Shown: in pieces, positions 1 to 64,000 of the stretch
How positions within the stretch are numbered: the stretch's first letter is position 1
Layout: each line of letters begins with the position of its first letter
Assembly (NCBI GenBank): GCA_017468395.1
Contig: JAFUIR010000004.1
Location: 124,001 to 188,000, forward strand
DNA length: 64,000 nt
DNA from: Lachnospiraceae bacterium
GTDB lineage: Bacteria; Bacillota; Clostridia; Lachnospirales; Lachnospiraceae
Direction: 5' to 3'
Made by a program: the position numbers and the translations under genes
The notes under the pieces: generated by a model
Database searches by the model: none
The model's input: the letters and a program-made list of their open reading frames with translations, nothing else
Told to the model about the DNA's origin: nothing

Positions 1-158
1 TATTTAATTCCCATTTTATAAGCGGCTTCCGCTACCACTTCCACAGCCTTGCCGCCCTGCTTATGTCCATAGTTTCTGGGCATGCCTTTAGCCTTTGCCC
101 ATCTGCCGTTTCCATCTAAAATAATCGCAACATGTTGCGGGATTTTCAACTCTTCCAT
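1..158 (-). CDS. uppS: Isoprenyl transferase (undecaprenyl diphosphate synthase), N-terminal part only
   Basis: The gene runs off the left edge, so only about 52 N-terminal residues are present. They contain LDGNGRWAK (D15 to K22), the catalytic Asp and first substrate-binding motif of cis-prenyltransferases, followed by a GH.GG segment. The family makes the C55 lipid carrier for peptidoglycan and teichoic acid synthesis at the inner membrane face. Two in-frame ATGs exist at 164 and 158. I chose 158 because GAGG lies 8 nt upstream of it, whereas the spacing to 164 is too short. The gene follows frr on the same strand with a hairpin between them. Confidence 0.93.
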
Positions 159-186
159 ATCCATATCCTCTATAAAAACAGTTCTA

Positions 187-233
187 TAAAAAAACAGTAA
201 AGATTCTCAGGCAGTTTTCCCCCTGCCTGAGAA
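187..233 (-). terminator. Hairpin between frr and uppS (partial terminator or attenuator)
   Basis: An 11-bp perfect stem (204-214 with 223-233, arm TTCTCAGGCAG) follows the frr stop. A run of seven or more T on the minus strand comes about 9 nt later (187-194). The gap between stem and T run makes strong termination uncertain. It may reduce read-through into uppS or protect the frr mRNA end. Confidence 0.5.
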
Positions 234-262
234 CCCCCTCGTTTGCATCATATTCAGACTGA

Positions 263-814
263 TTATACAGTCATAATCTCCTTGGATTTTGCCTCTACAA
301 GTACATCAATTTCTTTCACATACTTGTCAGTCATTTTCTGAAGATTCTCCTCTAACTGCTTAATTTCATCTTCGGAAACATCTTCTTTTGCCAGTTTTTT
401 AAATGCATCGTTTCCGTCACGGCGGATGTTACGAACAGCAACTTTGCCTTCCTCGCCTTTTTTCTTTACGTCTTTTACCAGTTCTTTTCTGCGTTCCTCT
501 GTTACTTCAGGGAAGACCAGACGGATTACACTACCGTCATCGGAAGGTGTAATACCTACATCGGAAGCCATAATCGCTTTTTCGATTGCCTTAATCAGGG
601 ACTTATCCCAAGGTGCAATCTGAATCATTCTGGGCTCGGGAACAGAAACATTTCCCACCTGCTGAATGGGTGTCGGCGTACCATAATAATCTACTCTGAT
701 TTTATCCAAAACATGAGGATTGGCACGTCCTGCACGGATAGTTGCCAAATCTGCCTCCAAATAATCATAGGCCTTTTTCATTTTGTCTTCGTATTGCTGT
801 AATCTTGCGTCCAT
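263..814 (-). CDS. frr: Ribosome recycling factor
   Basis: A 183-residue protein, close to the usual 185. It begins with the family pattern of a helical domain and the RAGRANP segment near residues 27-33 (the conserved AGRA(N/S)P motif), followed by the IQQVGNVSVPEPRMIQIAPWD beta domain. The C-terminal helix returns to domain I. RRF works with EF-G in the cytoplasm to split post-termination ribosomes. The gene sits 21 nt downstream of pyrH on the same strand, the standard bacterial neighbour, and is probably cotranscribed with it. Nothing unusual was seen. Confidence 0.98.
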   Translation of the reverse strand: MDARLQQYEDKMKKAYDYLEADLATIRAGRANPHVLDKIRVDYYGTPTPIQQVGNVSVPEPRMIQIAPWDKSLIKAIEKAIMASDVGITPSDDGSVIRLVFPEVTEERRKELVKDVKKKGEEGKVAVRNIRRDGNDAFKKLAKEDVSEDEIKQLEENLQKMTDKYVKEIDVLVEAKSKEIMTV

Positions 815-835
815 AATTGCGCCTCCTTATTTTCA

Positions 836-1531
836 TTATACGGTTACTTTTGTACCGTTGAAATTGCCGTTCATGGTATTTACAATACTGTTCTCTTCAT
901 TCAATCCGAATACCCACATAGGCATCTTATTATCTCTCGCCAGAATAGATGCTGTCATATCCACAACCTGCAGATTATTTGCAATCACTTCATCTATACT
1001 GATTTCATCGTATTTCACTGCTGCCGGATTCTTTGCCGGGTCATCACTGTAAACACCGTCAATGGATTTTGCCAAAAGGATGACATCTGCATCCACTTCA
1101 ATAGCTCTCAGTACCACTCCTGTGTCAGTTGAGAAATAAGGATGTCCTGTACCGCCTGCAAAAAATACAACCATACCCTTTGCAAAATATTTATTTGCCC
1201 TGTCCTTTGAGAAAAGTTTGGTGAAGGAACCGCACTCAAAAGGTGTCAGTATATTTGTCATCATTCCCACGCTACGGAAAATCTCGGAAACATAAATACA
1301 GTTCATGATGGTGGCCAGCATACCAATCTGGTCTGCTTTTGTACGGTCAATATTTTCGCTGGAGCGTCCTCTCCAGAAATTACCGCCGCCAATCACAATT
1401 CCAACCTGTACGCCATCATCTACAAGCTGTTTAACCTGCAAAGCAACTTTGCGTACTGTTTCCTCATCAAATCCGGTCTTTTTTTCACCGGCCAAAGCCT
1501 CGCCGCTTAATTTTAATAAAATTCTCTGCAT
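836..1531 (-). CDS. pyrH: UMP kinase
   Basis: A 231-residue amino-acid-kinase-fold protein that phosphorylates UMP to UDP. Visible motifs are RILLKLSGEAL at the N-terminus, GGGNFWRG near residue 50 (phosphate binding), GTGHPYFSTDTG near residue 126 (UMP binding) and MTASILARDNKMP near the C-terminus. The length fits the bacterial hexameric PyrH family. It lies 20 nt after a bactofilin gene and 21 nt before frr. The usual rpsB-tsf pair is not upstream; envelope genes take its place. Confidence 0.98.
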   Translation of the reverse strand: MQRILLKLSGEALAGEKKTGFDEETVRKVALQVKQLVDDGVQVGIVIGGGNFWRGRSSENIDRTKADQIGMLATIMNCIYVSEIFRSVGMMTNILTPFECGSFTKLFSKDRANKYFAKGMVVFFAGGTGHPYFSTDTGVVLRAIEVDADVILLAKSIDGVYSDDPAKNPAAVKYDEISIDEVIANNLQVVDMTASILARDNKMPMWVFGLNEENSIVNTMNGNFNGTKVTV

Positions 1532-1551
1532 GTTATCGCCCGCCTGTCAAT

Positions 1552-2373
1552 TTATTTTTTGTTCATTTTGTACTCATCGAAGAAGGATGTAGGACTAACA
1601 TCTGCATAGCACTGTGAGCACATACCTTCAATAACCGCACCGTTGTTAATCTGTACGGATTTGGATTTGATGTTACCCATAACAATTGCGGAAGTATCCA
1701 AAATAACGGGACCTTGCACATCAATGTCACCTTTTACCGCGCCTGCGATTACAGCGCTCTTTGCAGTGATATTTCCGATGATAACGGAACTCTGTCCGAT
1801 TTTTACGGAACCTTCACTTGAGATTTCACCTGTAATTTTTGCATTGTCTGCGTAGATTTCTGCTGCCTTGGAATTACCGCAAATAGTACCTGTGATATTC
1901 AGTTTTCCCAAAATATCCACATTACCGTTGATGGCACCGATTACTTCCAGGGAACCTTCGGAAGCCACATCACCTGTGATGGTCATTCCTGCTGTAATAA
2001 TTGCTGTTTCATCTGATACACTTCTCATCTGTACGTCCATTTTTACCGCCTCTTTTTCCTTATCTTTTTCTATATCCTGTTCCTCTTTTTCAGCCAAAGC
2101 AGCCATAAGGCTTGCTTCCAAATCGTAATCTTCTTGCATCGCAGTTTCCGCTTCCGGTTCTGCTGCCTTCTCCTCTACTTTGGTAATATCCATATCTTCA
2201 GGTACCTGAATGGAATCTAACTTTTCAAGCATGGCATCCAGTTCAAAATCCTCTTCTGCCCCTTCCGCCTCCTTTTCTTCCTGAAGGTCAGCGTCTGCTT
2301 TCAGTTCTTCTTCCGGCATCAGTTCATTTACTGCCTGTGATAAATCGTCCTTTAAATCCGAGAAAAAACCCAT
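1552..2373 (-). CDS. Bactofilin-like polymer-forming protein with long acidic N-terminus
   Basis: A 273-residue protein. Residues 1 to about 120 are highly acidic (many E and D) and probably disordered. Residues from about 123 to 255 hold short repeating units (SEGSLEVIGAINGNVDIL, GEISSEGSVKIGQSSVIIGN, AVIAGAVKGDIDV) typical of the DUF583/bactofilin beta-helix, which self-assembles into cytoskeletal filaments without nucleotide. A basic tail ends in MNKK and a CSQC pair lies near the C-terminus. No membrane segment is visible. It starts 4 nt after a NodB-type polysaccharide deacetylase, so the two are almost certainly cotranscribed. This suggests a scaffold that positions a wall-modifying enzyme, which is inference. 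The acidic extension is longer than in typical bactofilins. Confidence 0.88.
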   Translation of the reverse strand: MGFFSDLKDDLSQAVNELMPEEELKADADLQEEKEAEGAEEDFELDAMLEKLDSIQVPEDMDITKVEEKAAEPEAETAMQEDYDLEASLMAALAEKEEQDIEKDKEKEAVKMDVQMRSVSDETAIITAGMTITGDVASEGSLEVIGAINGNVDILGKLNITGTICGNSKAAEIYADNAKITGEISSEGSVKIGQSSVIIGNITAKSAVIAGAVKGDIDVQGPVILDTSAIVMGNIKSKSVQINNGAVIEGMCSQCYADVSPTSFFDEYKMNKK

Positions 2374-2377
2374 CTCG

Positions 2378-3436
2378 TTACTCCTCCGTTTCTTTCATTG
2401 TAATATGTTGAATCGGCTTTGTACTTTCCGTGATTGGTAAAATCACCGTATTTTCCATTGCCTGAATTTCTTCCAAAAGTTTGGGTAATGCTTCTACCGT
2501 GGCAGGTTTATCCTTTGCATCATGTAAAAGTACCATGGAAGTTTTGTACCTGGCTATATCCCGCATGCAGTTTTCCTTAATTTCCTCTGCATTCAGTTCC
2601 ACCAGCCCCGCATCATTTCCGGATGCATTCCAGTCGTAATACTCAGCGCCCTGCTCCTTTACCCACAATATGAGTTCGTGGATATCCGTGCTGCTGACCG
2701 TATTGGAACTTCCTCCCGGAAATCTGAAATATACGCACTGTACACCTGTTACGTCATATATATGTTGCCGAAGTTTCAAAAAATCCGCTGCAAAGGCTTC
2801 CTGCGATCCGTAGATTTCTTCATACTTATGACTGTATGAATGCATGCCGATGGTATGCCCTTCTTCTACGATACGCCGCATAGCGGCTTTATCCTCTTCT
2901 CCTTCTTTGCCTACCACAAAAAAAGTAGCTTTCACATTATACTGAGCCAAAACGTCCAGTATGGCATTTGTATTAGCACTGGGACCATCGTCAAAGGTAA
3001 GATATACTTTCCTGATGGTATCATCCTGCTCCGGATTGTAAGGTGTGTCCGCAGTTGGCGTTTTTGCCACCAGATTCGTCTGCGCCAGTACCGTTTGCTT
3101 AATATCACCCGTCTGCGCCGCACCTTCCTGCCCTTTGGAATCGGCAGTTTTTTCTGTCTGCAAGTCCTCATTGGTTTGCACATTTTCCTCTGTTCCGGGC
3201 TTTACCGTTACATCTTCATAAGCTTCTTTTTGTCGACTTTGTTCCAAAGCAATCTGCTCTATCTGATAATGCATCTGCTCCAGTTGTTTTTCCAACATTC
3301 CCATACGCACAAACAGAACCACACACATAATAATGGGAACAACAATCACTGTGACCAGCAAAAGAATGATTAGTTTCTTTAACCTATTGACGCGCTTTCG
3401 TCTCGCATCACTGGTAACTTCACTCATTTTTGCCAA
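2378..3436 (-). CDS. Membrane-anchored polysaccharide deacetylase (NodB/CE4 family)
   Basis: A 352-residue protein with a basic N-terminus, one membrane segment at about residues 20-43, a short coiled coil (about 46-75), a low-complexity linker and a C-terminal NodB domain. CE4 motifs are complete: TFDDGPS at 147-153, HSYSH (the H-x3-H metal pair), RFPGGS, YDWNA and LLHDA. The family removes N-acetyl groups from peptidoglycan or chitin-like glycans outside the membrane. The start is TTG at 3436, because AAGGAG lies 5 nt upstream of it, while the first in-frame ATG at 3427 would be 14 nt away. The downstream bactofilin follows after 4 nt. Confidence 0.93.
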   Translation of the reverse strand: MAKMSEVTSDARRKRVNRLKKLIILLLVTVIVVPIIMCVVLFVRMGMLEKQLEQMHYQIEQIALEQSRQKEAYEDVTVKPGTEENVQTNEDLQTEKTADSKGQEGAAQTGDIKQTVLAQTNLVAKTPTADTPYNPEQDDTIRKVYLTFDDGPSANTNAILDVLAQYNVKATFFVVGKEGEEDKAAMRRIVEEGHTIGMHSYSHKYEEIYGSQEAFAADFLKLRQHIYDVTGVQCVYFRFPGGSSNTVSSTDIHELILWVKEQGAEYYDWNASGNDAGLVELNAEEIKENCMRDIARYKTSMVLLHDAKDKPATVEALPKLLEEIQAMENTVILPITESTKPIQHITMKETEE

Positions 3437-3528
3437 TTTTACTCCTTTACATAGTCATAAGTAGTATAACACAAGTACGGCTATTGGAAAAGCAAAAAAT
3501 TCATAAACATAGGTGTTTCCCAAATAAA

Positions 3529-3550
3529 AAAGGCAGCCTAAGCCACCTTT
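3529..3550 (-). terminator. Intrinsic terminator after the small acidic-protein gene
   Basis: A 9-bp stem with two G-U pairs and a 4-nt loop, followed on the minus strand by a TTTTTT run. It abuts the stop codon of the 87-residue gene, so the downstream deacetylase needs its own promoter. Confidence 0.65.
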
Positions 3551-3813
3551 TATCCTTCCACTATTAAATATCTGCCGTCTCCGATGTCAAACACTTCCTC
3601 TGCTTCCAGGATTTCCTCATCCCCGGCGCCATCCATATCGATTCCTTCTTCTTCAAAATACTCCATGATTTCTTCCACGGAATCCACAACCACAGCCATA
3701 CAGTCTTCCAGAAACGCCTCCGCTTCCTCCATGGTCTCTGCCACAGGTTCAGGGAACAACTGTAACTGCTTTTTCAGAAAACATTTCAATACTGCATCAT
3801 CAAATTCATGCAT
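3550..3813 (-). CDS. Small acidic hypothetical protein (87 aa)
   Basis: I do not recognise a family. The protein is 87 residues and strongly acidic, with the runs SVEEIMEYFEEEGIDMDGAG and EEILEAEEVFDIGDGRYLIVEG. It has no membrane segment, no Cys cluster and no nucleic-acid-binding signature. A strong ribosome binding site (AGGAGG, 8 nt before ATG) and a terminator at its 3' end support a real gene. It lies 63 nt after the HAD phosphatase gene and may be the last gene of that transcript. A regulatory or anti-sigma-like adaptor role is possible, but nothing in the sequence shows it. Confidence 0.75.
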   Translation of the reverse strand: MHEFDDAVLKCFLKKQLQLFPEPVAETMEEAEAFLEDCMAVVVDSVEEIMEYFEEEGIDMDGAGDEEILEAEEVFDIGDGRYLIVEG

Positions 3814-3876
3814 AATTCCAACCTCCTCATGTAATGACTCTATGCAAAATGTGTTTCTGTCTTCATCATATGCATT

Positions 3877-4530
3877 CTACAGCACATAGTCAAGTAGCTG
3901 AAGAGGATTTTCTATTATTTCATCCGCATGATTTTCTTCCAGTTCCTTGCGGTCACGAAATCCCCACAGGGCTCCCACTGTAAATGCCCCCGCACTCTTA
4001 CCGGTCTGCATATCGGTACAGGTGTCCCCAAGATATGCAATGTCCTGTGCCGAAAGGCCAAGCTGCTCCAAAATGCAAAACACTCCGGCGGGGCTTGGTT
4101 TACGCTCTACATCCGGCTTTTGACCATGAATTACATCAAAATATCCTTTGCCGAACAAAGTCTCAATGACGTCAATGGTTTCTGCATGGGGCTTGTTGGA
4201 AAGCACCGCTATCTTTATCCCCGCCTCTTTTAAACGGGAAAGCAGGGGGCGTATTCCATCATAGGGTCTTACATTATACATACAGTTTTCTGCAAAAACC
4301 TCCTTGTATACAGCAAAAACCTTATCAAAATTTTCCAGTTTTTCGTCACCCCGGTTTCGCAGACACTTCTCTATCAGCCGCGCTGCACCTTCTCCCACAA
4401 AGTATTTATAATCATCCTTTTCATAGGGTGCATAACCGCACACTGCAATAGCGGCATCTGCACAGTATTTAATGGAATCCAGTGTATCGGTAAGTGTTCC
4501 GTCCAAATCAAATATTACCGCTTTTTTCAT
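3877..4530 (-). CDS. HAD-family hydrolase, phosphoglycolate phosphatase-like
   Basis: A 217-residue HAD subfamily IA phosphatase. Motif I is FDLDGTLTD (nucleophile and acid Asp near residues 8-10), motif II is LSNKPH, a Lys is present in the RKPSP segment, and motif III is YLGDTCTDMQ. A helical cap lies between motif I and II (about 15-80). Members remove phosphate from phosphoglycolate or other small phosphosugars in the cytoplasm; the substrate here is not settled. The start codon overlaps the maf stop by 4 nt (ATGA), so translation is probably coupled. No anomaly was seen. Confidence 0.92.
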   Translation of the reverse strand: MKKAVIFDLDGTLTDTLDSIKYCADAAIAVCGYAPYEKDDYKYFVGEGAARLIEKCLRNRGDEKLENFDKVFAVYKEVFAENCMYNVRPYDGIRPLLSRLKEAGIKIAVLSNKPHAETIDVIETLFGKGYFDVIHGQKPDVERKPSPAGVFCILEQLGLSAQDIAYLGDTCTDMQTGKSAGAFTVGALWGFRDRKELEENHADEIIENPLQLLDYVL

Positions 4531-5117
4531 AATGCCTTTATCTCCCTGCCAAGTCTCGCCAACGGCAGACCCACCACATTGTTGTAATCACCGTTTATTT
4601 TTTCCACCAAAAGAGCGCCCTGTCCCTGAATGCCGTAGGCCCCGGCCTTGTCCATACATTCCGCTTTAGAGCCTTTCTCCTTTGTTCCGATGTACTCCCA
4701 AAGTTGTGCATCGGACTGGGGATAAAATGTTACTTCCGTGCATTCATGGAAGGTTTTTACATTCTCCTTGCCATTTTTTATATAGCATAAAGTCACACCG
4801 GTATACACAAAATGGGTGTTTCCCTGCAGTTTTTTCAGCATGTCAAAAGCATGCTCCTCATTTTCCGGTTTCCCCAAAATCTCCCCATTATAAGACACGA
4901 TGGTGTCTGAACCGATTACCAAAAGTCCTTCCGTTTTTTCCTGCTTGTCAAAAATGTCCCTTGCTTTTAAAAGAGATAATTCTTCCACCACCTTATAGGG
5001 TTCTTTTTCTGTCACTGTTTCCTCTGCGCCGCTGGGAATCACTTCAAAATCCATTCCCAGTTTCCCCAAAAGTTCCCGCCTTCTGGGTGATGCTGATGCA
5101 AGTATCACTCTATTCAT
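4527..5117 (-). CDS. maf: Maf family nucleotide pyrophosphatase
   Basis: A 196-residue protein starting MNRVILASASPRRREL, the P-loop-like SxSPRR motif of Maf enzymes. GSDTIV (about residue 80) and GKAECMDKAGAYGIQG-type segments complete the family pattern. Maf proteins hydrolyse non-canonical nucleoside triphosphates and affect septation. The open frame continues 43 codons upstream, but I set the start at 5117 because the conserved N-terminus begins there. It overlaps the end of ppk1 by 8 nt, a typical coupling, and its own stop overlaps the HAD gene by 4 nt. Confidence 0.95.
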   Translation of the reverse strand: MNRVILASASPRRRELLGKLGMDFEVIPSGAEETVTEKEPYKVVEELSLLKARDIFDKQEKTEGLLVIGSDTIVSYNGEILGKPENEEHAFDMLKKLQGNTHFVYTGVTLCYIKNGKENVKTFHECTEVTFYPQSDAQLWEYIGTKEKGSKAECMDKAGAYGIQGQGALLVEKINGDYNNVVGLPLARLGREIKAL

Positions 5118-7239
5118 GATGCGTCTCCGGGATAAACACTCTCCCGTTTGTCTCCTCTTTCTTTTTTTCTGCCCGCTCCATGGCTTCTGCGCAAAAAGCG
5201 TCCTGCGCACAAAAAGTCTCTTTACCTCTCCGGTCAATCTTTTCATAAGAACCGTCCGGCTGCAATATCTGCGCCTTTAAGGTGTCACGCAGTTGCACAT
5301 CCAAAATGTGCATCAGTTCCTGTTTCAATTCGTCCTCTTCCACAGGGAACAGGATTTCCACGCGGCGCTCCAGATTTCTGGGCATCCAGTCCGCACTGGC
5401 ACAATATATTTCCTCGCTGCAGCCGTTGGCAAAATAGAAAATACGGCTGTGCTCCAGAAAATTGCCCACAATAGACCTTACCGTAATATTCTCGCTGACA
5501 CCGGGAATTCCTACTTTCAGGCAACAGATACCTCTGACAATCAGGTCGATTTTTACCCCTGCTGCCGATGCTTCGTAAAGAGCCACAATAATGTCCCTGT
5601 CGCAAAGAGAATTCATTTTTGCGATAATGCGCCCCTCTTTTCCTGCCAGGGCGTTTTCTTTTTCCCTGCCAATCAGATACAAGAAACGGTCTTTCAGCCA
5701 AAGTGGAGCCAGACTTAATCGGTTCCAGTGCAAAGGCTCCGAATATCCGGAAAGCATGTTAAATACCGCCGTGGCATCCTCACCGATAGCCTCCCTGCAT
5801 GTAAGCAGACCCACATCCGTATACAGTTTTGCCGTAGCATCGTTATAGTTACCGGTTCCAAGATGCACATATCTGCGGATACCGTCTTCTTCCCTTCTTA
5901 CCACCAGTGTAATCTTACTGTGGGTCTTTAATCCCACCAGACCATAGATAACATGACAGCCCGCTTTTTCCAGTTTTCTCGCCCAGATAATGTTATTTTC
6001 CTCATCAAAACGGGCTTTTAATTCTACCAGTACGGATACTTGTTTTCCGTTTTCCGCAGCCTGGGCCAATGCCGCAATGATGGGAGAATTTCCGCTGACA
6101 CGGTACAGCGTCTGCTTGATAGCAAGCACATTTGGATCTGCCGCTGCCTGACGGATAAAATCTACCACAGGGGTAAAACTCTGGTAGGGGTGATGAAGCA
6201 GAATATCGCCCTTTCGGATTTCCTCAAACAAATTACAACCTGCAGGCAATTTAGGTGACTGCTGAGGCACATAGGGCTTATTTTTCAGACGGTCAAAGCC
6301 TTCTATACCATACATCTTCATAAGGAACGTTAAATCAAGGGGACCGTCAATATAATAAATGCCGCTCTCCTCAATGTCCAATTCCTTGCGAAGCAGTTTC
6401 AAAAGGCGCTTATCCATGCCGTTTTCTACTTCCAGACGGATGGCCTCGCCCCACTGCCTTTTACGGATTTGCTTTTCAATTTCTTTCAAAAGGTCTGCTG
6501 CCTCATCTTCTTCGATGGTCAAGTCTGCATTACGCATAATCCGGAAATGATGGGCACACACAATATCATAATTCAGGAACAGTTTGTGAATGTTTCTCTC
6601 AATAATTTCTTCCAGCAAAATAATTTTCTTTTCGCCATCTTCCGTGGGAAGGGGCACAATTCTGGACAAAACGCTGGGAACCTGAACCGTGGCAAATTCC
6701 AACTCTCCTTTTCCGCTTTTCTTTTTCACCAGCGCACCGATGTTCAAAGATTTATTGCGGATTAAGGGAAAGGGTCTGGAAGAATCCACTGCCATAGGGG
6801 TCAGCACCGGATACACATTGCTCTCAAAATACTGGTCTACAAACTTACCTTCTTTTTCCGTCAGAGCCTCATGATTTTTTACGACCACCAGTCCGTTTTG
6901 CTCCAAAAGAGGCAATAAAGAGCGGTTATATGTAGAGTACTGCAAATTCACCAGTTCGTGAATTTCTTTATCCAAAGCAGCCAGTTGCTCCCCGGGCGTC
7001 ATGCCGGCAATATCGCACTTGGTATAGCCTGCATTTACCATATCTTTCAAAGAAGCCACGCGAATCATAAAAAATTCGTCCAGATTGGAGGCTGTAATAC
7101 TCAAAAATTTTAAACGTTCAAACAAAGGGATGCTCTTATCCCTTGCTTCGCTCAAAATACGATGGTCAAAAAGCAGCCAGCTCAGTTCCCGGTTGGTATA
7201 ATATTCAGGATGTTCAAATCCTTTCTTTTTTTCTCCCAT
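5110..7239 (-). CDS. ppk1: Polyphosphate kinase 1
   Basis: A 709-residue enzyme of normal PPK1 length. The N-terminal domain begins with YTNRELSWLLFDHRILSEA; the head domain follows; then two phospholipase-D-like catalytic domains carry KTHSKI and HLGTGNYNDATAK, whose His is the autophosphorylated residue. The enzyme reversibly transfers the ATP gamma-phosphate to a polyphosphate chain, usually at the membrane. It lies downstream of ppx on the same strand, separated by a 145-bp nested inverted repeat, and overlaps maf. A clear AAGGAGAGAA ribosome site precedes the ATG. Confidence 0.97.
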   Translation of the reverse strand: MGEKKKGFEHPEYYTNRELSWLLFDHRILSEARDKSIPLFERLKFLSITASNLDEFFMIRVASLKDMVNAGYTKCDIAGMTPGEQLAALDKEIHELVNLQYSTYNRSLLPLLEQNGLVVVKNHEALTEKEGKFVDQYFESNVYPVLTPMAVDSSRPFPLIRNKSLNIGALVKKKSGKGELEFATVQVPSVLSRIVPLPTEDGEKKIILLEEIIERNIHKLFLNYDIVCAHHFRIMRNADLTIEEDEAADLLKEIEKQIRKRQWGEAIRLEVENGMDKRLLKLLRKELDIEESGIYYIDGPLDLTFLMKMYGIEGFDRLKNKPYVPQQSPKLPAGCNLFEEIRKGDILLHHPYQSFTPVVDFIRQAAADPNVLAIKQTLYRVSGNSPIIAALAQAAENGKQVSVLVELKARFDEENNIIWARKLEKAGCHVIYGLVGLKTHSKITLVVRREEDGIRRYVHLGTGNYNDATAKLYTDVGLLTCREAIGEDATAVFNMLSGYSEPLHWNRLSLAPLWLKDRFLYLIGREKENALAGKEGRIIAKMNSLCDRDIIVALYEASAAGVKIDLIVRGICCLKVGIPGVSENITVRSIVGNFLEHSRIFYFANGCSEEIYCASADWMPRNLERRVEILFPVEEDELKQELMHILDVQLRDTLKAQILQPDGSYEKIDRRGKETFCAQDAFCAEAMERAEKKKEETNGRVFIPETHHE

Positions 7240-7284
7240 CTTTCTCTCCTTTTCCTATGCTTTCTTACGACTGTATAGATTTCC

Positions 7285-7429
7285 CAATTCGCTTATTTGT
7301 GCTTCGGCTACAAGTGACACTGCGCGTTTAGTACTGCTACGCAGTTGACCGAACGAAAGTGTGTTTTGAATGGAATACAAAATAGTCCGTGCAGTGTTAT
7401 TATGACACCGAACACCCATAAGCGAATTG
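7285..7429. repeat. 145-bp nested inverted repeat between ppx and ppk1
   Basis: The ends are a perfect 12-bp inverted repeat, CAATTCGCTTAT at 7285-7296 and its complement at 7418-7429. Further paired blocks lie inside in the correct nested order: GTG(C)TTCGG at 7299-7307 with CCGAACAC at 7408-7415, and ACACTGCGCG at 7317-7326 with CGTGCAGTGT at 7388-7397, which includes one G-T pair. A small alternative hairpin (CTGCG 7320-7324 with CGCAG 7340-7344) is also possible. The outer arm starts 6 nt after the ppx stop. No coding frame fits. It could be a miniature transposable element or a structured mRNA element. Confidence 0.7.
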
Positions 7430-7435
7430 AGAGAT

Positions 7436-8974
7436 TTAAAATGTCTTCTTCTGCCGGATAACCGGTTTCAGATTATATACTTCCTCAAAAAACTGGGAGC
7501 GGTACGCGAAAAGTCCTCTCTCCAAAGTGATATCATCCTGGGAATCCACCTGAAAAATCAGTTCCCTGTCTTTCAAAGAAATCTTTGCATTTTTAAATTT
7601 TTGCTTATGGCTGCGGTCCAGACCGTTGGCAATCTTTAAAATCGCCGTCAGTTTTGCCATAACCAGATAAGCATCTTTATCCAAAGAAGAATCCTTGGAC
7701 AAATCCTCATAGTATACGAAGTCTTCGTGGTTGAACTTCACAACATCCGCCACCAGTTCCCGCTCTGCATGGGACAGACCGATAATCTCTGTGGACATAA
7801 TAATATTGTAAGAACATTCGCCCAGATTAATCAGGCTGATATATTTACCGCAGTCATGCAAAATGGCGGCAATCTGCAAATAAAGCCTTTCTCTTTTGCC
7901 CAGTCCGTGAATCTTCTTCATACTGTCAAAAATGGACAAACTCAAATGTTCCAGTGCCTCAGCCCTCTTTTTGTCTCCCATATAGCGCTTGCTGATGGTT
8001 TTTGCGCAGGCAAGAATGTCCTTTTCAAAATCGTGGTCACAAATGAGCATCTTTTTCTGCTCCGCATACTCATAAGCAATACCGTCGCACAAAGATACCC
8101 CCGGTGCCCAAATCAGTTTTGCATCCAGCATATCCACAATGCGGTTCATGAGAACTGCCGAGATAAGTAACAGCGATACCGCCTCCTCGGAAATCCCTGC
8201 TTTTCTGACAAATTCACTGCGGTTGGTTACATGCAATTGTTCCATAAACTGTTTGTATTCCTCCCGGCTTGCAAGACCTTCCTTATCCGTTCCTCTGTTG
8301 CGGCCTGCCACCCAAGGGCTTAGGTAATCATCTACCACAATAATATTTTCAATGTCACGGTCCTTTAAATAAAACTTCTTAAATACGGAAATCTGGGCAT
8401 TAACCATTTCCTCAATAAGATTTACTGTCTGGGACGGTGCCGCATTCATGGACTTAATCCGCTCCTGTATGCGCAGTACCCCGATTTTCAGATTCTGGGT
8501 GCTTACCAGCGCATCCTTATCAAACAAAGACATCTGGATGCTTCCGCCGCCAATATCCACAATTACCGTTCCTTTTTCAATAATCCGGTTAAAACGCTCT
8601 CCCTTGGAAGCAATGGATTTATAATCCAAAAATCTCTGCTCGGAGTTGCTGAGCACATCAATATGGATGCCCGTTCTCTGGACAATCTGCCCCCGGACAA
8701 TAGCACTGTTTGCCATTTCCCTGATGGCACTGGTACCATAAGCCCTGTACCCATCCACCTTGTAAGCCTGCATAATCTCTTTGTACTCTTTCAGCACATT
8801 ACAAAGTTCATCTACCTTGTCACATCTGAGTTTTCCGGTACTATAGGTTTCTGTTCCCAAATCAATTTTGTGGCGGATATGGTCAATTTCCCGCATTTTA
8901 TTTTTGCCGGAAAATTCAAATATTTTCATGGCCAATTCGTAGGAACCTACATCTATTGCCGCAAATGTCTTCAT
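7436..8974 (-). CDS. ppx: Exopolyphosphatase / pppGpp phosphatase (Ppx/GppA) with C-terminal HD domain
   Basis: A 512-residue protein. The ASKHA fold shows AIDVGSYELAMKIFEF at the N-terminus (phosphate loop 1) and VIVDIGGGSIQMSLF (second phosphate loop, near residue 140). The C-terminal third carries an HD-type helical domain with ILHDCGKY. Family members cleave terminal phosphates from polyphosphate or pppGpp. The open frame extends 22 codons further, but the start is at 8974, directly after the upstream stop, with AAGGAAG as ribosome site. The placement with ppk1 argues for the polyphosphate role, giving one transcript for synthesis and breakdown. Confidence 0.93.
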   Translation of the reverse strand: MKTFAAIDVGSYELAMKIFEFSGKNKMREIDHIRHKIDLGTETYSTGKLRCDKVDELCNVLKEYKEIMQAYKVDGYRAYGTSAIREMANSAIVRGQIVQRTGIHIDVLSNSEQRFLDYKSIASKGERFNRIIEKGTVIVDIGGGSIQMSLFDKDALVSTQNLKIGVLRIQERIKSMNAAPSQTVNLIEEMVNAQISVFKKFYLKDRDIENIIVVDDYLSPWVAGRNRGTDKEGLASREEYKQFMEQLHVTNRSEFVRKAGISEEAVSLLLISAVLMNRIVDMLDAKLIWAPGVSLCDGIAYEYAEQKKMLICDHDFEKDILACAKTISKRYMGDKKRAEALEHLSLSIFDSMKKIHGLGKRERLYLQIAAILHDCGKYISLINLGECSYNIIMSTEIIGLSHAERELVADVVKFNHEDFVYYEDLSKDSSLDKDAYLVMAKLTAILKIANGLDRSHKQKFKNAKISLKDRELIFQVDSQDDITLERGLFAYRSQFFEEVYNLKPVIRQKKTF

Positions 8975-8975
8975 C

Positions 8976-10268
8976 TCATACTTCCTTTCCAAGCAAATAG
9001 TCGATAAACTGCTGGGCCGTCCTTCCGGATAATCCTCCATGGCTGATTTCCCACTTGTTTGCCTCCAAAAGCAGTTCCTCCTCCGGCATATTCACGCCAT
9101 GTCTTTCGGCCAGCACTTTCACAATGTTCTGGAATTCCTTTTTGTCCGGTGATCCAAAATAAATGGTTACACCAAAACGGGACACCAAAGACAATTTCTC
9201 CTGCACCGTGTCACCCTTGTGCAAATCATCCACTCGCTCTTCCTTATCGCTGAAACGCTCCCTTACCAGATGTCTTCTGTTGGAAGTGGCATAAATCAGC
9301 ACATTCTCCGGTTTCTTTTCCAGACCGCCCTCAATAACGGCCTTTAAGTATTTATACTCAATTTCAAAATCTTCAAAACTAAGGTCATCCATGTAAATAA
9401 TGAACTTGTAATTGCGGTTTTTAATCTGGCTGATGACTTCGTTTAAATCTTGGAACTGATGTTTATAGATTTCAATAATACGAAGCCCTCTGTCATAATA
9501 TTCATTGGCAATACCTTTAATACTGGAAGATTTTCCGGTACCCGCATCTCCGAAAAGCAGACAGTTATTAGCCTTTCTGCCTTCCACAAAAGCCTCCGTA
9601 TTATCCACCAGTTTTTTCTTTGCAATTTCATAGCCCACAAGGTCAGAAAGTTTCACATGGGCAATGTTCAAAATAGGCTCTATCCTGACGCCCTCTTCAT
9701 CCCGAACCACCCGGAAAGATTTGTGCAGACCAAACTTACCAACACCATATTCCTTGTAAAACCGGGTCAAGGTTTTCTTCATCTCTTCCGGTGACCCATC
9801 CTCGGTAAAACGCTTTGCCAGTTCACAGATGCGAGCACAAATTCTGGTATTGTAAACCTTGCTTTCCTGCTGATTGGTTTCATAGTCCAAAATAAGAGCC
9901 ATTGCCTTTACCCCTAAGTACTCTGCCATGGGCTCAAAATCATAATCATAAAATTCTTTAAAAATTTCAATATCATGAAGCGCCGCCTGATTGATGGTGC
10001 CCGGAACTTTCCCGCGGATTTCGCAGGCCTTACTGTAACTGTTCTCATTATTTACCAGCAGATTGGTCAGATAACAATGCCACAAATTACCGTAAAATCC
10101 ATAATTTCCTGCCAAATCAATAAGCCCGTGAATGCACTCGTAAAGCAGTGCCGCCATATCTTCTTTATTGTAATATTCGTCCTGATAGTGCTCCATGAGC
10201 CAAGTCATGTCATAAAGAAGTTGTCCGTCTTCAAAGCCTCTGTATACGATTAATTCCTGTTCCCTCAT
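8976..10268 (-). CDS. DUF815 AAA+ ATPase
   Basis: A 430-residue protein. Residues 1 to about 200 are a helical region with no motif I know. The ATPase core follows: Walker A LLFGDAGTGKSS (about 237-248), Walker B FIIYMDDLSF, and a sensor-like ATSNRRHLV. This matches the DUF815 family, whose function is not established. No membrane segment is visible. The gene lies 33 nt after pheA and 1 nt before the ppx start, so it is in the same operon. Its position with polyphosphate genes may be meaningful, but that is inference. An ATP-driven remodelling or loading role is the natural guess for an AAA+ core. Confidence 0.9.
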   Translation of the reverse strand: MREQELIVYRGFEDGQLLYDMTWLMEHYQDEYYNKEDMAALLYECIHGLIDLAGNYGFYGNLWHCYLTNLLVNNENSYSKACEIRGKVPGTINQAALHDIEIFKEFYDYDFEPMAEYLGVKAMALILDYETNQQESKVYNTRICARICELAKRFTEDGSPEEMKKTLTRFYKEYGVGKFGLHKSFRVVRDEEGVRIEPILNIAHVKLSDLVGYEIAKKKLVDNTEAFVEGRKANNCLLFGDAGTGKSSSIKGIANEYYDRGLRIIEIYKHQFQDLNEVISQIKNRNYKFIIYMDDLSFEDFEIEYKYLKAVIEGGLEKKPENVLIYATSNRRHLVRERFSDKEERVDDLHKGDTVQEKLSLVSRFGVTIYFGSPDKKEFQNIVKVLAERHGVNMPEEELLLEANKWEISHGGLSGRTAQQFIDYLLGKEV

Positions 10269-10301
10269 GTCTGTTCTCTCCGTCCTGTCATTTTAAAAAA
10301 A

Positions 10302-11426
10302 CTAATAGTTGCCCAAAATTTTCATATTGCGGGCTTCATCCCTAAGCCCCCGCAAGGCATTTTTCACTGCACCATCTGCCAAATTTCCTTCAAAATCAAT
10401 AAAGAAACGGTATTCCCAAGTACGGTCCTCAATGGGACGGCTCTCGATTTTAGTCATGCTCAAATTGTTATATATAAAGTGCGAAAGCATATGGTACAAA
10501 GAGCCGCTCTTATGGGGCACTTCAAAACAAATGCTGATTTTCTTTGCATCTTTGCGGAAAATCTTCTGATTGGTGACAATAATAAATCTGGTAGAATTGT
10601 TATCTTCCTGATTTACCCCTTTTTCCAAAATCTCCAGACCATACAATTTTGCAGCGTGTTCTCCTGCAATGGCCGCCTGGGTTTTCTCCCCGTCTTTTGC
10701 CACCTTCTGCGCCGCAAATGCATTGTTCTGCATGCTGATTTGCTGCCAGTCATGCCGTTCTAAATATCTTGCGGACTGCATCAAAGACTGGGCATGGGAA
10801 TAAACCTTTGTAATATCCTCTTTCTTGGTACCGGGCACACCCATAAGACAGTGCTCGATTTTAATAATCTGTTCCCCTACTATGTAATTTTCAAATTCCA
10901 CCAAAAGGTCATAAATTTCGCTGACAATACCTGCTGTGGAATTTTCAATGGGAAGTACCGCAAAATCCGCACTGCCCTCATCTATAGCACTCATAGCCTC
11001 ACGGAACGTATCCACATGGATGGAATTTACTTTATCTCCAAAATACTGCATCATGGCCGCTTGGGAATAAGCACCGGGAGCCCCTTGGAATACCACTCTT
11101 GCCTTTTGGGTTTCCAATTCGTCCACACTGATAAAAGGAAGTTTGCCCATACTTCCGTTTTCCGCAAGCAATTGATACTGCATTTTCCGGCTCATGGACA
11201 TAATCTGCTCAAATAACTCCTGAATACCGTGAGCATTAAAATCACTGTGGGTCATAGAGCGGACCTTCTCCAATTTTTCTAATTCCCTCTGCTTATCGAA
11301 CACCTTTTTTCCGGTGCTGATTTTATATTCCGCCACACCTTTACACACTTCCATGCGGCGCTCATATAATTCCACAATCTTTGCATCTATTTCGTCTATT
11401 TGATCTCTCAATTCCAGTAAATCCAT
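10302..11426 (-). CDS. pheA: Bifunctional chorismate mutase / prephenate dehydratase
   Basis: A 374-residue fusion. Residues 1 to about 90 are an AroQ chorismate mutase (LLELRDQIDEIDAKIVELYERR). Residues about 108-285 are prephenate dehydratase, with VVFQGAPGAYSQAA and the catalytic NSTRFIIV. The C-terminus is an ACT domain with HKSGSLYHML and KIESRPIED, the GALV- and ESRP-type segments that bind phenylalanine for feedback inhibition. The enzyme makes phenylpyruvate from chorismate. It heads a minus-strand run with DUF815, ppx and ppk1. The 114-bp region upstream is shared with the divergent 11541 gene. No leader peptide or T-box is apparent. Confidence 0.96.
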   Translation of the reverse strand: MDLLELRDQIDEIDAKIVELYERRMEVCKGVAEYKISTGKKVFDKQRELEKLEKVRSMTHSDFNAHGIQELFEQIMSMSRKMQYQLLAENGSMGKLPFISVDELETQKARVVFQGAPGAYSQAAMMQYFGDKVNSIHVDTFREAMSAIDEGSADFAVLPIENSTAGIVSEIYDLLVEFENYIVGEQIIKIEHCLMGVPGTKKEDITKVYSHAQSLMQSARYLERHDWQQISMQNNAFAAQKVAKDGEKTQAAIAGEHAAKLYGLEILEKGVNQEDNNSTRFIIVTNQKIFRKDAKKISICFEVPHKSGSLYHMLSHFIYNNLSMTKIESRPIEDRTWEYRFFIDFEGNLADGAVKNALRGLRDEARNMKILGNY

Positions 11427-11482
11427 ATCTTTTCCCTCTCTGTTTACTTATATATTATCTTTTATCTTATACCAAATCCCCC

Positions 11483-11511
11483 TTGATAGCAAGTCCGGCA
11501 AAAGTTATAAT
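11483..11511 (+). promoter_or_regulatory. Sigma-A promoter of the DUF5050-like gene
   Basis: TTGATA (11483-11488) and TATAAT (11506-11511) are separated by 17 nt, about 30 nt before the ATG at 11541. The match to the vegetative consensus is strong. Confidence 0.8.
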
Positions 11512-11540
11512 AAAGAAAAAAAGATATTTGGAGTGACATC

Positions 11541-12572
11541 ATGGGCAAGAAGATTAAAGTGATTATTGTTGTAGCTGCCATTGCATTGGTAGTGATAACT
11601 CTTGGCATTATTTCCGCTCTTAACGACAAAGTGAAAATGAACCCCTCCGGCACCGTAGGAAATACCGCCGGGAACTTAAACAACGGCGGACTGTTTTGTG
11701 AGACAGAGGGCAAAGTTTATTTTTCAAACGCCTACGACAACGGCACTTTGTACCGCATGAATCCGGACGGAACCGACATAGAACGTATGCTGGCTGCAAA
11801 AGCCAAATTTATATGCGCTGATGAAAATTACATATATTACTACCAGCAGTCCGCCTCCGGAAAAGCAGGACTTGGCTATATTCTCAGCACCTCCGGCATG
11901 TTTCGCGGCGACCGGAATTTGAAAAATGTAGAAAGCCTTTCCGACAGCGTGATCTATGATATGCAACTGGTGGATAACCACGTTTACTACACTACTACCG
12001 GCGACAACGGTCCGGAATTTCGCAAGGTGAAGATTGACAAGTCTGAGGACAAACTGTTAGATTTGTTCCCCATCAATCCCTCCTGTGCAGCAAACGGTGT
12101 AATATACTACAACGGTCTTGATACGAATCACTATCTCTACGCCATGGATCCTAACTCTAATGCTTCTTCTGTTGTATGGGAAGGCAATTTATGGGACCCC
12201 ATTTACGATAATGGCTACATTTATTACATGGACGTGGAAAACGATTACCGCCTCTGCCGTTACTCTCTGGCTAATGAACAAGTGGAAATTTTAACCCACG
12301 ACCGCATTGATTGTTATAACGTAGGTGGCGGCTATATTTATTACCAGACCAACTCTGACACTGCCCCTGCACTGAAAAAAATGAATGTGGACGGCAGTAA
12401 CGCAGAAATCGTGGCAGCGGGAAATTACACCGCCATAAACATGACTTCCCGCTATGTTTACTTTAAAATGTTCGACACCGAAACTCCCATTTATCAAGTT
12501 CCTTTGGGTTCTGCATCCGCAAGCACCTTTGATGCGGCTATGGCAGCCGCCATGGAGGAAATGGACAAATAA
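11541..12572 (+). CDS. Membrane-anchored DUF5050-like beta-repeat protein
   Basis: A 343-residue protein with a basic start, a membrane segment or uncleaved signal at about residues 5-27 and an extracellular part made of repeats with aromatic YY pairs (KVYFSNAYDNGTLYRMNPDG, NYIYYYQQ, GVIYYNGLDTNHYLYAMD, GYIYYMDVEND, GYIYYQTNSD). This pattern fits DUF5050, a propeller-like fold found on Clostridia surfaces. No enzymatic motif is seen. It has its own sigma-A promoter and a downstream terminator, so it is monocistronic. It may bind a ligand or sense the envelope; nothing proves either. Confidence 0.8.
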   Translation: MGKKIKVIIVVAAIALVVITLGIISALNDKVKMNPSGTVGNTAGNLNNGGLFCETEGKVYFSNAYDNGTLYRMNPDGTDIERMLAAKAKFICADENYIYYYQQSASGKAGLGYILSTSGMFRGDRNLKNVESLSDSVIYDMQLVDNHVYYTTTGDNGPEFRKVKIDKSEDKLLDLFPINPSCAANGVIYYNGLDTNHYLYAMDPNSNASSVVWEGNLWDPIYDNGYIYYMDVENDYRLCRYSLANEQVEILTHDRIDCYNVGGGYIYYQTNSDTAPALKKMNVDGSNAEIVAAGNYTAINMTSRYVYFKMFDTETPIYQVPLGSASASTFDAAMAAAMEEMDK

Positions 12573-12590
12573 CATTTTGACTAAAAATTA

Positions 12591-12629
12591 CCCAATCAGG
12601 TTATGCCGGTAACTTGACTGGGTTTTTTA
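12591..12629 (+). terminator. Intrinsic terminator after the DUF5050-like gene
   Basis: The stem CCCA.TCA.GTTA pairs with TAAC.TGA.TGGG and is followed directly by TTTTTTA. It lies 19 nt after the stop. Confidence 0.8.
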
Positions 12630-12667
12630 TTGTAAATAAAATCTCATGCTACTGCTATACTTTTATA

Positions 12668-12697
12668 TTGACAAATAAAGTCTGTTATGGTTATATA
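12668..12697 (+). promoter_or_regulatory. Promoter of the metal P-type ATPase gene
   Basis: TTGACA (12668-12673) and TTATAT (12691-12696) are 17 nt apart; TATATA at 12692-12697 gives 18. The operator starts 5 nt downstream, so a bound repressor would cover the transcription start. Confidence 0.8.
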
Positions 12698-12701
12698 TAC
12701 A

Positions 12702-12719
12702 TATGAACAGTTATTCATA
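12702..12719. promoter_or_regulatory. SmtB/ArsR-type operator
   Basis: A perfect 6-6-6 inverted repeat, TATGAA-CAGTTA-TTCATA. The core TGAACAGTTATTCA is, from memory, identical to the S1/S2 half of the Synechococcus smt operator bound by SmtB. It lies just downstream of the -10 box. The SmtB-type regulator encoded at 15174-15530 is the obvious ligand. Confidence 0.8.
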
Positions 12720-12773
12720 CGTTCATTGATTCATTTTGTATTACATACACTTATTTATAGAAAGGACCATCCT

Positions 12774-15071
12774 ATGAGCCACGAACACGAACACCACCAC
12801 AAACATACTGAACATGAACATCACGAACATCATGAGCATGGCGAACACTGCTGCTGTGAGCACGAGCACCATGAGCATGAACACCACCACAACCACACTG
12901 CTACCGAGCCCGATACGAAGACGAAAAAACACCGCTATATCTTAGAAAATCTGGGGTGCGCCAACTGCGCCGCCAAAATGGAAAAGAAAATCAGCGAACT
13001 GCCCGGCATAGAATTTGCTTCCATTACGTTCACTACTAAGCAGCTTTGCATCGCCTGCGACCACGCAGAAGAACTACTTTCGCAGATTCAGGGAATCTGT
13101 ACTTCCATCGAATCGGAAGTCATAGTGAAACCGTTGCAAAAAAGGCCCGCTGCCGGAGCCCATTCCCATCACGAAGACGAACATAAAGAAGAAAAAAAAG
13201 ACCTGATTTGCATTTTAACAGGTGCTCTTTTCTTTATATCAGGTCTTGTGTTTGAAACTCCGCTTCCTATTTTGTCCACGCTTTGCTTTGTTTTGGCTTA
13301 CATTGCTTTGGGGCTTGAAATCGTGTGGACTGCAATTAAAAACATCACAAAAGGAAATGTTTTCGATGAAAATTTCCTTATGAGCATCGCCACCATAGGC
13401 GCCTTCATCGTGGCACAATACGAAGAAGCCGTGGGCGTTATGCTCTTCTACCGCGTAGGGGAATGGTTTGAACACAGAGCCGTCTCCCGCAGCAGAAGCC
13501 AGATTATGGAAGCACTGGACCTTCGTCCGGAATCCGTTCAATTACTTCGCGGCGAAGAAGTTTTGACTATTCCCGCCGAGGAAGCACAGGCAGGCGACAT
13601 ATTGCTTGTCCGACCCGGCGACCGCATCCCCTTGGACGGCACTGTAATAGAAGGTGAAAGCCGTATTGACACTTCACCCGTTACCGGTGAAAGCGTTCCC
13701 GTAAAAGTAGCCCCGGGAAGTTCCTTAATGTCCGGCTGTGTGAATACCTCCGGTCTTATCAAAATCAAAGTCGATAAAGTTTTGGAAGAATCCTTTGTTT
13801 CCCGCATTTTGGATTCTGTAGAAAACGCAGCGGCAAGCAAACCTAAAATTGACCGGTTTATCACCCGTTTCGCACGGGTTTACACTCCCATTGTGGTACT
13901 GATAGCCCTGGCTACCGCCATCCTTCCCTCACTGGTTACCGGCGAATGGGAAAAATGGATATACACAGCCCTGTCTTTCCTTGTTATCAGTTGCCCCTGC
14001 GCATTGGTGCTCAGCGTACCTTTAGCATTCTTTTCCGGTATCGGTGCAGGCTCCAAACAAAAAATCCTTTTTAAAGGCGGTGCCTCTATCGAAACTTTAA
14101 AAAATGTCCGCGCCGTTGTTATGGATAAAACCGGTACTATTACCAAAGGAAACTTTGTATTGCAAAATATATGCGTCAATCCGGCTGCAGAAAGTTTACT
14201 TTCCGTTTCCGGTCATGAGGCTGAAAATACTTCCAAAGAAAACACCCTACTTTCCCTTGCGGCATCCTGCGAAAATGCTTCCACACACCCTATCGCAGCA
14301 AGTATTATGCAGGCAGCATCTGAACGTGGCATAACCTGGGAAACACCTTCCGGTGTAGAAGAAATTTCCGGTCACGGTGTCAAAGCCGTTACCTCAATGG
14401 GCACTTTATTTTGTGGCAACATAGAACTACTGGCAGATGAGGAAATTGATATTTCCGCATACCAACCTTCCTCCTACGGAACCGAAGTTTTACTGGCACT
14501 AAATGGTTTCTACATCGGCTCTCTGGTTATCTCAGATACCTTAAAAGACGATGCTGTTTCTGCCATTAACAAGTTAAACCGCCTGAAAATCAAAACTGCT
14601 ATGCTGACCGGCGACTCCGAGGTAACTGCCAAGGCAATTGCTTCCCAAACAGGAATTTCCGAAGTACATGCACATCTTCTCCCTCAAGAGAAACTGAGCA
14701 AACTGAAAGAAATCCGTGCATCCCACGGAAACGTTATGTTTGTAGGTGATGGCATTAACGATGCTCCCGTCCTTGCCGGTGCCGATGTAGGCGCAGCCAT
14801 GGGAAGTGGCGCAGATGCTGCTATCGAAGCCGCAGATGTGGTATTTATGACTTCCGATATGGAGGCCATTCCTGAGTCCATCCGTATCGCAAAGGAAACA
14901 GGCCGCATCGCCATGCAAAATGTGGTTTTTGCCCTTGTTATCAAAGCAGCCGTTATGGTTCTTGGTCTTACCGGGCATGCCTCCATGTGGTTTGCGGTAT
15001 TTGCAGACAGCGGAGTCGCAATGCTCTGCGTACTAAACTCCATCCGGGTTTTATATAGAAAGAAAAAATAG
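12774..15071 (+). CDS. Zn/Cd-type heavy-metal P1B ATPase with His-rich N-terminus
   Basis: A 765-residue efflux ATPase. The first 42 residues hold 21 His and a CCC triplet. A heavy-metal-associated domain follows, with GCANC (Cys62, Cys65), and then a second His patch (HSHHEDEHK). The core has TGES, the transmembrane metal motif CPC (407-409), the phosphorylated D451 in DKTGT, a THP (the HP motif) and GDGINDAP (658-663). The CPC motif fits the ZntA/CadA group exporting Zn2+, Cd2+ or Pb2+. The start at 12774 has AAAGGA 7 nt upstream; the longer frame would run through the operator. The gene is repressed most likely by the convergent SmtB-like protein. Confidence 0.95.
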   Translation: MSHEHEHHHKHTEHEHHEHHEHGEHCCCEHEHHEHEHHHNHTATEPDTKTKKHRYILENLGCANCAAKMEKKISELPGIEFASITFTTKQLCIACDHAEELLSQIQGICTSIESEVIVKPLQKRPAAGAHSHHEDEHKEEKKDLICILTGALFFISGLVFETPLPILSTLCFVLAYIALGLEIVWTAIKNITKGNVFDENFLMSIATIGAFIVAQYEEAVGVMLFYRVGEWFEHRAVSRSRSQIMEALDLRPESVQLLRGEEVLTIPAEEAQAGDILLVRPGDRIPLDGTVIEGESRIDTSPVTGESVPVKVAPGSSLMSGCVNTSGLIKIKVDKVLEESFVSRILDSVENAAASKPKIDRFITRFARVYTPIVVLIALATAILPSLVTGEWEKWIYTALSFLVISCPCALVLSVPLAFFSGIGAGSKQKILFKGGASIETLKNVRAVVMDKTGTITKGNFVLQNICVNPAAESLLSVSGHEAENTSKENTLLSLAASCENASTHPIAASIMQAASERGITWETPSGVEEISGHGVKAVTSMGTLFCGNIELLADEEIDISAYQPSSYGTEVLLALNGFYIGSLVISDTLKDDAVSAINKLNRLKIKTAMLTGDSEVTAKAIASQTGISEVHAHLLPQEKLSKLKEIRASHGNVMFVGDGINDAPVLAGADVGAAMGSGADAAIEAADVVFMTSDMEAIPESIRIAKETGRIAMQNVVFALVIKAAVMVLGLTGHASMWFAVFADSGVAMLCVLNSIRVLYRKKK

Positions 15072-15082
15072 TATACAAAAAG

Positions 15083-15119
15083 CGGCATCATTGCTTCTTA
15101 GCAATGGTGCCGTATTTTT
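15083..15119 (+). terminator. Intrinsic terminator between the ATPase and the convergent regulator
   Basis: Stem CGGCA(T)CATTGC with GCAATG(G)TGCCG (15083-15112), followed by a T-rich run at 15113-15119. It ends the ATPase transcript; the reverse orientation also has a T run, so it may serve both genes. Confidence 0.8.
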
Positions 15120-15173
15120 CTACTTCTTCTTTACTCCGATTTCCACCCATGCCGGTCGAAAACCGCTCATACC

Positions 15174-15530
15174 CTATTCCTCAATATGGTCAATACCCTG
15201 ACTTAAAATGGTCACAATATGGCTATCTGCCAAAGAATAAAAAATGGTCTTTCCACTCCTTTTGTTTTTTACCAAATCCATTTGTTTCAGCACCCTCAGT
15301 TGATGAGAAATGGCAGACTGGGTCATGCCAAGCATCTGGGCAATATCCAGCACGCACATCTCTGAGCACATAAGAGCATATAAAATTTTCAATCTGGTAG
15401 CATCCCCAAACACCTTAAAGAAATCCGCCAAATCCTGCATTTCCTCCTCCGGTGGCATGGTTTCGCTTACCTTCTTTTCTACTTCTTTGCTTACAAATAA
15501 ATAACCGTTTTGTGCTTCCTGCATTTTCAT
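15174..15530 (-). CDS. ArsR/SmtB-family metal-responsive repressor
   Basis: A 118-residue winged-helix regulator. Core features are DATRLKILYAL, SEMCVLDIAQMLGMTQSAISHQLRVLK (recognition helix) and the wing KNKRSGKTIFYSL. The C-terminal helix reads DSH then ten residues then HIEE, which is the alpha-5 zinc site D-x-H-x10-H-x-x-E of SmtB and CzrA, complete here. A Cys in MCVLD resembles the alpha-3 site of CadC but stands alone. It should bind the operator at 12702-12719 and release it on Zn. It is convergent with the ATPase and lies 33 nt after a GNAT gene on its own strand, so it may be transcribed from that gene's promoter. Confidence 0.93.
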   Translation of the reverse strand: MKMQEAQNGYLFVSKEVEKKVSETMPPEEEMQDLADFFKVFGDATRLKILYALMCSEMCVLDIAQMLGMTQSAISHQLRVLKQMDLVKNKRSGKTIFYSLADSHIVTILSQGIDHIEE

Positions 15531-15563
15531 CCGCCTCGCTTTTCCAAACCTGATAATATCTTT

Positions 15564-16055
15564 TTACACGCTAATCCTATAATTCTCAATTCCCAGGTAC
15601 CTGCCAAACTTCATTCCCACTTCCGCCATGGTACCGCAATATTCAAATCCAAATTTCTTATGGAGATATGCACTCACCTCATTGCCTGCGGTAATTACGG
15701 AAACCACTGTATGAAGGCTTTGCTCTTCCCTCGCCATTTCCAGTATCCGCTCCATCAATTTGGTAGCCACACCTTGCCCCCGAAACTTATCCCCTATATA
15801 CACAGATAGTTCTGCCGTGGACTTATACGCCTCTTTTTCCCGGTAAGTGGAAAGACTGGCATAGCCCGCCACACATCCTTCAATTTCCGCCACAATCAAA
15901 GGATGCCTGGACGAACTGTGATTGTCAAACCACACTTTTCGCTCCTCCAATGTCTTGGGCTCCAAATCAAAAGTGGCTACACCATTTAAAACTTCAAAGT
16001 TATATATATCCGTCAGTTCTTTTAAATCCTTAAGTTCCGCTTTTCGTATTAGCAT
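15564..16055 (-). CDS. GNAT acetyltransferase, phosphinothricin-acetyltransferase-like
   Basis: A 163-residue GNAT enzyme. Typical Pat/Bar elements are IRKAELKDLKELTDIYNFEV at the N-terminus, TAELSVYIGDKFRGQGVATKLM (acetyl-CoA loop RGQGVA) and YLHKKFGFEYCGTM. Family members N-acetylate phosphinothricin-like amino acids or methionine derivatives; the natural substrate here is unknown. The ATG is 12 nt after the EAL gene, and the SmtB-like regulator follows after 33 nt, so the three may be cotranscribed. Confidence 0.88.
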   Translation of the reverse strand: MLIRKAELKDLKELTDIYNFEVLNGVATFDLEPKTLEERKVWFDNHSSSRHPLIVAEIEGCVAGYASLSTYREKEAYKSTAELSVYIGDKFRGQGVATKLMERILEMAREEQSLHTVVSVITAGNEVSAYLHKKFGFEYCGTMAEVGMKFGRYLGIENYRISV

Positions 16056-16067
16056 AACAGTTTCCTT

Positions 16068-18041
16068 TCAACTATCGTATTTCTGTACAAACTCTGCCAC
16101 CGGCATGGGTTTGGCATAAAAATATCCCTGAATCAAATCACATTCCTGCTCTGTCAAAAAGTCTACCTGTTCTTTGCTCTCAATACCTTCTGCAACAATT
16201 TTCATATTTAATTTCTTCGCCAGATCAATGACCTCAGATACAATCAACAGACCTCTTTCCTCTACGTCTGCCCCACGGAAGAAATCAGCATCAATTTTCA
16301 AAACATCAATTTGCAGTTCCTTTAATGAATTCAAAGAAGAATATCCCGCACCAAAGTCATCCATGGATACCGGAAATCCTGCCGCCCGCAACTTCTGCAC
16401 CGTGTTCAACAATACTTTCTTATCATCAAAGAACGCACTTTCCGTAAGTTCCAGTTCAATCATGCTATGCGGCACCTGATATTTATCCACAATGGCACAA
16501 ATATGCTCTGCCAAATCTTCCCTTGTAAAATGTGCCCTGGATACATTAACAGAGATTGGCACCAACTTGCGCCCTTCCGCAAGCCATGCGGCCTGTACTC
16601 TTGCAATCTCTTCCAACATGTAATCATCCAATTTTAATATAAAACCATTCTTTTCAAAAATCGGGATAAAACGATTGGGCGGAATAAAACCCTCTGTCGG
16701 ATGAATCCAGCGGACCAACGCTTCTGCACCACCCAGCCTCTCATCCAAAGTGCTGATTTTAGGTTGCAAGTATACCTGAAATTCCCTGTTTAACAACGCA
16801 CGGTCCATATCATCTTCCACCTTACGCTCCCACAGTTTTTGGTTATTCATTTCCACATCAAAAAAGGCGATCTTATTTTCTGCTTCTTCTCCCAACATTT
16901 CGCAGGCAATCATGGCATTATTGTATACTTGCTCTACATCAGACTCTCCGGGCGAAACCCAATATACACCTACACCAAAATACACCTTCATTCCCGGTAA
17001 AACTGCATTCAGTATATTCTCCAGTCTTTGAATCCGCTCTTCCAACTGTGCGTTTTCTGTATAAACCAGCAAAAGACCAAACTCTGCATTTTCCTGATGC
17101 GCCATCACTTCATGGCGCTTCATCTCCTTCTTCAGCGCGGCATAAAACTTCTCTATTAGTTCTTGCCCTTTATTCACACCAAAGCAAGTGCAAAAACTGC
17201 GGTATTTGCGCATCTCCAAATGAACCATAGCGTACTTTCGATGCCCTCTGCCCTTCTTTAACAGTTTTGTTCCTTTTTTTATAAACGACAACCAATTGTC
17301 TCCACCGGTTACCATGTCAGTGTAAATAATTTTTGTAGTTCTGCGCACACTGGAAACCATACTGATAATAGAAATCAGATAATATATTACAAAAATGCTA
17401 ATCAGTAATGCACAAAGCAAAATACAAATGCCCATCATCATGAAATCCTGAAAATATATGGGGATATTATTAAGGACCATGACTCTCAAACCATTTACCG
17501 GAATAACAAGCCAAAGTTTCAACTGGGTAAAAGGCATGGCAACATCAAATTCCGATTCCGAAAAGATATTCTCCAAAGCTTCTTGATTAACAATAATTTT
17601 CCCATCATCAAGCGTAAATACCTGGCTCTTATCTTCAGCAATAATAACACGGATTTCTTCCTCCGTAATTCCGGGCAGAAACTCCATTTTTATGTTGTCA
17701 TCCATTACAGGATACTCGTCGCCACTGGACCATACCGGCTTTTTATCCTTATCAATTACGGATACCGCTTCGATTTCTTCCAAAATATCAATATGCGCTA
17801 ATACCGTCTGCTCAATTTTTTCTTCCGTTTCTGAACTATAATCTGCAAAAAGTTCTGCAACTTTCACAGACTTTCTGCTGCTGTCCATCAGTTTTCTCTG
17901 CACAATATCCATGCCGGACAACCCCAGTGCAGACGCCATAACAATACCAAATACACAAAGTATTAAAATCAACCCCACTACAGATGGCCAAATTCGCTTT
18001 TTCTTTAGTTTTTTTATTCTTTCCTCTTTTGATTTACCCAT
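16068..18041 (-). CDS. Membrane c-di-GMP phosphodiesterase (EAL) with degenerate GGDEF
   Basis: A 657-residue protein. Membrane segments at about 17-40 and 200-228 enclose an extracytoplasmic sensor region. A middle domain has the diguanylate cyclase layout, but its signature reads ENAEFGLLL instead of GGDEF, so it should be inactive. The C-terminal EAL domain (about 405-655) keeps the catalytic set: GAEALVRW, VNVSRAHF, ELTESAF, SMDDFGAGYSS, VLKIDADF, AEGIES and QGYFYAKPMP. It should hydrolyse c-di-GMP. The ribosome site and ATG at 18041 are normal. It lies near a second c-di-GMP gene at 26166. Confidence 0.92.
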   Translation of the reverse strand: MGKSKEERIKKLKKKRIWPSVVGLILILCVFGIVMASALGLSGMDIVQRKLMDSSRKSVKVAELFADYSSETEEKIEQTVLAHIDILEEIEAVSVIDKDKKPVWSSGDEYPVMDDNIKMEFLPGITEEEIRVIIAEDKSQVFTLDDGKIIVNQEALENIFSESEFDVAMPFTQLKLWLVIPVNGLRVMVLNNIPIYFQDFMMMGICILLCALLISIFVIYYLISIISMVSSVRRTTKIIYTDMVTGGDNWLSFIKKGTKLLKKGRGHRKYAMVHLEMRKYRSFCTCFGVNKGQELIEKFYAALKKEMKRHEVMAHQENAEFGLLLVYTENAQLEERIQRLENILNAVLPGMKVYFGVGVYWVSPGESDVEQVYNNAMIACEMLGEEAENKIAFFDVEMNNQKLWERKVEDDMDRALLNREFQVYLQPKISTLDERLGGAEALVRWIHPTEGFIPPNRFIPIFEKNGFILKLDDYMLEEIARVQAAWLAEGRKLVPISVNVSRAHFTREDLAEHICAIVDKYQVPHSMIELELTESAFFDDKKVLLNTVQKLRAAGFPVSMDDFGAGYSSLNSLKELQIDVLKIDADFFRGADVEERGLLIVSEVIDLAKKLNMKIVAEGIESKEQVDFLTEQECDLIQGYFYAKPMPVAEFVQKYDS

Positions 18042-18091
18042 AAACTATTCCTGTCCACTTTAATATATCTGTCGTATATATTTCTATGCTT

Positions 18092-18622
18092 TTATTTCAT
18101 CTTCGGTGTTTTATGTAATAACTTCCATATCAACGGCACAATAACGGTAAAAAGACAAATAATGCCTGCTGCCAATGCCACATAGCCGATATTCTTTACG
18201 AGAATCATATTGTTTCCGATTTTCTCCGTGGCTTCATCATACGAAAGCCACGTTTCCCCTGCCACCTTCAATTCATAAATGCAACGGGCTTCCTCATTTA
18301 CCAAAAGTTGCATTTCAGTGCCTGACTTTAACTCCATCAACTTCTGCGTCAGTCTGTCATTAGCACAACTGGGATGAATATCAAGTGTCGAAGGATAATC
18401 TTCAAAAGATAAATAAATACTATTTGAGTCATTTGCTTCCTTCATGGAATAATACTTACAGTCCTCAAAGGTCGCTTCCACCGTAATACAATCACTTTCC
18501 GTAACCCCTAAATTCCATGTGTTTCCTAATATACATGTAACACCGATTGCCAATAACAGTACTCCCAATAGCAACCTGCTTTTCGGTTTTTGCAAGTTCT
18601 CTAAATTAAATGAAAATTCCAT
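18092..18622 (-). CDS. Two-segment membrane protein with extracytoplasmic domain (unknown)
   Basis: I do not recognise this 176-residue protein. It has a membrane segment at about 17-37, an outside domain of about 105 residues with four Cys (CITVEATFEDCKYY, PSCAND, ARCIYEL) and a second membrane segment at about 144-166, ending in a basic tail. A strong AAGGAGGTAC ribosome site supports the start. The layout recalls DUF3592-like small membrane proteins, but I cannot confirm that. It lies 86 nt after the DUF3800-linked membrane protein and may be part of the same accessory transcript. Confidence 0.72.
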   Translation of the reverse strand: MEFSFNLENLQKPKSRLLLGVLLLAIGVTCILGNTWNLGVTESDCITVEATFEDCKYYSMKEANDSNSIYLSFEDYPSTLDIHPSCANDRLTQKLMELKSGTEMQLLVNEEARCIYELKVAGETWLSYDEATEKIGNNMILVKNIGYVALAAGIICLFTVIVPLIWKLLHKTPKMK

Positions 18623-18708
18623 ATAAAGTACCTCCTTAGATATGCCTTCATTCCTGTTGCTTGATTACTTATCCACAAACTTTAAATTCCCGTTAGCCTC
18701 TGTTCCAA

Positions 18709-19203
18709 TCAGAACATCATCATTATTGCAGCCTGAATTGCCGCAATAAGCGGATAACCTACGACAGTTCCTATCCACTTATGTACAAGAGTTTTCTTCG
18801 GAACATACGGCATCAATTCTTCTGTACCGGGAATATGCCACGCTTTTGTTTTCCCCACCCAGTACCAGTCAATAAAGAGCCTGTCAAACAATCCAACTAT
18901 CATTAAAATAACCGTTATCTGCAGGAAAATGTCCCAAAAGCCTCTTGCTCCATTGATAAAATAAACCATTGCAGGCGCAAAAAACAAAATTGGAACAAAT
19001 AATGCAACACCCGCAATCGCATAATCTTTTTTGATTTTCTCCTTTGTTGTAAGTCCCAATTCTACAACTTTTTCCTGTACCTCAGGCTCATAAAAATACA
19101 CACAGCCTACAGGCCCATTTGCTATTCCTACGACACATATCATTAGCAATATGAAACACATCGCTAAACCTTCTACTAAAATCAACATACTTTTATCCTC
19201 CAT
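18709..19203 (-). CDS. Multi-pass membrane protein translationally coupled to DUF3800
   Basis: A 164-residue protein with about four membrane segments (roughly 5-28, 61-84, 88-108 and 144-163) and a soluble loop with the aromatic FDRLFIDWYWVGKTKAWHIPG segment. I know no named family. Its ATG shares one base with the TAA of the DUF3800 gene (TAATG), so ribosomes ending DUF3800 can restart here; the two products are probably needed together. No signal peptide or enzyme motif is present. A membrane effector, a transporter or an unrelated rider are all possible. Confidence 0.75.
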   Translation of the reverse strand: MEDKSMLILVEGLAMCFILLMICVVGIANGPVGCVYFYEPEVQEKVVELGLTTKEKIKKDYAIAGVALFVPILFFAPAMVYFINGARGFWDIFLQITVILMIVGLFDRLFIDWYWVGKTKAWHIPGTEELMPYVPKKTLVHKWIGTVVGYPLIAAIQAAIMMMF

Positions 19204-19883
19204 TAACTTCCCAATCGTTTCTTATCAACAGTTTTAAAGAAACTTTTTTTCAATTCCTGTGGCTTATAGAAAAATTGCTTTTCTGATTTACTTAATCTAT
19301 TTTCGTTTTTCTTAATTTTTAATAATTCCATACTACAAATAAAATCAGCAGCCTGTAACAAACGATATTTTTGTGGTTCTGCTTTTCTAAACTCAACATT
19401 GGAAAAATGAATTGAAAATACTGTATTTAAAATCGCTCCCAGTTCAATTTGCCCATTATCGTAATATACAATGATTTTATCAAAATTTTCAAAAAAAGAT
19501 TTGTTCTTTTCTATCACATTTGATATTTCACGCCCCAATCTACCGGATAAGGAAATTTTATCCGGTGCTTCTTTACGATTTACAACCGCCACTTCATATG
19601 TAATTGGACTACTGGCGATAAAATTCAACATTTTAAAAAGTAACTTTCTACGTTCATCTATGGATAATCCCGAAAACACATCTTCACGCCTGATAACAGG
19701 TCCCGTATGTATATACTCAAAGTCAAATCCTGAATTCTTGGTACTCTCCTCAAGTTTTTTAATATTTGAAGTAATTTCATTCTTTTGGTCATGAAACAAA
19801 AGCGTTACCAGATAATACGCAGGACGTTCCGTAATTTCCCCGAAGTCTCCTGATTCATCTATAAATACACTAAGTTCTTTCAT
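19203..19883 (-). CDS. DUF3800 domain protein (predicted RNase H-like fold)
   Basis: A 226-residue protein. The N-terminus KELSVFIDESGDFG carries the DESG motif that defines DUF3800. A second acidic site is IVYYDNGQIE in the middle and the third is RLLQAADFIC near the C-terminus (the Q-x-A-D signature). These three acidic positions fit a nuclease-like metal site, but activity is not shown. The start is 19883, with GGAGGTG 4 nt upstream; the frame stays open for 33 more codons into the structured leader, which I do not count. The gene has its own extended -10 promoter, a leader with three hairpins, and TAATG coupling to a membrane protein. DUF3800 genes are known to occur with conserved upstream RNA structures. 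Confidence 0.9.
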   Translation of the reverse strand: MKELSVFIDESGDFGEITERPAYYLVTLLFHDQKNEITSNIKKLEESTKNSGFDFEYIHTGPVIRREDVFSGLSIDERRKLLFKMLNFIASSPITYEVAVVNRKEAPDKISLSGRLGREISNVIEKNKSFFENFDKIIVYYDNGQIELGAILNTVFSIHFSNVEFRKAEPQKYRLLQAADFICSMELLKIKKNENRLSKSEKQFFYKPQELKKSFFKTVDKKRLGS

Positions 19884-19910
19884 TACACCTCCAAAACTTA
19901 CCTTTATAGT

Positions 19911-19998
19911 AAAAATGGCGGGAAATTCTTCCCGCCTACGGTGGTCCAAAGAGCTTTTGCCCAGACCAAAACTGTAACGCATTACAGTTATATCCTAC
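19911..19998 (-). ncRNA. Structured leader RNA (three hairpins) upstream of DUF3800
   Basis: Hairpin 1 (19970-19989) is AACTGTAA/TTACAGTT, an 8-bp perfect stem with a 4-nt loop. Hairpin 2 (19942-19968) pairs TGGTC with GACCA, has an internal loop, then pairs GGGC with GCTC around an AAAA loop. Hairpin 3 (19917-19936) is GGCGGGAA/TTCCCGCC with a 4-nt loop, followed by ATTTTT, so it can end transcription. The predicted start is about 19996-19998, so a released RNA would be near 90 nt. An 8-nt repeat AGTTTTGG occurs after hairpin 1 and again at the ribosome site. Candidate DUF3800 RNA motifs have been published; I cannot check which, if any, this matches. Confidence 0.6.
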
Positions 19999-20002
19999 AC
20001 AT

Positions 20003-20031
20003 ATAATACCACAAATATTCCTCTTTTCCAA
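20003..20031 (-). promoter_or_regulatory. Extended -10 promoter of the DUF3800 leader
   Basis: On the minus strand, TTGGAA (20026-20031) and TATTAT (20003-20008) are 17 nt apart and the -10 is preceded by TGG (a TGn extension). It sits just upstream of the first leader hairpin. Confidence 0.75.
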
Positions 20032-20189
20032 TAGAATTTTAGAATATTTTTAGCATTCTTTTTTAATCATAATATTATCCAGTATCACCTTAACTTCCAA
20101 TGTCCAACATTGACAATACTCTTTATATTCCAATGTTTATTCAGGACATCGTTTTATCAATTCAACATATCTACCTCCACAAATTGGAT
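20032..20189. other. Non-coding stretch between the kinase gene and the DUF3800 promoter
   Basis: Together with the DUF3800 leader this makes a gene-free stretch of about 306 bases. This 158-nt upstream part is A/T-rich with several stop codons in all frames. A 23-residue open stretch (20056-20124 minus) ends in a TAA but has no start. I see no terminator, tRNA or repeat, and no convincing gene. Confidence 0.5.
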
Positions 20190-20735
20190 TTATCGCTCTT
20201 TATATACATCAATAATGATGTTTAAATTCTTCTCTAATGTATCTGAACCATCTAATTGTATTACTTTGCATTTAAGGGATTTCATCCAATTCTCATGTTG
20301 CTGTAATGTACAACCACCAATCCCATAGTCATATCCGGCAATACCACTTAACATTTTCTGATGTTCTTCATACATATCCCCGCCTTCTAAGACGCGTTCT
20401 CCAAACCACCCCAGTTCTCGCTCATGCACACGTTTCACACGAATTTGTGCATCTGTATGAAGATGAACAACCAATTCAAAATAAGGGTCAAAATACTCGT
20501 GAAATGAATTCATAGACCCTGCCATTACAAAATGCTCACAATTTGATATTGCTTGTTGCAACCGACTAATTTTTTCAGCCTTTGGATACATTGCAGAAAA
20601 AGGAATCTCTGTATCCTTACGCCATATATATTCATCAATGTCCACAAAAGTATATCCTAATTCATTGGCTACCAAATTTCCAAGAGTAGTTTTTCCCGCT
20701 CCCGAAGAACCCATTATCATAATGCCAGTTGCCAT
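20190..20735 (-). CDS. P-loop kinase-like protein (shikimate/adenylate kinase fold)
   Basis: A 181-residue protein starting MATGIMIMGSSGAGKTTLG, a Walker A motif (GSSGAGKTT, about 9-17). DIDEYIWRKD follows near residue 33, the acidic substrate-binding segment seen in shikimate and gluconate kinases, and a lid region with HERELGWFGERV lies near residue 105. It probably phosphorylates a small molecule, but the substrate is not readable from the sequence. It is 19 nt after the ogt gene and likely cotranscribed with it. Confidence 0.82.
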   Translation of the reverse strand: MATGIMIMGSSGAGKTTLGNLVANELGYTFVDIDEYIWRKDTEIPFSAMYPKAEKISRLQQAISNCEHFVMAGSMNSFHEYFDPYFELVVHLHTDAQIRVKRVHERELGWFGERVLEGGDMYEEHQKMLSGIAGYDYGIGGCTLQQHENWMKSLKCKVIQLDGSDTLEKNLNIIIDVYKER

Positions 20736-20754
20736 CTTCTCACCTCCGTCAAAT

Positions 20755-21297
20755 TCAATTTAAGCGAGCTCCTTTTTGGGGTATGTATAACTTTGACATA
20801 TCAACTTCTTCAAACTCTAAAAGTTTGGTTTTGACTTTGACACCACCTGAATATCCTGTTAAACTCCCGCTTGCCCCGATGACTCGATGACATGGAATAA
20901 TTATGGAGATTGGATTGCGACCGACAGCTCCTCCTACTGCCTGCGCTGACATTTTTTCAATTCCCTTTTGCTTCGCAATTTGTTTAGCTATATCTCCATA
21001 AGTAATGACCTTGCCATAGGTTATCCCGCCAAGTATTGTCCATACTTGTTTTCTGAAATCACTGCCTATAAATTCTATTGGCAACTCTTGGGTTTGGGGC
21101 TTTTCACCTTTAAAATACTTGTCCAACCACTTTTCTGCCAGTTTAATGACAGCGGTTTCCTTTTTTCGATATTCCTTACCTTTCAAGACGTCCATATAAT
21201 ACCTTTGACCTTCAAGCCATACCCCAACTATGTTTTTTTCATTGCTTGCAATCGCTAATTCTCCCACAGGCGAGCGGTAGATATAATAATAGTACAT
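20755..21297 (-). CDS. ogt: Methylated-DNA-[protein]-cysteine S-methyltransferase
   Basis: A 180-residue suicide repair protein. The C-terminal domain has the helix RKQVWTILGGITYGKVITYGDIA, then AVGGAVGRNPISIIIPCHRVIG with the acceptor Cys in PCHRV, and the LTGYSGG loop. It moves the methyl group of O6-methylguanine to its own Cys. The length matches the short form without an Ada domain. A sigma-A promoter lies about 15 nt upstream. The kinase gene follows. Confidence 0.95.
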   Translation of the reverse strand: MYYYYIYRSPVGELAIASNEKNIVGVWLEGQRYYMDVLKGKEYRKKETAVIKLAEKWLDKYFKGEKPQTQELPIEFIGSDFRKQVWTILGGITYGKVITYGDIAKQIAKQKGIEKMSAQAVGGAVGRNPISIIIPCHRVIGASGSLTGYSGGVKVKTKLLEFEEVDMSKLYIPQKGARLN

Positions 21298-21311
21298 ACA
21301 ACCTCACTTTT

Positions 21312-21340
21312 TTTATATAACTTCTAACAAACAAATCCAA
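21312..21340 (-). promoter_or_regulatory. Promoter of ogt
   Basis: On the minus strand, TTGGAT (21335-21340) and TATAAA (21312-21317) are 17 nt apart, giving a start about 10 nt before the ATG. The transcript would have almost no leader. Confidence 0.65.
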
Positions 21341-21406
21341 GATTTTTCACTCTAAAATTCCCCATTGATTTCTGACCTGTCGCTGCTTTCCGCATTTTAT
21401 AAAAAG

Positions 21407-21445
21407 GGTGCAAAGCCCTGATAATTTAATGAAAGACTTTACACC
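21407..21445. repeat. Imperfect inverted repeat in the ogt-tpi gap
   Basis: GGTGCAAAG at 21407-21415 pairs with CTTTACACC at 21437-21445 with one mismatch. No T run follows directly. It lies in a 411-nt gap (21298-21708) that otherwise holds the ogt promoter, a 26-codon frame and the tpi terminator. Confidence 0.4.
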
Positions 21446-21470
21446 TTGTTTCTTAGTTGCTTTGTAGTTA

Positions 21471-21551
21471 CTAGAGCGTTATATCTTCAACCGATACCCC
21501 TAATGAAGAAAGTTTGGCGATGGTGACTGTAATTAATTCTTTATCTGTCAT
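21471..21551 (-). CDS. Possible 26-residue small protein or gene stub
   Basis: A short frame, MTDKELITVTIAKLSSLGVS then VEDITL, with GGGGA 5 nt before the ATG. It reads like the beginning of an amphipathic helical protein and ends at TAG. It lies in a gap without other genes. I do not recognise it; it may be a real small peptide or the start of a decayed gene. The ribosome site is the only positive evidence. Confidence 0.35.
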   Translation of the reverse strand: MTDKELITVTIAKLSSLGVSVEDITL

Positions 21552-21640
21552 TATATCCCCCATACTTCCACCACCTTCTCATTAAATATATACTTAAATT
21601 ATAGGTGGATTTTTTGAAGATGTAAAGCCTTTATATCGCA

Positions 21641-21686
21641 AAAAGAAGGATTGTCAACTGCGTTTTGCAGTCAAACAATCCTTCTT
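21641..21686 (-). terminator. Terminator of the gap-pgk-tpi operon
   Basis: A 12-bp outer stem (AAGAAGGATTGT 21643-21654 with 21675-21686), inner stem ACTGC/GCAGT and a T-rich run on the minus side. It lies 22 nt after the tpi stop. Confidence 0.85.
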
Positions 21687-21708
21687 AATCACTTCTTTTT
21701 CCGTAACT

Positions 21709-22458
21709 TTATTTGTAGTTAACAATCTTTCCGAAGTCTTCTTTCAAAGAAGCGCCGCCTACAAGACCGCCGTCGATGTCAGGTTTTGCAAACAATTCTG
21801 CTGCATTTGCTGCACCTACGCTACCGCCGTACTGGATACGGATTTCTGCTGCTGTAGCATCATCATATACCTCAGCGATGCAAGCGCGGATTGCGCCGCA
21901 AACTTCCTGTGCCTGATCGGATGTAGCAGTTTTACCTGTACCGATAGCCCAGATAGGCTCGTAAGCGATAACTGCTGCTTTCGCCTGTTCTGCTGTCACA
22001 TTCTGGAAAGCAATCTTAATCTGCTGACGGATCCAGTCGATTGTAATACCCTGCTCTCTCTGAGTAAGGGATTCACCGCAGCAGATGATGGGTGTAAGAC
22101 CATGTTCAAATGCTTTCAGAACTTTCTTGTTTACAGTTTCATCTGTTTCTGCGAAATATTCTCTTCTCTCGGAATGTCCGATAATAACATATTTTACGCC
22201 TGCGTCTACAAGCATCTCGGGAGAAATTTCGCCTGTGTAAGCACCTTTTTCTTCAAAGTACATATTCTCTGCACCGATTTCGATGTTAGAGCCTTTTACT
22301 GCTTCCACTGCAGGAATAATGTCAATAGCGGGCACGCAAAATACTACGTCAGCATCCTGGGTTGCCACCAAAGGTTTTAAGGTTTCGATTAATTTTACAG
22401 CCTGACTGGGAGTCATGTTCATCTTCCAGTTGCCGGCAATAATTTTTCTTCTTGCCAT
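21709..22458 (-). CDS. tpiA: Triosephosphate isomerase
   Basis: A 249-residue TIM barrel of normal length. Visible motifs are AGNWKMNMT (substrate Asn and Lys near residues 10-12), [11 protein letters not shown] with catalytic His, [14 protein letters not shown] with catalytic Glu and loop 6, and YGGSVGAAN and GLVGGASL at the phosphate site. It interconverts dihydroxyacetone phosphate and glyceraldehyde 3-phosphate in glycolysis. It is the last gene of the gap-pgk-tpi run, separated from pgk by 178 nt with two hairpins. Confidence 0.99.
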
Positions 22459-22517
22459 TTCTTTATCCTCGTTTCTATTTTTTCACGCACAACACGCCCT
22501 GCTTTCTTACGCAGACA

Positions 22518-22606
22518 CGCCGAAAACATTTCATGTTTCCGGCGGTGCGTTGCACCTTCATAAAAATTTATTCATGGCATTCTCTGTGCAAGCACAGTCC
22601 GCCATG
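22518..22606 (-). other. Twin hairpins between pgk and tpiA
   Basis: One hairpin pairs CGCCGAAAACAT (22518-22529) with ATGTTTCCGGCG (22533-22544) around a 3-nt loop. A second pairs CATGGC (22573-22578) with GCCATG (22601-22606) and has an inner CTGTGC/GCACAG stem. Neither has a clear T run, so they are more likely RNA processing or stability elements than terminators. Confidence 0.5.
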
Positions 22607-22636
22607 TCTAAATTTTCACTCAGTCTGCTTATCTCA

Positions 22637-23860
22637 TCATTTGTCGTCTGCTGCTGCAACACCGGGAAGTGTTTTTCCTTCCAAGAATTCCAGGGAAGCA
22701 CCACCACCTGTGGAGATGTGGGACATCTTGTCGCCAAATCCAAGCTGGTTAACTGCTGCTGCAGAGTCGCCACCACCGATGATAGTAGTTGCTTCTGTCT
22801 CAGCCAGTGCTTTCGCTACAGCGATAGTACCTGCTGCAAGTGTAGGGTTCTCGAATACGCCCATAGGTCCGTTCCAAACAACAGTCTTAGCACTCTTAAC
22901 AGCCTCTGCATACATTTCAGCAGTCTTAGGTCCGATATCGCATCCTTCTCTGTCTGCAGGCATGTTTGTTACATCGTAAACTTCTACTTCTACAGGAGCG
23001 TCGATAGGATTAGGGAAATCAGCGATGGTTGTGGAGTCAACGGGAAGAAGCAGTTTCTTGCCCAGTTTCTCAGCTTTTTCCATCATTTCTTTACAGTAAT
23101 CAAGTTTGGTTTCATCTACCAGAGATTTACCGATTTCATATCCCTGTGCTTTCAGGAATGTATAAGCCATACCACCACCGATAATCAGTGTGTCGCATTT
23201 CTCAAGAAGGTTGGAGATAACGTTCAATTTGTCTGCAACCTTTGCACCACCAAGGATAGCAACGAAAGGTCTTACAGGACTTTCTACTGCGTTACCGAGG
23301 AAGTCGATTTCTTTCTGCATCAGGTAACCAACTACATTTTCGCCACCTTTAGCAGAGATGCATTTTGTAACACCTTCTACGGAAGCATGTGCTCTGTGGG
23401 AAGAACCGAATGCATCACATACATACAAATCAGCCAAATCAGCCAGTTCTTTGCTGAATGCTTCGCCGTTCTTTGTTTCTTCTGCGCCACGGAAACGTGT
23501 ATTCTGAAGAAGAACTACATCCCCTTCTTTCATATTTGCTACTGCGTTAGTAGCCTCTTCGCCTGTTACGTTGTAATCGGAAACGAAAACAACTTCTTTG
23601 CCCAATTTCTCGGACAGTCTCTTTGCAACAGGTGCTAAAGATTCGCCTTCGTTGGGGCCGTTTTTAACTTTACCAAGGTGGGAGCAAAGAATAACTTTAC
23701 CGCCATCGTTAAGCAGTTTCTGGATAGTAGGCAGAGCTGCTACAATACGTGTCTCGTCTGTGATTTCGCCATTTTTAAGGGGAACGTTAAAGTCGCATCT
23801 GACTAAAACTCTTTTGCCCTTTGCGTTGATATCATCTACTGATTTTTTGTTTAAACCCAT
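22637..23860 (-). CDS. pgk: Phosphoglycerate kinase
   Basis: A 407-residue protein. It shows [11 protein letters not shown] near residue 19, the signature of the N-terminal domain, then [25 protein letters not shown], the [13 protein letters not shown] hinge, [13 protein letters not shown] and [11 protein letters not shown] at the nucleotide-binding C-domain. The enzyme makes ATP from 1,3-bisphosphoglycerate. The ATG has AAAGGAG at good spacing. It follows gap after an 80-nt gap with a GC-rich hairpin. A 407-codon antisense frame over it is a shadow. Confidence 0.99.
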
Positions 23861-23888
23861 TTTTCTAATCTCCTTTTAATATTTTAAA

Positions 23889-23917
23889 AGAGGCCCGGCC
23901 CAAAAGACCGGACCTCT
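23889..23917 (-). terminator. Attenuator-like hairpin between gap and pgk
   Basis: AGAGG(C)CCGG pairs with CCGG(A)CCTCT across a loop, followed on the minus strand by TTTTAAAATATT. It can lower read-through so that gap mRNA exceeds pgk mRNA. Confidence 0.6.
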
Positions 23918-23940
23918 AATAGGTCTTTGTAAACTACTTA

Positions 23941-24954
23941 TTAAGCAAGCTCAGAGAAGTATTTAATTGTACGAACCATCTGGCTTGTGTAGCTGTTCTC
24001 GTTGTCATACCAAGATACAACCTGTACCTGAGTATTGCCATCTTCCATAGGAGCTACCATTGTCTGTGTAGCATCGAAAATGGAACCGTATGTGCTGCCG
24101 ATGATATCGGAAGATACGATTTCGTCTGTGTTGTAAGCGAAGGACTCTGTTGCTGCTGCTTTCATAGCTGCATTGATTTCGTCCTTAGTAACTGCACCCT
24201 TAACAACTGCAACAAGGATTGTTGTAGAACCTGTAGGGGTAGGTACACGCTGAGCAGAACCGATCAGTTTGCCGTTCAGTTCAGGAATAACAAGACCGAT
24301 AGCTTTTGCAGCACCTGTAGAGTTGGGAACGATGTTGCAAGCGCCTGCACGGCTTCTTCTCAAATCGCCTTTTCTCTGAGGACCGTCAAGAATCATCTGG
24401 TCACCTGTGTAAGCATGAACAGTTGTCATGATACCGCTCATGATAGGTCTGCAATCGTTAAGTGCTTTAGCCATAGGAGCCAAGCAGTTTGTTGTACAAG
24501 AAGCTGCAGAGATAACAGTATCTTCGGGCTTCAGTGTGTTGTGGTTTACATTGTATACGATTGTAGGAAGGTCGTTTCCTGCAGGTGCAGAAATAACAAC
24601 TTTACGAGCACCAGCTGTAATATGAGCAGATGCTTTGTCTTTGGATGTATAGAAACCTGTACATTCCAGAACAACGTCTACTTTCAGTTCTCCCCAAGGA
24701 AGTTTGCTTGCATCAGCCTCTTTATAGATGGTGATGGTCTTGCCGTTTACTGTGATGTTGTCTTCGCCGGCAACTACAGAATCAGCATATTTGTATTTAC
24801 CCTGTGAAGAATCGTATTTCAGAAGATGAGCCAGCATTGCAGGACTTGTTAAGTCGTTGATTGCTACTACCTCATATCCTTCAGCATCAAACATCTGTCT
24901 GAATGCCAGACGACCGATACGGCCGAAACCATTAATTGCTACTCTTACTGCCAT
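23941..24954 (-). CDS. gap: Glyceraldehyde-3-phosphate dehydrogenase
   Basis: A 337-residue NAD-dependent dehydrogenase. [16 protein letters not shown] is the Rossmann start, [19 protein letters not shown] holds the catalytic Cys, and [15 protein letters not shown] is the C-terminal signature. It forms 1,3-bisphosphoglycerate. It is first of the gap-pgk-tpi run, with a promoter about 80 nt upstream. No CggR-like regulator is nearby. Confidence 0.99.
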
Positions 24955-25035
24955 TTTAGTTTCCTCCTAAAAATCTTTAAATTTATAATATTTTGCAATC
25001 TCTTTAAGGATTGTCAAAATTTTGTCAGCAATGTT

Positions 25036-25064
25036 ATTTTACCTAATTCATTTCAATAATTCAA
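25036..25064 (-). promoter_or_regulatory. Promoter of the gap operon
   Basis: On the minus strand, TTGAAT (25059-25064) and TAAAAT (25036-25041) are 17 nt apart, giving a leader of about 75 nt before the gap ATG. A TTGACA at 25012-25017 lies downstream but lacks a well-spaced -10. The rest of this 284-nt gap is A/T-rich and holds the divergent hisJ-like promoter. Confidence 0.6.
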
Positions 25065-25166
25065 GATGTAAATCAAAAATATTTGGTTTTTATGGACAAA
25101 TTTTACAGTTTCTTCATAAATCACCAATTTTCTACAATTTCTTCTACTCTTTTTGTTCAAAAAAAC

Positions 25167-25195
25167 TATGACATTATCGTGATTCAGTATATAAT
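25167..25195 (+). promoter_or_regulatory. Promoter of the PHP phosphatase gene
   Basis: TATAAT at 25190-25195 with TATGAC or ATGACA 16-17 nt upstream. The ATG follows at 25239 with AGAAAGGAG as ribosome site. Confidence 0.6.
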
Positions 25196-25238
25196 ATGAA
25201 GTGTAAATCATCATTTTACTGACAGAAAGGAGCCACAA

Positions 25239-26057
25239 ATGGCAATTACAGCAGATTTTCATTTACACTCCTGCCATTCCGGCGACAGCGATGCCCCTAT
25301 GGAGGCCATGGTTCAAAGCGCCATCGCAAAAGGACTGACCCATATGTGTTTCACGGAGCACATGGATTTTGCGTTCCCTGTTACTCCGGAAACTCCCGCA
25401 GGCATTTTTGAAGTCAATACCGACTCTTACCTCTATGACCTACTGAAATATAAAGAAAAGTATGCTTCCCAAATCAGTATTTCCTTTGGAATCGAACTGG
25501 GTCTACAGGCAAGTATTGCCAGACAACTTGCGGTTTATGCCAAATCCTACGACTTTGACTTTATTATCGGTTCTTCCCACATTGTAAACGGTAAAGATCC
25601 TTACTATCCTGCCTACTATGAAGGCCGCAGTGAAGAAGAGGCTTACCGGGAATACTTCCAATCCATTATTGACAACATCAAGAAAATTTCCAACTATGAT
25701 GTGTACGGTCACTTAGATTATGTAGTCCGCTACGGTCCCACAAAGGACAAAAACTATTCCTACGAAAAATATAAGGATTTGTTTGACGAAATACTTACGC
25801 TTCTTTTGGAGAAAGAAAAAGGGATTGAAATTAATACTTCGCCCCTGCGCAAAGGTATGAGCCAGCCCAATCCCTGCATTGATGTTTTGAAGCGTTACAG
25901 GCAACTGGGCGGGGAAATCATCACGGTGGGCTCCGATGCCCACACCCCCGAAGATGTGGCTTCGGATTTTAAACTTGCCGCAGATTTCCTTACGGAATGC
26001 GGTTTTAAGTATTACACTATCTTCCAGCACCGTATGCCGGAGTTTAAGAAAATTTAA
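25239..26057 (+). CDS. PHP-domain histidinol-phosphatase (HisJ-like)
   Basis: A 272-residue PHP protein. Metal-binding motifs are DFHLHSCHSGD at residues 6-16, CFTEHMDFAFP, IIGSSHIVNG, YDVYGHLDYVVRYGP and TVGSDAHTPEDVA. The family hydrolyses histidinol phosphate or related phosphoesters. No other his genes are nearby, so the physiological substrate is open. It stands alone, with its own promoter and a long hairpin after it. Confidence 0.9.
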   Translation: MAITADFHLHSCHSGDSDAPMEAMVQSAIAKGLTHMCFTEHMDFAFPVTPETPAGIFEVNTDSYLYDLLKYKEKYASQISISFGIELGLQASIARQLAVYAKSYDFDFIIGSSHIVNGKDPYYPAYYEGRSEEEAYREYFQSIIDNIKKISNYDVYGHLDYVVRYGPTKDKNYSYEKYKDLFDEILTLLLEKEKGIEINTSPLRKGMSQPNPCIDVLKRYRQLGGEIITVGSDAHTPEDVASDFKLAADFLTECGFKYYTIFQHRMPEFKKI

Positions 26058-26067
26058 GGCACAAATA

Positions 26068-26146
26068 TTGCGGGGCAGGTGTAAACATATTTCTTTACAG
26101 ACACGTTCTCACTCTGTGCTGAAAATTGTTTACACCTGCCCCGCAA
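26068..26146. repeat. Long perfect inverted repeat (20-bp arms) between convergent genes
   Basis: Left arm 26068-26087 and right arm 26127-26146 are exact complements over 20 nt, beginning TTGCGGGGCAGG. The 39-nt loop contains a further ACAGA/TCTGT pairing. The element sits between the hisJ-like gene and the PBP-GGDEF gene, which converge on it. Termination in both directions is the simplest role, though T runs are weak and the loop is unusually large. Confidence 0.75.
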
Positions 26147-26165
26147 ATATATTAGTTTTCCTATT

Positions 26166-28067
26166 TTATTGATCTTCTTTATGGCAAATCTGCTTCATGA
26201 CATACATGGCCTCGTCTGCCTTACGCAAATACTCTTCCAAGGTATACGTTTCGTCCGGATGCACGACTACTGCGCCGAAACTTGCCGTAAGAGGGAATGA
26301 CAAATCACGCTCTTCTTTCAGTTTCTCCAGATTAAGGGCAAGTCTGTTTTTGATTTCTTCAGCCTCTTCGCCATCCTTACACTCTCCGACCATGATAAAT
26401 TCATCGCCGCCAAAACGTACCGCAATCCAATCTTTGGGCATCGTCATTTTGATAGCGTCTGCCACCGTGCGCAAAGCCACATCCCCCTGCAAATGTCCGT
26501 ATTTGTCATTGATATGCTTCATACGGTTTATATCCGCAAAAATCATAGTGCCAATTTTGCCTTCCCGCTGACATTTCTGCAAATAAGGGAATGCCAGTGC
26601 ATCATAACCAGTGCGGTTCCTAAGACCGGTAAGGGCATCTGTCATGGATACTTCTATCAATTTTTTGTTCAATTCATCCAGTCTGATATTTTGCCGTACA
26701 CGCTCCAAATCCTGACTTACATGTTTGGTCCATGTATATAATGTTTTGTCATAAACTTTGCTCAGTTCGTCAATAAACATCGCATAACCGGTAATTCGGT
26801 CTTCCACATGAAGGGGAATGAACAGGTATATATGGGATTCCGCCGTTTCACCATCATAATCCGGCAGCAGTTCTTCACTGGGGAACATAACAGGTTTCTG
26901 CGCCTTGCCGTCCTTTAATTGCACGCAGACTTCCATGTTTTCCGGATACTTCCCTCCGTTTTGCGGATGCGTTCCATCCTCAGCCGAAAAGAACTTATCC
27001 ACCAGACAAACCATAAAATTGTCACCTTCAAATTTATGATTATAGGCAAAATTCCAACCCAATTCATCTTTCATTCTTTGCACGGACGTCATGTTAGTCA
27101 ACATTTCATCAATATGTCTTAAATGCCACTCATTGGTATTATTTTGCCCCTGCATCCGATAAGAACCTATGATTGCACGTCTTCTTTTTTCTTTTTTACT
27201 CTCTTTAACCTTACAGCCGCAACTTTCCCCGATAACCGGCATGGAATTATATACTGTCTGCAAGGGAACTGTTTTACCAGCCATTTGTTTCAGCAGCAAA
27301 TCAAGTCCGTCATAGCCCAATTTATCCCAGTTTCTTGCAACCGTTGATAAAATAGGATACAACTTCTGTCCATCTTCAATATAGTCACATCCGGTTACAA
27401 TTACCTGCTCCGGAACTTTGATTCCTGCGCTGTCCAGTGCTGCGCATACGCCAATTGCCATTTCGTCATTGGCACAGACAAAAGCATCCGGCAATTTATT
27501 ACGGCTGTCCAGCCATTCCTGACATTTTTCAAAGCCCAGATGATAGGACCACCCACCCTGTAATACTTTTCTGGGCGGTATTTTGGCTCCCACCTTTGCC
27601 AGTGCCTCCGAAGCGGCTTTCAATCTGCTCTGGCTTTCCACATTATCCGCAGGTCCGCTTACAAACACAACATCCCTGACACCATGCTCTTCAACTATAT
27701 GTGTTACCAGTTCATATACACCGGAATAAGTATCTGTTCCCAAGGTAGGAATTCCGTCAAGTTCATATTCAAAACTTGCCGCAGGAATACCGTATTTTAA
27801 AATTTCTTTCTTTAAATAAGAGCGCTCACTCTTCAAATTTATGGTATTGGCCATCAAAAGTACGCCGTCAAACTCCTTCAGTTTCGGCAACATAAAAATA
27901 CTTTTTTCTCCCACATTATCTGGTTTGGATTCGTCACCGGAAGAATAATTGAGAAAAATAAACAAATCTATGTTATCTTCCGCCGCTCTCTTGCGTATAC
28001 CTTCCAAAACCAATTTCAGATATTCATTACTCCAACCATTTGCAAATACAGCAATTCTCTTTTTCAT
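26166..28067 (-). CDS. Cytoplasmic LacI-type ligand-binding domain fused to GGDEF diguanylate cyclase
   Basis: A 633-residue protein. Residues 1 to about 285 are a periplasmic-binding-protein fold of the LacI group (KKRIAVFANGWSNEYLKLVLEGI, DVVFVSGPADN, PDAFVCANDEMAIGVCAALDSAG, VIVTGCDYIED) without a helix-turn-helix or signal peptide. A middle region (about 290-460) is unassigned. The C-terminus is a diguanylate cyclase with FADINRMKHIND and the intact RFGGDEFIM signature. It should make c-di-GMP in response to an intracellular sugar-like ligand. The fusion is known in Clostridia, but the ligand here is not known. Confidence 0.9.
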   Translation of the reverse strand: MKKRIAVFANGWSNEYLKLVLEGIRKRAAEDNIDLFIFLNYSSGDESKPDNVGEKSIFMLPKLKEFDGVLLMANTINLKSERSYLKKEILKYGIPAASFEYELDGIPTLGTDTYSGVYELVTHIVEEHGVRDVVFVSGPADNVESQSRLKAASEALAKVGAKIPPRKVLQGGWSYHLGFEKCQEWLDSRNKLPDAFVCANDEMAIGVCAALDSAGIKVPEQVIVTGCDYIEDGQKLYPILSTVARNWDKLGYDGLDLLLKQMAGKTVPLQTVYNSMPVIGESCGCKVKESKKEKRRRAIIGSYRMQGQNNTNEWHLRHIDEMLTNMTSVQRMKDELGWNFAYNHKFEGDNFMVCLVDKFFSAEDGTHPQNGGKYPENMEVCVQLKDGKAQKPVMFPSEELLPDYDGETAESHIYLFIPLHVEDRITGYAMFIDELSKVYDKTLYTWTKHVSQDLERVRQNIRLDELNKKLIEVSMTDALTGLRNRTGYDALAFPYLQKCQREGKIGTMIFADINRMKHINDKYGHLQGDVALRTVADAIKMTMPKDWIAVRFGGDEFIMVGECKDGEEAEEIKNRLALNLEKLKEERDLSFPLTASFGAVVVHPDETYTLEEYLRKADEAMYVMKQICHKEDQ

Positions 28068-28105
28068 AGTCTTGCCATCCTTCTACTTGTAAAAATAAAT
28101 ACCTT

Positions 28106-28579
28106 CTATCTTCTCTGCATCATTTCAAACAGAAACGGATAACTTCTCTGAAGCAAATTCCCCTCAAAATATGTATATGGTTCTCTGACGGGAAAATACA
28201 GAAACATCCCTCTTACATACCATATTATAACAACAATACATACTGCCACTAGCAAAATATTGCTCAACTTTTTCCGTTCTTTGCCAAAATAGCGGTTCCA
28301 CAGCAAATACACAATGTACGGAACCCACAAAAAGATGGTGGGATTCATTTCAAAAGCCTCTTGCCACCTGAAACTTAAAAGCAAAACTCCCGCCCTTGTT
28401 GCACCGCATCCCGGGCAGGGAAGCCCGGATATAATACGCATAAGACAAAATTCGCGAAAGAAAATATAAGTTATTACATAATAAACAGCCAATGCAAGCA
28501 ATGCCCATTTAATATTTTTCAAATCCTGCCATACTGCCCTTAATGCTTTTTTTCCTTTTTCTTTCACTCTGTCCGCCAC
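28106..28579 (-). CDS. DUF2752 membrane protein
   Basis: A 157-residue membrane protein with the family hallmark GLPCPGCGATRA (about 52-63) and three or four hydrophobic segments (about 27-45, 80-97, 106-128). Function is unknown. The start is uncertain: GTG at 28579 opens the longest frame, while GTG at 28567 has AGGTGG 8 nt upstream and may be the true start. It follows the divergent glycosyltransferase promoter and precedes the PBP-GGDEF gene by 38 nt. Confidence 0.82.
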   Translation of the reverse strand: MADRVKEKGKKALRAVWQDLKNIKWALLALAVYYVITYIFFREFCLMRIISGLPCPGCGATRAGVLLLSFRWQEAFEMNPTIFLWVPYIVYLLWNRYFGKERKKLSNILLVAVCIVVIIWYVRGMFLYFPVREPYTYFEGNLLQRSYPFLFEMMQRR

Positions 28580-28648
28580 CTGATTCCGACATTTTTTGTC
28601 ACTGATATTATTTTAGCACACTTTATATTTTTATACCATCGATTTTCA

Positions 28649-28677
28649 TTGTCTTTTTCTTTTTTGTAGCATATAAT
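28649..28677 (+). promoter_or_regulatory. Promoter of the glycosyltransferase operon
   Basis: TTGTCT (28649-28654) and TATAAT (28672-28677) with a 17-nt spacer, about 38 nt before the chosen ATG. Confidence 0.75.
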
Positions 28678-28715
28678 GGCATATGTAACAAAAACAAATG
28701 AAAAAGGTTATCATT

Positions 28716-29768
28716 ATGAATGTAACAATCGTTTTACCATCCCTAAATCCCGACGAAAAACTGAATATGGTAGTAGACAACCTGCTGTCGGAAGGTTTTA
28801 ATGACATTGTTATCATTAATGACGGCAGCGATAAAGAACATCTTGCTCCTTTTAAAGAGGCTGCCGCGCATCCGCAGGTCACCTTACTGACCCACGAAGT
28901 AAATTGCGGAAAAGGACGGGCACTGAAAACCGCCTTCTCCTATATCATAGAAAACCGTCCGGATATCGCCGGTGTCGTTACGGTAGACGGCGACAACCAG
29001 CACACAGGAAAAGATATTAAGGCCTGCGCCCTGAAACTTTTAGAAAAGAAAGACCATGTGATTTTGGGTTGCAGAGACTTTGATGACCCTGAAGTTCCCC
29101 CTAAAAGCCGCTTCGGCAACCGCTGTACCCGACTTGTTTTCCGCTTATTTTGCGGCATTAAAGTATCGGACACCCAGACGGGACTTCGGGCTATTCCTTA
29201 CAGTATTTTGCCCCTCATGTGCCAGGTTCCGGGAGAACGCTATGAATATGAAACGGAAATGTTTTTTGCACTGAAGAAAGAGCATATTCCCATAACCGAA
29301 ACAAAAATCCAGACGGTATACATAGAGGACAACGCTTCCTCCCATTTTCATCCCATCAGGGATTCTTTGCGTATTTACGGCATCATCCTTAAATTTTTGC
29401 TCAGTTCCGCAGCATCCTTTTTGATTGATTATGGTTTGTTTACTGTTTTACTTTTTTTGCTGGGCGAACATGTAAGCCGCACCATGCGGTTATTTTCAGC
29501 AACATTCGCATCCAGGGCTGTCTCTTCGCTTTTTAATTTTGCCATGAACAAAAAGGCAGTTTTCCGCTCTGATGCCCCGCTGAAAAGTTCTTTGCTCAAA
29601 TATTATACGCTGTGCGTTTGTCAGGCTGCTCTTTCTTACGCCCTTGTCTTTCTGCTCAGCACCCTTTTACAGGCACATTCCGGCTTGGAAGCACTGCTCA
29701 AATTGGTTGTGGACGTGGTTTTGTTTTTAATCAGTTTTCAAATACAACAAAGATGGGTATTTAAATAG
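28716..29768 (+). CDS. Family 2 glycosyltransferase fused to GtrA-like membrane domain
   Basis: A 350-residue fusion. The N-terminal half is a GT2 enzyme of the dolichol-phosphate-mannose-synthase type: TIVLPSLNPDEKL, DIVIINDGSD, VVTVDGDNQHTG (metal-binding DxD-like) and LGCRDFDDP. The C-terminal 120 residues hold four membrane segments starting LKFLLSSAASFLIDYGLFTV, as in GtrA flippases. It probably charges a lipid carrier with a sugar and helps move it across the membrane. The start at 28716 has AAAAAGG 8 nt upstream; the ATG at 28698 has none. Two membrane-anchored genes follow. Confidence 0.92.
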   Translation: MNVTIVLPSLNPDEKLNMVVDNLLSEGFNDIVIINDGSDKEHLAPFKEAAAHPQVTLLTHEVNCGKGRALKTAFSYIIENRPDIAGVVTVDGDNQHTGKDIKACALKLLEKKDHVILGCRDFDDPEVPPKSRFGNRCTRLVFRLFCGIKVSDTQTGLRAIPYSILPLMCQVPGERYEYETEMFFALKKEHIPITETKIQTVYIEDNASSHFHPIRDSLRIYGIILKFLLSSAASFLIDYGLFTVLLFLLGEHVSRTMRLFSATFASRAVSSLFNFAMNKKAVFRSDAPLKSSLLKYYTLCVCQAALSYALVFLLSTLLQAHSGLEALLKLVVDVVLFLISFQIQQRWVFK

Positions 29769-29784
29769 ACATTTTGGAGGAATT

Positions 29785-30888
29785 ATGAAAAAACGAAAAG
29801 GAAAAAAGAAATTGACTTGGGGTAAAATTGCAGGTCGTACCTTGCTTGTAATTCTCACCTTCGCATTGGTCACTGTAGCCGGTGCTTACGTTACTATTTG
29901 GATGATTTGTCACGGTCCCAGTCAGGCCGCCAGAGACTTATTCGTTTCCACCATTTTGGAAACAGGACAAATGAAGTTCCTGGCATCCTGGTACTTTAGC
30001 GAAGAAGAGATTCTGGCTATTACCGGCCGAAACGGTATGGAAAATTCAACGCAGGTTGTAAATCCCGACTTAATTATCACTCCCACCCCCGACAAAGAAA
30101 TTGACGGGGAGACGGATTTTGACATTAACGGCATAGAAATTGTGGAAATTTCAGGCCGCTCTTTCTTCGGGAAATTAATGATTATCAATGACCCCTCCCG
30201 CATCAAACTTACCACCATTTATCCGTGGTCTGAAGACCCTGACGGCAAAAAAGGACAAACCCTTGAGCAGTTGGTAACCGACGGTGGCTATCTGGGCGGT
30301 GTTAACGGAGGCGAATATGAATCTTCCGGAAACTGGGGCGGAAAGCCCAAGGGACTGGTTGTCTGTGACGGAGAAATTCAATTCAATCATCCCCAAAGGG
30401 GCGATGTCATGATTGGCTTTAACGAAGATGATGTGTTGCTTGTTATGGACATCGGTTCTCTTTCTGTCAAAAAAATCGAAGAAATGGTTAAGGAATATAA
30501 AATCCGGGATGCTGTCAGTTTTAAAGATATTGATGACGGCGATGACAACCACTTTACAAAACTGATCATCAACGGTGAAGCAAGGGAAATCAGCGGTAAC
30601 GGCAGCGGTGCCAATCCCCGTACCGCCATCGGTCAGAAAGCAGACGGTACCGTCCTTATTCTGGTAACAGACGGTCGCGGTGCTTCCGGTCATTTGGGCG
30701 CTACCGCCAGAGATTTGATTTCCATTATGCAGGAATACGGCGCAGTAAATGCCGCCAATCTGGACGGCGGAAGTTCTTCTGCCATGTACTATGACGGTGC
30801 TTACGAAATGTCCAGCGTTACCTTGTACTATTCCACCTCCTCATGGAGATTGCCCACGGCATTTGTCATTGAAAAGAGGGAGGATTAA
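29785..30888 (+). CDS. Membrane-anchored phosphodiester glycosidase (NAGPA family)
   Basis: A 367-residue protein with a basic N-terminus, one membrane segment at about 18-42 and a C-terminal NAGPA domain. The conserved segments are GGVNGGEYES, NPRTAIGQKADGTVLILVTDGR and NAANLDGGSSSAMYYDG. Members remove N-acetylglucosamine-1-phosphate or similar groups from phosphodiester glycans outside the cell; in bacteria many act on exopolysaccharide or teichoic acid. It is 16 nt after the GT2-GtrA gene and 3 nt before the next gene, so an operon is clear. Confidence 0.92.
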   Translation: MKKRKGKKKLTWGKIAGRTLLVILTFALVTVAGAYVTIWMICHGPSQAARDLFVSTILETGQMKFLASWYFSEEEILAITGRNGMENSTQVVNPDLIITPTPDKEIDGETDFDINGIEIVEISGRSFFGKLMIINDPSRIKLTTIYPWSEDPDGKKGQTLEQLVTDGGYLGGVNGGEYESSGNWGGKPKGLVVCDGEIQFNHPQRGDVMIGFNEDDVLLVMDIGSLSVKKIEEMVKEYKIRDAVSFKDIDDGDDNHFTKLIINGEAREISGNGSGANPRTAIGQKADGTVLILVTDGRGASGHLGATARDLISIMQEYGAVNAANLDGGSSSAMYYDGAYEMSSVTLYYSTSSWRLPTAFVIEKRED

Positions 30889-30891
30889 GCC

Positions 30892-32013
30892 ATGACAGAA
30901 ATGAAAAAGAAAAAAACATCCGTATTTTGGGTTTGTTATGTACTGTTTGTCCTTGCACTTGTGTCCTTCTGGCTTTACATTTTCAGTTATGTGAATAAAT
31001 GCCTTATTACTTACGAAGGTGCGCAGCCGGAACATGTTGTGGAAAAAATTGTTTCCGATTTGGAAGCCGGAAAGGCCGAAGAAATCTTCACTTTCCCTGC
31101 TGTGGAAAGCCGATTTGAAGACCCTGATGTTGCTAAAGACCTTTTCCTTGATTCCATAAAAGGCAAGGAATTTACCTTTGAAAAAGATGCCGCAAGTTAC
31201 AACGCTCTGGCACCGGTTTACCACTTGTATGCGGGGGATAAAAAGGTAGCCGCCGTCACTCTTACGGAAAAAAGTTCCTATCCTCTCATGTTTATTTTAG
31301 CAGTGCAGGATTGGGAAATCACTTCTGTAGAGCCTCTTTTAGAGACTCCTTCACAGTCCGTTACCATTAAGGTGCCGGATACTTACATCGTTTCCGTAAA
31401 CGGTGTACCCGTAAGTGACAACGAAAAAACAGGTAATGAGTGGTCTATTGACTATTTGCAGTATGCTGCTGAATATGTGACAATCCCCAAAATCACAGAA
31501 TACAATATTACCGGTTTGTTCCATGCTCCCAAGGTAGAAATCACAGACCCCTTTGGCAATGAAGTAGTTTACACACAGACCGAAAATGTGATTGAGGCAA
31601 CCGAATTTCCTCTTTCCGAAATGGACAAAGAACTTTCCAAATATGTATTGCAAAATGCCATCACCTACTCCAACTTCTTTTCTAAAGATTTGGCGGGTTG
31701 CCGCAACAGCGTAAAACCTATTGCATACATGTTCCCGGAAAATTCCTACTATCTGGAACTGGCGGACAACTATCGTATGCATGATATGTGGACATACAGT
31801 TCCCACCAGACACCCGAATTTGCAAAGGAAAAAGTATCTGATTATATCAGATATTCGGATGATTTGTTCTCCTGTAATGTATATTTCGAAAAAAATATGA
31901 TTCTAACCAGAACAAAAGAACTTAGAACCGACATTACAGACACCACTTTCTATTATGCAAAAATAGGTGACAAGTGGCTGATTGTAGACATGCAGACCAA
32001 TCTCGAAGAATAA
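30892..32013 (+). CDS. Membrane-anchored extracellular protein of unknown function
   Basis: A 373-residue protein. After a lysine-rich start, residues about 12-34 form one membrane segment; the remainder is outside. The segment VTIKVPDTYIVSVNGVPVSD resembles TcaA-like or PEGA-like beta-sandwich repeats, and the C-terminus (SYYLELADNYRMHDMWTYSS) suggests an NTF2-like fold. No catalytic motif is clear. It is the last gene of the GT2-GtrA / NAGPA operon and ends at a bidirectional terminator. A role in sensing or binding the glycan made by the first two genes is plausible only by location. Confidence 0.75.
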   Translation: MTEMKKKKTSVFWVCYVLFVLALVSFWLYIFSYVNKCLITYEGAQPEHVVEKIVSDLEAGKAEEIFTFPAVESRFEDPDVAKDLFLDSIKGKEFTFEKDAASYNALAPVYHLYAGDKKVAAVTLTEKSSYPLMFILAVQDWEITSVEPLLETPSQSVTIKVPDTYIVSVNGVPVSDNEKTGNEWSIDYLQYAAEYVTIPKITEYNITGLFHAPKVEITDPFGNEVVYTQTENVIEATEFPLSEMDKELSKYVLQNAITYSNFFSKDLAGCRNSVKPIAYMFPENSYYLELADNYRMHDMWTYSSHQTPEFAKEKVSDYIRYSDDLFSCNVYFEKNMILTRTKELRTDITDTTFYYAKIGDKWLIVDMQTNLEE

Positions 32014-32017
32014 AACC

Positions 32018-32060
32018 AAAGCGGCTTATAAAGAGTTAAAAACTTTTTATAAGCCGCTTT
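32018..32060. terminator. Bidirectional terminator between the glycan operon and mnmA
   Basis: A perfect 15-bp stem (AAAGCGGCTTATAAA 32018-32032 with 32046-32060), A-rich before and T-rich after, so it works for both converging transcripts. Confidence 0.9.
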
Positions 32061-32079
32061 TATGCACTACTAGCTTTAT

Positions 32080-33159
32080 TTATAAAATCGTGCCGCCACC
32101 CAGCACATATTCTCCCTCGTAAAACACCACTGCCTGCCCCGGTGTGGATGCCCGCACAGGCTCGTCAAAACGGCACACCACTATGCCGTTCTCTCTCTCT
32201 TCTATCATGCACTGAGAGCCTTGATGGCTGTATCTGATTTTCGCCATAACACGCCTTGGCTGTGGCAATCCTTCCATGGCCATATAATTTACGTTATTAC
32301 ACAAAATTTCTCCGGTAAAAATATCTTCGTTTTCCCCTATCACTACCTCATTGGTTTCCGGCCTGATTTCACACACAAAAACCGGATGCCCCATAGCAAT
32401 TCCAAGTCCTTTTCTCTGACCTATGGTGTAATGGGTAATGCCTTGATGTTTTCCCAGAACTCTTCCATCCGGTGTTACAAAATTGCCGGGACCGGGCACT
32501 TTCTCCCCTGCCTGCCTTGCCACAAAAGCAGCATAATCCCCATCCGGTACAAAACAAATATCCTGACTGTCTGCTTTGTGTGCCACAGGAAGACCTGCCT
32601 CCTGCGCTATCCGGCGGATTTCCTCCTTGGTATAGGCTCCCACAGGCATCAGCGTTCTGGAAAGTTGCTCCTGGGTCAGATTATAAAGGGCATAGGTCTG
32701 GTCTTTTGCCGCCGTAACGGAATTACGCACCGCATATCTGCCGTTTGGAAGTTGGTCAATTCTGGCATAATGCCCCGTTGCAATATAATCAGCACCAATT
32801 TCCAGACTTCTTTGAAGCAGGGATTCCCATTTTACATACCTATTACAGGCAATACAGGGGTTGGGGGTTCTGCCTTTCAGGTACTCCGATACAAAATAGT
32901 CCATGACCCGCTCTTTAAATTCCTTTTTGAAATTCATTACATAATAGGGAATATCCAGTTTTTCCGCCACTCTTCTGGCATCATCCACCGCAGTAAGACC
33001 ACAGCAGCCACCGTTTTCTTCCAGCGCCTCCGGCTCCTCGTCCTGCCATATCTGCATGGTTACGCCGATAACATCATATCCCTGTTCTTTTAAAAGATAA
33101 GCTGCCACGGAAGAATCCACGCCTCCCGACATGCCTACCACCACTTTTTTCTTTTCCAT
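32080..33159 (-). CDS. mnmA: tRNA-specific 2-thiouridylase
   Basis: A 359-residue enzyme. [15 protein letters not shown] (about 9-23) is the PP-loop, [14 protein letters not shown] holds the first catalytic Cys, and [13 protein letters not shown] holds the second. It thiolates U34 of Lys, Glu and Gln tRNAs with sulfur delivered by a cysteine desulfurase, and that partner is encoded 11 nt upstream. The length fits the bacterial family. Nothing unusual was seen. Confidence 0.98.
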
Positions 33160-33170
33160 ATCACTCTTCC

Positions 33171-34346
33171 TTACTTATACTTTTTAGAAGCCTTCTGCAC
33201 ATAATGGGGCGATATCTCACGCAATCTTTGCACCATAACTTTTAACTGCGTCACAACCTCATCCAACTCTTCCAAGGTATTGTCTGCACTTAAGGTCATC
33301 CTAAGAGCGCCTCTTGCCCTTTCCGGACAGGCTCCCATCGCCAAAAGAACATGGGACGGGTCCGTAGCTCCCGATGTGCAAGCAGAACCGCCGGAAGCAC
33401 AAATGCCCTTTTGGTCCAACAAAATCAGCAAAGACTCACTTTCCACACAATCAAAACTGATATTCACATTATTGCTTAAGCGTTTTGTCCTGTGACCGTT
33501 TAAATGACAGTCCGGAATTTCCTCTTCCATACGCTTTATAAGGTAAGCAGAAAGTTCTCCTTCCCGCAATTTCCTTTGCTCCATTTCCTCCATGGCCAGT
33601 TGCACCGCTGCACCAAGTCCCACAATGGCAGGCACATTTTCCGTTCCCGCTCTTCTGCCCCTCTCCTGGGCACCACCGTGGATGAAAGAACGCAGTTTCA
33701 CGTTTTTACCCGCATACAAAAATCCTACGCCTTTAGGTCCTTTTAATTTATGACCGCTGGCGGAAAGCATATCAATATGATATTCCTTTACGTCAATGGG
33801 CACATGACCGTAGGCCTGCACCGCATCTGTGTGAAAAAGAATGTCCCGCTCTTTGGCGATCTGGCCGATTTCTTTTATAGGTTGCAAAGTTCCCACCTCG
33901 TTGTTGGCAAACATAACAGAAATCAAAACGGTGTCCGGTCTGATGGCTTTGCACAGTTTTTCCAAATCAATGACACCATCCTTGTCCACATCAACATAAG
34001 TCACTTCATAGCCTTGTTTTTCCAAATACCGGCAGGTGTGAAGCACCGCATGATGCTCTACCGAGGAGGTAATAATATGCCTTCCCTTTTCCCCATAAGC
34101 CTGCACGGCTGCAACAAGTGCCCAGTTATCCGCCTCTGTACCGCCGGATGTGAAATAAATTTCGCCACGCTCTGCATTCAGGCTTTCGGCAATCACTTGA
34201 CGGGCATGGTTTACTGCCTTTTTTCCGGCGGTGGCAAGACTGTAAATCCCTCCGGGATTTCCGAAATTTTCCTGAAAATAAGGCAGCATAGCCTCCAGTA
34301 CCTGAGGCGCCATAGGGGTGGTAGCTGCATTATCCAAATATATCAT
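33171..34346 (-). CDS. Cysteine desulfurase (NifS/IscS-like)
   Basis: A 391-residue PLP enzyme. [11 protein letters not shown] is the start, [18 protein letters not shown] holds the PLP Lys, and [18 protein letters not shown] holds the persulfide Cys on the flexible loop. It removes sulfur from cysteine for tRNA thiolation, most likely for the mnmA gene that follows at 11 nt. No iscU lies in this window, so iron-sulfur cluster assembly is less supported. It is 21 nt after nth. Confidence 0.96.
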
Positions 34347-34367
34347 ATAAAGACCTCTCTTACCTTT

Positions 34368-35003
34368 CTATACTCCCACTTTCTTGCACACATCCGCCAG
34401 ACAGCACTTTTCGCATCTGGGCGTTGTTCTGGCTGTGCAAATTTCTCTTCCGTGGTCTACCAGTCTGTGACAAAAATCGCTTCCCTCCTGAGGCGGAATT
34501 AATTTCCACAACTCCTTTTCCACCTTGGCAGGTTCCTTAATCTGTTTTACCAGTCCCATGCGGTTCACAAGGCGGATACAATGGGTATCTGTCACAATAG
34601 CAGGTTTTCCGAAAATATCACCCATAATCAGATTGGCGCTCTTTCTTCCCACTCCCGGCAGTTCCAAAAGGGCATCAAAATCATCGGGCACTTTTCCCTG
34701 ATACTTGTCCCTAATCACTTTCATACAGGCGCTAATGTCTTTTGCTTTGCTTCGCCCCAGTCCGCAAGGTCTTACAATTGCCTCGATCTCATCCACCGGC
34801 GCCTCTGCCAAGGCCTCCCATGTAGGAAACTTGGCATACAAATCCTGCACTACCACATTTACCCTGGCATCAGTGCACTGGGCAGCCAGTCTCACACTGA
34901 CCAGCAATTTCCACGCCTCATCATATTCCAGGGAACATCCCGATTGGGGATATTCTTTTTTCAATCTGTCTATAATAATTAATGCAAGTTCCTTTTTCGT
35001 CAT
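34368..35003 (-). CDS. nth: Endonuclease III
   Basis: A 211-residue bifunctional DNA glycosylase/AP lyase. The helix-hairpin-helix LPGVGRKSANLIMGDIF contains the catalytic Lys, VTDTHCIRLVNRMGL holds the catalytic Asp, and the C-terminus is a 4Fe-4S loop. The first two cluster cysteines (CTARTTPRC) are seven residues apart, where Escherichia coli has six; the remaining spacing (C-x2-C, x5, C) is normal. The frame extends upstream, but the true start is 35003 with AAAGGAC. It heads the nth-desulfurase-mnmA run. Confidence 0.94.
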   Translation of the reverse strand: MTKKELALIIIDRLKKEYPQSGCSLEYDEAWKLLVSVRLAAQCTDARVNVVVQDLYAKFPTWEALAEAPVDEIEAIVRPCGLGRSKAKDISACMKVIRDKYQGKVPDDFDALLELPGVGRKSANLIMGDIFGKPAIVTDTHCIRLVNRMGLVKQIKEPAKVEKELWKLIPPQEGSDFCHRLVDHGREICTARTTPRCEKCCLADVCKKVGV

Positions 35004-35132
35004 AGTATTTGTCCTTTCTACGACTTTCATTTTATCAGATTTCTTTCGGAAATTATAGTCTTTGTCAAAACTTCTTTCCCTAGACTTCTGTGCATATAAT
35101 AAACCAATACAGGCACACAATGAAAGTGATTT

Positions 35133-36506
35133 ATGAAAAAAAAGCATCCAATTATTACCGGCACAATCATTTTAACAGTTACAGGCATGGTCAGCCGTCT
35201 CATCGGCTTTTTTTATCGCATATATCTTTCCCGGCTTTTCGGGGAAGAAGGCATGGGTATTTACCAGTTGCTGGGACCGGTTACCGCCCTTACCTTTTCC
35301 ATCACGGCAGCGGGTCTTCAAACTGCCATTTCCAAACATGTAGCCGTGGAAACTTCCACCAAAAATTACCGTTCTTCCGCCAGAGTTTTGACTGTTGGGC
35401 TGGGCATTTCCTTGCTCCTTTCCGGCCTTTGTATGTGGATCATCCGCAAATACAGCCGGTGGATTGCCACTGAATTTCTTCTGGAAGAACGAACCGAAAC
35501 CATGCTGCAAATCATCGCTTTATCCATCCCCCTTGGAGCCGTCCATTCCTGTATCAACGGCTATTTTTATGGTATCAAAAAAACAGGTGTCCCTTCTGCC
35601 ACGCAATTGGCAGAACAGTTATGCAGGGTAGCCTGTGTCTTTTTGGCCAGTCTGACTGCCGATGAACTGGGCATCACCCATGATATCGGCGTAGCTGTAG
35701 TGGGTCTCGTAATTGGGGAAGGATTTGCCATGATTATTTCCATCATTGCCATTTTCTATCGGTTCCGCAACTTGGCAAAGACATCCACACCTGCACCTTA
35801 TCTTCAGGCTGCCCTTCATACCACTCCCATAGCCTCCCACAAAACAACTGCCAAGGCTCTGCTTGCCATGGCGGTTCCTTTGTCTGTTTCCCGCATTGTT
35901 ATTAATTTATTACAAAGTGCGGAGGCCATCTATATTCCCAACAAACTGCAGGTCTACGGCTACGACACCACCACCGCTTTAAGCGTTTACGGCGTCCTTA
36001 CCGGAATGGCACTGCCGCTGATTTTCTTTCCCTCTGCCCTGACCAATTCCATTTGTGTATTACTTTTGCCTATGGTTTCAGAGGCCCAGGAAAGCGGCAA
36101 CCACGCCGGTGTCCAAAAAGCCACCAGACTTTCCATTCTGTTTAGTACCTGTTTCGGCGCAGTCTGTACCGTCCTGTTTTTGCTCCTCGGACGTTTTGCA
36201 GGAGAGAAACTTTTTCACAGCAGCCTTGCGGGACATTTTATTATTACTTTAAGTTTTATTTGTCCCTTTTTATATTTGTCCGCCACCATGTCCAGTATCC
36301 TTCACGGACTGGGCAAAACTGCAGCAACCTTCGCATTAAACGTAGCGGCACTTGGTATCCGCCTGCTCTTTGTCTTCTTTTTGGTGCCCCGCTTTGGCAT
36401 TGAAGGTTATCTTTGGGGACTTTTAATCAGCCATCTTTCCACTACATGGCTGGAAGTTCTGGCTGTAAAATATTACACAAAAAAATCCTCCAAAGAACTG
36501 CCTTAG
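35133..36506 (+). CDS. SpoVB/MurJ-like polysaccharide flippase
   Basis: A 457-residue protein with 12-14 hydrophobic segments across its length. It starts KKKHPIITGTIILTVTGMVSRLIGFFYRIYLSRLFG and contains FFPSALTNSICVLLLPMVSEA, the hallmark of the SpoVB branch of the MOP superfamily. These proteins flip lipid-linked sugars or lipid II, in SpoVB for the spore cortex. The species looks like a sporulator (spoIIM at 44114). It is divergent from nth; a hairpin overlaps its stop. Confidence 0.9.
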   Translation: MKKKHPIITGTIILTVTGMVSRLIGFFYRIYLSRLFGEEGMGIYQLLGPVTALTFSITAAGLQTAISKHVAVETSTKNYRSSARVLTVGLGISLLLSGLCMWIIRKYSRWIATEFLLEERTETMLQIIALSIPLGAVHSCINGYFYGIKKTGVPSATQLAEQLCRVACVFLASLTADELGITHDIGVAVVGLVIGEGFAMIISIIAIFYRFRNLAKTSTPAPYLQAALHTTPIASHKTTAKALLAMAVPLSVSRIVINLLQSAEAIYIPNKLQVYGYDTTTALSVYGVLTGMALPLIFFPSALTNSICVLLLPMVSEAQESGNHAGVQKATRLSILFSTCFGAVCTVLFLLLGRFAGEKLFHSSLAGHFIITLSFICPFLYLSATMSSILHGLGKTAATFALNVAALGIRLLFVFFLVPRFGIEGYLWGLLISHLSTTWLEVLAVKYYTKKSSKELP

Positions 36507-36516
36507 TAGTTCTTTG
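36491..36516. terminator. Hairpin over the SpoVB-like stop codon
   Basis: CAAAGAACT (36491-36499) pairs with AGTTCTTTG (36508-36516). It overlaps the TAG stop at 36504 and lies 18 nt before the end of cysK, which converges. T runs are weak. Confidence 0.45.
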
Positions 36517-36533
36517 AAGGACTGTTATTTCTT

Positions 36534-37472
36534 CTATTTTGCACAGTACATTGGTGTTGACAAATATCTATCGCCGGAATCGGGAAGAAGCACCACAATG
36601 TTTTTTCCTGCATTTTCCGGTCTTTTTGCCACTATTTCTGCTGCTTTTAAGGCTGCACCGGAAGAAATGCCCACCATAATTCCCTCCGTCAGCGCAAAAT
36701 CTCTGCCGCCTTCGTAAGCCTCCTCATCTTGAATGATAATGACTTCATCATAAACTTTTGTATTTAAGACAGCGGGCACAAATCCCGCACCGATTCCCTG
36801 TAAACCGTGAGGACCTGCACATCCGCCGGAAAGTACGGGACTTCCGGCAGGCTCCACAGCCACCACTTTTATATCCGGGTTTTGCTTTTTCAAATATTCT
36901 CCGATACCGGTAATAGTTCCGCCGGTTCCCACACCTGCCACGAAAATATCCACTTTTCCACCGGTCTGCTCCCAAATTTCGGGACCGGTGGTCGCCACAT
37001 GGGCTGCCGCATTTGCCGGATTGTCAAATTGACCCAAAATCACTGCTCCGGGGATGGATTCTTTCAGTTCCTGCGCTTTTGCAATAGCACCGGCCATGCC
37101 CTTTGCCCCTTCTGTCAGCACTAGCTTCGCACCATAAGCCCCCAGCAGGGTTCTTCGCTCCACGCTCATGGTATCGGGCAAAGTCAAAACCGCATTGTAT
37201 CCTTTTACTGCTGCCACCACTGCAAGACCGATTCCCGTATTGCCGGAAGTAGGTTCGATAATGGTTGCACCGGGCTTTAAAATCCCCTTTTTTTCCGCAT
37301 CCTCTATCATAGCCAAAGCCACTCTGTCCTTTACGGAGCCCGCAGGGTTTAAATACTCCAGTTTGGCTAACAAAGTCGCCTTGTCAGCATTTGTATGTTT
37401 GGCATATCTGTCTATTCTCATTAGTGGCGTATTTCCGATTAAATCTAAGGCACTTTCAACAATCTTACTCAT
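36534..37472 (-). CDS. cysK: Cysteine synthase A (O-acetylserine sulfhydrylase)
   Basis: A 312-residue PLP enzyme. GNTPLMRIDRYAK is near the start, LNPAGSVKDRVALAMI has the PLP Lys, EPTSGNTGIGLA and AGVGTGGTITGIGEYLK bind substrate and phosphate. It forms cysteine from O-acetylserine and sulfide. TATAAT (37505-37510, minus) with TGGAAA 17 nt upstream suggests its own promoter within the 50-nt gap after alr. It is unlikely to be part of the ddl-alr operon. Confidence 0.97.
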   Translation of the reverse strand: MSKIVESALDLIGNTPLMRIDRYAKHTNADKATLLAKLEYLNPAGSVKDRVALAMIEDAEKKGILKPGATIIEPTSGNTGIGLAVVAAVKGYNAVLTLPDTMSVERRTLLGAYGAKLVLTEGAKGMAGAIAKAQELKESIPGAVILGQFDNPANAAAHVATTGPEIWEQTGGKVDIFVAGVGTGGTITGIGEYLKKQNPDIKVVAVEPAGSPVLSGGCAGPHGLQGIGAGFVPAVLNTKVYDEVIIIQDEEAYEGGRDFALTEGIMVGISSGAALKAAEIVAKRPENAGKNIVVLLPDSGDRYLSTPMYCAK

Positions 37473-37522
37473 AAATTCCCGTTTCCTTTCTGAATTCTGG
37501 AGAAATTATAACACAGTTTTCT

Positions 37523-38641
37523 TTACTTTTCCATCCTTTCCAGACGACTTCCCAAGCGGCTGAACAGTTCATTTGTAATAGTATTGCACCATCCCGCAAA
37601 TTGCTCACCGGTAATTTGCTCTGCCCTTTGACCCCCAATCAGCACCGCTTCATCTCCTGCCTTTACCTTAGGAATTGCAGACACATCCACCAACATCTGG
37701 TCCATACAAATCCGCCCTATAATGGGGGCTTTTTTCCCTCCTATCAGCACATGTCCCCTGCCAGACAATTCTCTTGGAATCCCGTCTGCATAACCGATGG
37801 AAAGTGCTGCGATACAACTGTCTTTTTTTGCCTGAAAATCCAGTCCGTACCCTGCACCTTCTCCGGCATAAACCGTGCGCACACTTTGCACTCTGGTCTT
37901 TAATTCCATCACCGGACGCAAATCCACGCTGCACCGGTGCTTGTCCTCCTCATTACTCAGAAGACCATAAAGTGCAATGCCCGGTCTGCAATGTTCATAG
38001 GCAAGCCACGGATAATTCAAAATGCCGTAACTTCCCTGCAAATGCCTTGAAAATCCTTCTATTCCAGACTTTCGCAGTTCCTCTATAGTCTGCTCAAATT
38101 TGTGAATCTGTTCCAAAGTATAAACCCGGTCCTTCTCATCCGGGCTGTCTGCCACGCAAAGGTGAGAGAAAATTCCGGTAATCCGCAAATGGTCACAGTC
38201 CCAAATTCCCCGGATGGCCTCTGTTTTTTCACATCGTTCTCCCAGCCGGTGCATTCCCGTATCAATTCCCACATGTACTTTGATTTCCTTGCCAAATCTT
38301 TGCAATTCTTGGGCATAATGGGAATCCACCACGGTCTGGGTTAAATCATAGTCCACCAGTTTATCAAACTGTCTGGGATAGGTATAGCCAAGCACCAAAA
38401 TTTGCCCGGTAATTCCCGCCTGACGCAGTTTAATACCTTCATCCGCACAGGCCACGCAGAAATCTTCTATCCCAAGGTTTGCCAGCATCCCTGCAATCAG
38501 CACCATGCCATGACCGTAAGCATCCGCTTTTACCGCCGGCATCAATCGGCACTCTTTGGGAATCAGACTTTGTAGCCGCTCCACATTATATGCCAGATTT
38601 TCTCTGCTAAGTTCAATCCAAGCCCTGTTTTTTTCACCCAT
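37523..38641 (-). CDS. alr: Alanine/serine racemase (VanT catalytic-domain-like)
   Basis: A 372-residue PLP racemase. MPAVKADAYGHGM holds the PLP Lys38, GRICMDQMLVDVS and the GAGYG segment are also conserved. Near the C-terminus the sequence TITNELFSRLGSRLERM aligns with the Alr loop that normally carries a gating Tyr (Y354 in Geobacillus); here that position is Ser365. VanT serine racemases also lack this Tyr. The start at 38641 overlaps the acyltransferase stop by 8 nt, so the two are translated together. The pair looks like VanT split into two genes. D-Ala, D-Ser or both are possible products. Confidence 0.9.
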   Translation of the reverse strand: MGEKNRAWIELSRENLAYNVERLQSLIPKECRLMPAVKADAYGHGMVLIAGMLANLGIEDFCVACADEGIKLRQAGITGQILVLGYTYPRQFDKLVDYDLTQTVVDSHYAQELQRFGKEIKVHVGIDTGMHRLGERCEKTEAIRGIWDCDHLRITGIFSHLCVADSPDEKDRVYTLEQIHKFEQTIEELRKSGIEGFSRHLQGSYGILNYPWLAYEHCRPGIALYGLLSNEEDKHRCSVDLRPVMELKTRVQSVRTVYAGEGAGYGLDFQAKKDSCIAALSIGYADGIPRELSGRGHVLIGGKKAPIIGRICMDQMLVDVSAIPKVKAGDEAVLIGGQRAEQITGEQFAGWCNTITNELFSRLGSRLERMEK

Positions 38642-39674
38642 GTTTCGCACCTGTCCTTCTGCCGGCAGAAAACAGACACAGCCCCCCTGCCAAAACCGCC
38701 GACAATACACAAACCGCCAAATAATGAATCAGCGAATTTTCCACCAAATAACCTGTAAATCCCAGCACTCTTGCACCGCCTCTAACTAAAATAATACAAA
38801 ACGGATGTAATATATAAATCCACATTGACATTGGACGCAAAAGCCTGCTTTGCCACAGCCCCTGCTCCCTGCCTGCATTTTCATTTTTGGATTCCCCTAA
38901 CAACATACAAAACAGAAAAAACATCACCGGAATCAACATAAAATACATACTGTTATGCCTTTGCCAACCGCTTTTAAAAGTCCAAAGTCCCTCCAAAACC
39001 ATAAAAAGTGCAGACACTGCAAATCCCGTGGTATAGACTTTCTGCTTTTCCTGCCCTACTTTTGTCTCCGTTATTTTGTGCACCGCCGCCCCCAGCCATA
39101 AAAACATAGGTGCATAAAAAAGGCCGTTTCGCGTATACTGGCTAAACACAAAAATCTCTTTATAAAATTCCCTGCCTATGTAAGACTTCTCCACAAGCCC
39201 ATAATAACTATCCCCCAAGGTTCCGGCCACATAAAGTATCAGCACTATAAGTCCGCTTCCCCGGACGCCCCAAATCCAGTGAAAAAATTTCACCAGTTGG
39301 CAGCCCCAAATGGCCGCAGGCAGATACCAAAGATGATAAAAAGTGCCCTCAAAAAACAAAATTTTGAAAAACTGTCCCACGCCGGTAACAGTTTTTCCGG
39401 CATAGATATTGACCGGCAAATAAATAATTGTGGCCGCCAGATAAATCAAAATCAATTTTCCAAGATACTTGTCAATTTTTTCTTTATTCCCTTTCCAATA
39501 ATCCGCCACCACAAAATAGCCGGATACCATCAAAAAGAAAGGTACTGCCACCCGAAACAGGCAATAGGTAATAACAAAATCCGTGGTTTCCCCTATGATT
39601 TCAAAGGGCGCTGTATGAATGGCTACAATCATAAACGCCGCTGCCATCCGGAAATAATCCAATCTTTTACTCAT
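38634..39674 (-). CDS. Acyltransferase-3 family membrane protein (VanT N-terminal-domain-like)
   Basis: A 346-residue protein with about ten membrane segments. It starts SKRLDYFRMAAAFMIVAIHT and contains RVAVPFFLMVSGYF, the pattern of acyltransferase-3 proteins and of the membrane half of VanT racemases. In VanT this half is joined to the racemase and is thought to aid D-Ser supply at the membrane. Here it is a separate gene, overlapping the racemase by 8 nt and following the ligase by 4 nt. An O-acetyltransferase function is the alternative. Confidence 0.85.
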   Translation of the reverse strand: MSKRLDYFRMAAAFMIVAIHTAPFEIIGETTDFVITYCLFRVAVPFFLMVSGYFVVADYWKGNKEKIDKYLGKLILIYLAATIIYLPVNIYAGKTVTGVGQFFKILFFEGTFYHLWYLPAAIWGCQLVKFFHWIWGVRGSGLIVLILYVAGTLGDSYYGLVEKSYIGREFYKEIFVFSQYTRNGLFYAPMFLWLGAAVHKITETKVGQEKQKVYTTGFAVSALFMVLEGLWTFKSGWQRHNSMYFMLIPVMFFLFCMLLGESKNENAGREQGLWQSRLLRPMSMWIYILHPFCIILVRGGARVLGFTGYLVENSLIHYLAVCVLSAVLAGGLCLFSAGRRTGAKHG

Positions 39675-39678
39675 GTCC

Positions 39679-40731
39679 TCAAACTCCCAATGTCATCCCC
39701 ACTAACCTATCTACGATTTCCTCAAAGGAAATACCGATTTCCTTCATCATGTTTGGAAATCTGCTGTGGGAGGTAAATCCGGGGATGGTATTGACTTCAT
39801 TAAAATATATGTCACCCCCGGGCGTTAAAAACATATCCACTCTTGAAAATCCACTGCATCCCAAAGCCCGGTAAATAGTTGCCGCCGTCTCCTTGATTTC
39901 CTCTGCTTTTTCTTTTGAGATTCTGGCAGGCACATGAATGGCGGAGGTCTGCAACGTATACTTTTCCGTAAAATCAAAGAAACCTTCTGAAAGTTCGATT
40001 TCATCCACTGCCCCTATAGTCAGTCCATCCTCTCCCATAACGGCGCAGCCCACTTCAAAACCCTCTATCATCTCTTCCATCAACACGAAAGAATCATGAC
40101 AAAAGGCCTCTGTCACAGCCGCTTCCAGTTCCTCTGCCCTAAGCACCTTTGTAATGCCAAAAGAAGACCCTGCCCGAAGAGGCTTTACAAACACCGGATA
40201 TCCCAATTCTTTTGCGTATTCCGGGGCTTTCTCCTTATTTACTTTCGTCAAAAGATAGGATGCAGGCACCTTCACACCTTCCTCTGCTGCCAGCCTGTGA
40301 GCCATGTCCTTATCCATACAAATGGCAGAAGCAAGAAGCCCGCAACCCACCACAGGAATCCCTGCCAGTTCAAATACGCCCTGCACAGTACCGTCTTCAC
40401 CGTTTTTTCCATGCAGCACCGGAAATGCCCCATCCAACTTAAGCGTATAGACACCTTTCGGGTCTAACACCCACAATCCTCCCACACTTCTATCCGGGGA
40501 TGCTGCCACAGGAATGTTTCCGGGTTCCTCTTCCCATGTTCCATTTAAGATTTTTTCTGTATCCCCTTTATAGAGCAGCCATTTTCCTTTTTTTGTAATG
40601 CCAACCAAAACCGGTTCATATTTCTCCGTATTTAAGTGCGTAATTACAGCATGGGCAGACTGTAAAGACACCTCGTGCTCCGAGGAACAGCCTCCAAATA
40701 AAATTGCTACTCTCTTTTTTTCTGCTTTCAT
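39679..40731 (-). CDS. ddl: D-alanine--D-alanine/D-serine ligase, VanG-like
   Basis: A 350-residue ATP-grasp ligase. VAILFGGCSSEHEVSLQSA is the start, LHGKNGEDGT, KPLRAGSSFGITKV and FNEVNTIPGFTSHSRFPNMM are the ATP and Mg sites. The omega-loop reads FDFTEKYTL (252-260). From memory, EKYTL at this place is shared with VanG and resembles VanC/E D-Ala-D-Ser ligases, whereas housekeeping Ddl enzymes differ. I infer but cannot prove D-Ser use. The start at 40731 follows GGGAG; a longer frame lacks a ribosome site. It heads an operon with the VanT-like pair. No vanXY, vanR or vanS is present. Confidence 0.9.
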   Translation of the reverse strand: MKAEKKRVAILFGGCSSEHEVSLQSAHAVITHLNTEKYEPVLVGITKKGKWLLYKGDTEKILNGTWEEEPGNIPVAASPDRSVGGLWVLDPKGVYTLKLDGAFPVLHGKNGEDGTVQGVFELAGIPVVGCGLLASAICMDKDMAHRLAAEEGVKVPASYLLTKVNKEKAPEYAKELGYPVFVKPLRAGSSFGITKVLRAEELEAAVTEAFCHDSFVLMEEMIEGFEVGCAVMGEDGLTIGAVDEIELSEGFFDFTEKYTLQTSAIHVPARISKEKAEEIKETAATIYRALGCSGFSRVDMFLTPGGDIYFNEVNTIPGFTSHSRFPNMMKEIGISFEEIVDRLVGMTLGV

Positions 40732-40898
40732 TTTCCCGCTCCCTTTCTCTGTTAAGTTTTTATATATCACTTACATATGGACGCCCTTTTGCTCCAAAAA
40801 GTTTCCATAAAAATCCACCTGACACCCATTTTACCAAGAAGCGTTTCTTTTTCCTTTAAGACCAGTTTGCGTCTTTTTTAAGATTTAGAAAAGATTTC

Positions 40899-40927
40899 TT
40901 GAGATTTTCTTAATGATTGGCTATAAT
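40899..40927 (+). promoter_or_regulatory. Promoter of the DAHP synthase gene
   Basis: TTGAGA (40899-40904) and TATAAT (40922-40927) with a 17-nt spacer. The leader is about 50 nt, too short for a T-box. The rest of the 253-nt gap shows nothing else. Confidence 0.8.
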
Positions 40928-40984
40928 GGTATAGATTTCTATATTACACTTATTTATCAATGAAGAAGAAAGAAGGAAATACCT

Positions 40985-42013
40985 ATGAGTTTTGAATTCA
41001 TAAAAAAACTGCCTACACCGGAGGAAATCCGCGAGCAGTTTCCCCTTCCTGCCTCATTGGCAGAATTAAAAAAAGAAAGAGATGCTGAAATCAAAGATGT
41101 TCTTACCGGAAAAAGCAACAAGTTTCTGGTAATTGTAGGACCCTGCTCCGCAGATAATGAAACTGCAGTTTGCGACTATGTCAGCCGCCTGGGCAAAGTA
41201 AATGAGAAAGTAAAGGACAAATTGATTCTGATTCCCAGAATCTACACCAATAAACCCCGTACTACCGGTGAGGGATATAAAGGAATCGCTTCCCAGCCCG
41301 ACCCCGAAAAGAAACCGGACTTTTTGGCAGGCCTTATTGCCATGAGAAAAATGCAGATCCGTGCCATTGAGGAGAGCGGACTGACAGCAGCAGACGAAAT
41401 GCTCTATCCCGAAAACTGGCTTTATGTGTCCGACATACTCTCCTATGTAGCCATCGGTGCCCGCTCCGTAGAAGACCAGCAGCACCGCCTGACTGTCAGC
41501 GGTTTTGACGTTCCTGCGGGAATGAAAAACCCTACCAGTGGTGACTTTGCGGTTATGCTGAACTCTGTTTATGCAGCCCAGCGCCCCCACTCCTTTACAT
41601 ATCGCGGTTATGAAGTAAGCACTACCGGAAATGTACTTGCCCACACTGTCCTTCGCGGTGCGGTTAATAAACATGGCAATTCCATTCCCAACTACCACTA
41701 CGAAGACTTAAATTTCCTGCTTGGTCTGTATAACGAACGTGATTTGAAGAATCCCGCCTGCATCATCGATTCCAATCACAACAACTCCAACAAACAGTTT
41801 GCACAGCAGATTCGTATCGTAAAAGAAGTAATGCACAGCAGAAAGTTAAATGCAGATATCCACAATCTGGTAAAAGGTGTCATGATTGAAAGTTACATTG
41901 AGGAAGGTTGCCAGAAAGTAGGCGGCGGTGTATATGGTAAGTCCATTACAGACCCTTGTCTTGGCTGGGCTGATACCGAAAAACTCATTTATGATATCGC
42001 AGACTACGAATAA
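40985..42013 (+). CDS. aroF: 3-deoxy-7-phosphoheptulonate synthase (DAHP synthase, class I)
   Basis: A 342-residue enzyme of the AroF/G/H type. FLVIVGPCSADNETAVCDYV, RIYTNKPRTTGEGYKG, MEESGL-like NxxL, DFAVMLNSVYAAQRPHSF, IIDSNHNNSNKQF and VKGVMIESYIEEGCQ are the family motifs, with metal ligands in the HxN and E segments. It condenses phosphoenolpyruvate and erythrose 4-phosphate, the first step to aromatic amino acids. No chorismate mutase domain is attached, so feedback would act on the barrel extension. It has its own promoter and stands apart from pheA. Confidence 0.96.
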   Translation: MSFEFIKKLPTPEEIREQFPLPASLAELKKERDAEIKDVLTGKSNKFLVIVGPCSADNETAVCDYVSRLGKVNEKVKDKLILIPRIYTNKPRTTGEGYKGIASQPDPEKKPDFLAGLIAMRKMQIRAIEESGLTAADEMLYPENWLYVSDILSYVAIGARSVEDQQHRLTVSGFDVPAGMKNPTSGDFAVMLNSVYAAQRPHSFTYRGYEVSTTGNVLAHTVLRGAVNKHGNSIPNYHYEDLNFLLGLYNERDLKNPACIIDSNHNNSNKQFAQQIRIVKEVMHSRKLNADIHNLVKGVMIESYIEEGCQKVGGGVYGKSITDPCLGWADTEKLIYDIADYE

Positions 42014-42045
42014 ATTGTCTTTTTCTTAAGATTTCTGAAAATTAT

Positions 42046-42073
42046 TTGCAACTGCATGAGTTTATGTTATAAT
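42046..42073 (+). promoter_or_regulatory. Promoter of the secreted-protein gene
   Basis: TTGCAA (42046-42051) and TATAAT (42068-42073), spacer 16 nt. The start codon lies 48 nt downstream. Confidence 0.7.
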
Positions 42074-42120
42074 TTATGCAGAATAATTAGCAAACAATGG
42101 TATTTCAATGGAGGGATAAA

Positions 42121-42876
42121 ATGAAAAGAAAAATTGTTACACTGTTGACAGCATGTCTGGTTCTCTTCGGTTCCTTGACAATCCCTATGGATACTCAGGC
42201 AGTAGAACCTTACAATAACTTTGTATTTGGCTCTGATGGCGCTGTTTATGGTCCGTCTGTTCAGACCAACCAATATTCCGGTTGCATCTTCGGCGGTTGC
42301 GTACTTTCATCCAAAGAGCAGTTAATTAAAGACATGGGCGGTTTTACCGATATCGAATATCGGAATGGTGCTGAACCGGTTCTCTACATCGGCGACTACT
42401 TTGGCGATAGTGATGAGCGCACTCTGGCTACCAAAACTGCTACTGACCTTGGCGGCGGTCTTGTATGTATGCTGGATCTCCAATTGTTCAAATATACCGG
42501 AACATGGAACCAGCCCATTTATGAAGTTGCAAATCCTCTGGAAATCATTATCGGTCTTCCCGATGAAGCAAACGGCACAGAACTTTGGGATAATGCCAGC
42601 AAATGGGATTTTGCAGTAGTCCGCATCCACGATGGCAAGACTGATATCCTGAAAGATAGCGACAAAGACCCTGCTACTTTGACATTCCAGACCAACAAAT
42701 TCTCCTACTACGGAGTAATTTATGCACCCAAGGGAAACATCGATACTTACCTTGCACAGCAGACAAGCCAGAGCACAACAAGCGGTTCTTCTAACGATGA
42801 GTTAGACAAAGTTCCTAAAATGGGCGATTCTTTCTTCGATTCCTTTATTACATTCGGTAAAGGACGCAGAAGATAA
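42121..42876 (+). CDS. Secreted protein of unknown function
   Basis: A 251-residue protein with a clear signal peptide (KRKIVTLLTACLVLFGSLTI, probable cleavage after the Ala of DTQA near 27). The mature part is rich in Gly, Asp and Tyr and contains FGSDGAVYGPSVQTNQYSG and LPDEANGTELWDNASKWDFAVVRIHDGKTD. I know no family and see no catalytic motif. The C-terminus (DKVPKMGDSFFDSFITFGKG) lacks a sorting signal. GGAGGG 6 nt before 42121 fixes the start. The 57-aa gene follows after 13 nt. Confidence 0.8.
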   Translation: MKRKIVTLLTACLVLFGSLTIPMDTQAVEPYNNFVFGSDGAVYGPSVQTNQYSGCIFGGCVLSSKEQLIKDMGGFTDIEYRNGAEPVLYIGDYFGDSDERTLATKTATDLGGGLVCMLDLQLFKYTGTWNQPIYEVANPLEIIIGLPDEANGTELWDNASKWDFAVVRIHDGKTDILKDSDKDPATLTFQTNKFSYYGVIYAPKGNIDTYLAQQTSQSTTSGSSNDELDKVPKMGDSFFDSFITFGKGRRR

Positions 42877-42889
42877 TTCAGGAGAAAAA

Positions 42890-43063
42890 ATGAACAGTTT
42901 TGAATATGAAGTAGAGAGACTTGATGGCGATTATGCGTATCTGCGCCGCTTAGATGCACCAGATGAAGATTTGAAGATGGTTGCACGGGCACTGCTTCCT
43001 CCCGAAATTATGGAAGGAACCAAATTATTGTATGAATGGATGCAGTACTCCATCATGGACTAA
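42890..43063 (+). CDS. 57-residue protein, DUF3006-like pattern
   Basis: A short gene with GGAG 6 nt before its ATG. The product contains VERLDGDYAYLRRLD near the start and ALLPPEIMEGTKLLYEWM in the second half. A GDYA near the N-terminus and LLP..EGT downstream resemble the DUF3006 layout, but the match is not confirmed. It is 13 nt after the secreted-protein gene and 8 nt before a terminator, so it is the end of that operon. Confidence 0.65.
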   Translation: MNSFEYEVERLDGDYAYLRRLDAPDEDLKMVARALLPPEIMEGTKLLYEWMQYSIMD

Positions 43064-43071
43064 AAAATTAA

Positions 43072-43096
43072 GGCACACCGCTTTGGTGTGCCTTTT
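43072..43096. terminator. Bidirectional terminator before xerD
   Basis: GGCACACC (43072-43079) pairs with GGTGTGCC (43085-43092) around a 5-nt loop, followed by TTTT. AAAAAATTAA precedes it, giving a T run for the reverse strand. Confidence 0.88.
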
Positions 43097-43106
43097 GTTA
43101 TCTTTC

Positions 43107-43991
43107 TTATCCTCTGGGATGCGCCTTTGCATACACTTCCCGAATACGATTATGGTTTAAATTTGCATAAATCTGAGTGGTGGCGATATCGGAGTGTCCC
43201 AACATCTCCTGCACGCTTCTCAAATCCGCCCCGTTTTCTACCAAATGAGCCGCAAAAGAATGTCTCAGCGTATGAGGAGTAATCTCTTCTTCAATACCCG
43301 CTTTCGCAGCATAATACTTAATCAACTTCCAAAAGCCCTGACGGCTCATAGCTTGTCCGAAACAATTCACAAAAAGAATCTGTTCGCTATGGTCTTGAAC
43401 CATGGCACCTCTTGCACTTTCCATATATGCAATCAATGCCATTCTGGCCGTATTTCCAAAAGGAATAACTCTCTCTTTATTACTATCTTTGCAAATCAAA
43501 AATCCCATCTGCAAATTTACATCCGACACCTTAAGCGTGATAAGTTCCGAAACCCTGATTCCCGTTGCATATAAAAGTTCCAGCATAGCCCTGTCCCGCA
43601 AATCCTTGGGCGTATCGCCGTTTGGCTGTTCAAGGAGTTTGGTTACCTGTGTCATAGACATAATACCCGGCATCTTCTTTTCAATTTTGGGAGCATGAAG
43701 AATATCGGAAATGTCTTCTTCCACCATGCGCTCCTTAAACATAAAATGATAAAACGCCTTTATGGAAGCTATATTTCTGGACACCGTAGCAGGGGTAAAT
43801 TTATTTTTTTCCAAATATAAAATATAAGAGTTAAGATTGGTTTGGTTAATCTGACTTACTTCTGTAATTCCCTGTGCCTGCAAAAATGCGGTCAGTTTCA
43901 ACAAGTCTCTCTTATATGACATCACCGTATTATTGGATGACTTTTTGATGTTATGTAAATAAGAGACAAATGCCTCAACTGCTTTTTCCAT
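43107..43991 (-). CDS. xerD: Tyrosine recombinase XerD
   Basis: A 294-residue recombinase. The N-terminal SAM-like domain reads VEAFVSYLHNIKKSSNNTVM. The catalytic set is complete: TGIRVSELITL (Arg I), HTLRHSFAAHL (His and Arg II), GHSDIATTQIYANL (His III and nucleophile Tyr). With XerC it resolves chromosome dimers. It lies beside spoIIM and nudF, a conserved Firmicute neighbourhood, so a housekeeping XerD rather than a phage integrase is likely. Confidence 0.95.
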   Translation of the reverse strand: MEKAVEAFVSYLHNIKKSSNNTVMSYKRDLLKLTAFLQAQGITEVSQINQTNLNSYILYLEKNKFTPATVSRNIASIKAFYHFMFKERMVEEDISDILHAPKIEKKMPGIMSMTQVTKLLEQPNGDTPKDLRDRAMLELLYATGIRVSELITLKVSDVNLQMGFLICKDSNKERVIPFGNTARMALIAYMESARGAMVQDHSEQILFVNCFGQAMSRQGFWKLIKYYAAKAGIEEEITPHTLRHSFAAHLVENGADLRSVQEMLGHSDIATTQIYANLNHNRIREVYAKAHPRG

Positions 43992-44113
43992 GGATTTTTG
44001 AACCTCTCCCCGTCCCCTTATATTCCCCTCTGCAACGAAAAAACTCTTTTTTCGCCAAATTAAACGGCTAGACTTCTATTATAATCATAAAGACAAGAAA
44101 AAGCAATCGTTAA

Positions 44114-44725
44114 TTAAAATATTTTTAGGAAACCCAAAAGAAGTTTTGGATTTACATAACTTTCCAAGAGGATTCCTATTATGACAACTCCTATGACTTT
44201 TGCCAAAAGACTTACCACAAAGCGGATTTCATCTTTTCTGCCGCTGATATATGTTCTCTTACATCTCCCCGGAAAGTAAATGAAGGAACACACCTCTCTG
44301 GCACCTTTCAACAACATTATCCACGCCGGAATGTAACAAATATAGTGGGGAAACACAGACACAAAAAGCAAAATAATGCCCTTTACCCCGTAATTGGCAA
44401 AAGCCACACTGACAAGCATGCCTGACGATACACCAAGCCATCCCGCATAAGCATATGTAACCACAATTCCCAAATAGGTTGTGGCCAAAAGCATAACCCA
44501 TCCTATGGTTCCTATGCGCTTTTTTAATATATAGGCCAAAAGGGAACTATTGTCTACCTCCATGTATTTCATCCCGTACAACATATCCGTCCCTAAAAAA
44601 TCTATATTTTCCGTAAAAGTTGCTTTATTAAAACTTACTATGACAATTCCAAGCAAGCATCCCCCCAAAAAGACCCACCATAAAGATTCCCTAAATTGTC
44701 CCCGTGCTCCTAAAATGCTTCTCAC
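44114..44725 (-). CDS. spoIIM: Stage II sporulation protein M-like membrane protein
   Basis: A 203-residue protein with about five membrane segments. The SpoIIM/DUF95 features are FPHYICYIPAWIMLL (PHgi-E-paii-like) and ESYVNPKLLLGFL at the C-terminus. SpoIIM, with SpoIID and SpoIIP, drives engulfment in sporulation. The start is GTG at 44725 with GGAGG 7 nt upstream. It sits between nudF and xerD, as in Bacillus. No spo-specific promoter could be read with confidence. Confidence 0.87.
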   Translation of the reverse strand: MRSILGARGQFRESLWWVFLGGCLLGIVIVSFNKATFTENIDFLGTDMLYGMKYMEVDNSSLLAYILKKRIGTIGWVMLLATTYLGIVVTYAYAGWLGVSSGMLVSVAFANYGVKGIILLFVSVFPHYICYIPAWIMLLKGAREVCSFIYFPGRCKRTYISGRKDEIRFVVSLLAKVIGVVIIGILLESYVNPKLLLGFLKIF

Positions 44726-44830
44726 ACTTTTACCTCCATGTCCATCGCACCACTTTACTATGATGCTCTTACATTCTATGACATGCCCGGGGAATTCATT
44801 CCCGGACAGGTGGGGTGTTATAACTAAAAG

Positions 44831-44883
44831 TAGGGGGAGAGGGCAAAAGTTTCTTTGCAGAAATCTTTTGCCCTCTCCCCCTA
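44831..44883. repeat. 19-bp perfect inverted repeat between nudF and spoIIM
   Basis: TAGGGGGAGAGGGCAAAAG at 44831-44849 pairs exactly with 44865-44883. The 15-nt loop has TTTC and GAAA that extend the stem past a bulge. Because a normal terminator at 44899-44924 already ends nudF, this second strong hairpin is unexplained. Confidence 0.75.
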
Positions 44884-44898
44884 TTTCTATTTATTAAA

Positions 44899-44924
44899 AA
44901 AGCACCGCCGGATAGCGATGCTTT
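44899..44924 (-). terminator. Terminator of nudF
   Basis: AAAGCA(C)CGC pairs with GCG(A)TGCTTT, with a TTTTTTAAT run on the minus strand. It follows the nudF stop by 5 nt. Confidence 0.8.
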
Positions 44925-44929
44925 TACCT

Positions 44930-45469
44930 TTATTTCAAATATTTTTGCACAAAAGACATAATTCCGCAAATTGTTTTGGAATCCTGAATTTTCCCTGCAT
45001 AAATCATCTCTAATAGTTCTTTTGGTTCATAAGCTTCCACATTGATAAATTCGTCTTCGTCCAAGTTCTGCTTGCTCTCTATCAAATCCTTGGCCAAATA
45101 TATATCAATCTTTTCATTGCAAAAAGCCACCGTAGTATAAATACTCACCAGAAACTCGATGTTCTCACTGCGAAATCCGGTCTCTTCTTCCAATTCTCTG
45201 CCGGCAGCAACTTTAGTGGGCTCATCTGCTCCGTTTAAGCCACCTGCAGGAATTTCAAGAGTATACCTGTCAAGGGCATTACGATACTGACGAACCATAA
45301 GAATCTTGCCGTCCTTAGTTACCGGTACTACCGCTGCTGCACCTTTATGACCAATAAAATCCCATTTTACGACATTACCGTTGGGCACCTGAACTGTGTC
45401 TTTGTAATAGTCAATAATGGTTCCCTCATAGACCAAATCACGGCTTATACGCTTGAATTCTTCAGACAT
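44930..45469 (-). CDS. nudF: NUDIX hydrolase, ADP-ribose pyrophosphatase
   Basis: A 179-residue protein. The NUDIX box is complete: GGLNGADEPTKVAAGRELEEETGF (about 85-108), with REL.EE.G. It hydrolyses ADP-ribose and similar nucleoside diphosphates. The start at 45469 (MSEEFK) has GAGGTGG 3 nt upstream, and the longer frame is not needed. The location beside spoIIM and xerD matches Bacillus subtilis. Confidence 0.93.
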   Translation of the reverse strand: MSEEFKRISRDLVYEGTIIDYYKDTVQVPNGNVVKWDFIGHKGAAAVVPVTKDGKILMVRQYRNALDRYTLEIPAGGLNGADEPTKVAAGRELEEETGFRSENIEFLVSIYTTVAFCNEKIDIYLAKDLIESKQNLDEDEFINVEAYEPKELLEMIYAGKIQDSKTICGIMSFVQKYLK

Positions 45470-45523
45470 AATCCACCTCTTTCTTGTCGGCAGCATTTCA
45501 CCTTTTACGTTCCACCCTAAAAA

Positions 45524-46807
45524 TTATTCTGCCAAAAGTTTTTCAACACTTACCAGTTTCACACAAAGAACAAACAAATCTGCCGCCTGTGCCATTTCTT
45601 CCGGTGTAGGGAAAGAAGGGGCAATACGGATGTTGGAATCTTTCGGGTCTTTTCCATAAGGATATGTTGCGCCTGCACCTGTCAAAATCACACCTGCTTC
45701 TTTACACTTAGCAACAATGGCTTTTGCGCAGCCCTCCATAGCCTCAAAAGAGATGAAATAACCGCCATACGGCTTGGTCCATGAACCGATTCCAAGACCG
45801 CCAAGTTCCTTCTCAAATACATCCAAAACCGCCTCGAATTTGGGGCGCATTAAGTCTGCATGTTTTTTCATATGCTCTTTCATATTGTCGATGTTCTTAA
45901 AGTAACGGGCATGACGCAACTGATTAATTTTGTCATGGCCGATGGTCTGAACTGTCATCTGGCTCTCAATGAAATCAATATTTTCTAAAGAAGATGCAAT
46001 AGCTGACACACCGGAACCCGGGAATGTCACTTTGGAAGTAGATGCAAAAATGTAAACCATGTTGGGATTACCTGCCTTTTCACACTCTTCCAAAATATTC
46101 AAAATCTCATCTTGCTTATCTTCGTATAAATGATGGATACAATATGCATTATCCCAATAAATACGGAAATCCTCAGCCGCAGGCTTCAAATTTGCCATGC
46201 GCTTTACAACTTCATCGGAATAGGAAATACCTGTAGGGTTAGAATATTTCGGAACACACCAAATACCTTTTACCGCAGGGTCATTATTTACATACTGCTC
46301 TACCAAATCCATATCCGGTCCATCTTCCAACAGAGGAATATTTACCATCTCAATTCCAAAATATTCGGTAATCTTGAAATGTCTGTCATATCCCGGAACA
46401 GGACATAAAAACTTCACTTTATCAAGTTTGCTCCAAGGTACAGAGCCGTTTACACCCTTTATCATGGAACGTGATACGGTATCGTACATAATATTTAAAC
46501 TGGAGTTACCACATACAACTACATTGTCCTTTTTCACAGACATCATGGCTGCCAAAAGTCTTCTGCACTCGCCGATACCATCTAAATCTCCATAGTTACG
46601 CGTATCGTTTCCAAGTACTGTCTTCATATCAGAATCACTGTTAATCACGTCCAACATGGGCATAGACAAAGCAAGTTGTGAAATCCCCGGTTTACCTCTG
46701 GACATATCTAACTTCAGACCTTTTCCCTTGACGTCCTCATACTGCTTTTCCAGTTCTGCTTTTAATGCCTGTAATTCATTTTTATCCATCTCTTTATAGG
46801 ATTTCAT
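45524..46807 (-). CDS. Class I aminotransferase (type Ic, Asp/Ala aminotransferase-like)
   Basis: A 427-residue PLP aminotransferase. It starts KSYKEMDKNELQALKAELEKQ and carries LKLDMSRGKPGISQLALS, the fingerprint of the type Ic aspartate aminotransferase subgroup. The PLP Lys is in FASTSKVTFPGSG, and WDNAYCIHHLY and CVPKYSNPTGISY form the active site. The reaction is probably glutamate-linked transamination of aspartate or alanine. It has no cotranscribed neighbour on the 3' side. Confidence 0.93.
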   Translation of the reverse strand: MKSYKEMDKNELQALKAELEKQYEDVKGKGLKLDMSRGKPGISQLALSMPMLDVINSDSDMKTVLGNDTRNYGDLDGIGECRRLLAAMMSVKKDNVVVCGNSSLNIMYDTVSRSMIKGVNGSVPWSKLDKVKFLCPVPGYDRHFKITEYFGIEMVNIPLLEDGPDMDLVEQYVNNDPAVKGIWCVPKYSNPTGISYSDEVVKRMANLKPAAEDFRIYWDNAYCIHHLYEDKQDEILNILEECEKAGNPNMVYIFASTSKVTFPGSGVSAIASSLENIDFIESQMTVQTIGHDKINQLRHARYFKNIDNMKEHMKKHADLMRPKFEAVLDVFEKELGGLGIGSWTKPYGGYFISFEAMEGCAKAIVAKCKEAGVILTGAGATYPYGKDPKDSNIRIAPSFPTPEEMAQAADLFVLCVKLVSVEKLLAE

Positions 46808-46910
46808 TGTGTGCCACCATCCTTAATTCTTCTCGTTGGATTATTGTATACAATCATACATATCTTGCTATATTCTACTATATTGAGGACTGTAAGGCAA
46901 TACCTAAAAT

Positions 46911-46943
46911 TAAAAAAATGGAAATCAATTGCTTGATTTCCAT
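46911..46943 (-). terminator. Terminator of rny
   Basis: A perfect 11-bp stem (ATGGAAATCAA 46918-46928 with 46933-46943) followed on the minus strand by TTTTTTTA. It lies 21 nt after the rny stop. Confidence 0.9.
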
Positions 46944-46963
46944 TTCTATCTACTTATTTTGTT

Positions 46964-48511
46964 TTATTTTGCATAATCAATTACGCGGCTCTCTCTGATA
47001 ACATTGACTTTAATCTGTCCGGGATATTCCAACTCAGATTCAATCTGTTTGGAAATGTCTCTCGCCAACAGTACCATGTCTGCATCAGAAATCTGCTCAG
47101 GAACTACCATTACACGCACTTCCCTACCTGCCTGAATAGCAAAAGATTTGTCAACACCTTTGAAATTGTTTGTGATTTCTTCTAATTGTCTTAATCTGCT
47201 AGTATAGGTTTCCAATGTTTCCCTTCTAGCGCCCGGTCTTGCAGCGGATATTGTATCAGCAGCTTGTACAATACATGCAATAAGGGATGTTGCTTCCACA
47301 TCGCCATGATGTGATTCAACAGCATTAATAACTGTTGCATTCTCTTTGTATTTTCTACAAAGTTCAGAACCAAGTTGAATATGGGAACCTTCCATTTCAT
47401 GGTCAACAGCTTTACCGATATCGTGGAGTAAACCTGCTCTTTTTGCAAGTCTTACATCCAATCCCATCTCTGCTGCAAGCAGTCCTGACAACTGTGCTAC
47501 TTCGATGGAATGTTTCAGTGCATTCTGACCATAACTGGTTCTGAATTTCATCTTACCAAGTAATCTTACAAGTTCAGGATGAATACCATGCACACCAACT
47601 TCAAGTGTTGCGGCTTCACCTTCCTCTTTAATCATTACCTCAACTTCTTTTTGAGCCTTTTCTACCATTTCTTCAATTCTGGCAGGATGGATACGTCCAT
47701 CAACGATCAATTTTTCAAGAGCAATTCTGGCCACTTCACGACGGATAGGATCAAAACCGGACAGGATAACTGCTTCCGGAGTATCATCAATGATTAAATC
47801 TACACCTGTCATTGTTTCAAGCGTGCGGATATTTCTACCCTCACGGCCAATGATTCTGCCCTTCATTTCATCGTTAGGCAACTGTACTACGGAAATTGTA
47901 GTTTCGGAAACATGATCTGCTGCACATTTCTGAATTGCTGTAACTACATATTCCTTCGCTTTTTTGTCTGCTTCTTCTTTGGCACGACTCTCAAGTTCTT
48001 TGATCATCATTGCCGTTTCATGTTTTACTTCATCTTCAACAATTTTCAATAAGTATTCTTTTGCTTGTTCAGAGGTTAATCCGGAAATACGCTCCAGTTC
48101 CTGTACTCTTTGCTCGTTCAACTTGGAAATCTCTTCTTTCATCTTGTTGAGATTTTCTTCCTTCGCTGCCAAACTAGCTTCTTTCCTCTCGATAGCCTCA
48201 GTCTTTTTATCGATAGTTTCTTCTTTCTGCTGAACCCTTCTCTCGTAACGCTGAGCCTCTGCTCTACGTTCCTTGATTTCTTTGTCAAGTTCATTCTTTG
48301 TACGAATGGACTCTTCCTTTACCTCAAGCAACGCCTCACGCTTTTTGGATTCTGCAGTCTTTAAAGCCTCATCAATAATCTCTCTGGCCTTTGTTTCAGC
48401 ATCGCCAATTGTAGACTCAACATACTTTTTGCGACGTACAGTTGTAATAACCGCAGTTACAGGTACAGAGATCAAAAGAGTGACTACCGCTCCAATAATG
48501 TAAGGAAACAT
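46964..48511 (-). CDS. rny: Ribonuclease Y
   Basis: A 515-residue membrane-bound endoribonuclease. A membrane segment lies at about 3-25, then a long coiled coil rich in E, K and R (about 30-200), a KH domain (about 205-270, [20 protein letters not shown]) and a HD domain with [17 protein letters not shown]. It starts bulk mRNA decay. I chose ATG at 48511, 9 nt after AGGAGGTG, over GTG at 48523, which would overlap the ribosome site. The ribosome site itself can pair with the next bases as AGGAG-GTG-CTCCT, which could limit initiation. Confidence 0.97.
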
Positions 48512-48515
48512 ATAC

Positions 48516-48528
48516 AGGAGCACCTCCT
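48516..48528 (-). promoter_or_regulatory. Ribosome binding site of rny inside a small hairpin
   Basis: AGGAG-GTG-CTCCT is a 5-bp stem with a 3-nt loop that hides the AGGAGG site just upstream of the ATG. It may set or tune RNase Y translation. Confidence 0.4.
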
Positions 48529-48648
48529 TATTAAGTTTTATTGTATCAATATCTATTATAGAATGTATGTACTTGTTATCTCAATTCTGAAATAACGCAC
48601 ATTCTAACAAGCAATCTACAACACTAAAATTGTAAATTAAAATGATAC

Positions 48649-49284
48649 TTATGTCAAGTAGAAGTCGTCATTTCGGTCATTTTTAACAAATTTTCTGATG
48701 GTTTCCCCTGAAAAACCTTTCCGCATTAAGAAAGCATACGTCTTTTGAATTTCCTTTGCATCGGCAGTGCAGCCATCAAATTTTCTTTTTTCCAAAAGGC
48801 GTCTGATTTGTGCCTCTTCATCCTGCCGGTTTCCTTCTTCTTCCCAGAGTATCCATGCACGCCGGATAATATTTTTATCAATCCCCTTTTTCAAAAGTGA
48901 AAGTTCCAGACTTTTTCTGCTCTTTTGTTCACTGTGATAGCGTATATAACTAAGTGCATACCTTTCATCATCAATATACTTGTAAGAAGCAACGTAATCC
49001 AGAGCCTCTTCAATCACTTCCTCCGGATATAATCCCTGACGCAGTTTATCTCCTAACTGTCTTCTGGTATATTCCCTGCTTTTCAAAAGATTCATAGCCC
49101 GTAGTTTTGCCCTTTTGGGAAGAACTTCTTTTATCAGTTTTAAATAGTTTTCCCTACTGAGTTCCCGTTCTTTTTCCACCCCATAGAGACGCAATTCGCC
49201 TTTGTATAAAACAAAGGCGAATTCCTGATTAATATAAACTTTGCATCTCGATTTTGTATGTTCCACAATATCTGTTACAATCAT
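48649..49284 (-). CDS. recX: Regulatory protein RecX
   Basis: A 211-residue protein of mostly three-helix repeats. [22 protein letters not shown] and [18 protein letters not shown] are family segments, and the C-terminal repeat has [14 protein letters not shown]. RecX inhibits RecA filaments by direct contact. Its ATG overlaps the recA stop by 4 nt (ATGA), which links its dose to RecA. Length is normal for Firmicutes. Confidence 0.93.
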
Positions 49285-50324
49285 TTACTTGCTTTCTCCG
49301 CTTTTTTTTCTGAATCCGCAGTTTCCTCCAATTCCAATCCAAAAAGTTCACGGACTTTTCTTTCTACTTCTGCGCAAACAGCCGGATTGTCCTTCAAATA
49401 TTGTTTTGCATTCTCACGGCCCTGTCCGATTTTATTGCCTTCATATGCATACCATGCACCGGACTTATTGATAATTCCGTTCTCCGCAGCCAAATCCAAA
49501 ATATCTCCGATGGAAGAAATACCCTCTCCGAACATAATATCAAATTCTGCTTCTTTAAAGGGCGGAGCCACTTTATTTTTTACAACTTTAACTCTTGTAC
49601 GGTTACCGATTACTTCGCCTCCCTGTTTCAGGGATTCAATACGTCTTACATCCATGCGGACAGAAGCATAGAATTTAAGTGCACGTCCACCGGTGGTAGT
49701 TTCCGGGTTACCGAACATAACACCAATCTTTTCACGTAACTGGTTGATAAATACAACCGTACAGTTAGACTTGCTGATAACACTTGTAAGTTTACGAAGT
49801 GCCTGGGACATAAGTCTGGCCTGCAAACCTACATGGGAATCTCCCATATCGCCGTCAATTTCAGCCTTGGGAACCAAAGCCGCAACAGAGTCTACGATAA
49901 CGATATCAATAGCACCTGACCTAACCATAGTCTCTGCAATTTCCAATGCCTGCTCTCCGTTGTCCGGCTGGGAAATATAAAGGTTATCAATATCTACACC
50001 GATATTTTTGGCATATACGGGATCCAGCGCATGTTCCGCATCGATAAATCCGGCAATACCGCCTCTCTTTTGTACTTCCGCAATCATATGTAAAGTTACA
50101 GTAGTCTTACCACTGGATTCTGGTCCGTATATTTCGATAATTCTTCCCTTAGGAATTCCGCCAAGTCCCAGCGCAATATCTAAACTAAGGGAACCGGTGG
50201 GAATCGTTTCTACACTCATCTGATTGGTAGGGTCGCCCAGTTTCATAACGGCTCCTTTACCAAATTGTTTCTCAATCTGCACCAAGGCAGCGTCTAATGC
50301 TTTCAGTTTTTCTTCTCTATCCAT
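49281..50324 (-). CDS. recA: Recombinase A
   Basis: A 347-residue RecA. Walker [14 protein letters not shown] is at about 66-78, [17 protein letters not shown] is Walker [12 protein letters not shown] and [29 protein letters not shown] are the L1/L2 DNA loops. It forms filaments on ssDNA, pairs homologues and triggers LexA cleavage. The promoter carries two LexA boxes. recX follows with a 4-nt overlap. Confidence 0.99.
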
Positions 50325-50343
50325 TTTTTCTCTCCTTCTTAGA

Positions 50344-50355
50344 GAACAAACGTTC
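50344..50355. promoter_or_regulatory. LexA (SOS) box 1 of recA
   Basis: GAACAAACGTTC is a perfect match to the Gram-positive core GAAC-N4-GTTC. It lies 11 nt downstream of the -10 box. Confidence 0.88.
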
Positions 50356-50366
50356 TAACTGTTATC

Positions 50367-50395
50367 AATATAAAACATTTGTTCGGGTTTGTCAA
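50367..50395 (-). promoter_or_regulatory. recA: recA promoter with LexA box 2 in the spacer
   Basis: On the minus strand TTGACA (50390-50395) and TATATT (50367-50372) have a 17-nt spacer. A second LexA box, GAACAAATGTTT at 50373-50384, lies inside the spacer, so bound LexA would block RNA polymerase. Confidence 0.88.
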
Positions 50396-50535
50396 TCCTT
50401 TTTTATAATATATTATTAAATGTCCAATAAACCACCCTCAAAGGCATCCCTCCCACTTTTTTAATTTCACTTTTTTCGGAAAATGTGGCGAAATGCCAGA
50501 TTTGATATAGATATAACCGATTTGTGATAATAAAA

Positions 50536-50583
50536 ATGTACCATATCCTTGCCGTCCTGGCAAGTCATACGGTACATTCTTTT
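50536..50583 (-). terminator. Terminator of the zinc-ribbon YNQQ-repeat gene
   Basis: AATGTACC.TAT..CTTGCC pairs with GGCAAG..TAT.GTACATT, followed by a TTTTTATT tail. The remaining stretch up to the recA promoter (50400-50535) shows no gene or repeat. Confidence 0.8.
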
Positions 50584-50614
50584 TCCACAATTCTTCTGTG
50601 GACATTGTTCGTTC

Positions 50615-51835
50615 TTAATAACTGCTCAAAAAATCTTTATAATCGGAGTAGGTCATGTAAATAACCACATCTCCCAGATTTAAACCCACTTCCATTCCCA
50701 TGGGGGTATAAAAAATAATCAAGTACTCTTCGTCCTTAAGCATTTCCAGAATTTCCTGATCGGAATAGCCGGTCAGTATCCCGTCGCCGTTTTCCATAAT
50801 TTCTCTTCTGCGAAAATCAATGACAAACTCTTCATCCATATCCAGAATTTCTGTATTGTTGAAGATTACGCCATTTTTCATATCAAAATTCATGCAGTAA
50901 AAATTAACGGAAGTAAAGCCCTCTAAATACAAATCTTCCCTGAAAACTACGCTCATGACATTTTCATCCATATAAGTCACATAGCAGGTTGCCGTACAAA
51001 TATAATAACTGTCCTCCAGCATATAGGGTTCATAATCTTCTAAAAAAAAGTCCACATAATAAGTGTATTCGTATTCCAAAGACTCGTTAAGATAATCCAC
51101 GTTGGGCACATCGCCGGTAATAATAGGATATTGAATGTCAACCAACACATTCGGGTATTCTTCACGGGTATAATTTCCCGCTGTCATTTGCACCTGATAA
51201 TCTAAATCATAGCGAAAATCGCTGTAAAGTTCCGTGTAATATTTGCCGGACTCAAGCCCCTCAAAATCCTGGGTCGGATAAGTTTCGCCTCTTTTGTCAA
51301 AACCATCATAATAATACTCTTCATCCTGCTCCCACCGGTAGCTGTAATCGTCCTCATAATCATCGTAATCATTATAGTCATCATCATAGTCGTCATACTC
51401 ACTGCGTATTTCATCGGAAACGACAGAGGAAACGTCCGTAACAAAAAGCAACATGGCCATGCCCAGTCCACAAGTTAAAAACAGGGACAAAATAACTACC
51501 ACAATAATTAAAATTATCACAGTGGCGTTGTTTTTCTTTGGTGCACTATAAGCCGGTGACACATAGCCCTGATTGTACTGCTGATACCCATATTGGGAGT
51601 TGTACTGTGGCTGATTATACTGTTGATTATATTGTTGATTGTATTGTTGATTGTATTGTTGATTGTATCCGGGATTATACCCTTGGCTGTACTGCATGTT
51701 CTGCATCTGGGGATTTTGCATCTGCGGTGCCGGCTTCACGAAGTTAGGGTCTACATATCCGCAACTCTGACACTGTCCGTCTCTTGCCAATGCTCCACAT
51801 TTACTGCAAAAATCAAATCTGCTTGTATCTGCCAT
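50615..51835 (-). CDS. Zinc-ribbon membrane protein with YNQQ repeats
   Basis: A 406-residue protein. A zinc ribbon (FCSKCG, CQSCGY) at residues 9-28 is followed by a Q/N/Y-rich region with YNQQ repeated in tandem, then a membrane segment at about 105-130 (ATVIILIIVVVILSLFLTC). A strongly acidic Asp/Tyr stretch follows, and the outer C-terminal region (about 205-405) resembles DUF3298/DUF4163-type extracellular domains. The likely layout is a cytoplasmic zinc ribbon and an outside sensory or wall-facing part. Function is unknown. It lies between pncC and recA, a place usually empty in Clostridia. A terminator follows. Confidence 0.82.
   Translation of the reverse strand: MADTSRFDFCSKCGALARDGQCQSCGYVDPNFVKPAPQMQNPQMQNMQYSQGYNPGYNQQYNQQYNQQYNQQYNQPQYNSQYGYQQYNQGYVSPAYSAPKKNNATVIILIIVVVILSLFLTCGLGMAMLLFVTDVSSVVSDEIRSEYDDYDDDYNDYDDYEDDYSYRWEQDEEYYYDGFDKRGETYPTQDFEGLESGKYYTELYSDFRYDLDYQVQMTAGNYTREEYPNVLVDIQYPIITGDVPNVDYLNESLEYEYTYYVDFFLEDYEPYMLEDSYYICTATCYVTYMDENVMSVVFREDLYLEGFTSVNFYCMNFDMKNGVIFNNTEILDMDEEFVIDFRRREIMENGDGILTGYSDQEILEMLKDEEYLIIFYTPMGMEVGLNLGDVVIYMTYSDYKDFLSSY
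51620..51668 (-). repeat. 12-bp coding microsatellite (YNQQ)
   Basis: About four tandem copies of a 12-bp unit (TTGTTGATTGTA in plus orientation) encode YNQQ in the zinc-ribbon protein. Nearly identical units can gain or lose copies by slippage without changing frame. Confidence 0.85.
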
Positions 51836-51859
51836 TTTTCTTCCCTCATGTACTTTGAC

Positions 51860-52339
51860 TTATTTCTCTTCTGCTTCCAATTGCTCCAGTAAAATTTCCA
51901 GCGCCCTTTGGGCTGCGCTGTTTCGCACCTCCATGCGGTCACCGGCAAAGTGACATTCCGTCACAGTAACTTTTCCCTTAACCCATGTACCAATATACAC
52001 CAGTCCTACGGGCTTCTTTGCACTTCCGCCGTCCGGTCCTGCAATTCCTGTCGTCACTACGCTACAATCGGCTCCTGCCGCCCTGACAGCACCCTGCGCC
52101 ATTTCCGCGGCAGTCTGACTGCTGACCGCACTATAGTTTTTCAAGGTTTCCTCTTGTACTCCCAGTAACTTCTGTTTTGCCTCATCGGAATATGTAATGT
52201 ACCCTTCCTCAAAAACCGACGATACTCCCGGTACATTCACAAGCCTTGATGCAATCATCCCTCCGGTGCAGGACTCTGCCGTAGCAACTTTTAAGCCACG
52301 CCGGAGCAAAATCTCTACTATTTTTTCTTCCGCTATCAT
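51860..52339 (-). CDS. pncC: CinA-like nicotinamide-nucleotide amidase, short form
   Basis: A 159-residue protein corresponding to the C-terminal amidase domain of CinA only. LKVATAESCTGGMIASRLVNVPG holds the Ser/Cys segment and TTGIAGPDGGSAKKPVGLVYIG the second conserved loop. It deamidates NMN to NaMN in pyridine nucleotide salvage. The N-terminal MoeA-like half of full CinA is missing. The start at 52339 overlaps pgsA by 4 nt. Confidence 0.92.
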   Translation of the reverse strand: MIAEEKIVEILLRRGLKVATAESCTGGMIASRLVNVPGVSSVFEEGYITYSDEAKQKLLGVQEETLKNYSAVSSQTAAEMAQGAVRAAGADCSVVTTGIAGPDGGSAKKPVGLVYIGTWVKGKVTVTECHFAGDRMEVRNSAAQRALEILLEQLEAEEK

Positions 52340-52932
52340 TTGGTATCCGCCATTACTGCCCTGTTTTTCCATACATAGTCCAGCAAAGAAACTATGGTAA
52401 GAATCAGTGCAATCCACATAGTTACATCACTCAACACATTTAACACCGGTGTCAGCATGCTTAAAAAACTTCCGTTGTTGCCAATCATAATACAAATCAT
52501 AATCATCTGAAAGACAGTCTTCCATTTTCCCCAATAATTTGCGGCAATCACAACGCCCTTGTCGGATGCCACCAGTCTGAAACCGCTGATAATAAACTCC
52601 CTGCTGATGATAATTACCACAACAAGGGAAGGAATTCTGCCCATTTCCACCAAACAAATCAGGGCTGCACAAACCAACAATTTATCTGCAAGAGGGTCCA
52701 TGAATTTACCAAAATTTGTTACCAGATTGTGCTTTCTTGCAATTTTACCGTCAATCAAATCTGTCAGACTGGCAATGATAAATACCGCCAGGGCAATCAC
52801 ATCCACCCATTCCAGAATACCGCCAAAAATCGCAGTAAACCAGCCCCACTGATGATAACCGCCAAGAAGCAGCAACACAAAAGGTACAATCAGAATCATT
52901 CTGAATACAGTCAATTTATTCGGTAAATTCAT
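52336..52932 (-). CDS. pgsA: CDP-diacylglycerol--glycerol-3-phosphate 3-phosphatidyltransferase
   Basis: A 198-residue membrane enzyme with about five segments. The CDP-alcohol phosphotransferase motif is complete: SLTDLIDGKIARKHNLVTNFGKFMDPLADK (D-G-x2-A-R-x8-G-x3-D-x3-D). It makes phosphatidylglycerophosphate, precursor of phosphatidylglycerol. It overlaps rimO by 17 nt and pncC by 4 nt, so it lies in the middle of a tightly packed operon. Confidence 0.95.
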   Translation of the reverse strand: MNLPNKLTVFRMILIVPFVLLLLGGYHQWGWFTAIFGGILEWVDVIALAVFIIASLTDLIDGKIARKHNLVTNFGKFMDPLADKLLVCAALICLVEMGRIPSLVVVIIISREFIISGFRLVASDKGVVIAANYWGKWKTVFQMIMICIMIGNNGSFLSMLTPVLNVLSDVTMWIALILTIVSLLDYVWKNRAVMADTK

Positions 52933-54253
52933 GATAAATCTCTCCTATCAAGTCATATTCATTGGAACCGGTTACCTGCACTTTTACAAAATCACCGGTC
53001 ATTAAGGTTGCGGTGGTATTGACAAACAAATAGCCGTCCACGTTAGGCGCATCCCTATAAGTGCGGGCTACATAAGCATTTTCATCTGCCACCTTACCTT
53101 CTATCATGCAAAGAAGAACACTGCCCACCATATCTTCTGCTTTTTCAAAAGCAATGGCTTGCTGCAATTCCATAAGTTCAGCCTGTCTTTCCAACTTAAC
53201 TTCTTCCTCTACCTGATCCTGCATCTGCGCTGCAGGGGTATCTTCCTCTTGAGAATAAGTGAATACACCTAATCTGTCAAATTCCATTTCATCCACAAAA
53301 TCTACCAGTTCCTCATGGTCTTCCCATGTCTCACCGGGAAAGCCGGAAATCAACGTGGTTCTAAGGCAAATATCAGGGATTTCACTGCGAAGTTTCCCGA
53401 TAATCGCTTTTAAATCCGCCTGATTGGTTCTGCGTCCCATTCTGCCCAAAATTCTGTCGCAGCCATGCTGAATGGGAATGTCCAGATAGTTACACACTTT
53501 TTCCTCTGATTTGATAACCTGTATCAGTTCATCATCAATTTCTTCGGGATAACAGTACAAAATACGAATCCAATAAATGCCATCCACCTGCGCAAGTTTA
53601 CGCAAGAGTTGCGGAAGACTCTTTTTGCCGTACAAATCTTTTCCGTAAAGTGTTGTTTCCTGAGCCACCAAAATCAGTTCGCGCACGCCACCTTCGGCAA
53701 GTTCCTTTGCTTCCTGCACCAAATCTTCCATGGGAACGGAGCGATAAGTTCCTCGCACTTTGGGAATGATACAGTAAGTGCAGTGTTTGTCACAACCTTC
53801 CGCTATTTTTAAATATGCGTAATGTCCGCCGGTAGTGACAATTCTTTTCTGCCTGCTGACAGGCTTTGCATTAATGTCCTCGTAGTGATTTTGCACCTTT
53901 CCTGCCACCACTTCCTCCACCGCATCCGCAATGGCCTTAATGGCAGTCGTTCCGATAATCACATCTACCTCCGGAATTTCCTGCTGAATCTCTTCTTTAT
54001 ATCTCTGGGCAAGGCATCCTGCTGCAATCAGACCTTTAATCTGCCCATCATTTTTCAGTTCTGCCATCTCTAAAAGAGTATTGATACTTTCTTCCTTGGC
54101 ATCATTTATAAAGCAACAGGTATTGACAACTACGATGTCAGCCTGCGTTTCATCGTCCGTAAATTCATGGCCACGCTCTCTGAGCATGCCAAGCATCATC
54201 TCTGAATCAACGAGGTTTTTGTCACACCCCAATGATACAAACATTATCTTCAT
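52916..54253 (-). CDS. rimO: Ribosomal protein S12 methylthiotransferase
   Basis: A 445-residue radical SAM protein. The N-terminal MTTase domain has SLGCDKNLVDSEMMLGML and VVNTCCFINDA; the radical SAM core has CDKHCTYCIIPKVRG (C-x3-C-x2-C); the C-terminus is a TRAM domain ending at GEIYHEFTE. It adds a methylthio group to S12 Asp. The six cysteines for two 4Fe-4S clusters are present. It is before pgsA in the common Clostridia order. Confidence 0.96.
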   Translation of the reverse strand: MKIMFVSLGCDKNLVDSEMMLGMLRERGHEFTDDETQADIVVVNTCCFINDAKEESINTLLEMAELKNDGQIKGLIAAGCLAQRYKEEIQQEIPEVDVIIGTTAIKAIADAVEEVVAGKVQNHYEDINAKPVSRQKRIVTTGGHYAYLKIAEGCDKHCTYCIIPKVRGTYRSVPMEDLVQEAKELAEGGVRELILVAQETTLYGKDLYGKKSLPQLLRKLAQVDGIYWIRILYCYPEEIDDELIQVIKSEEKVCNYLDIPIQHGCDRILGRMGRRTNQADLKAIIGKLRSEIPDICLRTTLISGFPGETWEDHEELVDFVDEMEFDRLGVFTYSQEEDTPAAQMQDQVEEEVKLERQAELMELQQAIAFEKAEDMVGSVLLCMIEGKVADENAYVARTYRDAPNVDGYLFVNTTATLMTGDFVKVQVTGSNEYDLIGEIYHEFTE

Positions 54254-54327
54254 AAACTCTCCACCTATAGTCTGCCTTTGAAAAAAGAGAAATCCCTTTA
54301 ACGGTCTTTCTCTTTTTTGGATTCTTG

Positions 54328-54561
54328 TTATTCCTCGTCATTTAAGATTTTAATCTGACCCTGGTTCAATTCCTCTACTGCGATAGACAGAGGTTTTTTA
54401 CCGTCACCGTCTACCAAAGGTTCGCTGCCGGAAATAATCTGTCTTGCTCTCTTTGATGTTGCCATTACGATAGAATATCTGCTGCTTACTACCGGTTCTT
54501 CTCCGGGTTCAACCTCGCTGTTTACTACTTTCATTAAATCGGAATAAGATGGATGTAACAT
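54328..54561 (-). CDS. rpoZ: RNA polymerase omega subunit
   Basis: A 77-residue protein with MLHPSYSDLMKVVNSE and RYSIVMATSKRARQIISGSEPL, the omega fold that chaperones beta-prime. The C-terminus PLSIAVEELNQGQIKILNDE is typical of clostridial forms. It starts at the base after the gmk stop, so the two are cotranscribed. Slightly short but not broken. Confidence 0.94.
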   Translation of the reverse strand: MLHPSYSDLMKVVNSEVEPGEEPVVSSRYSIVMATSKRARQIISGSEPLVDGDGKKPLSIAVEELNQGQIKILNDEE

Positions 54562-55197
54562 TTATTTTTCTCCTTTCGACATCTCTTTCAGTTCTGTTCT
54601 AACCTGATTTATGAATTCCACATTGCGGGAAGGTTCATATTTTACCGACTGCACAATGTGGTGTATTTCCTGTGTACATACTTGAAGGTCATCGTTAATC
54701 ACCAGATAGTCATAGGACTCAATGCCCTCAGACTCCTCAATGGCACGGCTCATGCGCTTTTCAATGACTTCCATGGTCTCTGTTCCTCTGCCCACCAGAC
54801 GGCGCTTTAATTCCTCCGCACTTGGGGGTGTTACAAACAGTAGCAAGGTATCCGGGAACTTTTCTTTTACTTTCAGAGCCCCCTGAATTTCGATTTCCAG
54901 AATCACATCCTTACCGGCTGCTAACTGCTGTTCCACGTATTGTCTGGGCGTACCATAATAATTGCCACAATACTCAGCATACTCTATAAGTCCGTCTTCT
55001 GCAATCTTTTTTTCAAAATTTTCTCTGGATGAGAAAAAGTATTCCCTGCCGTCCACCTCACCGGTTCTGGGTGTTCTGGTGGTCATGGAAACCGACAACG
55101 CATAATTGTCATAGGTTTTCAAAAGTTCTTTCATTAAAGTGCCTTTACCGGCTCCCGAAAAACCTGATACAACAATCAATATTCCTTTACGTTTCAT
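54562..55197 (-). CDS. gmk: Guanylate kinase
   Basis: A 211-residue kinase. GFSGAGKGTLMKEL (about 12-25) is the P-loop; SVSMTTRTPRTGEVDGREYFF binds GMP. It phosphorylates GMP to GDP. It follows yicC after only 29 nt; the small remA gene usually found there in Clostridia is absent. Confidence 0.97.
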   Translation of the reverse strand: MKRKGILIVVSGFSGAGKGTLMKELLKTYDNYALSVSMTTRTPRTGEVDGREYFFSSRENFEKKIAEDGLIEYAEYCGNYYGTPRQYVEQQLAAGKDVILEIEIQGALKVKEKFPDTLLLFVTPPSAEELKRRLVGRGTETMEVIEKRMSRAIEESEGIESYDYLVINDDLQVCTQEIHHIVQSVKYEPSRNVEFINQVRTELKEMSKGEK

Positions 55198-55226
55198 GAT
55201 TTTAACCGCTTCCTGTCCTGTATCAA

Positions 55227-56105
55227 TTATTCTATGTTCTGAATCTGCTCACGGACTTTTTCAATTTCCGTTTTCAGTTCAATGGCACGATTGGAAATCT
55301 CCATATCCGTAGTTTTGGACAATGTGGTGTTTGCCTCACGGTTCATCTCCTGGGCAATAAAGTCCAGTTTACGTCCGATGCTGCCGCCTTCAATCAAAGC
55401 ATTCTTGGTAGCCTCGATATGACTGCGGAGTCTCACCAGTTCCTCGTCCACGCACACCTTGTCCGCAAAAATAGTAACTTCCATCAAAAGTCTGTTGTCG
55501 TCAATTTTGGTGTCTTCCAGTAAATCCCTGACTTTATCCTGCAACTTCTGCTTGTACTCTTCCACAATCTGAGGAGAACGCTCTGTAATAAAATCCACAT
55601 GCTCCAGCATACCATCCAATTTGGAAATCAGGTCGGCTTTCAGGTTCTCGCCTTCTTTGATGCGTGACTCCACAAAGCCCTCTGCCGCTCCCTTAATAGC
55701 ATGCTGTAACTCTTTCCAAAGTTCTTCCTCGTCCACGGACTGTTCTTCCATGGAAAACACTTCGGGATATCTGGATAATGCGGACACCCGGATGTCATTT
55801 TCCAGTCCGAAATCCTCTGCCATCTGCTTTAAATATTGCAGATAGGTTGCTGCTGTTTCTTTATTATACTTCACACTTACGTTGTTTTCGGAAAAATCTT
55901 CGTAAGTAATAAAAATATCTACTTTACCGCGCTGAATGTAATTTTTCAGTTCATTGCGGATGGCCGACTCAAAGAAATTCAATTTCTTTGGCATCTTGAT
56001 ATTCACATCAAGATAACGGTGATTTACGGATTTCATTTCTACCGTAAATTTACGGTTTCCCTCCATGACTTCGCATCTGCCGAAGCCTGTCATACTTTTA
56101 ATCAT
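55227..56105 (-). CDS. yicC: YicC/YloC family endoribonuclease
   Basis: A 292-residue protein starting IKSMTGFGRCEV, the YicC N-terminal signature, with EMKSVNHRYLDVNIKMPKKL. The C-terminal DUF1732 domain has GRKLDFIAQEMNREANTTLSK. YicC has recently been described as an endoribonuclease. It heads the gmk-rpoZ run. Length is normal. Confidence 0.94.
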   Translation of the reverse strand: MIKSMTGFGRCEVMEGNRKFTVEMKSVNHRYLDVNIKMPKKLNFFESAIRNELKNYIQRGKVDIFITYEDFSENNVSVKYNKETAATYLQYLKQMAEDFGLENDIRVSALSRYPEVFSMEEQSVDEEELWKELQHAIKGAAEGFVESRIKEGENLKADLISKLDGMLEHVDFITERSPQIVEEYKQKLQDKVRDLLEDTKIDDNRLLMEVTIFADKVCVDEELVRLRSHIEATKNALIEGGSIGRKLDFIAQEMNREANTTLSKTTDMEISNRAIELKTEIEKVREQIQNIE

Positions 56106-56201
56106 TGTATTTTACCTTCTCTCTCGTCCGCGGTTCCAAGCACCCCACTATTTGACCGCATACTATGATTTATTATAGTAAAAATCAGGGTAAAATGTCA
56201 A

Positions 56202-56229
56202 GGGCAGAACCATATAAATGGCTCTGCCC
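56202..56229 (-). terminator. Terminator-like hairpin after the BspA-like gene
   Basis: GGGCAGA.CCAT pairs with ATGG.TCTGCCC in a near-perfect stem. A weak T-rich tail follows (CATTTTAC). It lies 41 nt after the stop of the leucine-rich repeat protein. Confidence 0.65.
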
Positions 56230-56269
56230 GATGTGGTTTGGGATATTCCCTGCTTTCCCATAGCCGTTC

Positions 56270-59251
56270 TTAATAATTTATAACTGTATAACCATTTTCT
56301 TTCGCCCAGGTTTCCATATAAGAGCCCGCAGGAGTGTAGATAGTTGATAAATTGTCACAATTTCTAAACACATACTCGCCAACACTGGTCACACTGGCAG
56401 GAACTTTTATACTGGTTAGATTTTCGCAACCGGCAAATAGCCATCTCGAGATGCTCGTTACACCGTCCGGGAACTCAAAATTGGTTAAACTGTGGCATTT
56501 TTCGAAGGCCATACCATCAATACTCGTCACACTATCCGGTATCTCTATACTTGTCAAGCTGCTACAACCACTAAACAAACCGGATTCAATACGTGTTACG
56601 CTATCCGGTATATTTATATCTGTTAAACTTTCACAACCCTGAAATGCAGTATATCCAATACTCGTTACGCTATCCGGTATCTCTACGCTTGTCAAATTAT
56701 CACAATATAGAAAAGCCCAATATTCAATACGTGTTATGGTATCCGGTATCTTAATACTCCTCACGCCGGTCCAATCCTCAAACGCCCCGTATCCTATACT
56801 CGTCATACTGTCCGGGAAATCTATACTTCCTAATTTATCACAAAAAGCAAACGCTCTCTGGCCAATCGCAAATACACTATCAGGAATCTCTATATTAGAT
56901 AAATTTGTACACTCTAAAAACGTCTCACCCTCAATTCTCTTTATTCCGTCCGGTATTTTTATGCTTGTCAAATTAGTGCAATATTGAAATGCCCGTTCTC
57001 CAATACTCGTTACACTGTCCGGTATCTCGATACCGGTTAACCCACTGCAACCATCAAATGCCCCAGATCCAATACTTGTTACGTTATTTGGTATCTTTAT
57101 CTCAGTTAATCCACTGCAACCTGAAAAAGCCCCAGCGCCAATACTTGTTACACCATCGGGTATTTTTATACTTGTCAAACTAAAACAATCGCAAAATAGA
57201 CCACCTTCGATAACTGTTATGTTGGAAGGTATCTCAATAGACCTCAATTCATTACACATAGAAAACGCCATTGACCCAATACTCGTCACACTATCCGGAA
57301 TTTCTACACTTGTTAATTTGTAGCATAGCTCAAATGCACGCTCTTCAATCCTTGTTACGCCGTCCGGTATCTTTATCTTTTTTAAGTTTTCACATTGATA
57401 AAAAGCTTTCTTTCCAATACTCGTCACGCTGTCCGGTATCTCAATACTTGTTAAACTGCAGAAGGAAAACGCATCTTCTTCAATACTCTTTACGCCATCC
57501 GGAATCTTTATGGATGATATACCGCTGCAATCATAAAACGCTTTTTCCCCAATAGCAACAACCTTTCTGCCAAGCAACGTTTCCGGTATAATTCCTGTAC
57601 AATAACTTGTAGAAGGGTACCCATTAAATACAATTTCATTTTCATCTATAATGGTATAACAATACTCAGGAAGATCTGCTTTTGGTATTGCACACCCGTC
57701 AAATGCCTGTGAGCCTAAATGCATTAAATTCTCAGGAATTGAAACACTTGCAAATTGCGTACAGTTTGCAAACGCACGTGCTCCAATACTTGTCACACTA
57801 TCCGGAATCTCTAAACTCAGATTACCGGAAATAGTTCCTCCTCCCTTTGACTTCGCAAATGCACCCTCTCCGATACTCTTTACACCGTCCGAGATTTCTA
57901 TGCTTGATAACCCATTACATGCATTAAATGCACCAAGTCCAATATCTACCACACTTCCCGGAATCTTTATATTATCTAAACAGTCACACAAAGCAAATGC
58001 CATGCTTCCAATACTGGTCAAGCCATCAGGAAACTCTATGCTTGATAAACTTGGACAATAGCAAAATGCTTTTTCCCCTATACTAACCAAGTTAGCCGGA
58101 AGTTTTATGTTTATTAATCGCTCGCAGCCACCAAACGTATTATAGCCAATCTCCGTAATCCCATCCGGAAGTTCTATTTCTCTTACCCAAGAGCAATTAT
58201 AAAATGCCCATTCTCCGATGCTTGTCACACTTTCCGGCATTTCAATGGTTGAAAATGTGCAAGCACAAAAGGCGCTGTCTCCAATACTCCTTACGCCATC
58301 CGGTATTACTATATCTTCCACAGCAAAAACATACTCGAATGCAGAATCCCCTATAGCAACAACCTTTCTGCCTAATAATGTTTCGGGTATAGTCCCCCAA
58401 TGGTCACTCTCTATATATTCGCTTGACAAATCTGATACACCCGCCGGATATCCATTAAAAACAATTTCATTTTCATCAATGATTGTATAACAATATCGGG
58501 GCAATTCTGTGACAGGTATTTCACATCCGTCAAAAGCCCAGGCCCCCAAATGCACTAACTCATCAGGGAAATTACTGATTTTTAGGCCATAGCAATATCG
58601 AAACGCAAATTTTCCGATACTCGTCACACTGTCCGGAAAATCTACACTTGTTATGATACAGCCATTAAAGGCATCATCTCCTATACTAACCAAGTTAGCC
58701 GGAAGTTCTGCTCTTTCCAAAGAAACACAACCGGCAAACGCAGAATTTCCAATACTTATTATGCTATCTGCAAGTTCTGCGCTTATCATGTTATAGCAGC
58801 CTTCAAATGCAGAATCTCCTATTTTCAAAATCCCTTCTTCTATGCTTACCTGTTTTACATCACTTCTAATATTTCCATATTCTTTTAGAGCATTATTTAC
58901 GACTTCCGCATTAACCAATTCACCGCCATAAAAGACATAGGTATCCCCGTCTAATTTATATTTTGCAAGCGTCATTTTATCTTCCGCAGGTAAAGTCACT
59001 TCTTCCTGTTCTGTCACTTGCCCCTCTGATTCATCCGTCTGCTCTGCACCAGACATAGAAGCCTCTTCTTTTTCCGTCGCAGTGCCCGCATCATCATTTG
59101 ATGTAGTTTCCTGTTCCGTTCCCATGATAGTAGTCTCATTTTCATTGCCTTGGGTATTAGCAGATTCCTGCGTGGATGTTCCATTGCTACAGCCTGTAAG
59201 AACCATAATTCCAACTAATACTATCGCTATAATCTCTTTTGTTTTTCTCAT
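56270..59251 (-). CDS. BspA-type leucine-rich repeat lipoprotein, 33 repeats
   Basis: A 993-residue lipoprotein. The signal ends in the lipobox LTGC at Cys21. An acidic/Thr-rich linker (about 22-105) follows, then about 33 repeats of 23 residues with the pattern IEIPDSVTSIGxxAFxxCxxLTS. Two inserts of about 70-80 residues share LPxYCYTIIDENEIVFNGYP and IPETLLGRKVVAIG, so the array was partly duplicated. The last unit is a cap ending TVINY. These LRR_5 proteins are often adhesins on the cell surface. The start at 59251 has GGGAGG 9 nt upstream. No sortase signal is seen. Confidence 0.92.
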   Translation of the reverse strand: MRKTKEIIAIVLVGIMVLTGCSNGTSTQESANTQGNENETTIMGTEQETTSNDDAGTATEKEEASMSGAEQTDESEGQVTEQEEVTLPAEDKMTLAKYKLDGDTYVFYGGELVNAEVVNNALKEYGNIRSDVKQVSIEEGILKIGDSAFEGCYNMISAELADSIISIGNSAFAGCVSLERAELPANLVSIGDDAFNGCIITSVDFPDSVTSIGKFAFRYCYGLKISNFPDELVHLGAWAFDGCEIPVTELPRYCYTIIDENEIVFNGYPAGVSDLSSEYIESDHWGTIPETLLGRKVVAIGDSAFEYVFAVEDIVIPDGVRSIGDSAFCACTFSTIEMPESVTSIGEWAFYNCSWVREIELPDGITEIGYNTFGGCERLINIKLPANLVSIGEKAFCYCPSLSSIEFPDGLTSIGSMAFALCDCLDNIKIPGSVVDIGLGAFNACNGLSSIEISDGVKSIGEGAFAKSKGGGTISGNLSLEIPDSVTSIGARAFANCTQFASVSIPENLMHLGSQAFDGCAIPKADLPEYCYTIIDENEIVFNGYPSTSYCTGIIPETLLGRKVVAIGEKAFYDCSGISSIKIPDGVKSIEEDAFSFCSLTSIEIPDSVTSIGKKAFYQCENLKKIKIPDGVTRIEERAFELCYKLTSVEIPDSVTSIGSMAFSMCNELRSIEIPSNITVIEGGLFCDCFSLTSIKIPDGVTSIGAGAFSGCSGLTEIKIPNNVTSIGSGAFDGCSGLTGIEIPDSVTSIGERAFQYCTNLTSIKIPDGIKRIEGETFLECTNLSNIEIPDSVFAIGQRAFAFCDKLGSIDFPDSMTSIGYGAFEDWTGVRSIKIPDTITRIEYWAFLYCDNLTSVEIPDSVTSIGYTAFQGCESLTDINIPDSVTRIESGLFSGCSSLTSIEIPDSVTSIDGMAFEKCHSLTNFEFPDGVTSISRWLFAGCENLTSIKVPASVTSVGEYVFRNCDNLSTIYTPAGSYMETWAKENGYTVINY

Positions 59252-59416
59252 TCTTTTGTGCCTCCCATTTGTTGGAATTTTACCACAAAACACTCTTTCT
59301 TTCAATACGAACACCTGCCACCGATAAATACTTCTGATGTTTTATTGCGCACCATTTCCCCTTTGTGTTATATTACTTTATAAATAGATACTTACTATAA
59401 CGAAAGGATTCTCTTT

Positions 59417-60571
59417 ATGAAAAAAATACTTTCCCTTATTCTTCTTGCCGCCCTGATTTTAACCGGATGTGGTAGTGACACAGGCGCTGAAACTTCAAAT
59501 TCATCAGAAGGTGTAGCTGCCGATTCTTCCATTAGCGCTGAGGGCACAACCGCCGATTTCGATGTGGTGGATGCAGATACCGCACAGGAATTTGTTCTGC
59601 AAATGGGACAAGGATGGAATCTTGGAAACAGCCTTGACCCATCTAACTGTACTTGGGTTACGGGGCATCTGGCATATGAAACCGCCTGGGGCAACCCCAA
59701 AATCACCAAGGAACTGATTTCCTTTATTAAATCCGAGGGCTTTGACACTATCCGAATTCCCGTTACATGGCATAATCACGTCAGTGCCGCTCCCGATTAT
59801 ACTATCGATGAACAGTGGATGGCCAGAGTGCAGGAAGTGGTGGACTGGTGCGTCGAGGAAGACCTTTTCATTATTTTAAATATGCACCACGAAGGGGACT
59901 GGCTTACCAAAGCCTCCACCGACTATGACAATGTCATGACCCAGTACAAAGCCATTTGGAGCCAGATTGCAGACCTCTTTGGGGATTATAATGAAAAACT
60001 GATTTTTGAATCCATGAACGAAATCGGATTTGACGATATCGGAAATGAGAAGGGAACAGAGTTAATCAGCAAAATCAATGGCGAGTTTACGGACCTTATC
60101 AGGAATTCCGGTAAAAACAATACAGAGCGTTACCTTTTGCTGGCAGGCTACTGGACAGACATAGACCGCACTTGTACGGACTATTATACCCTTCCCGATG
60201 ATGATAGAATCATGGTTTCCGTCCACTATTACTCTCCCTCCACCTTTGCCATCGCAGACAAGACCTCCACTTGGGGCTACCGCGAAACCTGGGGAACCGA
60301 GGAAGACCTTACCTATTTGAACGGACAATTTGAAAAGTTAAAAACTCACTTCATCGACAAAGGAGTTCCCATTATTGTAGGCGAATACGGTGCTGCCGTA
60401 AAAGATAAGGACGTGGCAAGCCGGATTCTCTGGTTTGAAAAAGTTACGGAAACCTGTTTGGAATATGACTGCTGCCCCGTTATGTGGGACAACGGCGAAG
60501 TCATCAACCGGATAGCACTGAATTGGAAAACAGATGGGCTTAAAGAAGCGATTTTGAATGCTGAGAAATAA
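59417..60571 (+). CDS. Glycoside hydrolase family 5 endoglucanase, lipoprotein
   Basis: A 384-residue lipoprotein with lipobox LTGC at Cys18 and a Ser/Thr/Ala linker to about 55. The GH5 barrel includes GQGWNLGNSLD, RIPVTWHNH, LNMHHEGDW, the acid/base Glu202 in SMNEIGF, HYYSP and the nucleophile Glu323 in VGEYGA. It should cut beta-1,4-glucans (cellulose, mannan or mixed-linkage glucans) outside the cell while anchored to the membrane. No carbohydrate-binding module is present. It diverges from the BspA gene. Confidence 0.95.
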   Translation: MKKILSLILLAALILTGCGSDTGAETSNSSEGVAADSSISAEGTTADFDVVDADTAQEFVLQMGQGWNLGNSLDPSNCTWVTGHLAYETAWGNPKITKELISFIKSEGFDTIRIPVTWHNHVSAAPDYTIDEQWMARVQEVVDWCVEEDLFIILNMHHEGDWLTKASTDYDNVMTQYKAIWSQIADLFGDYNEKLIFESMNEIGFDDIGNEKGTELISKINGEFTDLIRNSGKNNTERYLLLAGYWTDIDRTCTDYYTLPDDDRIMVSVHYYSPSTFAIADKTSTWGYRETWGTEEDLTYLNGQFEKLKTHFIDKGVPIIVGEYGAAVKDKDVASRILWFEKVTETCLEYDCCPVMWDNGEVINRIALNWKTDGLKEAILNAEK

Positions 60572-60618
60572 AAGGAACTGCTGTGTGGAAAAAGCAGAAA
60601 ACAAATTTTCTTTTATTC

Positions 60619-61740
60619 TCATTCCCCAAACAAAATCTTCATAAGCGCATACACATCCTGACCGTTTACCTCAGACACAACGGTTGCTTTGGTTCCGTTT
60701 TCTGCAAACTCCATCTGCCCATAAGTGTCCTCTTCCACACTGACCGTCACTGCTCTTTCTTCTGACACAGTAACAAGTTCCGGGCACATGTATACAGCGG
60801 GAATCACAACGTCCCACAATTTCTTATTTGAATTGGCAATGGTTTCTCTCTCTGCAAAAAACTTGGCAACCGCCGATTTTTCATATCCTGCCAATTCCTC
60901 TATAAACTTTGAAGGAATGCCCATAGTACCGGATATTTCGCTAGTGCAAATAATTTGTTTTGGGAAGTCACTTTCCAAACAAATCTTTACTGCATCCGCA
61001 TCATACCACCAGTTAAAGCTGGCATCCTTCTTCAGTTTTCCTCCCATGTAAATAATTCCCGCAGTGTTTTGGGCAAAGGTATCATCCTCTTGGCAGGCCA
61101 GCGCCACGTTGGTTGCAGGCCCCACGCACAAAATCGTAACCTCTCCGGGATACTGTTTTACCTGCTCCCTCATAAACCGGGATGCGCTTTCTTCTTGCGC
61201 CTTTGTTTCCGAGTATCCCCAGGATGAATTGTATAACTCTCCCTGATTGTGATAGTTGTCCGGAGTCACATATTTTTCCAAATTGGAATATACCTCACCG
61301 GGCCAATCTGTCTTGGATGCCCGCTCTACATTAAATCCCTTTAACGGCTCATCCCTGCCTATGTATACCGGAATGTCCGTCCTTCCCACGGCTTCTAACT
61401 GTAGCAAAGTCGCATTTACTGCCACTGCACCAATTTTATTCCCGCCGGAAACCACAACTCCCATCAAGTCTATGTAGCCCAATTTGTCCGCTTGCAACAA
61501 AAACATAAGGGCAAAGGAATCATCATTCACAAAACCCATATCGCAGTCAAGAATCACCTTATTGGCCGAAGTTGTCACAATGTTAAAATCAGACAGTGAA
61601 GTCTTTACAGGCATTGTTTCGCTTTCCGTTTCATTTTCCATGCCGCTTTTTACACCGCCTGCCGTGCCATATTTTCCGCAGCCCGCAAAGGTCACCACAA
61701 GCACCATTGCAAGCAAAAAAAGACTGATTTTTCTTTTCAT
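60619..61740 (-). CDS. Nucleoside hydrolase-like lipoprotein
   Basis: A 373-residue lipoprotein (lipobox FAGC at Cys21). The catalytic domain begins with KVILDCDMGFVNDDSFALMF, a variant of the family D-x-D-x-G-x-D-D calcium motif: two extra residues lie before the second Asp pair. VTILCVGPATNVALACQ and GIIYMGGKL are further conserved parts, and WWYDADAVK lies near the substrate pocket. The family cleaves N-glycosidic bonds of nucleosides. Being exported, it may act on nucleosides in the gut. It converges with the GH5 gene. Confidence 0.88.
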   Translation of the reverse strand: MKRKISLFLLAMVLVVTFAGCGKYGTAGGVKSGMENETESETMPVKTSLSDFNIVTTSANKVILDCDMGFVNDDSFALMFLLQADKLGYIDLMGVVVSGGNKIGAVAVNATLLQLEAVGRTDIPVYIGRDEPLKGFNVERASKTDWPGEVYSNLEKYVTPDNYHNQGELYNSSWGYSETKAQEESASRFMREQVKQYPGEVTILCVGPATNVALACQEDDTFAQNTAGIIYMGGKLKKDASFNWWYDADAVKICLESDFPKQIICTSEISGTMGIPSKFIEELAGYEKSAVAKFFAERETIANSNKKLWDVVIPAVYMCPELVTVSEERAVTVSVEEDTYGQMEFAENGTKATVVSEVNGQDVYALMKILFGE

Positions 61741-61770
61741 TAATACACTCCCTCAAAGCCGCACAGACTA

Positions 61771-62367
61771 TCAACCTCTGATAATCTCATAGTTTAATAT
61801 TTCAACGATTTTTTCTAATTTGTCCTGAAACATAACCCGGTAAATCTTTTTTAAATCCGCAAGAACCTGCTCCATACTCTTTTCCCCTTTGATGGGAAGA
61901 TAAAAAATCTGGTAATCCGCCGCAAAATAGGACACATGAATTTCGGTTTCCACACCCCCGTTTCGCACATAAAAAGCATTGCGACGTGCCCGCGTTTCCC
62001 GCTCTTTTTCATCCTTTGCCAGTGCCAAGTCCTCCGTCTCCAAAATAATACACTGACAGTCCCGGTACCATTCTCTCATTTTTGACAAAAACAGACTGCC
62101 CACGCCGCTGCTTCGGTACTCTTCCATTACTGCATAATAATCCAAAAGCCTGCTCTTGCCATCGGGCGTCTGCACATAAAAGGCATAGGCCAAAAACTCC
62201 GTTCCCGAAAAAAGCCCCAGCGCCTCATAGCAACCATCTCCGTACATCCGCTTGATGGCTTTCAAGGGTTTCAATTCATTGGCCGGAAAATGCCTCCGGG
62301 CGGGTCCTTCATACACCTCTTCCATCTCCGGCAGGCTCAGTTTCCTTATTTGATAATCTTGTTTCAT
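61771..62367 (-). CDS. GNAT family N-acetyltransferase
   Basis: A 198-residue protein. The GNAT core has YYAVMEEYRSSGVGSLFLSKMREWY, whose RSSGVGS is the acetyl-CoA loop, preceded by a mixed alpha/beta N-terminus (EEVYEGPARRHFPANE). The ETEDLALAKDEKERETRARRNAFY segment is like that in other clostridial uncharacterised GNATs. Substrate is not known. It is 25 nt downstream of rqcH and 30 nt upstream of the lipoprotein. Confidence 0.87.
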   Translation of the reverse strand: MKQDYQIRKLSLPEMEEVYEGPARRHFPANELKPLKAIKRMYGDGCYEALGLFSGTEFLAYAFYVQTPDGKSRLLDYYAVMEEYRSSGVGSLFLSKMREWYRDCQCIILETEDLALAKDEKERETRARRNAFYVRNGGVETEIHVSYFAADYQIFYLPIKGEKSMEQVLADLKKIYRVMFQDKLEKIVEILNYEIIRG

Positions 62368-62392
62368 ACTTTTCCTTTTCTTTTTTGTGGCA

Positions 62393-64000
62393 TTATATCA
62401 TCTGTATCCCTGATATATCCGTGTCAATCATCATGGAATAGTTGGTGTAATACACTACGAATCCCGGCTTTCCTCCGGCGGGCTTTTTCACCTGTTTTTT
62501 CTGCACATAATCTACTTCCACTTTTTCCGCAGTTTCGCCTTTGCCCCTGCCTTTGGAATAATATGCCGCCAGTTTAGCCGCCTCCTCAAAGGTTCTGTCC
62601 GGCATGGAACCGTCATTTTCTGCCTTGACGATTACGTGGGAACCGGGCATGCCCTTTGCGTGAAACCACCAGTCATTACCTGTGGCAAATTTAAAAGTAA
62701 GTTCCTCGTTTTGGAAATTGTTCTTTCCCACATAAATATGATAGCCGTCACTGCTGATATAGTGAAAAGGCTTGCTGGTAATTTTTTCTTTTTTGCCTCC
62801 ACTCTTTTTACGGATATAGCCGCTTTCTGCCAGTTCTTCCCGAATCTGCACCAAATCCTCTTCCGCCACGGCAATATCCAAGGACGCACTGATAGATTCC
62901 AAATGCTCAATCTCGCTTTTTACTTCCCGGGTCAGTTCCAAAAGAGCCTCATAGGTACGCTTCATTTTGGCATATTTATCAAAATACTTCCTTGCGTTTT
63001 CAAGGGGCGTCAAGGTCTCGTCCAAAGGAATGGTTATCATCTCATTGGTATAATAATTCAGCGCCTCCATGGACTTACTTCCCTCCGGCACACTGTAGCC
63101 GTAGGTATTGATTAATTCCCCGTAAATGCGGTATTTGTCCCGTTTTTCTGTATCCTGCATCTGACGCATCTGTAAATCGTACTTCTTCACATTGCGCTCC
63201 AAAGCAGTCTGCACAATCCTGCGAAGATCCACCGATTTTTGCCGGATACGGGTTAATGTGTTTTTCTCTGCATAATACCCTTCCAATAGGGACGACATAC
63301 TGTCATAAGTTTCAATATGGTCATCGCCGCCGCTGTACATGGTCAGTTCCAGTGCCCCAAATTCCACAGGTTCTGCTCCCGTATACGCAATGCAGGGAGC
63401 AAAATCTCCTGCCTTAATCTGCGCCATCATATCCGCAAAAGCACTATAAAGCCGCTTTTTATCTTCTTTTTCCAAACCTGCCACGGACATCTCACCGTCC
63501 AGTTTGGCACGGTAGCAAATCTCCTGTGCCATTATGGGAGAAATCCCCGTGAAACTATTATACAGCGCCTTAAATACAGGCATGGGCTTGTCCTCAATCA
63601 GTTCTGTAAAATAAGTCTCCTCTGCCTTAAGAGGGTCAGCCTTTTCCACAGTCTGGGGCATAAAATAAGTTTTGCCCGGCAAAACCTCCCTGACACTGCT
63701 GACCAGTGCCGACACTCTCTTGATACTGTCAATAATGGTACCGTCCTCATTGCAGAAAATAATGTTACTGTGCTTACCCATAATTTCTACAATCAATGTC
63801 TTTTTGCAAAGGTCCCCCATCTCATCCAAATGTTCCAGTTCCATGTGAACCGCACGCTCAAGGCCCGGCTGGGTAATGGCGGTAATGCGTCCGTTTTGCA
63901 GATGCTTACGAAGAAGCATACAAAAATTGGGCGCCGTCATGGGGCTTTGTTTGTTTTTTTCCGTCAAATACATAAGAGGCAGTGACGCACTGGCTGAAAT
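62393..64000 (-). CDS. rqcH: Ribosome quality control protein RqcH (NFACT family), C-terminal part
   Basis: At least 535 residues are present; the N-terminus runs past the right edge, since the frame continues upstream of the first internal Met as ISASASLPLMYLTEKNK. Features are FCMLLRKHLQNGRI, the NFACT-N domain, a long coiled coil (about 290-400 of the visible part) and the NFACT-R domain with WWFHAKGMPGSHVIV and AAYYSKGRGKGETAEKVEVD. RqcH binds stalled 50S subunits and adds Ala tails. The older name is fibronectin-binding protein. Visible part intact. Confidence 0.96.
   Translation of the reverse strand: MSASASLPLMYLTEKNKQSPMTAPNFCMLLRKHLQNGRITAITQPGLERAVHMELEHLDEMGDLCKKTLIVEIMGKHSNIIFCNEDGTIIDSIKRVSALVSSVREVLPGKTYFMPQTVEKADPLKAEETYFTELIEDKPMPVFKALYNSFTGISPIMAQEICYRAKLDGEMSVAGLEKEDKKRLYSAFADMMAQIKAGDFAPCIAYTGAEPVEFGALELTMYSGGDDHIETYDSMSSLLEGYYAEKNTLTRIRQKSVDLRRIVQTALERNVKKYDLQMRQMQDTEKRDKYRIYGELINTYGYSVPEGSKSMEALNYYTNEMITIPLDETLTPLENARKYFDKYAKMKRTYEALLELTREVKSEIEHLESISASLDIAVAEEDLVQIREELAESGYIRKKSGGKKEKITSKPFHYISSDGYHIYVGKNNFQNEELTFKFATGNDWWFHAKGMPGSHVIVKAENDGSMPDRTFEEAAKLAAYYSKGRGKGETAEKVEVDYVQKKQVKKPAGGKPGFVVYYTNYSMMIDTDISGIQMI

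Follow-up and report, generated by a model that had tools for sequence, protein, structure and literature searches.

The window analysed here, a stretch of 64,000 nucleotides from a Lachnospiraceae bacterium, carries a DUF3800 gene on the minus strand behind a structured leader RNA of the Rfam family RF02975 (DUF3800-XI). We propose, with confidence evenly divided for and against, that this locus is a self-contained mobile toxin-antitoxin or abortive-infection cassette of type III-like design, in which the DUF3800 protein would act as the effector, the RNA as its inhibitor, and phages would carry the antidote. The RNA family is already known; the proposed mechanism and the phage copies are the new part. 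Beyond the Rfam entry, hairpins 1 and 3 of the leader, the phage-borne copies of the RNA without the gene, and the behaviour of RNA and gene as a cassette are described here. The features of the locus are listed in Table 1.

Table 1. Features of the DUF3800-XI cassette in the window, in the order of transcription.
Feature	Positions	Strand	Basis
Promoter, TTGGAA-17 nt-TATTAT, extended -10 (TG before the -10)	20003..20031	-	consensus scan
Hairpin 1, promoter-proximal, 8 bp, AACTGTAA-TGCG-TTACAGTT	19970..19989	-	RNAfold
Hairpin 2, RF02975 core: outer stem UGGUCU/GGACCA, inner stem, AAAA loop, UUU bulge	19942..19968	-	RNAfold, cmscan, covariation
Rfam RF02975 DUF3800-XI match	19921..19968	-	46.4 bits, gathering 37.8, E 3.7e-07
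Hairpin 3, 8 bp, GGCGGGAA-GAAT-TTCCCGCC	19917..19936	-	RNAfold, terminator scan, covariation
T-run behind hairpin 3, putative 3' end of the short RNA	19911..19915	-	sequence, terminator scan
Ribosome-binding site, GGAGG	19888..19892	-	sequence
DUF3800 start codon, ATG	19881..19883	-	sequence
DUF3800 gene, 226 aa	19203..19883	-	PF12686, 33.4 bits, cut-off 21

Between positions 20031 and 19203 the minus strand presents, in this order, a promoter-like site, three hairpins, a T-run, a ribosome-binding site and the DUF3800 gene. The leader (19905-20000, minus strand) was folded using RNAfold, which gave a minimum free energy of -34.8 kcal/mol that none of 200 shuffles equalled (z -3.68), and the three hairpins appear where an earlier note on this DNA had placed them. 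Hairpin 2, read from 19968 to 19942, is composed of four inner pairs with an AAAA loop and six outer pairs. Nested hairpins were covered by the leader folds and by the covariation counts presented below. The extended -10 promoter proposed in the same note was recovered by a consensus scan of 19800-20200; the call is weak on its own because four promoter-like sites were found in this interval against 1.8 expected. In several homologous cassettes the left end falls just upstream of the promoter region, as judged by pairwise comparison. The terminator scan returned a single site, hairpin 3 followed by ATTTTT (19936-19917), against 0.2 expected. The positions of the promoter and the T-run are consistent with a released RNA of about 90 nt.

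The DUF3800 RNA motif that had been suggested for this leader was identified by a covariance search of Rfam as DUF3800-XI. The match spans model positions 1-48 of 48 and is the only one in the whole window that reaches its gathering score in cmscan. As in the Rfam family, this full-length match lies upstream of a DUF3800 gene, the ATG of which begins 38 positions beyond the end of the model. Several RNA classes in Rfam bear DUF3800 gene names, and to our knowledge none of them has a known function; DUF3800 RNA motifs were reportedly described by Weinberg et al. in 2017. Within the portions of the DUF3800 literature consulted, the original 2017 motif description aside, neither a function for such an RNA nor a phage-borne copy is mentioned.

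The RF02975 consensus pairs only hairpin 2 and shows hairpin 3 as unpaired. Covariation was measured in alignment A2, which was made using MAFFT from 38 author-chosen RNAs of hosts and phages, with the structure named from the folds and Rfam. Over hairpins 2 and 3 (18 pairs), 94.0% of the cells are paired (87.7% in shuffles), 12 pairs are changed on both sides (3.9 in shuffles), and the covariation score is 0.231 (0.106 in shuffles), counts that are lowered because the window RNA and L027 sit one column out of register. None of 500 shuffles matches any of the five measures, and pairing falls to 37-59% when the partners are slid by 1-3 columns. A lack of covariation in homologous leaders had been named beforehand as one of the results that would count against the proposal; two-sided changes are found in all eight pairs of hairpin 3. 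One of these pairs appears as GC in 150 RNAs, TA in 29, AT in 19 and CG in 7, and is never broken (205 of 208 distinct RNAs scorable). Judged from these substitutions and the terminator scan, hairpin 3 is a conserved RNA structure and, jointly with the T-run, a predicted intrinsic terminator. The previous assignment of hairpin 3 as the terminator holds to that extent, but not as its sole role, since it is also paired in phage copies that have no T-run.

Hairpin 1 is supported less strongly than hairpin 3. Scored against mononucleotide shuffles, a hairpin at this place reaches p <= 0.05 in 18 of the 39 loci with an intact gene, in 7 of the 20 with a fragment and in 12 of the 50 without the gene, and the sequence of its stem varies from subtype to subtype. 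In the aligned RNAs hardly any variation is seen in the hairpin 2 core or in the CCA next to it, a degree of conservation beyond what base pairing by itself should require.

The gene behind the leader had been called DUF3800, in agreement with PF12686, which is the sole Pfam match of the 226-aa protein. Residues D9 (in FIDESGDFG), E10, D13, E67, D142 and D180 are invariant in an alignment of 34 sequences, which fits a nuclease, and the protein is a candidate RNase H-fold nuclease. Sequence relatives of solved structure were sought in the PDB and none was credible, the two matches (E 1.2 and 2.8) being designed coiled coils. NCBIfam provided no match for three window proteins. The dN/dS ratio is 0.03-0.12 in eight of the nine pairs with finite dS and 0.29 in the closest pair, while three further pairs are dS-saturated; on these ratios the intact DUF3800 genes are under purifying selection. 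PADLOC gave no match for the DUF3800 protein, six weak matches for the P-loop protein at 20190-20735 (best VakA, E 1.8e-05) and one match, to a 2TM effector, for the protein at 18709-19203 (E 0.024). Among the five proteins at and around the DUF3800 gene, Pfam and PADLOC found no Cas protein and no convincing defence family, the latter a point against the proposal.

At a threshold of E <= 0.001, RF02975 matches 30 same-genus genomes out of 101 (26 above the cut-off) and 60 family-set genomes out of 397 (56 above it); both sets include the genome of the window. There are 121 distinct RNA matches, 116 of which were classified after omission of five below the gathering score (G387, G219, G188, G472 and G415); six of the 116 lie too close to a contig end to be judged. 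The 110 loci with enough downstream sequence comprise 40 with an intact gene, defined as one open frame spanning profile positions <=3 to >=195, 20 with a fragment, and 50 with no DUF3800 match, the last class taking in copies in which a few gene-start codons are visible by eye (L040, L043, L061 and L106). A further scan of genome contigs, which overlaps the 116-locus set, provided at least 118 stretches with at least 119 RNAs (at least 58 with an intact gene, at least 14 with a fragment, at least 28 with none and at least 19 at a contig end).

The RNA and the gene form a cassette of about 0.9 kb with sharp ends at unrelated places. When the 116 RNA loci were compared pairwise, similarity was mostly confined to the interval from about -220 to +760 relative to the RNA end; a few pairs exceed it (L017/L077 and L005/L034), each apparently one locus shared by two genomes. 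L088 and L089 agree by 98.1% over -99 to +700, and L075 and L077 by 97.6% over -129 to +740, with flanks that are unrelated on both sides in each case. The right end of the cassette falls at the DUF3800 stop or just after it. By these comparisons the RNA together with its DUF3800 gene behaves as a mobile cassette. The RNA copies of L032 and L033, from two genomes, start near the inner stem and have unrelated sequence upstream.

The genome of the window contains a second DUF3800-XI RNA of a different subtype (L004; C7:9486-9539, minus strand; 54.2 bits with RF02975 and 64.8 bits with model R1), for which no DUF3800 match was found within 1.5 kb downstream. A short open frame, read by eye, begins directly behind this RNA. 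The C-terminal piece of another DUF3800 gene lies at the start of a contig (L361; C3:5-310), so a further copy may be unassembled in this genome. The membrane protein encoded downstream of the window gene has matches in 18 of the 101 genomes, its own included. None of the other neighbours in the window is present at the five of these loci that were checked, and an empty site for the window was therefore not obtained.

Repeats (LE and RE) that flank some cassettes were considered as IS200/IS605-like transposon ends. This idea was dropped because LE is found in 20 and RE in 10 of the 101 same-genus genomes, partly without a cassette, and most cassettes are unmatched. A conserved repeat, TGATGGGCGGGAAAGCCCGTAAATACTGGAAAGTT..ACACGA, was read by eye just upstream of gene starts in L126, L128, L130, L077, L065, L022 and others. 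It appears at 13 places in 10 of the 101 same-genus genomes, no Rfam match was returned for five stretches over four of these places, and it is possibly a leader RNA or a small mobile repeat. In a single relative (n = 1), a decayed ToxN gene (L151:2935-3536; PF13958, E 3.7e-10) lies between pieces of the repeats that flank some DUF3800 cassettes, upstream of the right-hand repeat; the match to the left-hand repeat before ToxN is only 24 nt. ToxN (PF13958) was detected in 37 of the 101 same-genus genomes (35 over the cut-off), and the search of the window's own genome with PF13958 returned nothing. On contig C29 of G002 about 4 kb separate a ToxN gene (26351-26854) from a DUF3800-XI cassette; this cassette has an internal gene deletion, and its RNA is at 30538-30585.

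The linkage between the gene and the RNA is one-way. Within this subfamily, to which the count applies because profile A1 was made from RNA-linked proteins, all 44 near-full-length DUF3800 matches (A1, E <= 1e-8) have the RNA directly upstream in a by-eye comparison of the RNA and protein match tables, while 50 of the 110 scored RNAs have no DUF3800 match; from this distribution the gene appears to need the RNA. Profile A1 contains 34 of the 40 intact proteins, those from L005, L014, L065, L077, L089 and L095 being excluded. The 44 matches, two of which have internal stops, are divided between the genus set (11) and the family set (33). Their RNA was found by RF02975 in 41 cases (one below gathering), by R1 only in two (L358, 42.4 bits; L359, 21.9 bits), and by a visible hairpin 3 in one that is cut by a contig end. 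In the hosts, RNA-only copies are slightly less paired than gene-linked copies (92-93% vs 96-98%), so that many of them are probably relics and not active antidotes.

The subtypes of RNA and protein segregate together. The eight proteins that are 59.8-100% identical to that of the window, itself included, all have an RNA of the GGUCU...GGACC type, the RNA of L359 being diverged. All 34 other proteins (46.5% or less) have an RNA of the GGGCU...GGUCC type, with GGACU in L014. This co-segregation fits binding partners and also plain co-inheritance.

Both the co-segregation and a gene that is never found without its RNA (44/44) would also be expected if the RNA activated DUF3800 as a cofactor or guide-like partner within a ribonucleoprotein effector, comparable to crRNA or omegaRNA, with the phage copies acting as unproductive decoys in the manner of RNA anti-CRISPRs. 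An RNase H fold is reported for the DUF3800 proteins of CRISPR loci (PMC10910872), and such proteins occur with CRISPR V-A2 and VI-F loci (PMC10910872, PMC12669027). The window protein belongs to the same domain family and is found here in a stand-alone cassette. RNA anti-CRISPRs (Racr) are solitary repeat units in phages that act in this way, a tested precedent (PMC10651486). The present system is like Racr in that phages carry the solitary RNA part of a candidate bacterial RNA-protein system, and unlike it in that the partner would be DUF3800 and not Cas proteins. The cofactor role is nevertheless unlikely, as no variable guide-like stretch is found: hairpin 1 is nearly the same in the window, L029, L091 and L093 despite different flanks, and the core is nearly invariant. 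Compared by eye, hairpin 1 and the core show no variable guide at the element boundary, unlike OMEGA/TnpB. The terminator that separates the RNA from the gene is consistent with surplus production of the RNA, as would suit an antitoxin. An inhibitor is favoured over a cofactor by the terminator layout and the lack of a guide-like stretch, although sequence cannot by itself separate the two.

Copies of the RNA are also present in phages. Exact scans of IMG/VR with the RNA core provided 19 contigs, six of which retain a complete or partial gene (L166, L176, L171, L302, L297 at a contig end and L301 broken). In the other 13 viral contigs the RNA is found without a DUF3800 match, as nine distinct sequences; the flanks are alike in L172/L177 and in L300/L174, which gives about seven phage groups. 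Genes near the RNA in five contigs indicate their phage nature. Terminase genes are found in L174, L177 and L300, and a portal gene in L177 (PHROGs). An exonuclease gene is directly upstream of the RNA in L296 and L300, and DnaB helicase and integrase genes are near it in L299. Near L175 and L298, PHROGs matched nothing but families of unknown function, and it named no gene near L167 (three proteins tried) or L172 (one protein). L175 is a stretch of a 138.8-kb contig and includes all 4,349 bases of L168; its RNA is embedded in a 20-gene tRNA array, 3 bases short of a tRNA-Glu. In L298, from a 161.5-kb contig, the RNA is 70 bases after tRNA-Gly, with tRNA-Asn further up. The RNA of L167 is antisense to a 167-aa frame, and the other eight lie mainly among same-strand genes or tRNAs.

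All nine phage sequences fold into both hairpins (z -2.1 to -4.2). The search pattern constrains part of hairpin 2 in these copies but leaves hairpin 3 free, and the sequences of the latter are very different. No T-run follows hairpin 3 in six of the nine (L167, L168, L170, L296, L298 and L300), and five T (L169) or four T (L172 and L299) follow it in the others.

Relatives of the gene downstream of the L300 RNA were found at 14 phage loci, 13 of which have enough upstream sequence. R1 finds an RNA at that site in five of the 13 (L369, which is L300, and L370, L372, L381 and L382) and none in the other eight, among which two pairs read alike. The four new copies are in phages related to L300, and three of them are diverged (24-36 bits). 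L370 has kept the outer stem and linker with a different apical stem, and L372 folds no better than shuffles (z -0.73). Because R1 was built from A2, with all nine phage sequences included, only the four extra copies and L358, L359 and L362 are new to this model. The same search for relatives of group L177 provided only contigs already known. Counting against the proposal, no phage copy was found for the RNA subtype of the window, and the RNA core had no match in 50,697 GenBank phages. A short RNA found in some related phages and missing from others, with its shape kept and its bacterial partner gene absent, has the features expected of a counter-defence RNA. Along with the invariable presence of the RNA in front of the gene, the phage RNA-only copies are new support for a defence pair.

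Some phage contigs carry the gene as well. In L302 the DUF3800 gene is behind the RNA between head and helicase genes, with a portal gene also present; in L171 the RNA and the DUF3800 gene are beside tail and lysis genes; and the copy in L297 is cut by the contig end. These three contigs look as if they bore a phage-borne defence. Further non-coding stretches rich in hairpins, such as TTCCGCCACC..AAGTGCGGAACG, appear at the same phage intergenic site, upstream of the relatives of the L300 gene, in L370, L372, L378, L381 and L170/L174. They occur with or without the DUF3800 RNA and are possibly more phage RNAs.

The phage copies bear further on whether the leader could be a cis-acting attenuator or autoregulatory site, at which DUF3800 or another factor would set the read-through of hairpin 3, the role of DUF3800 being unrelated to defence. 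A 5' UTR position with a terminator is what such a site would present, and CCACC could pair imperfectly with the GGCGG of hairpin 3, as read from the consensus. This explanation is improbable, however, in view of RNA-only phage copies with no DUF3800 match behind them, which keep the pairing of hairpin 3 even though six of nine have no T-run. The RNA might instead be carried along by a mobile element or form its structural end, the solo copies in hosts and phages being functionless leftovers of transposition or recombination. This would agree with the sharp cassette ends at unrelated sites, the many decayed genes (20 fragments and 50 matchless of 110) and the broken left ends of copies such as L032 and L033, but is very improbable: both hairpins stay paired in nine distinct phage sequences, with hairpin 3 diverged and no DUF3800 match downstream, the repeats flanking some cassettes are also found without cassettes, and no transposase came to notice incidentally.

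An RNA that inhibits DUF3800 would resemble the antitoxin of type III systems, in which one promoter serves a structured RNA, a terminator and a downstream gene (PMC5086642). The type III-like layout put forward in the earlier note is seen here at the sequence level: like ToxIN, AbiQ and CptIN, the cassette has a promoter, a structured RNA, a Rho-independent terminator, a ribosome-binding site and a gene. The type III antitoxin is made of tandem short repeats, whereas the cassette RNA consists of single-copy hairpins; TRF found no tandem array in the leader and one AT-rich row (20037-20062) upstream of the promoter. In type III systems the RNA also forms a pseudoknot and binds and neutralises the toxin. 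DUF3800 is present instead of the ToxN/CptN fold. The cassette is not classed as type III because it has no tandem repeats and no ToxN fold. TenpN is a type III toxin fold family alongside ToxN and CptN, and AvcID is described as a type III system with a deaminase toxin. The pseudo-ToxI of a phage is a known RNA mimic and a tested precedent (PMC3475682). In a transposon screen of Legionella pneumophila, a DUF3800 gene is reported among the accessory genes scored essential beside antitoxins (PMC7811196). This essentiality poorly fits a toxin, because a plain toxin should be dispensable, insofar as that gene is akin to the present subfamily.

In the proposed inhibition, one promoter would drive a short RNA folded into hairpins 1-3. 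Most transcripts would stop at hairpin 3, so that the RNA would be made in excess, and read-through would provide little DUF3800 protein. The RNA would bind DUF3800, the predicted RNase H-fold nuclease, and hold it inactive. Infection would halt host transcription or use up the RNA, and the DUF3800 protein so freed would cut nucleic acid, by which the cell and the phage would be stopped. Phages would counter with an antidote of their own making, the hairpin 2-hairpin 3 core. That DUF3800-XI in full represents a suicide or defence system of a new kind, held in check by RNA and acting through an RNase H-fold effector, with phages carrying the naked RNA core as antidote, is a tentative claim to which we give slightly less than even credence.

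If this is true, it would be the first function for the DUF3800-associated RNAs, at least for class XI, and phage genomes would have pointed to the answer, since the viruses would keep the RNA alone as counter-defence. A new effector fold would be added to RNA-inhibited defence, and natural phage antidote candidates of about 54 nt, among them the cores at L175:7894-7947 and L177:3716-3769, would be at hand. The finding would also have a bearing on the DUF3800 proteins of CRISPR loci.
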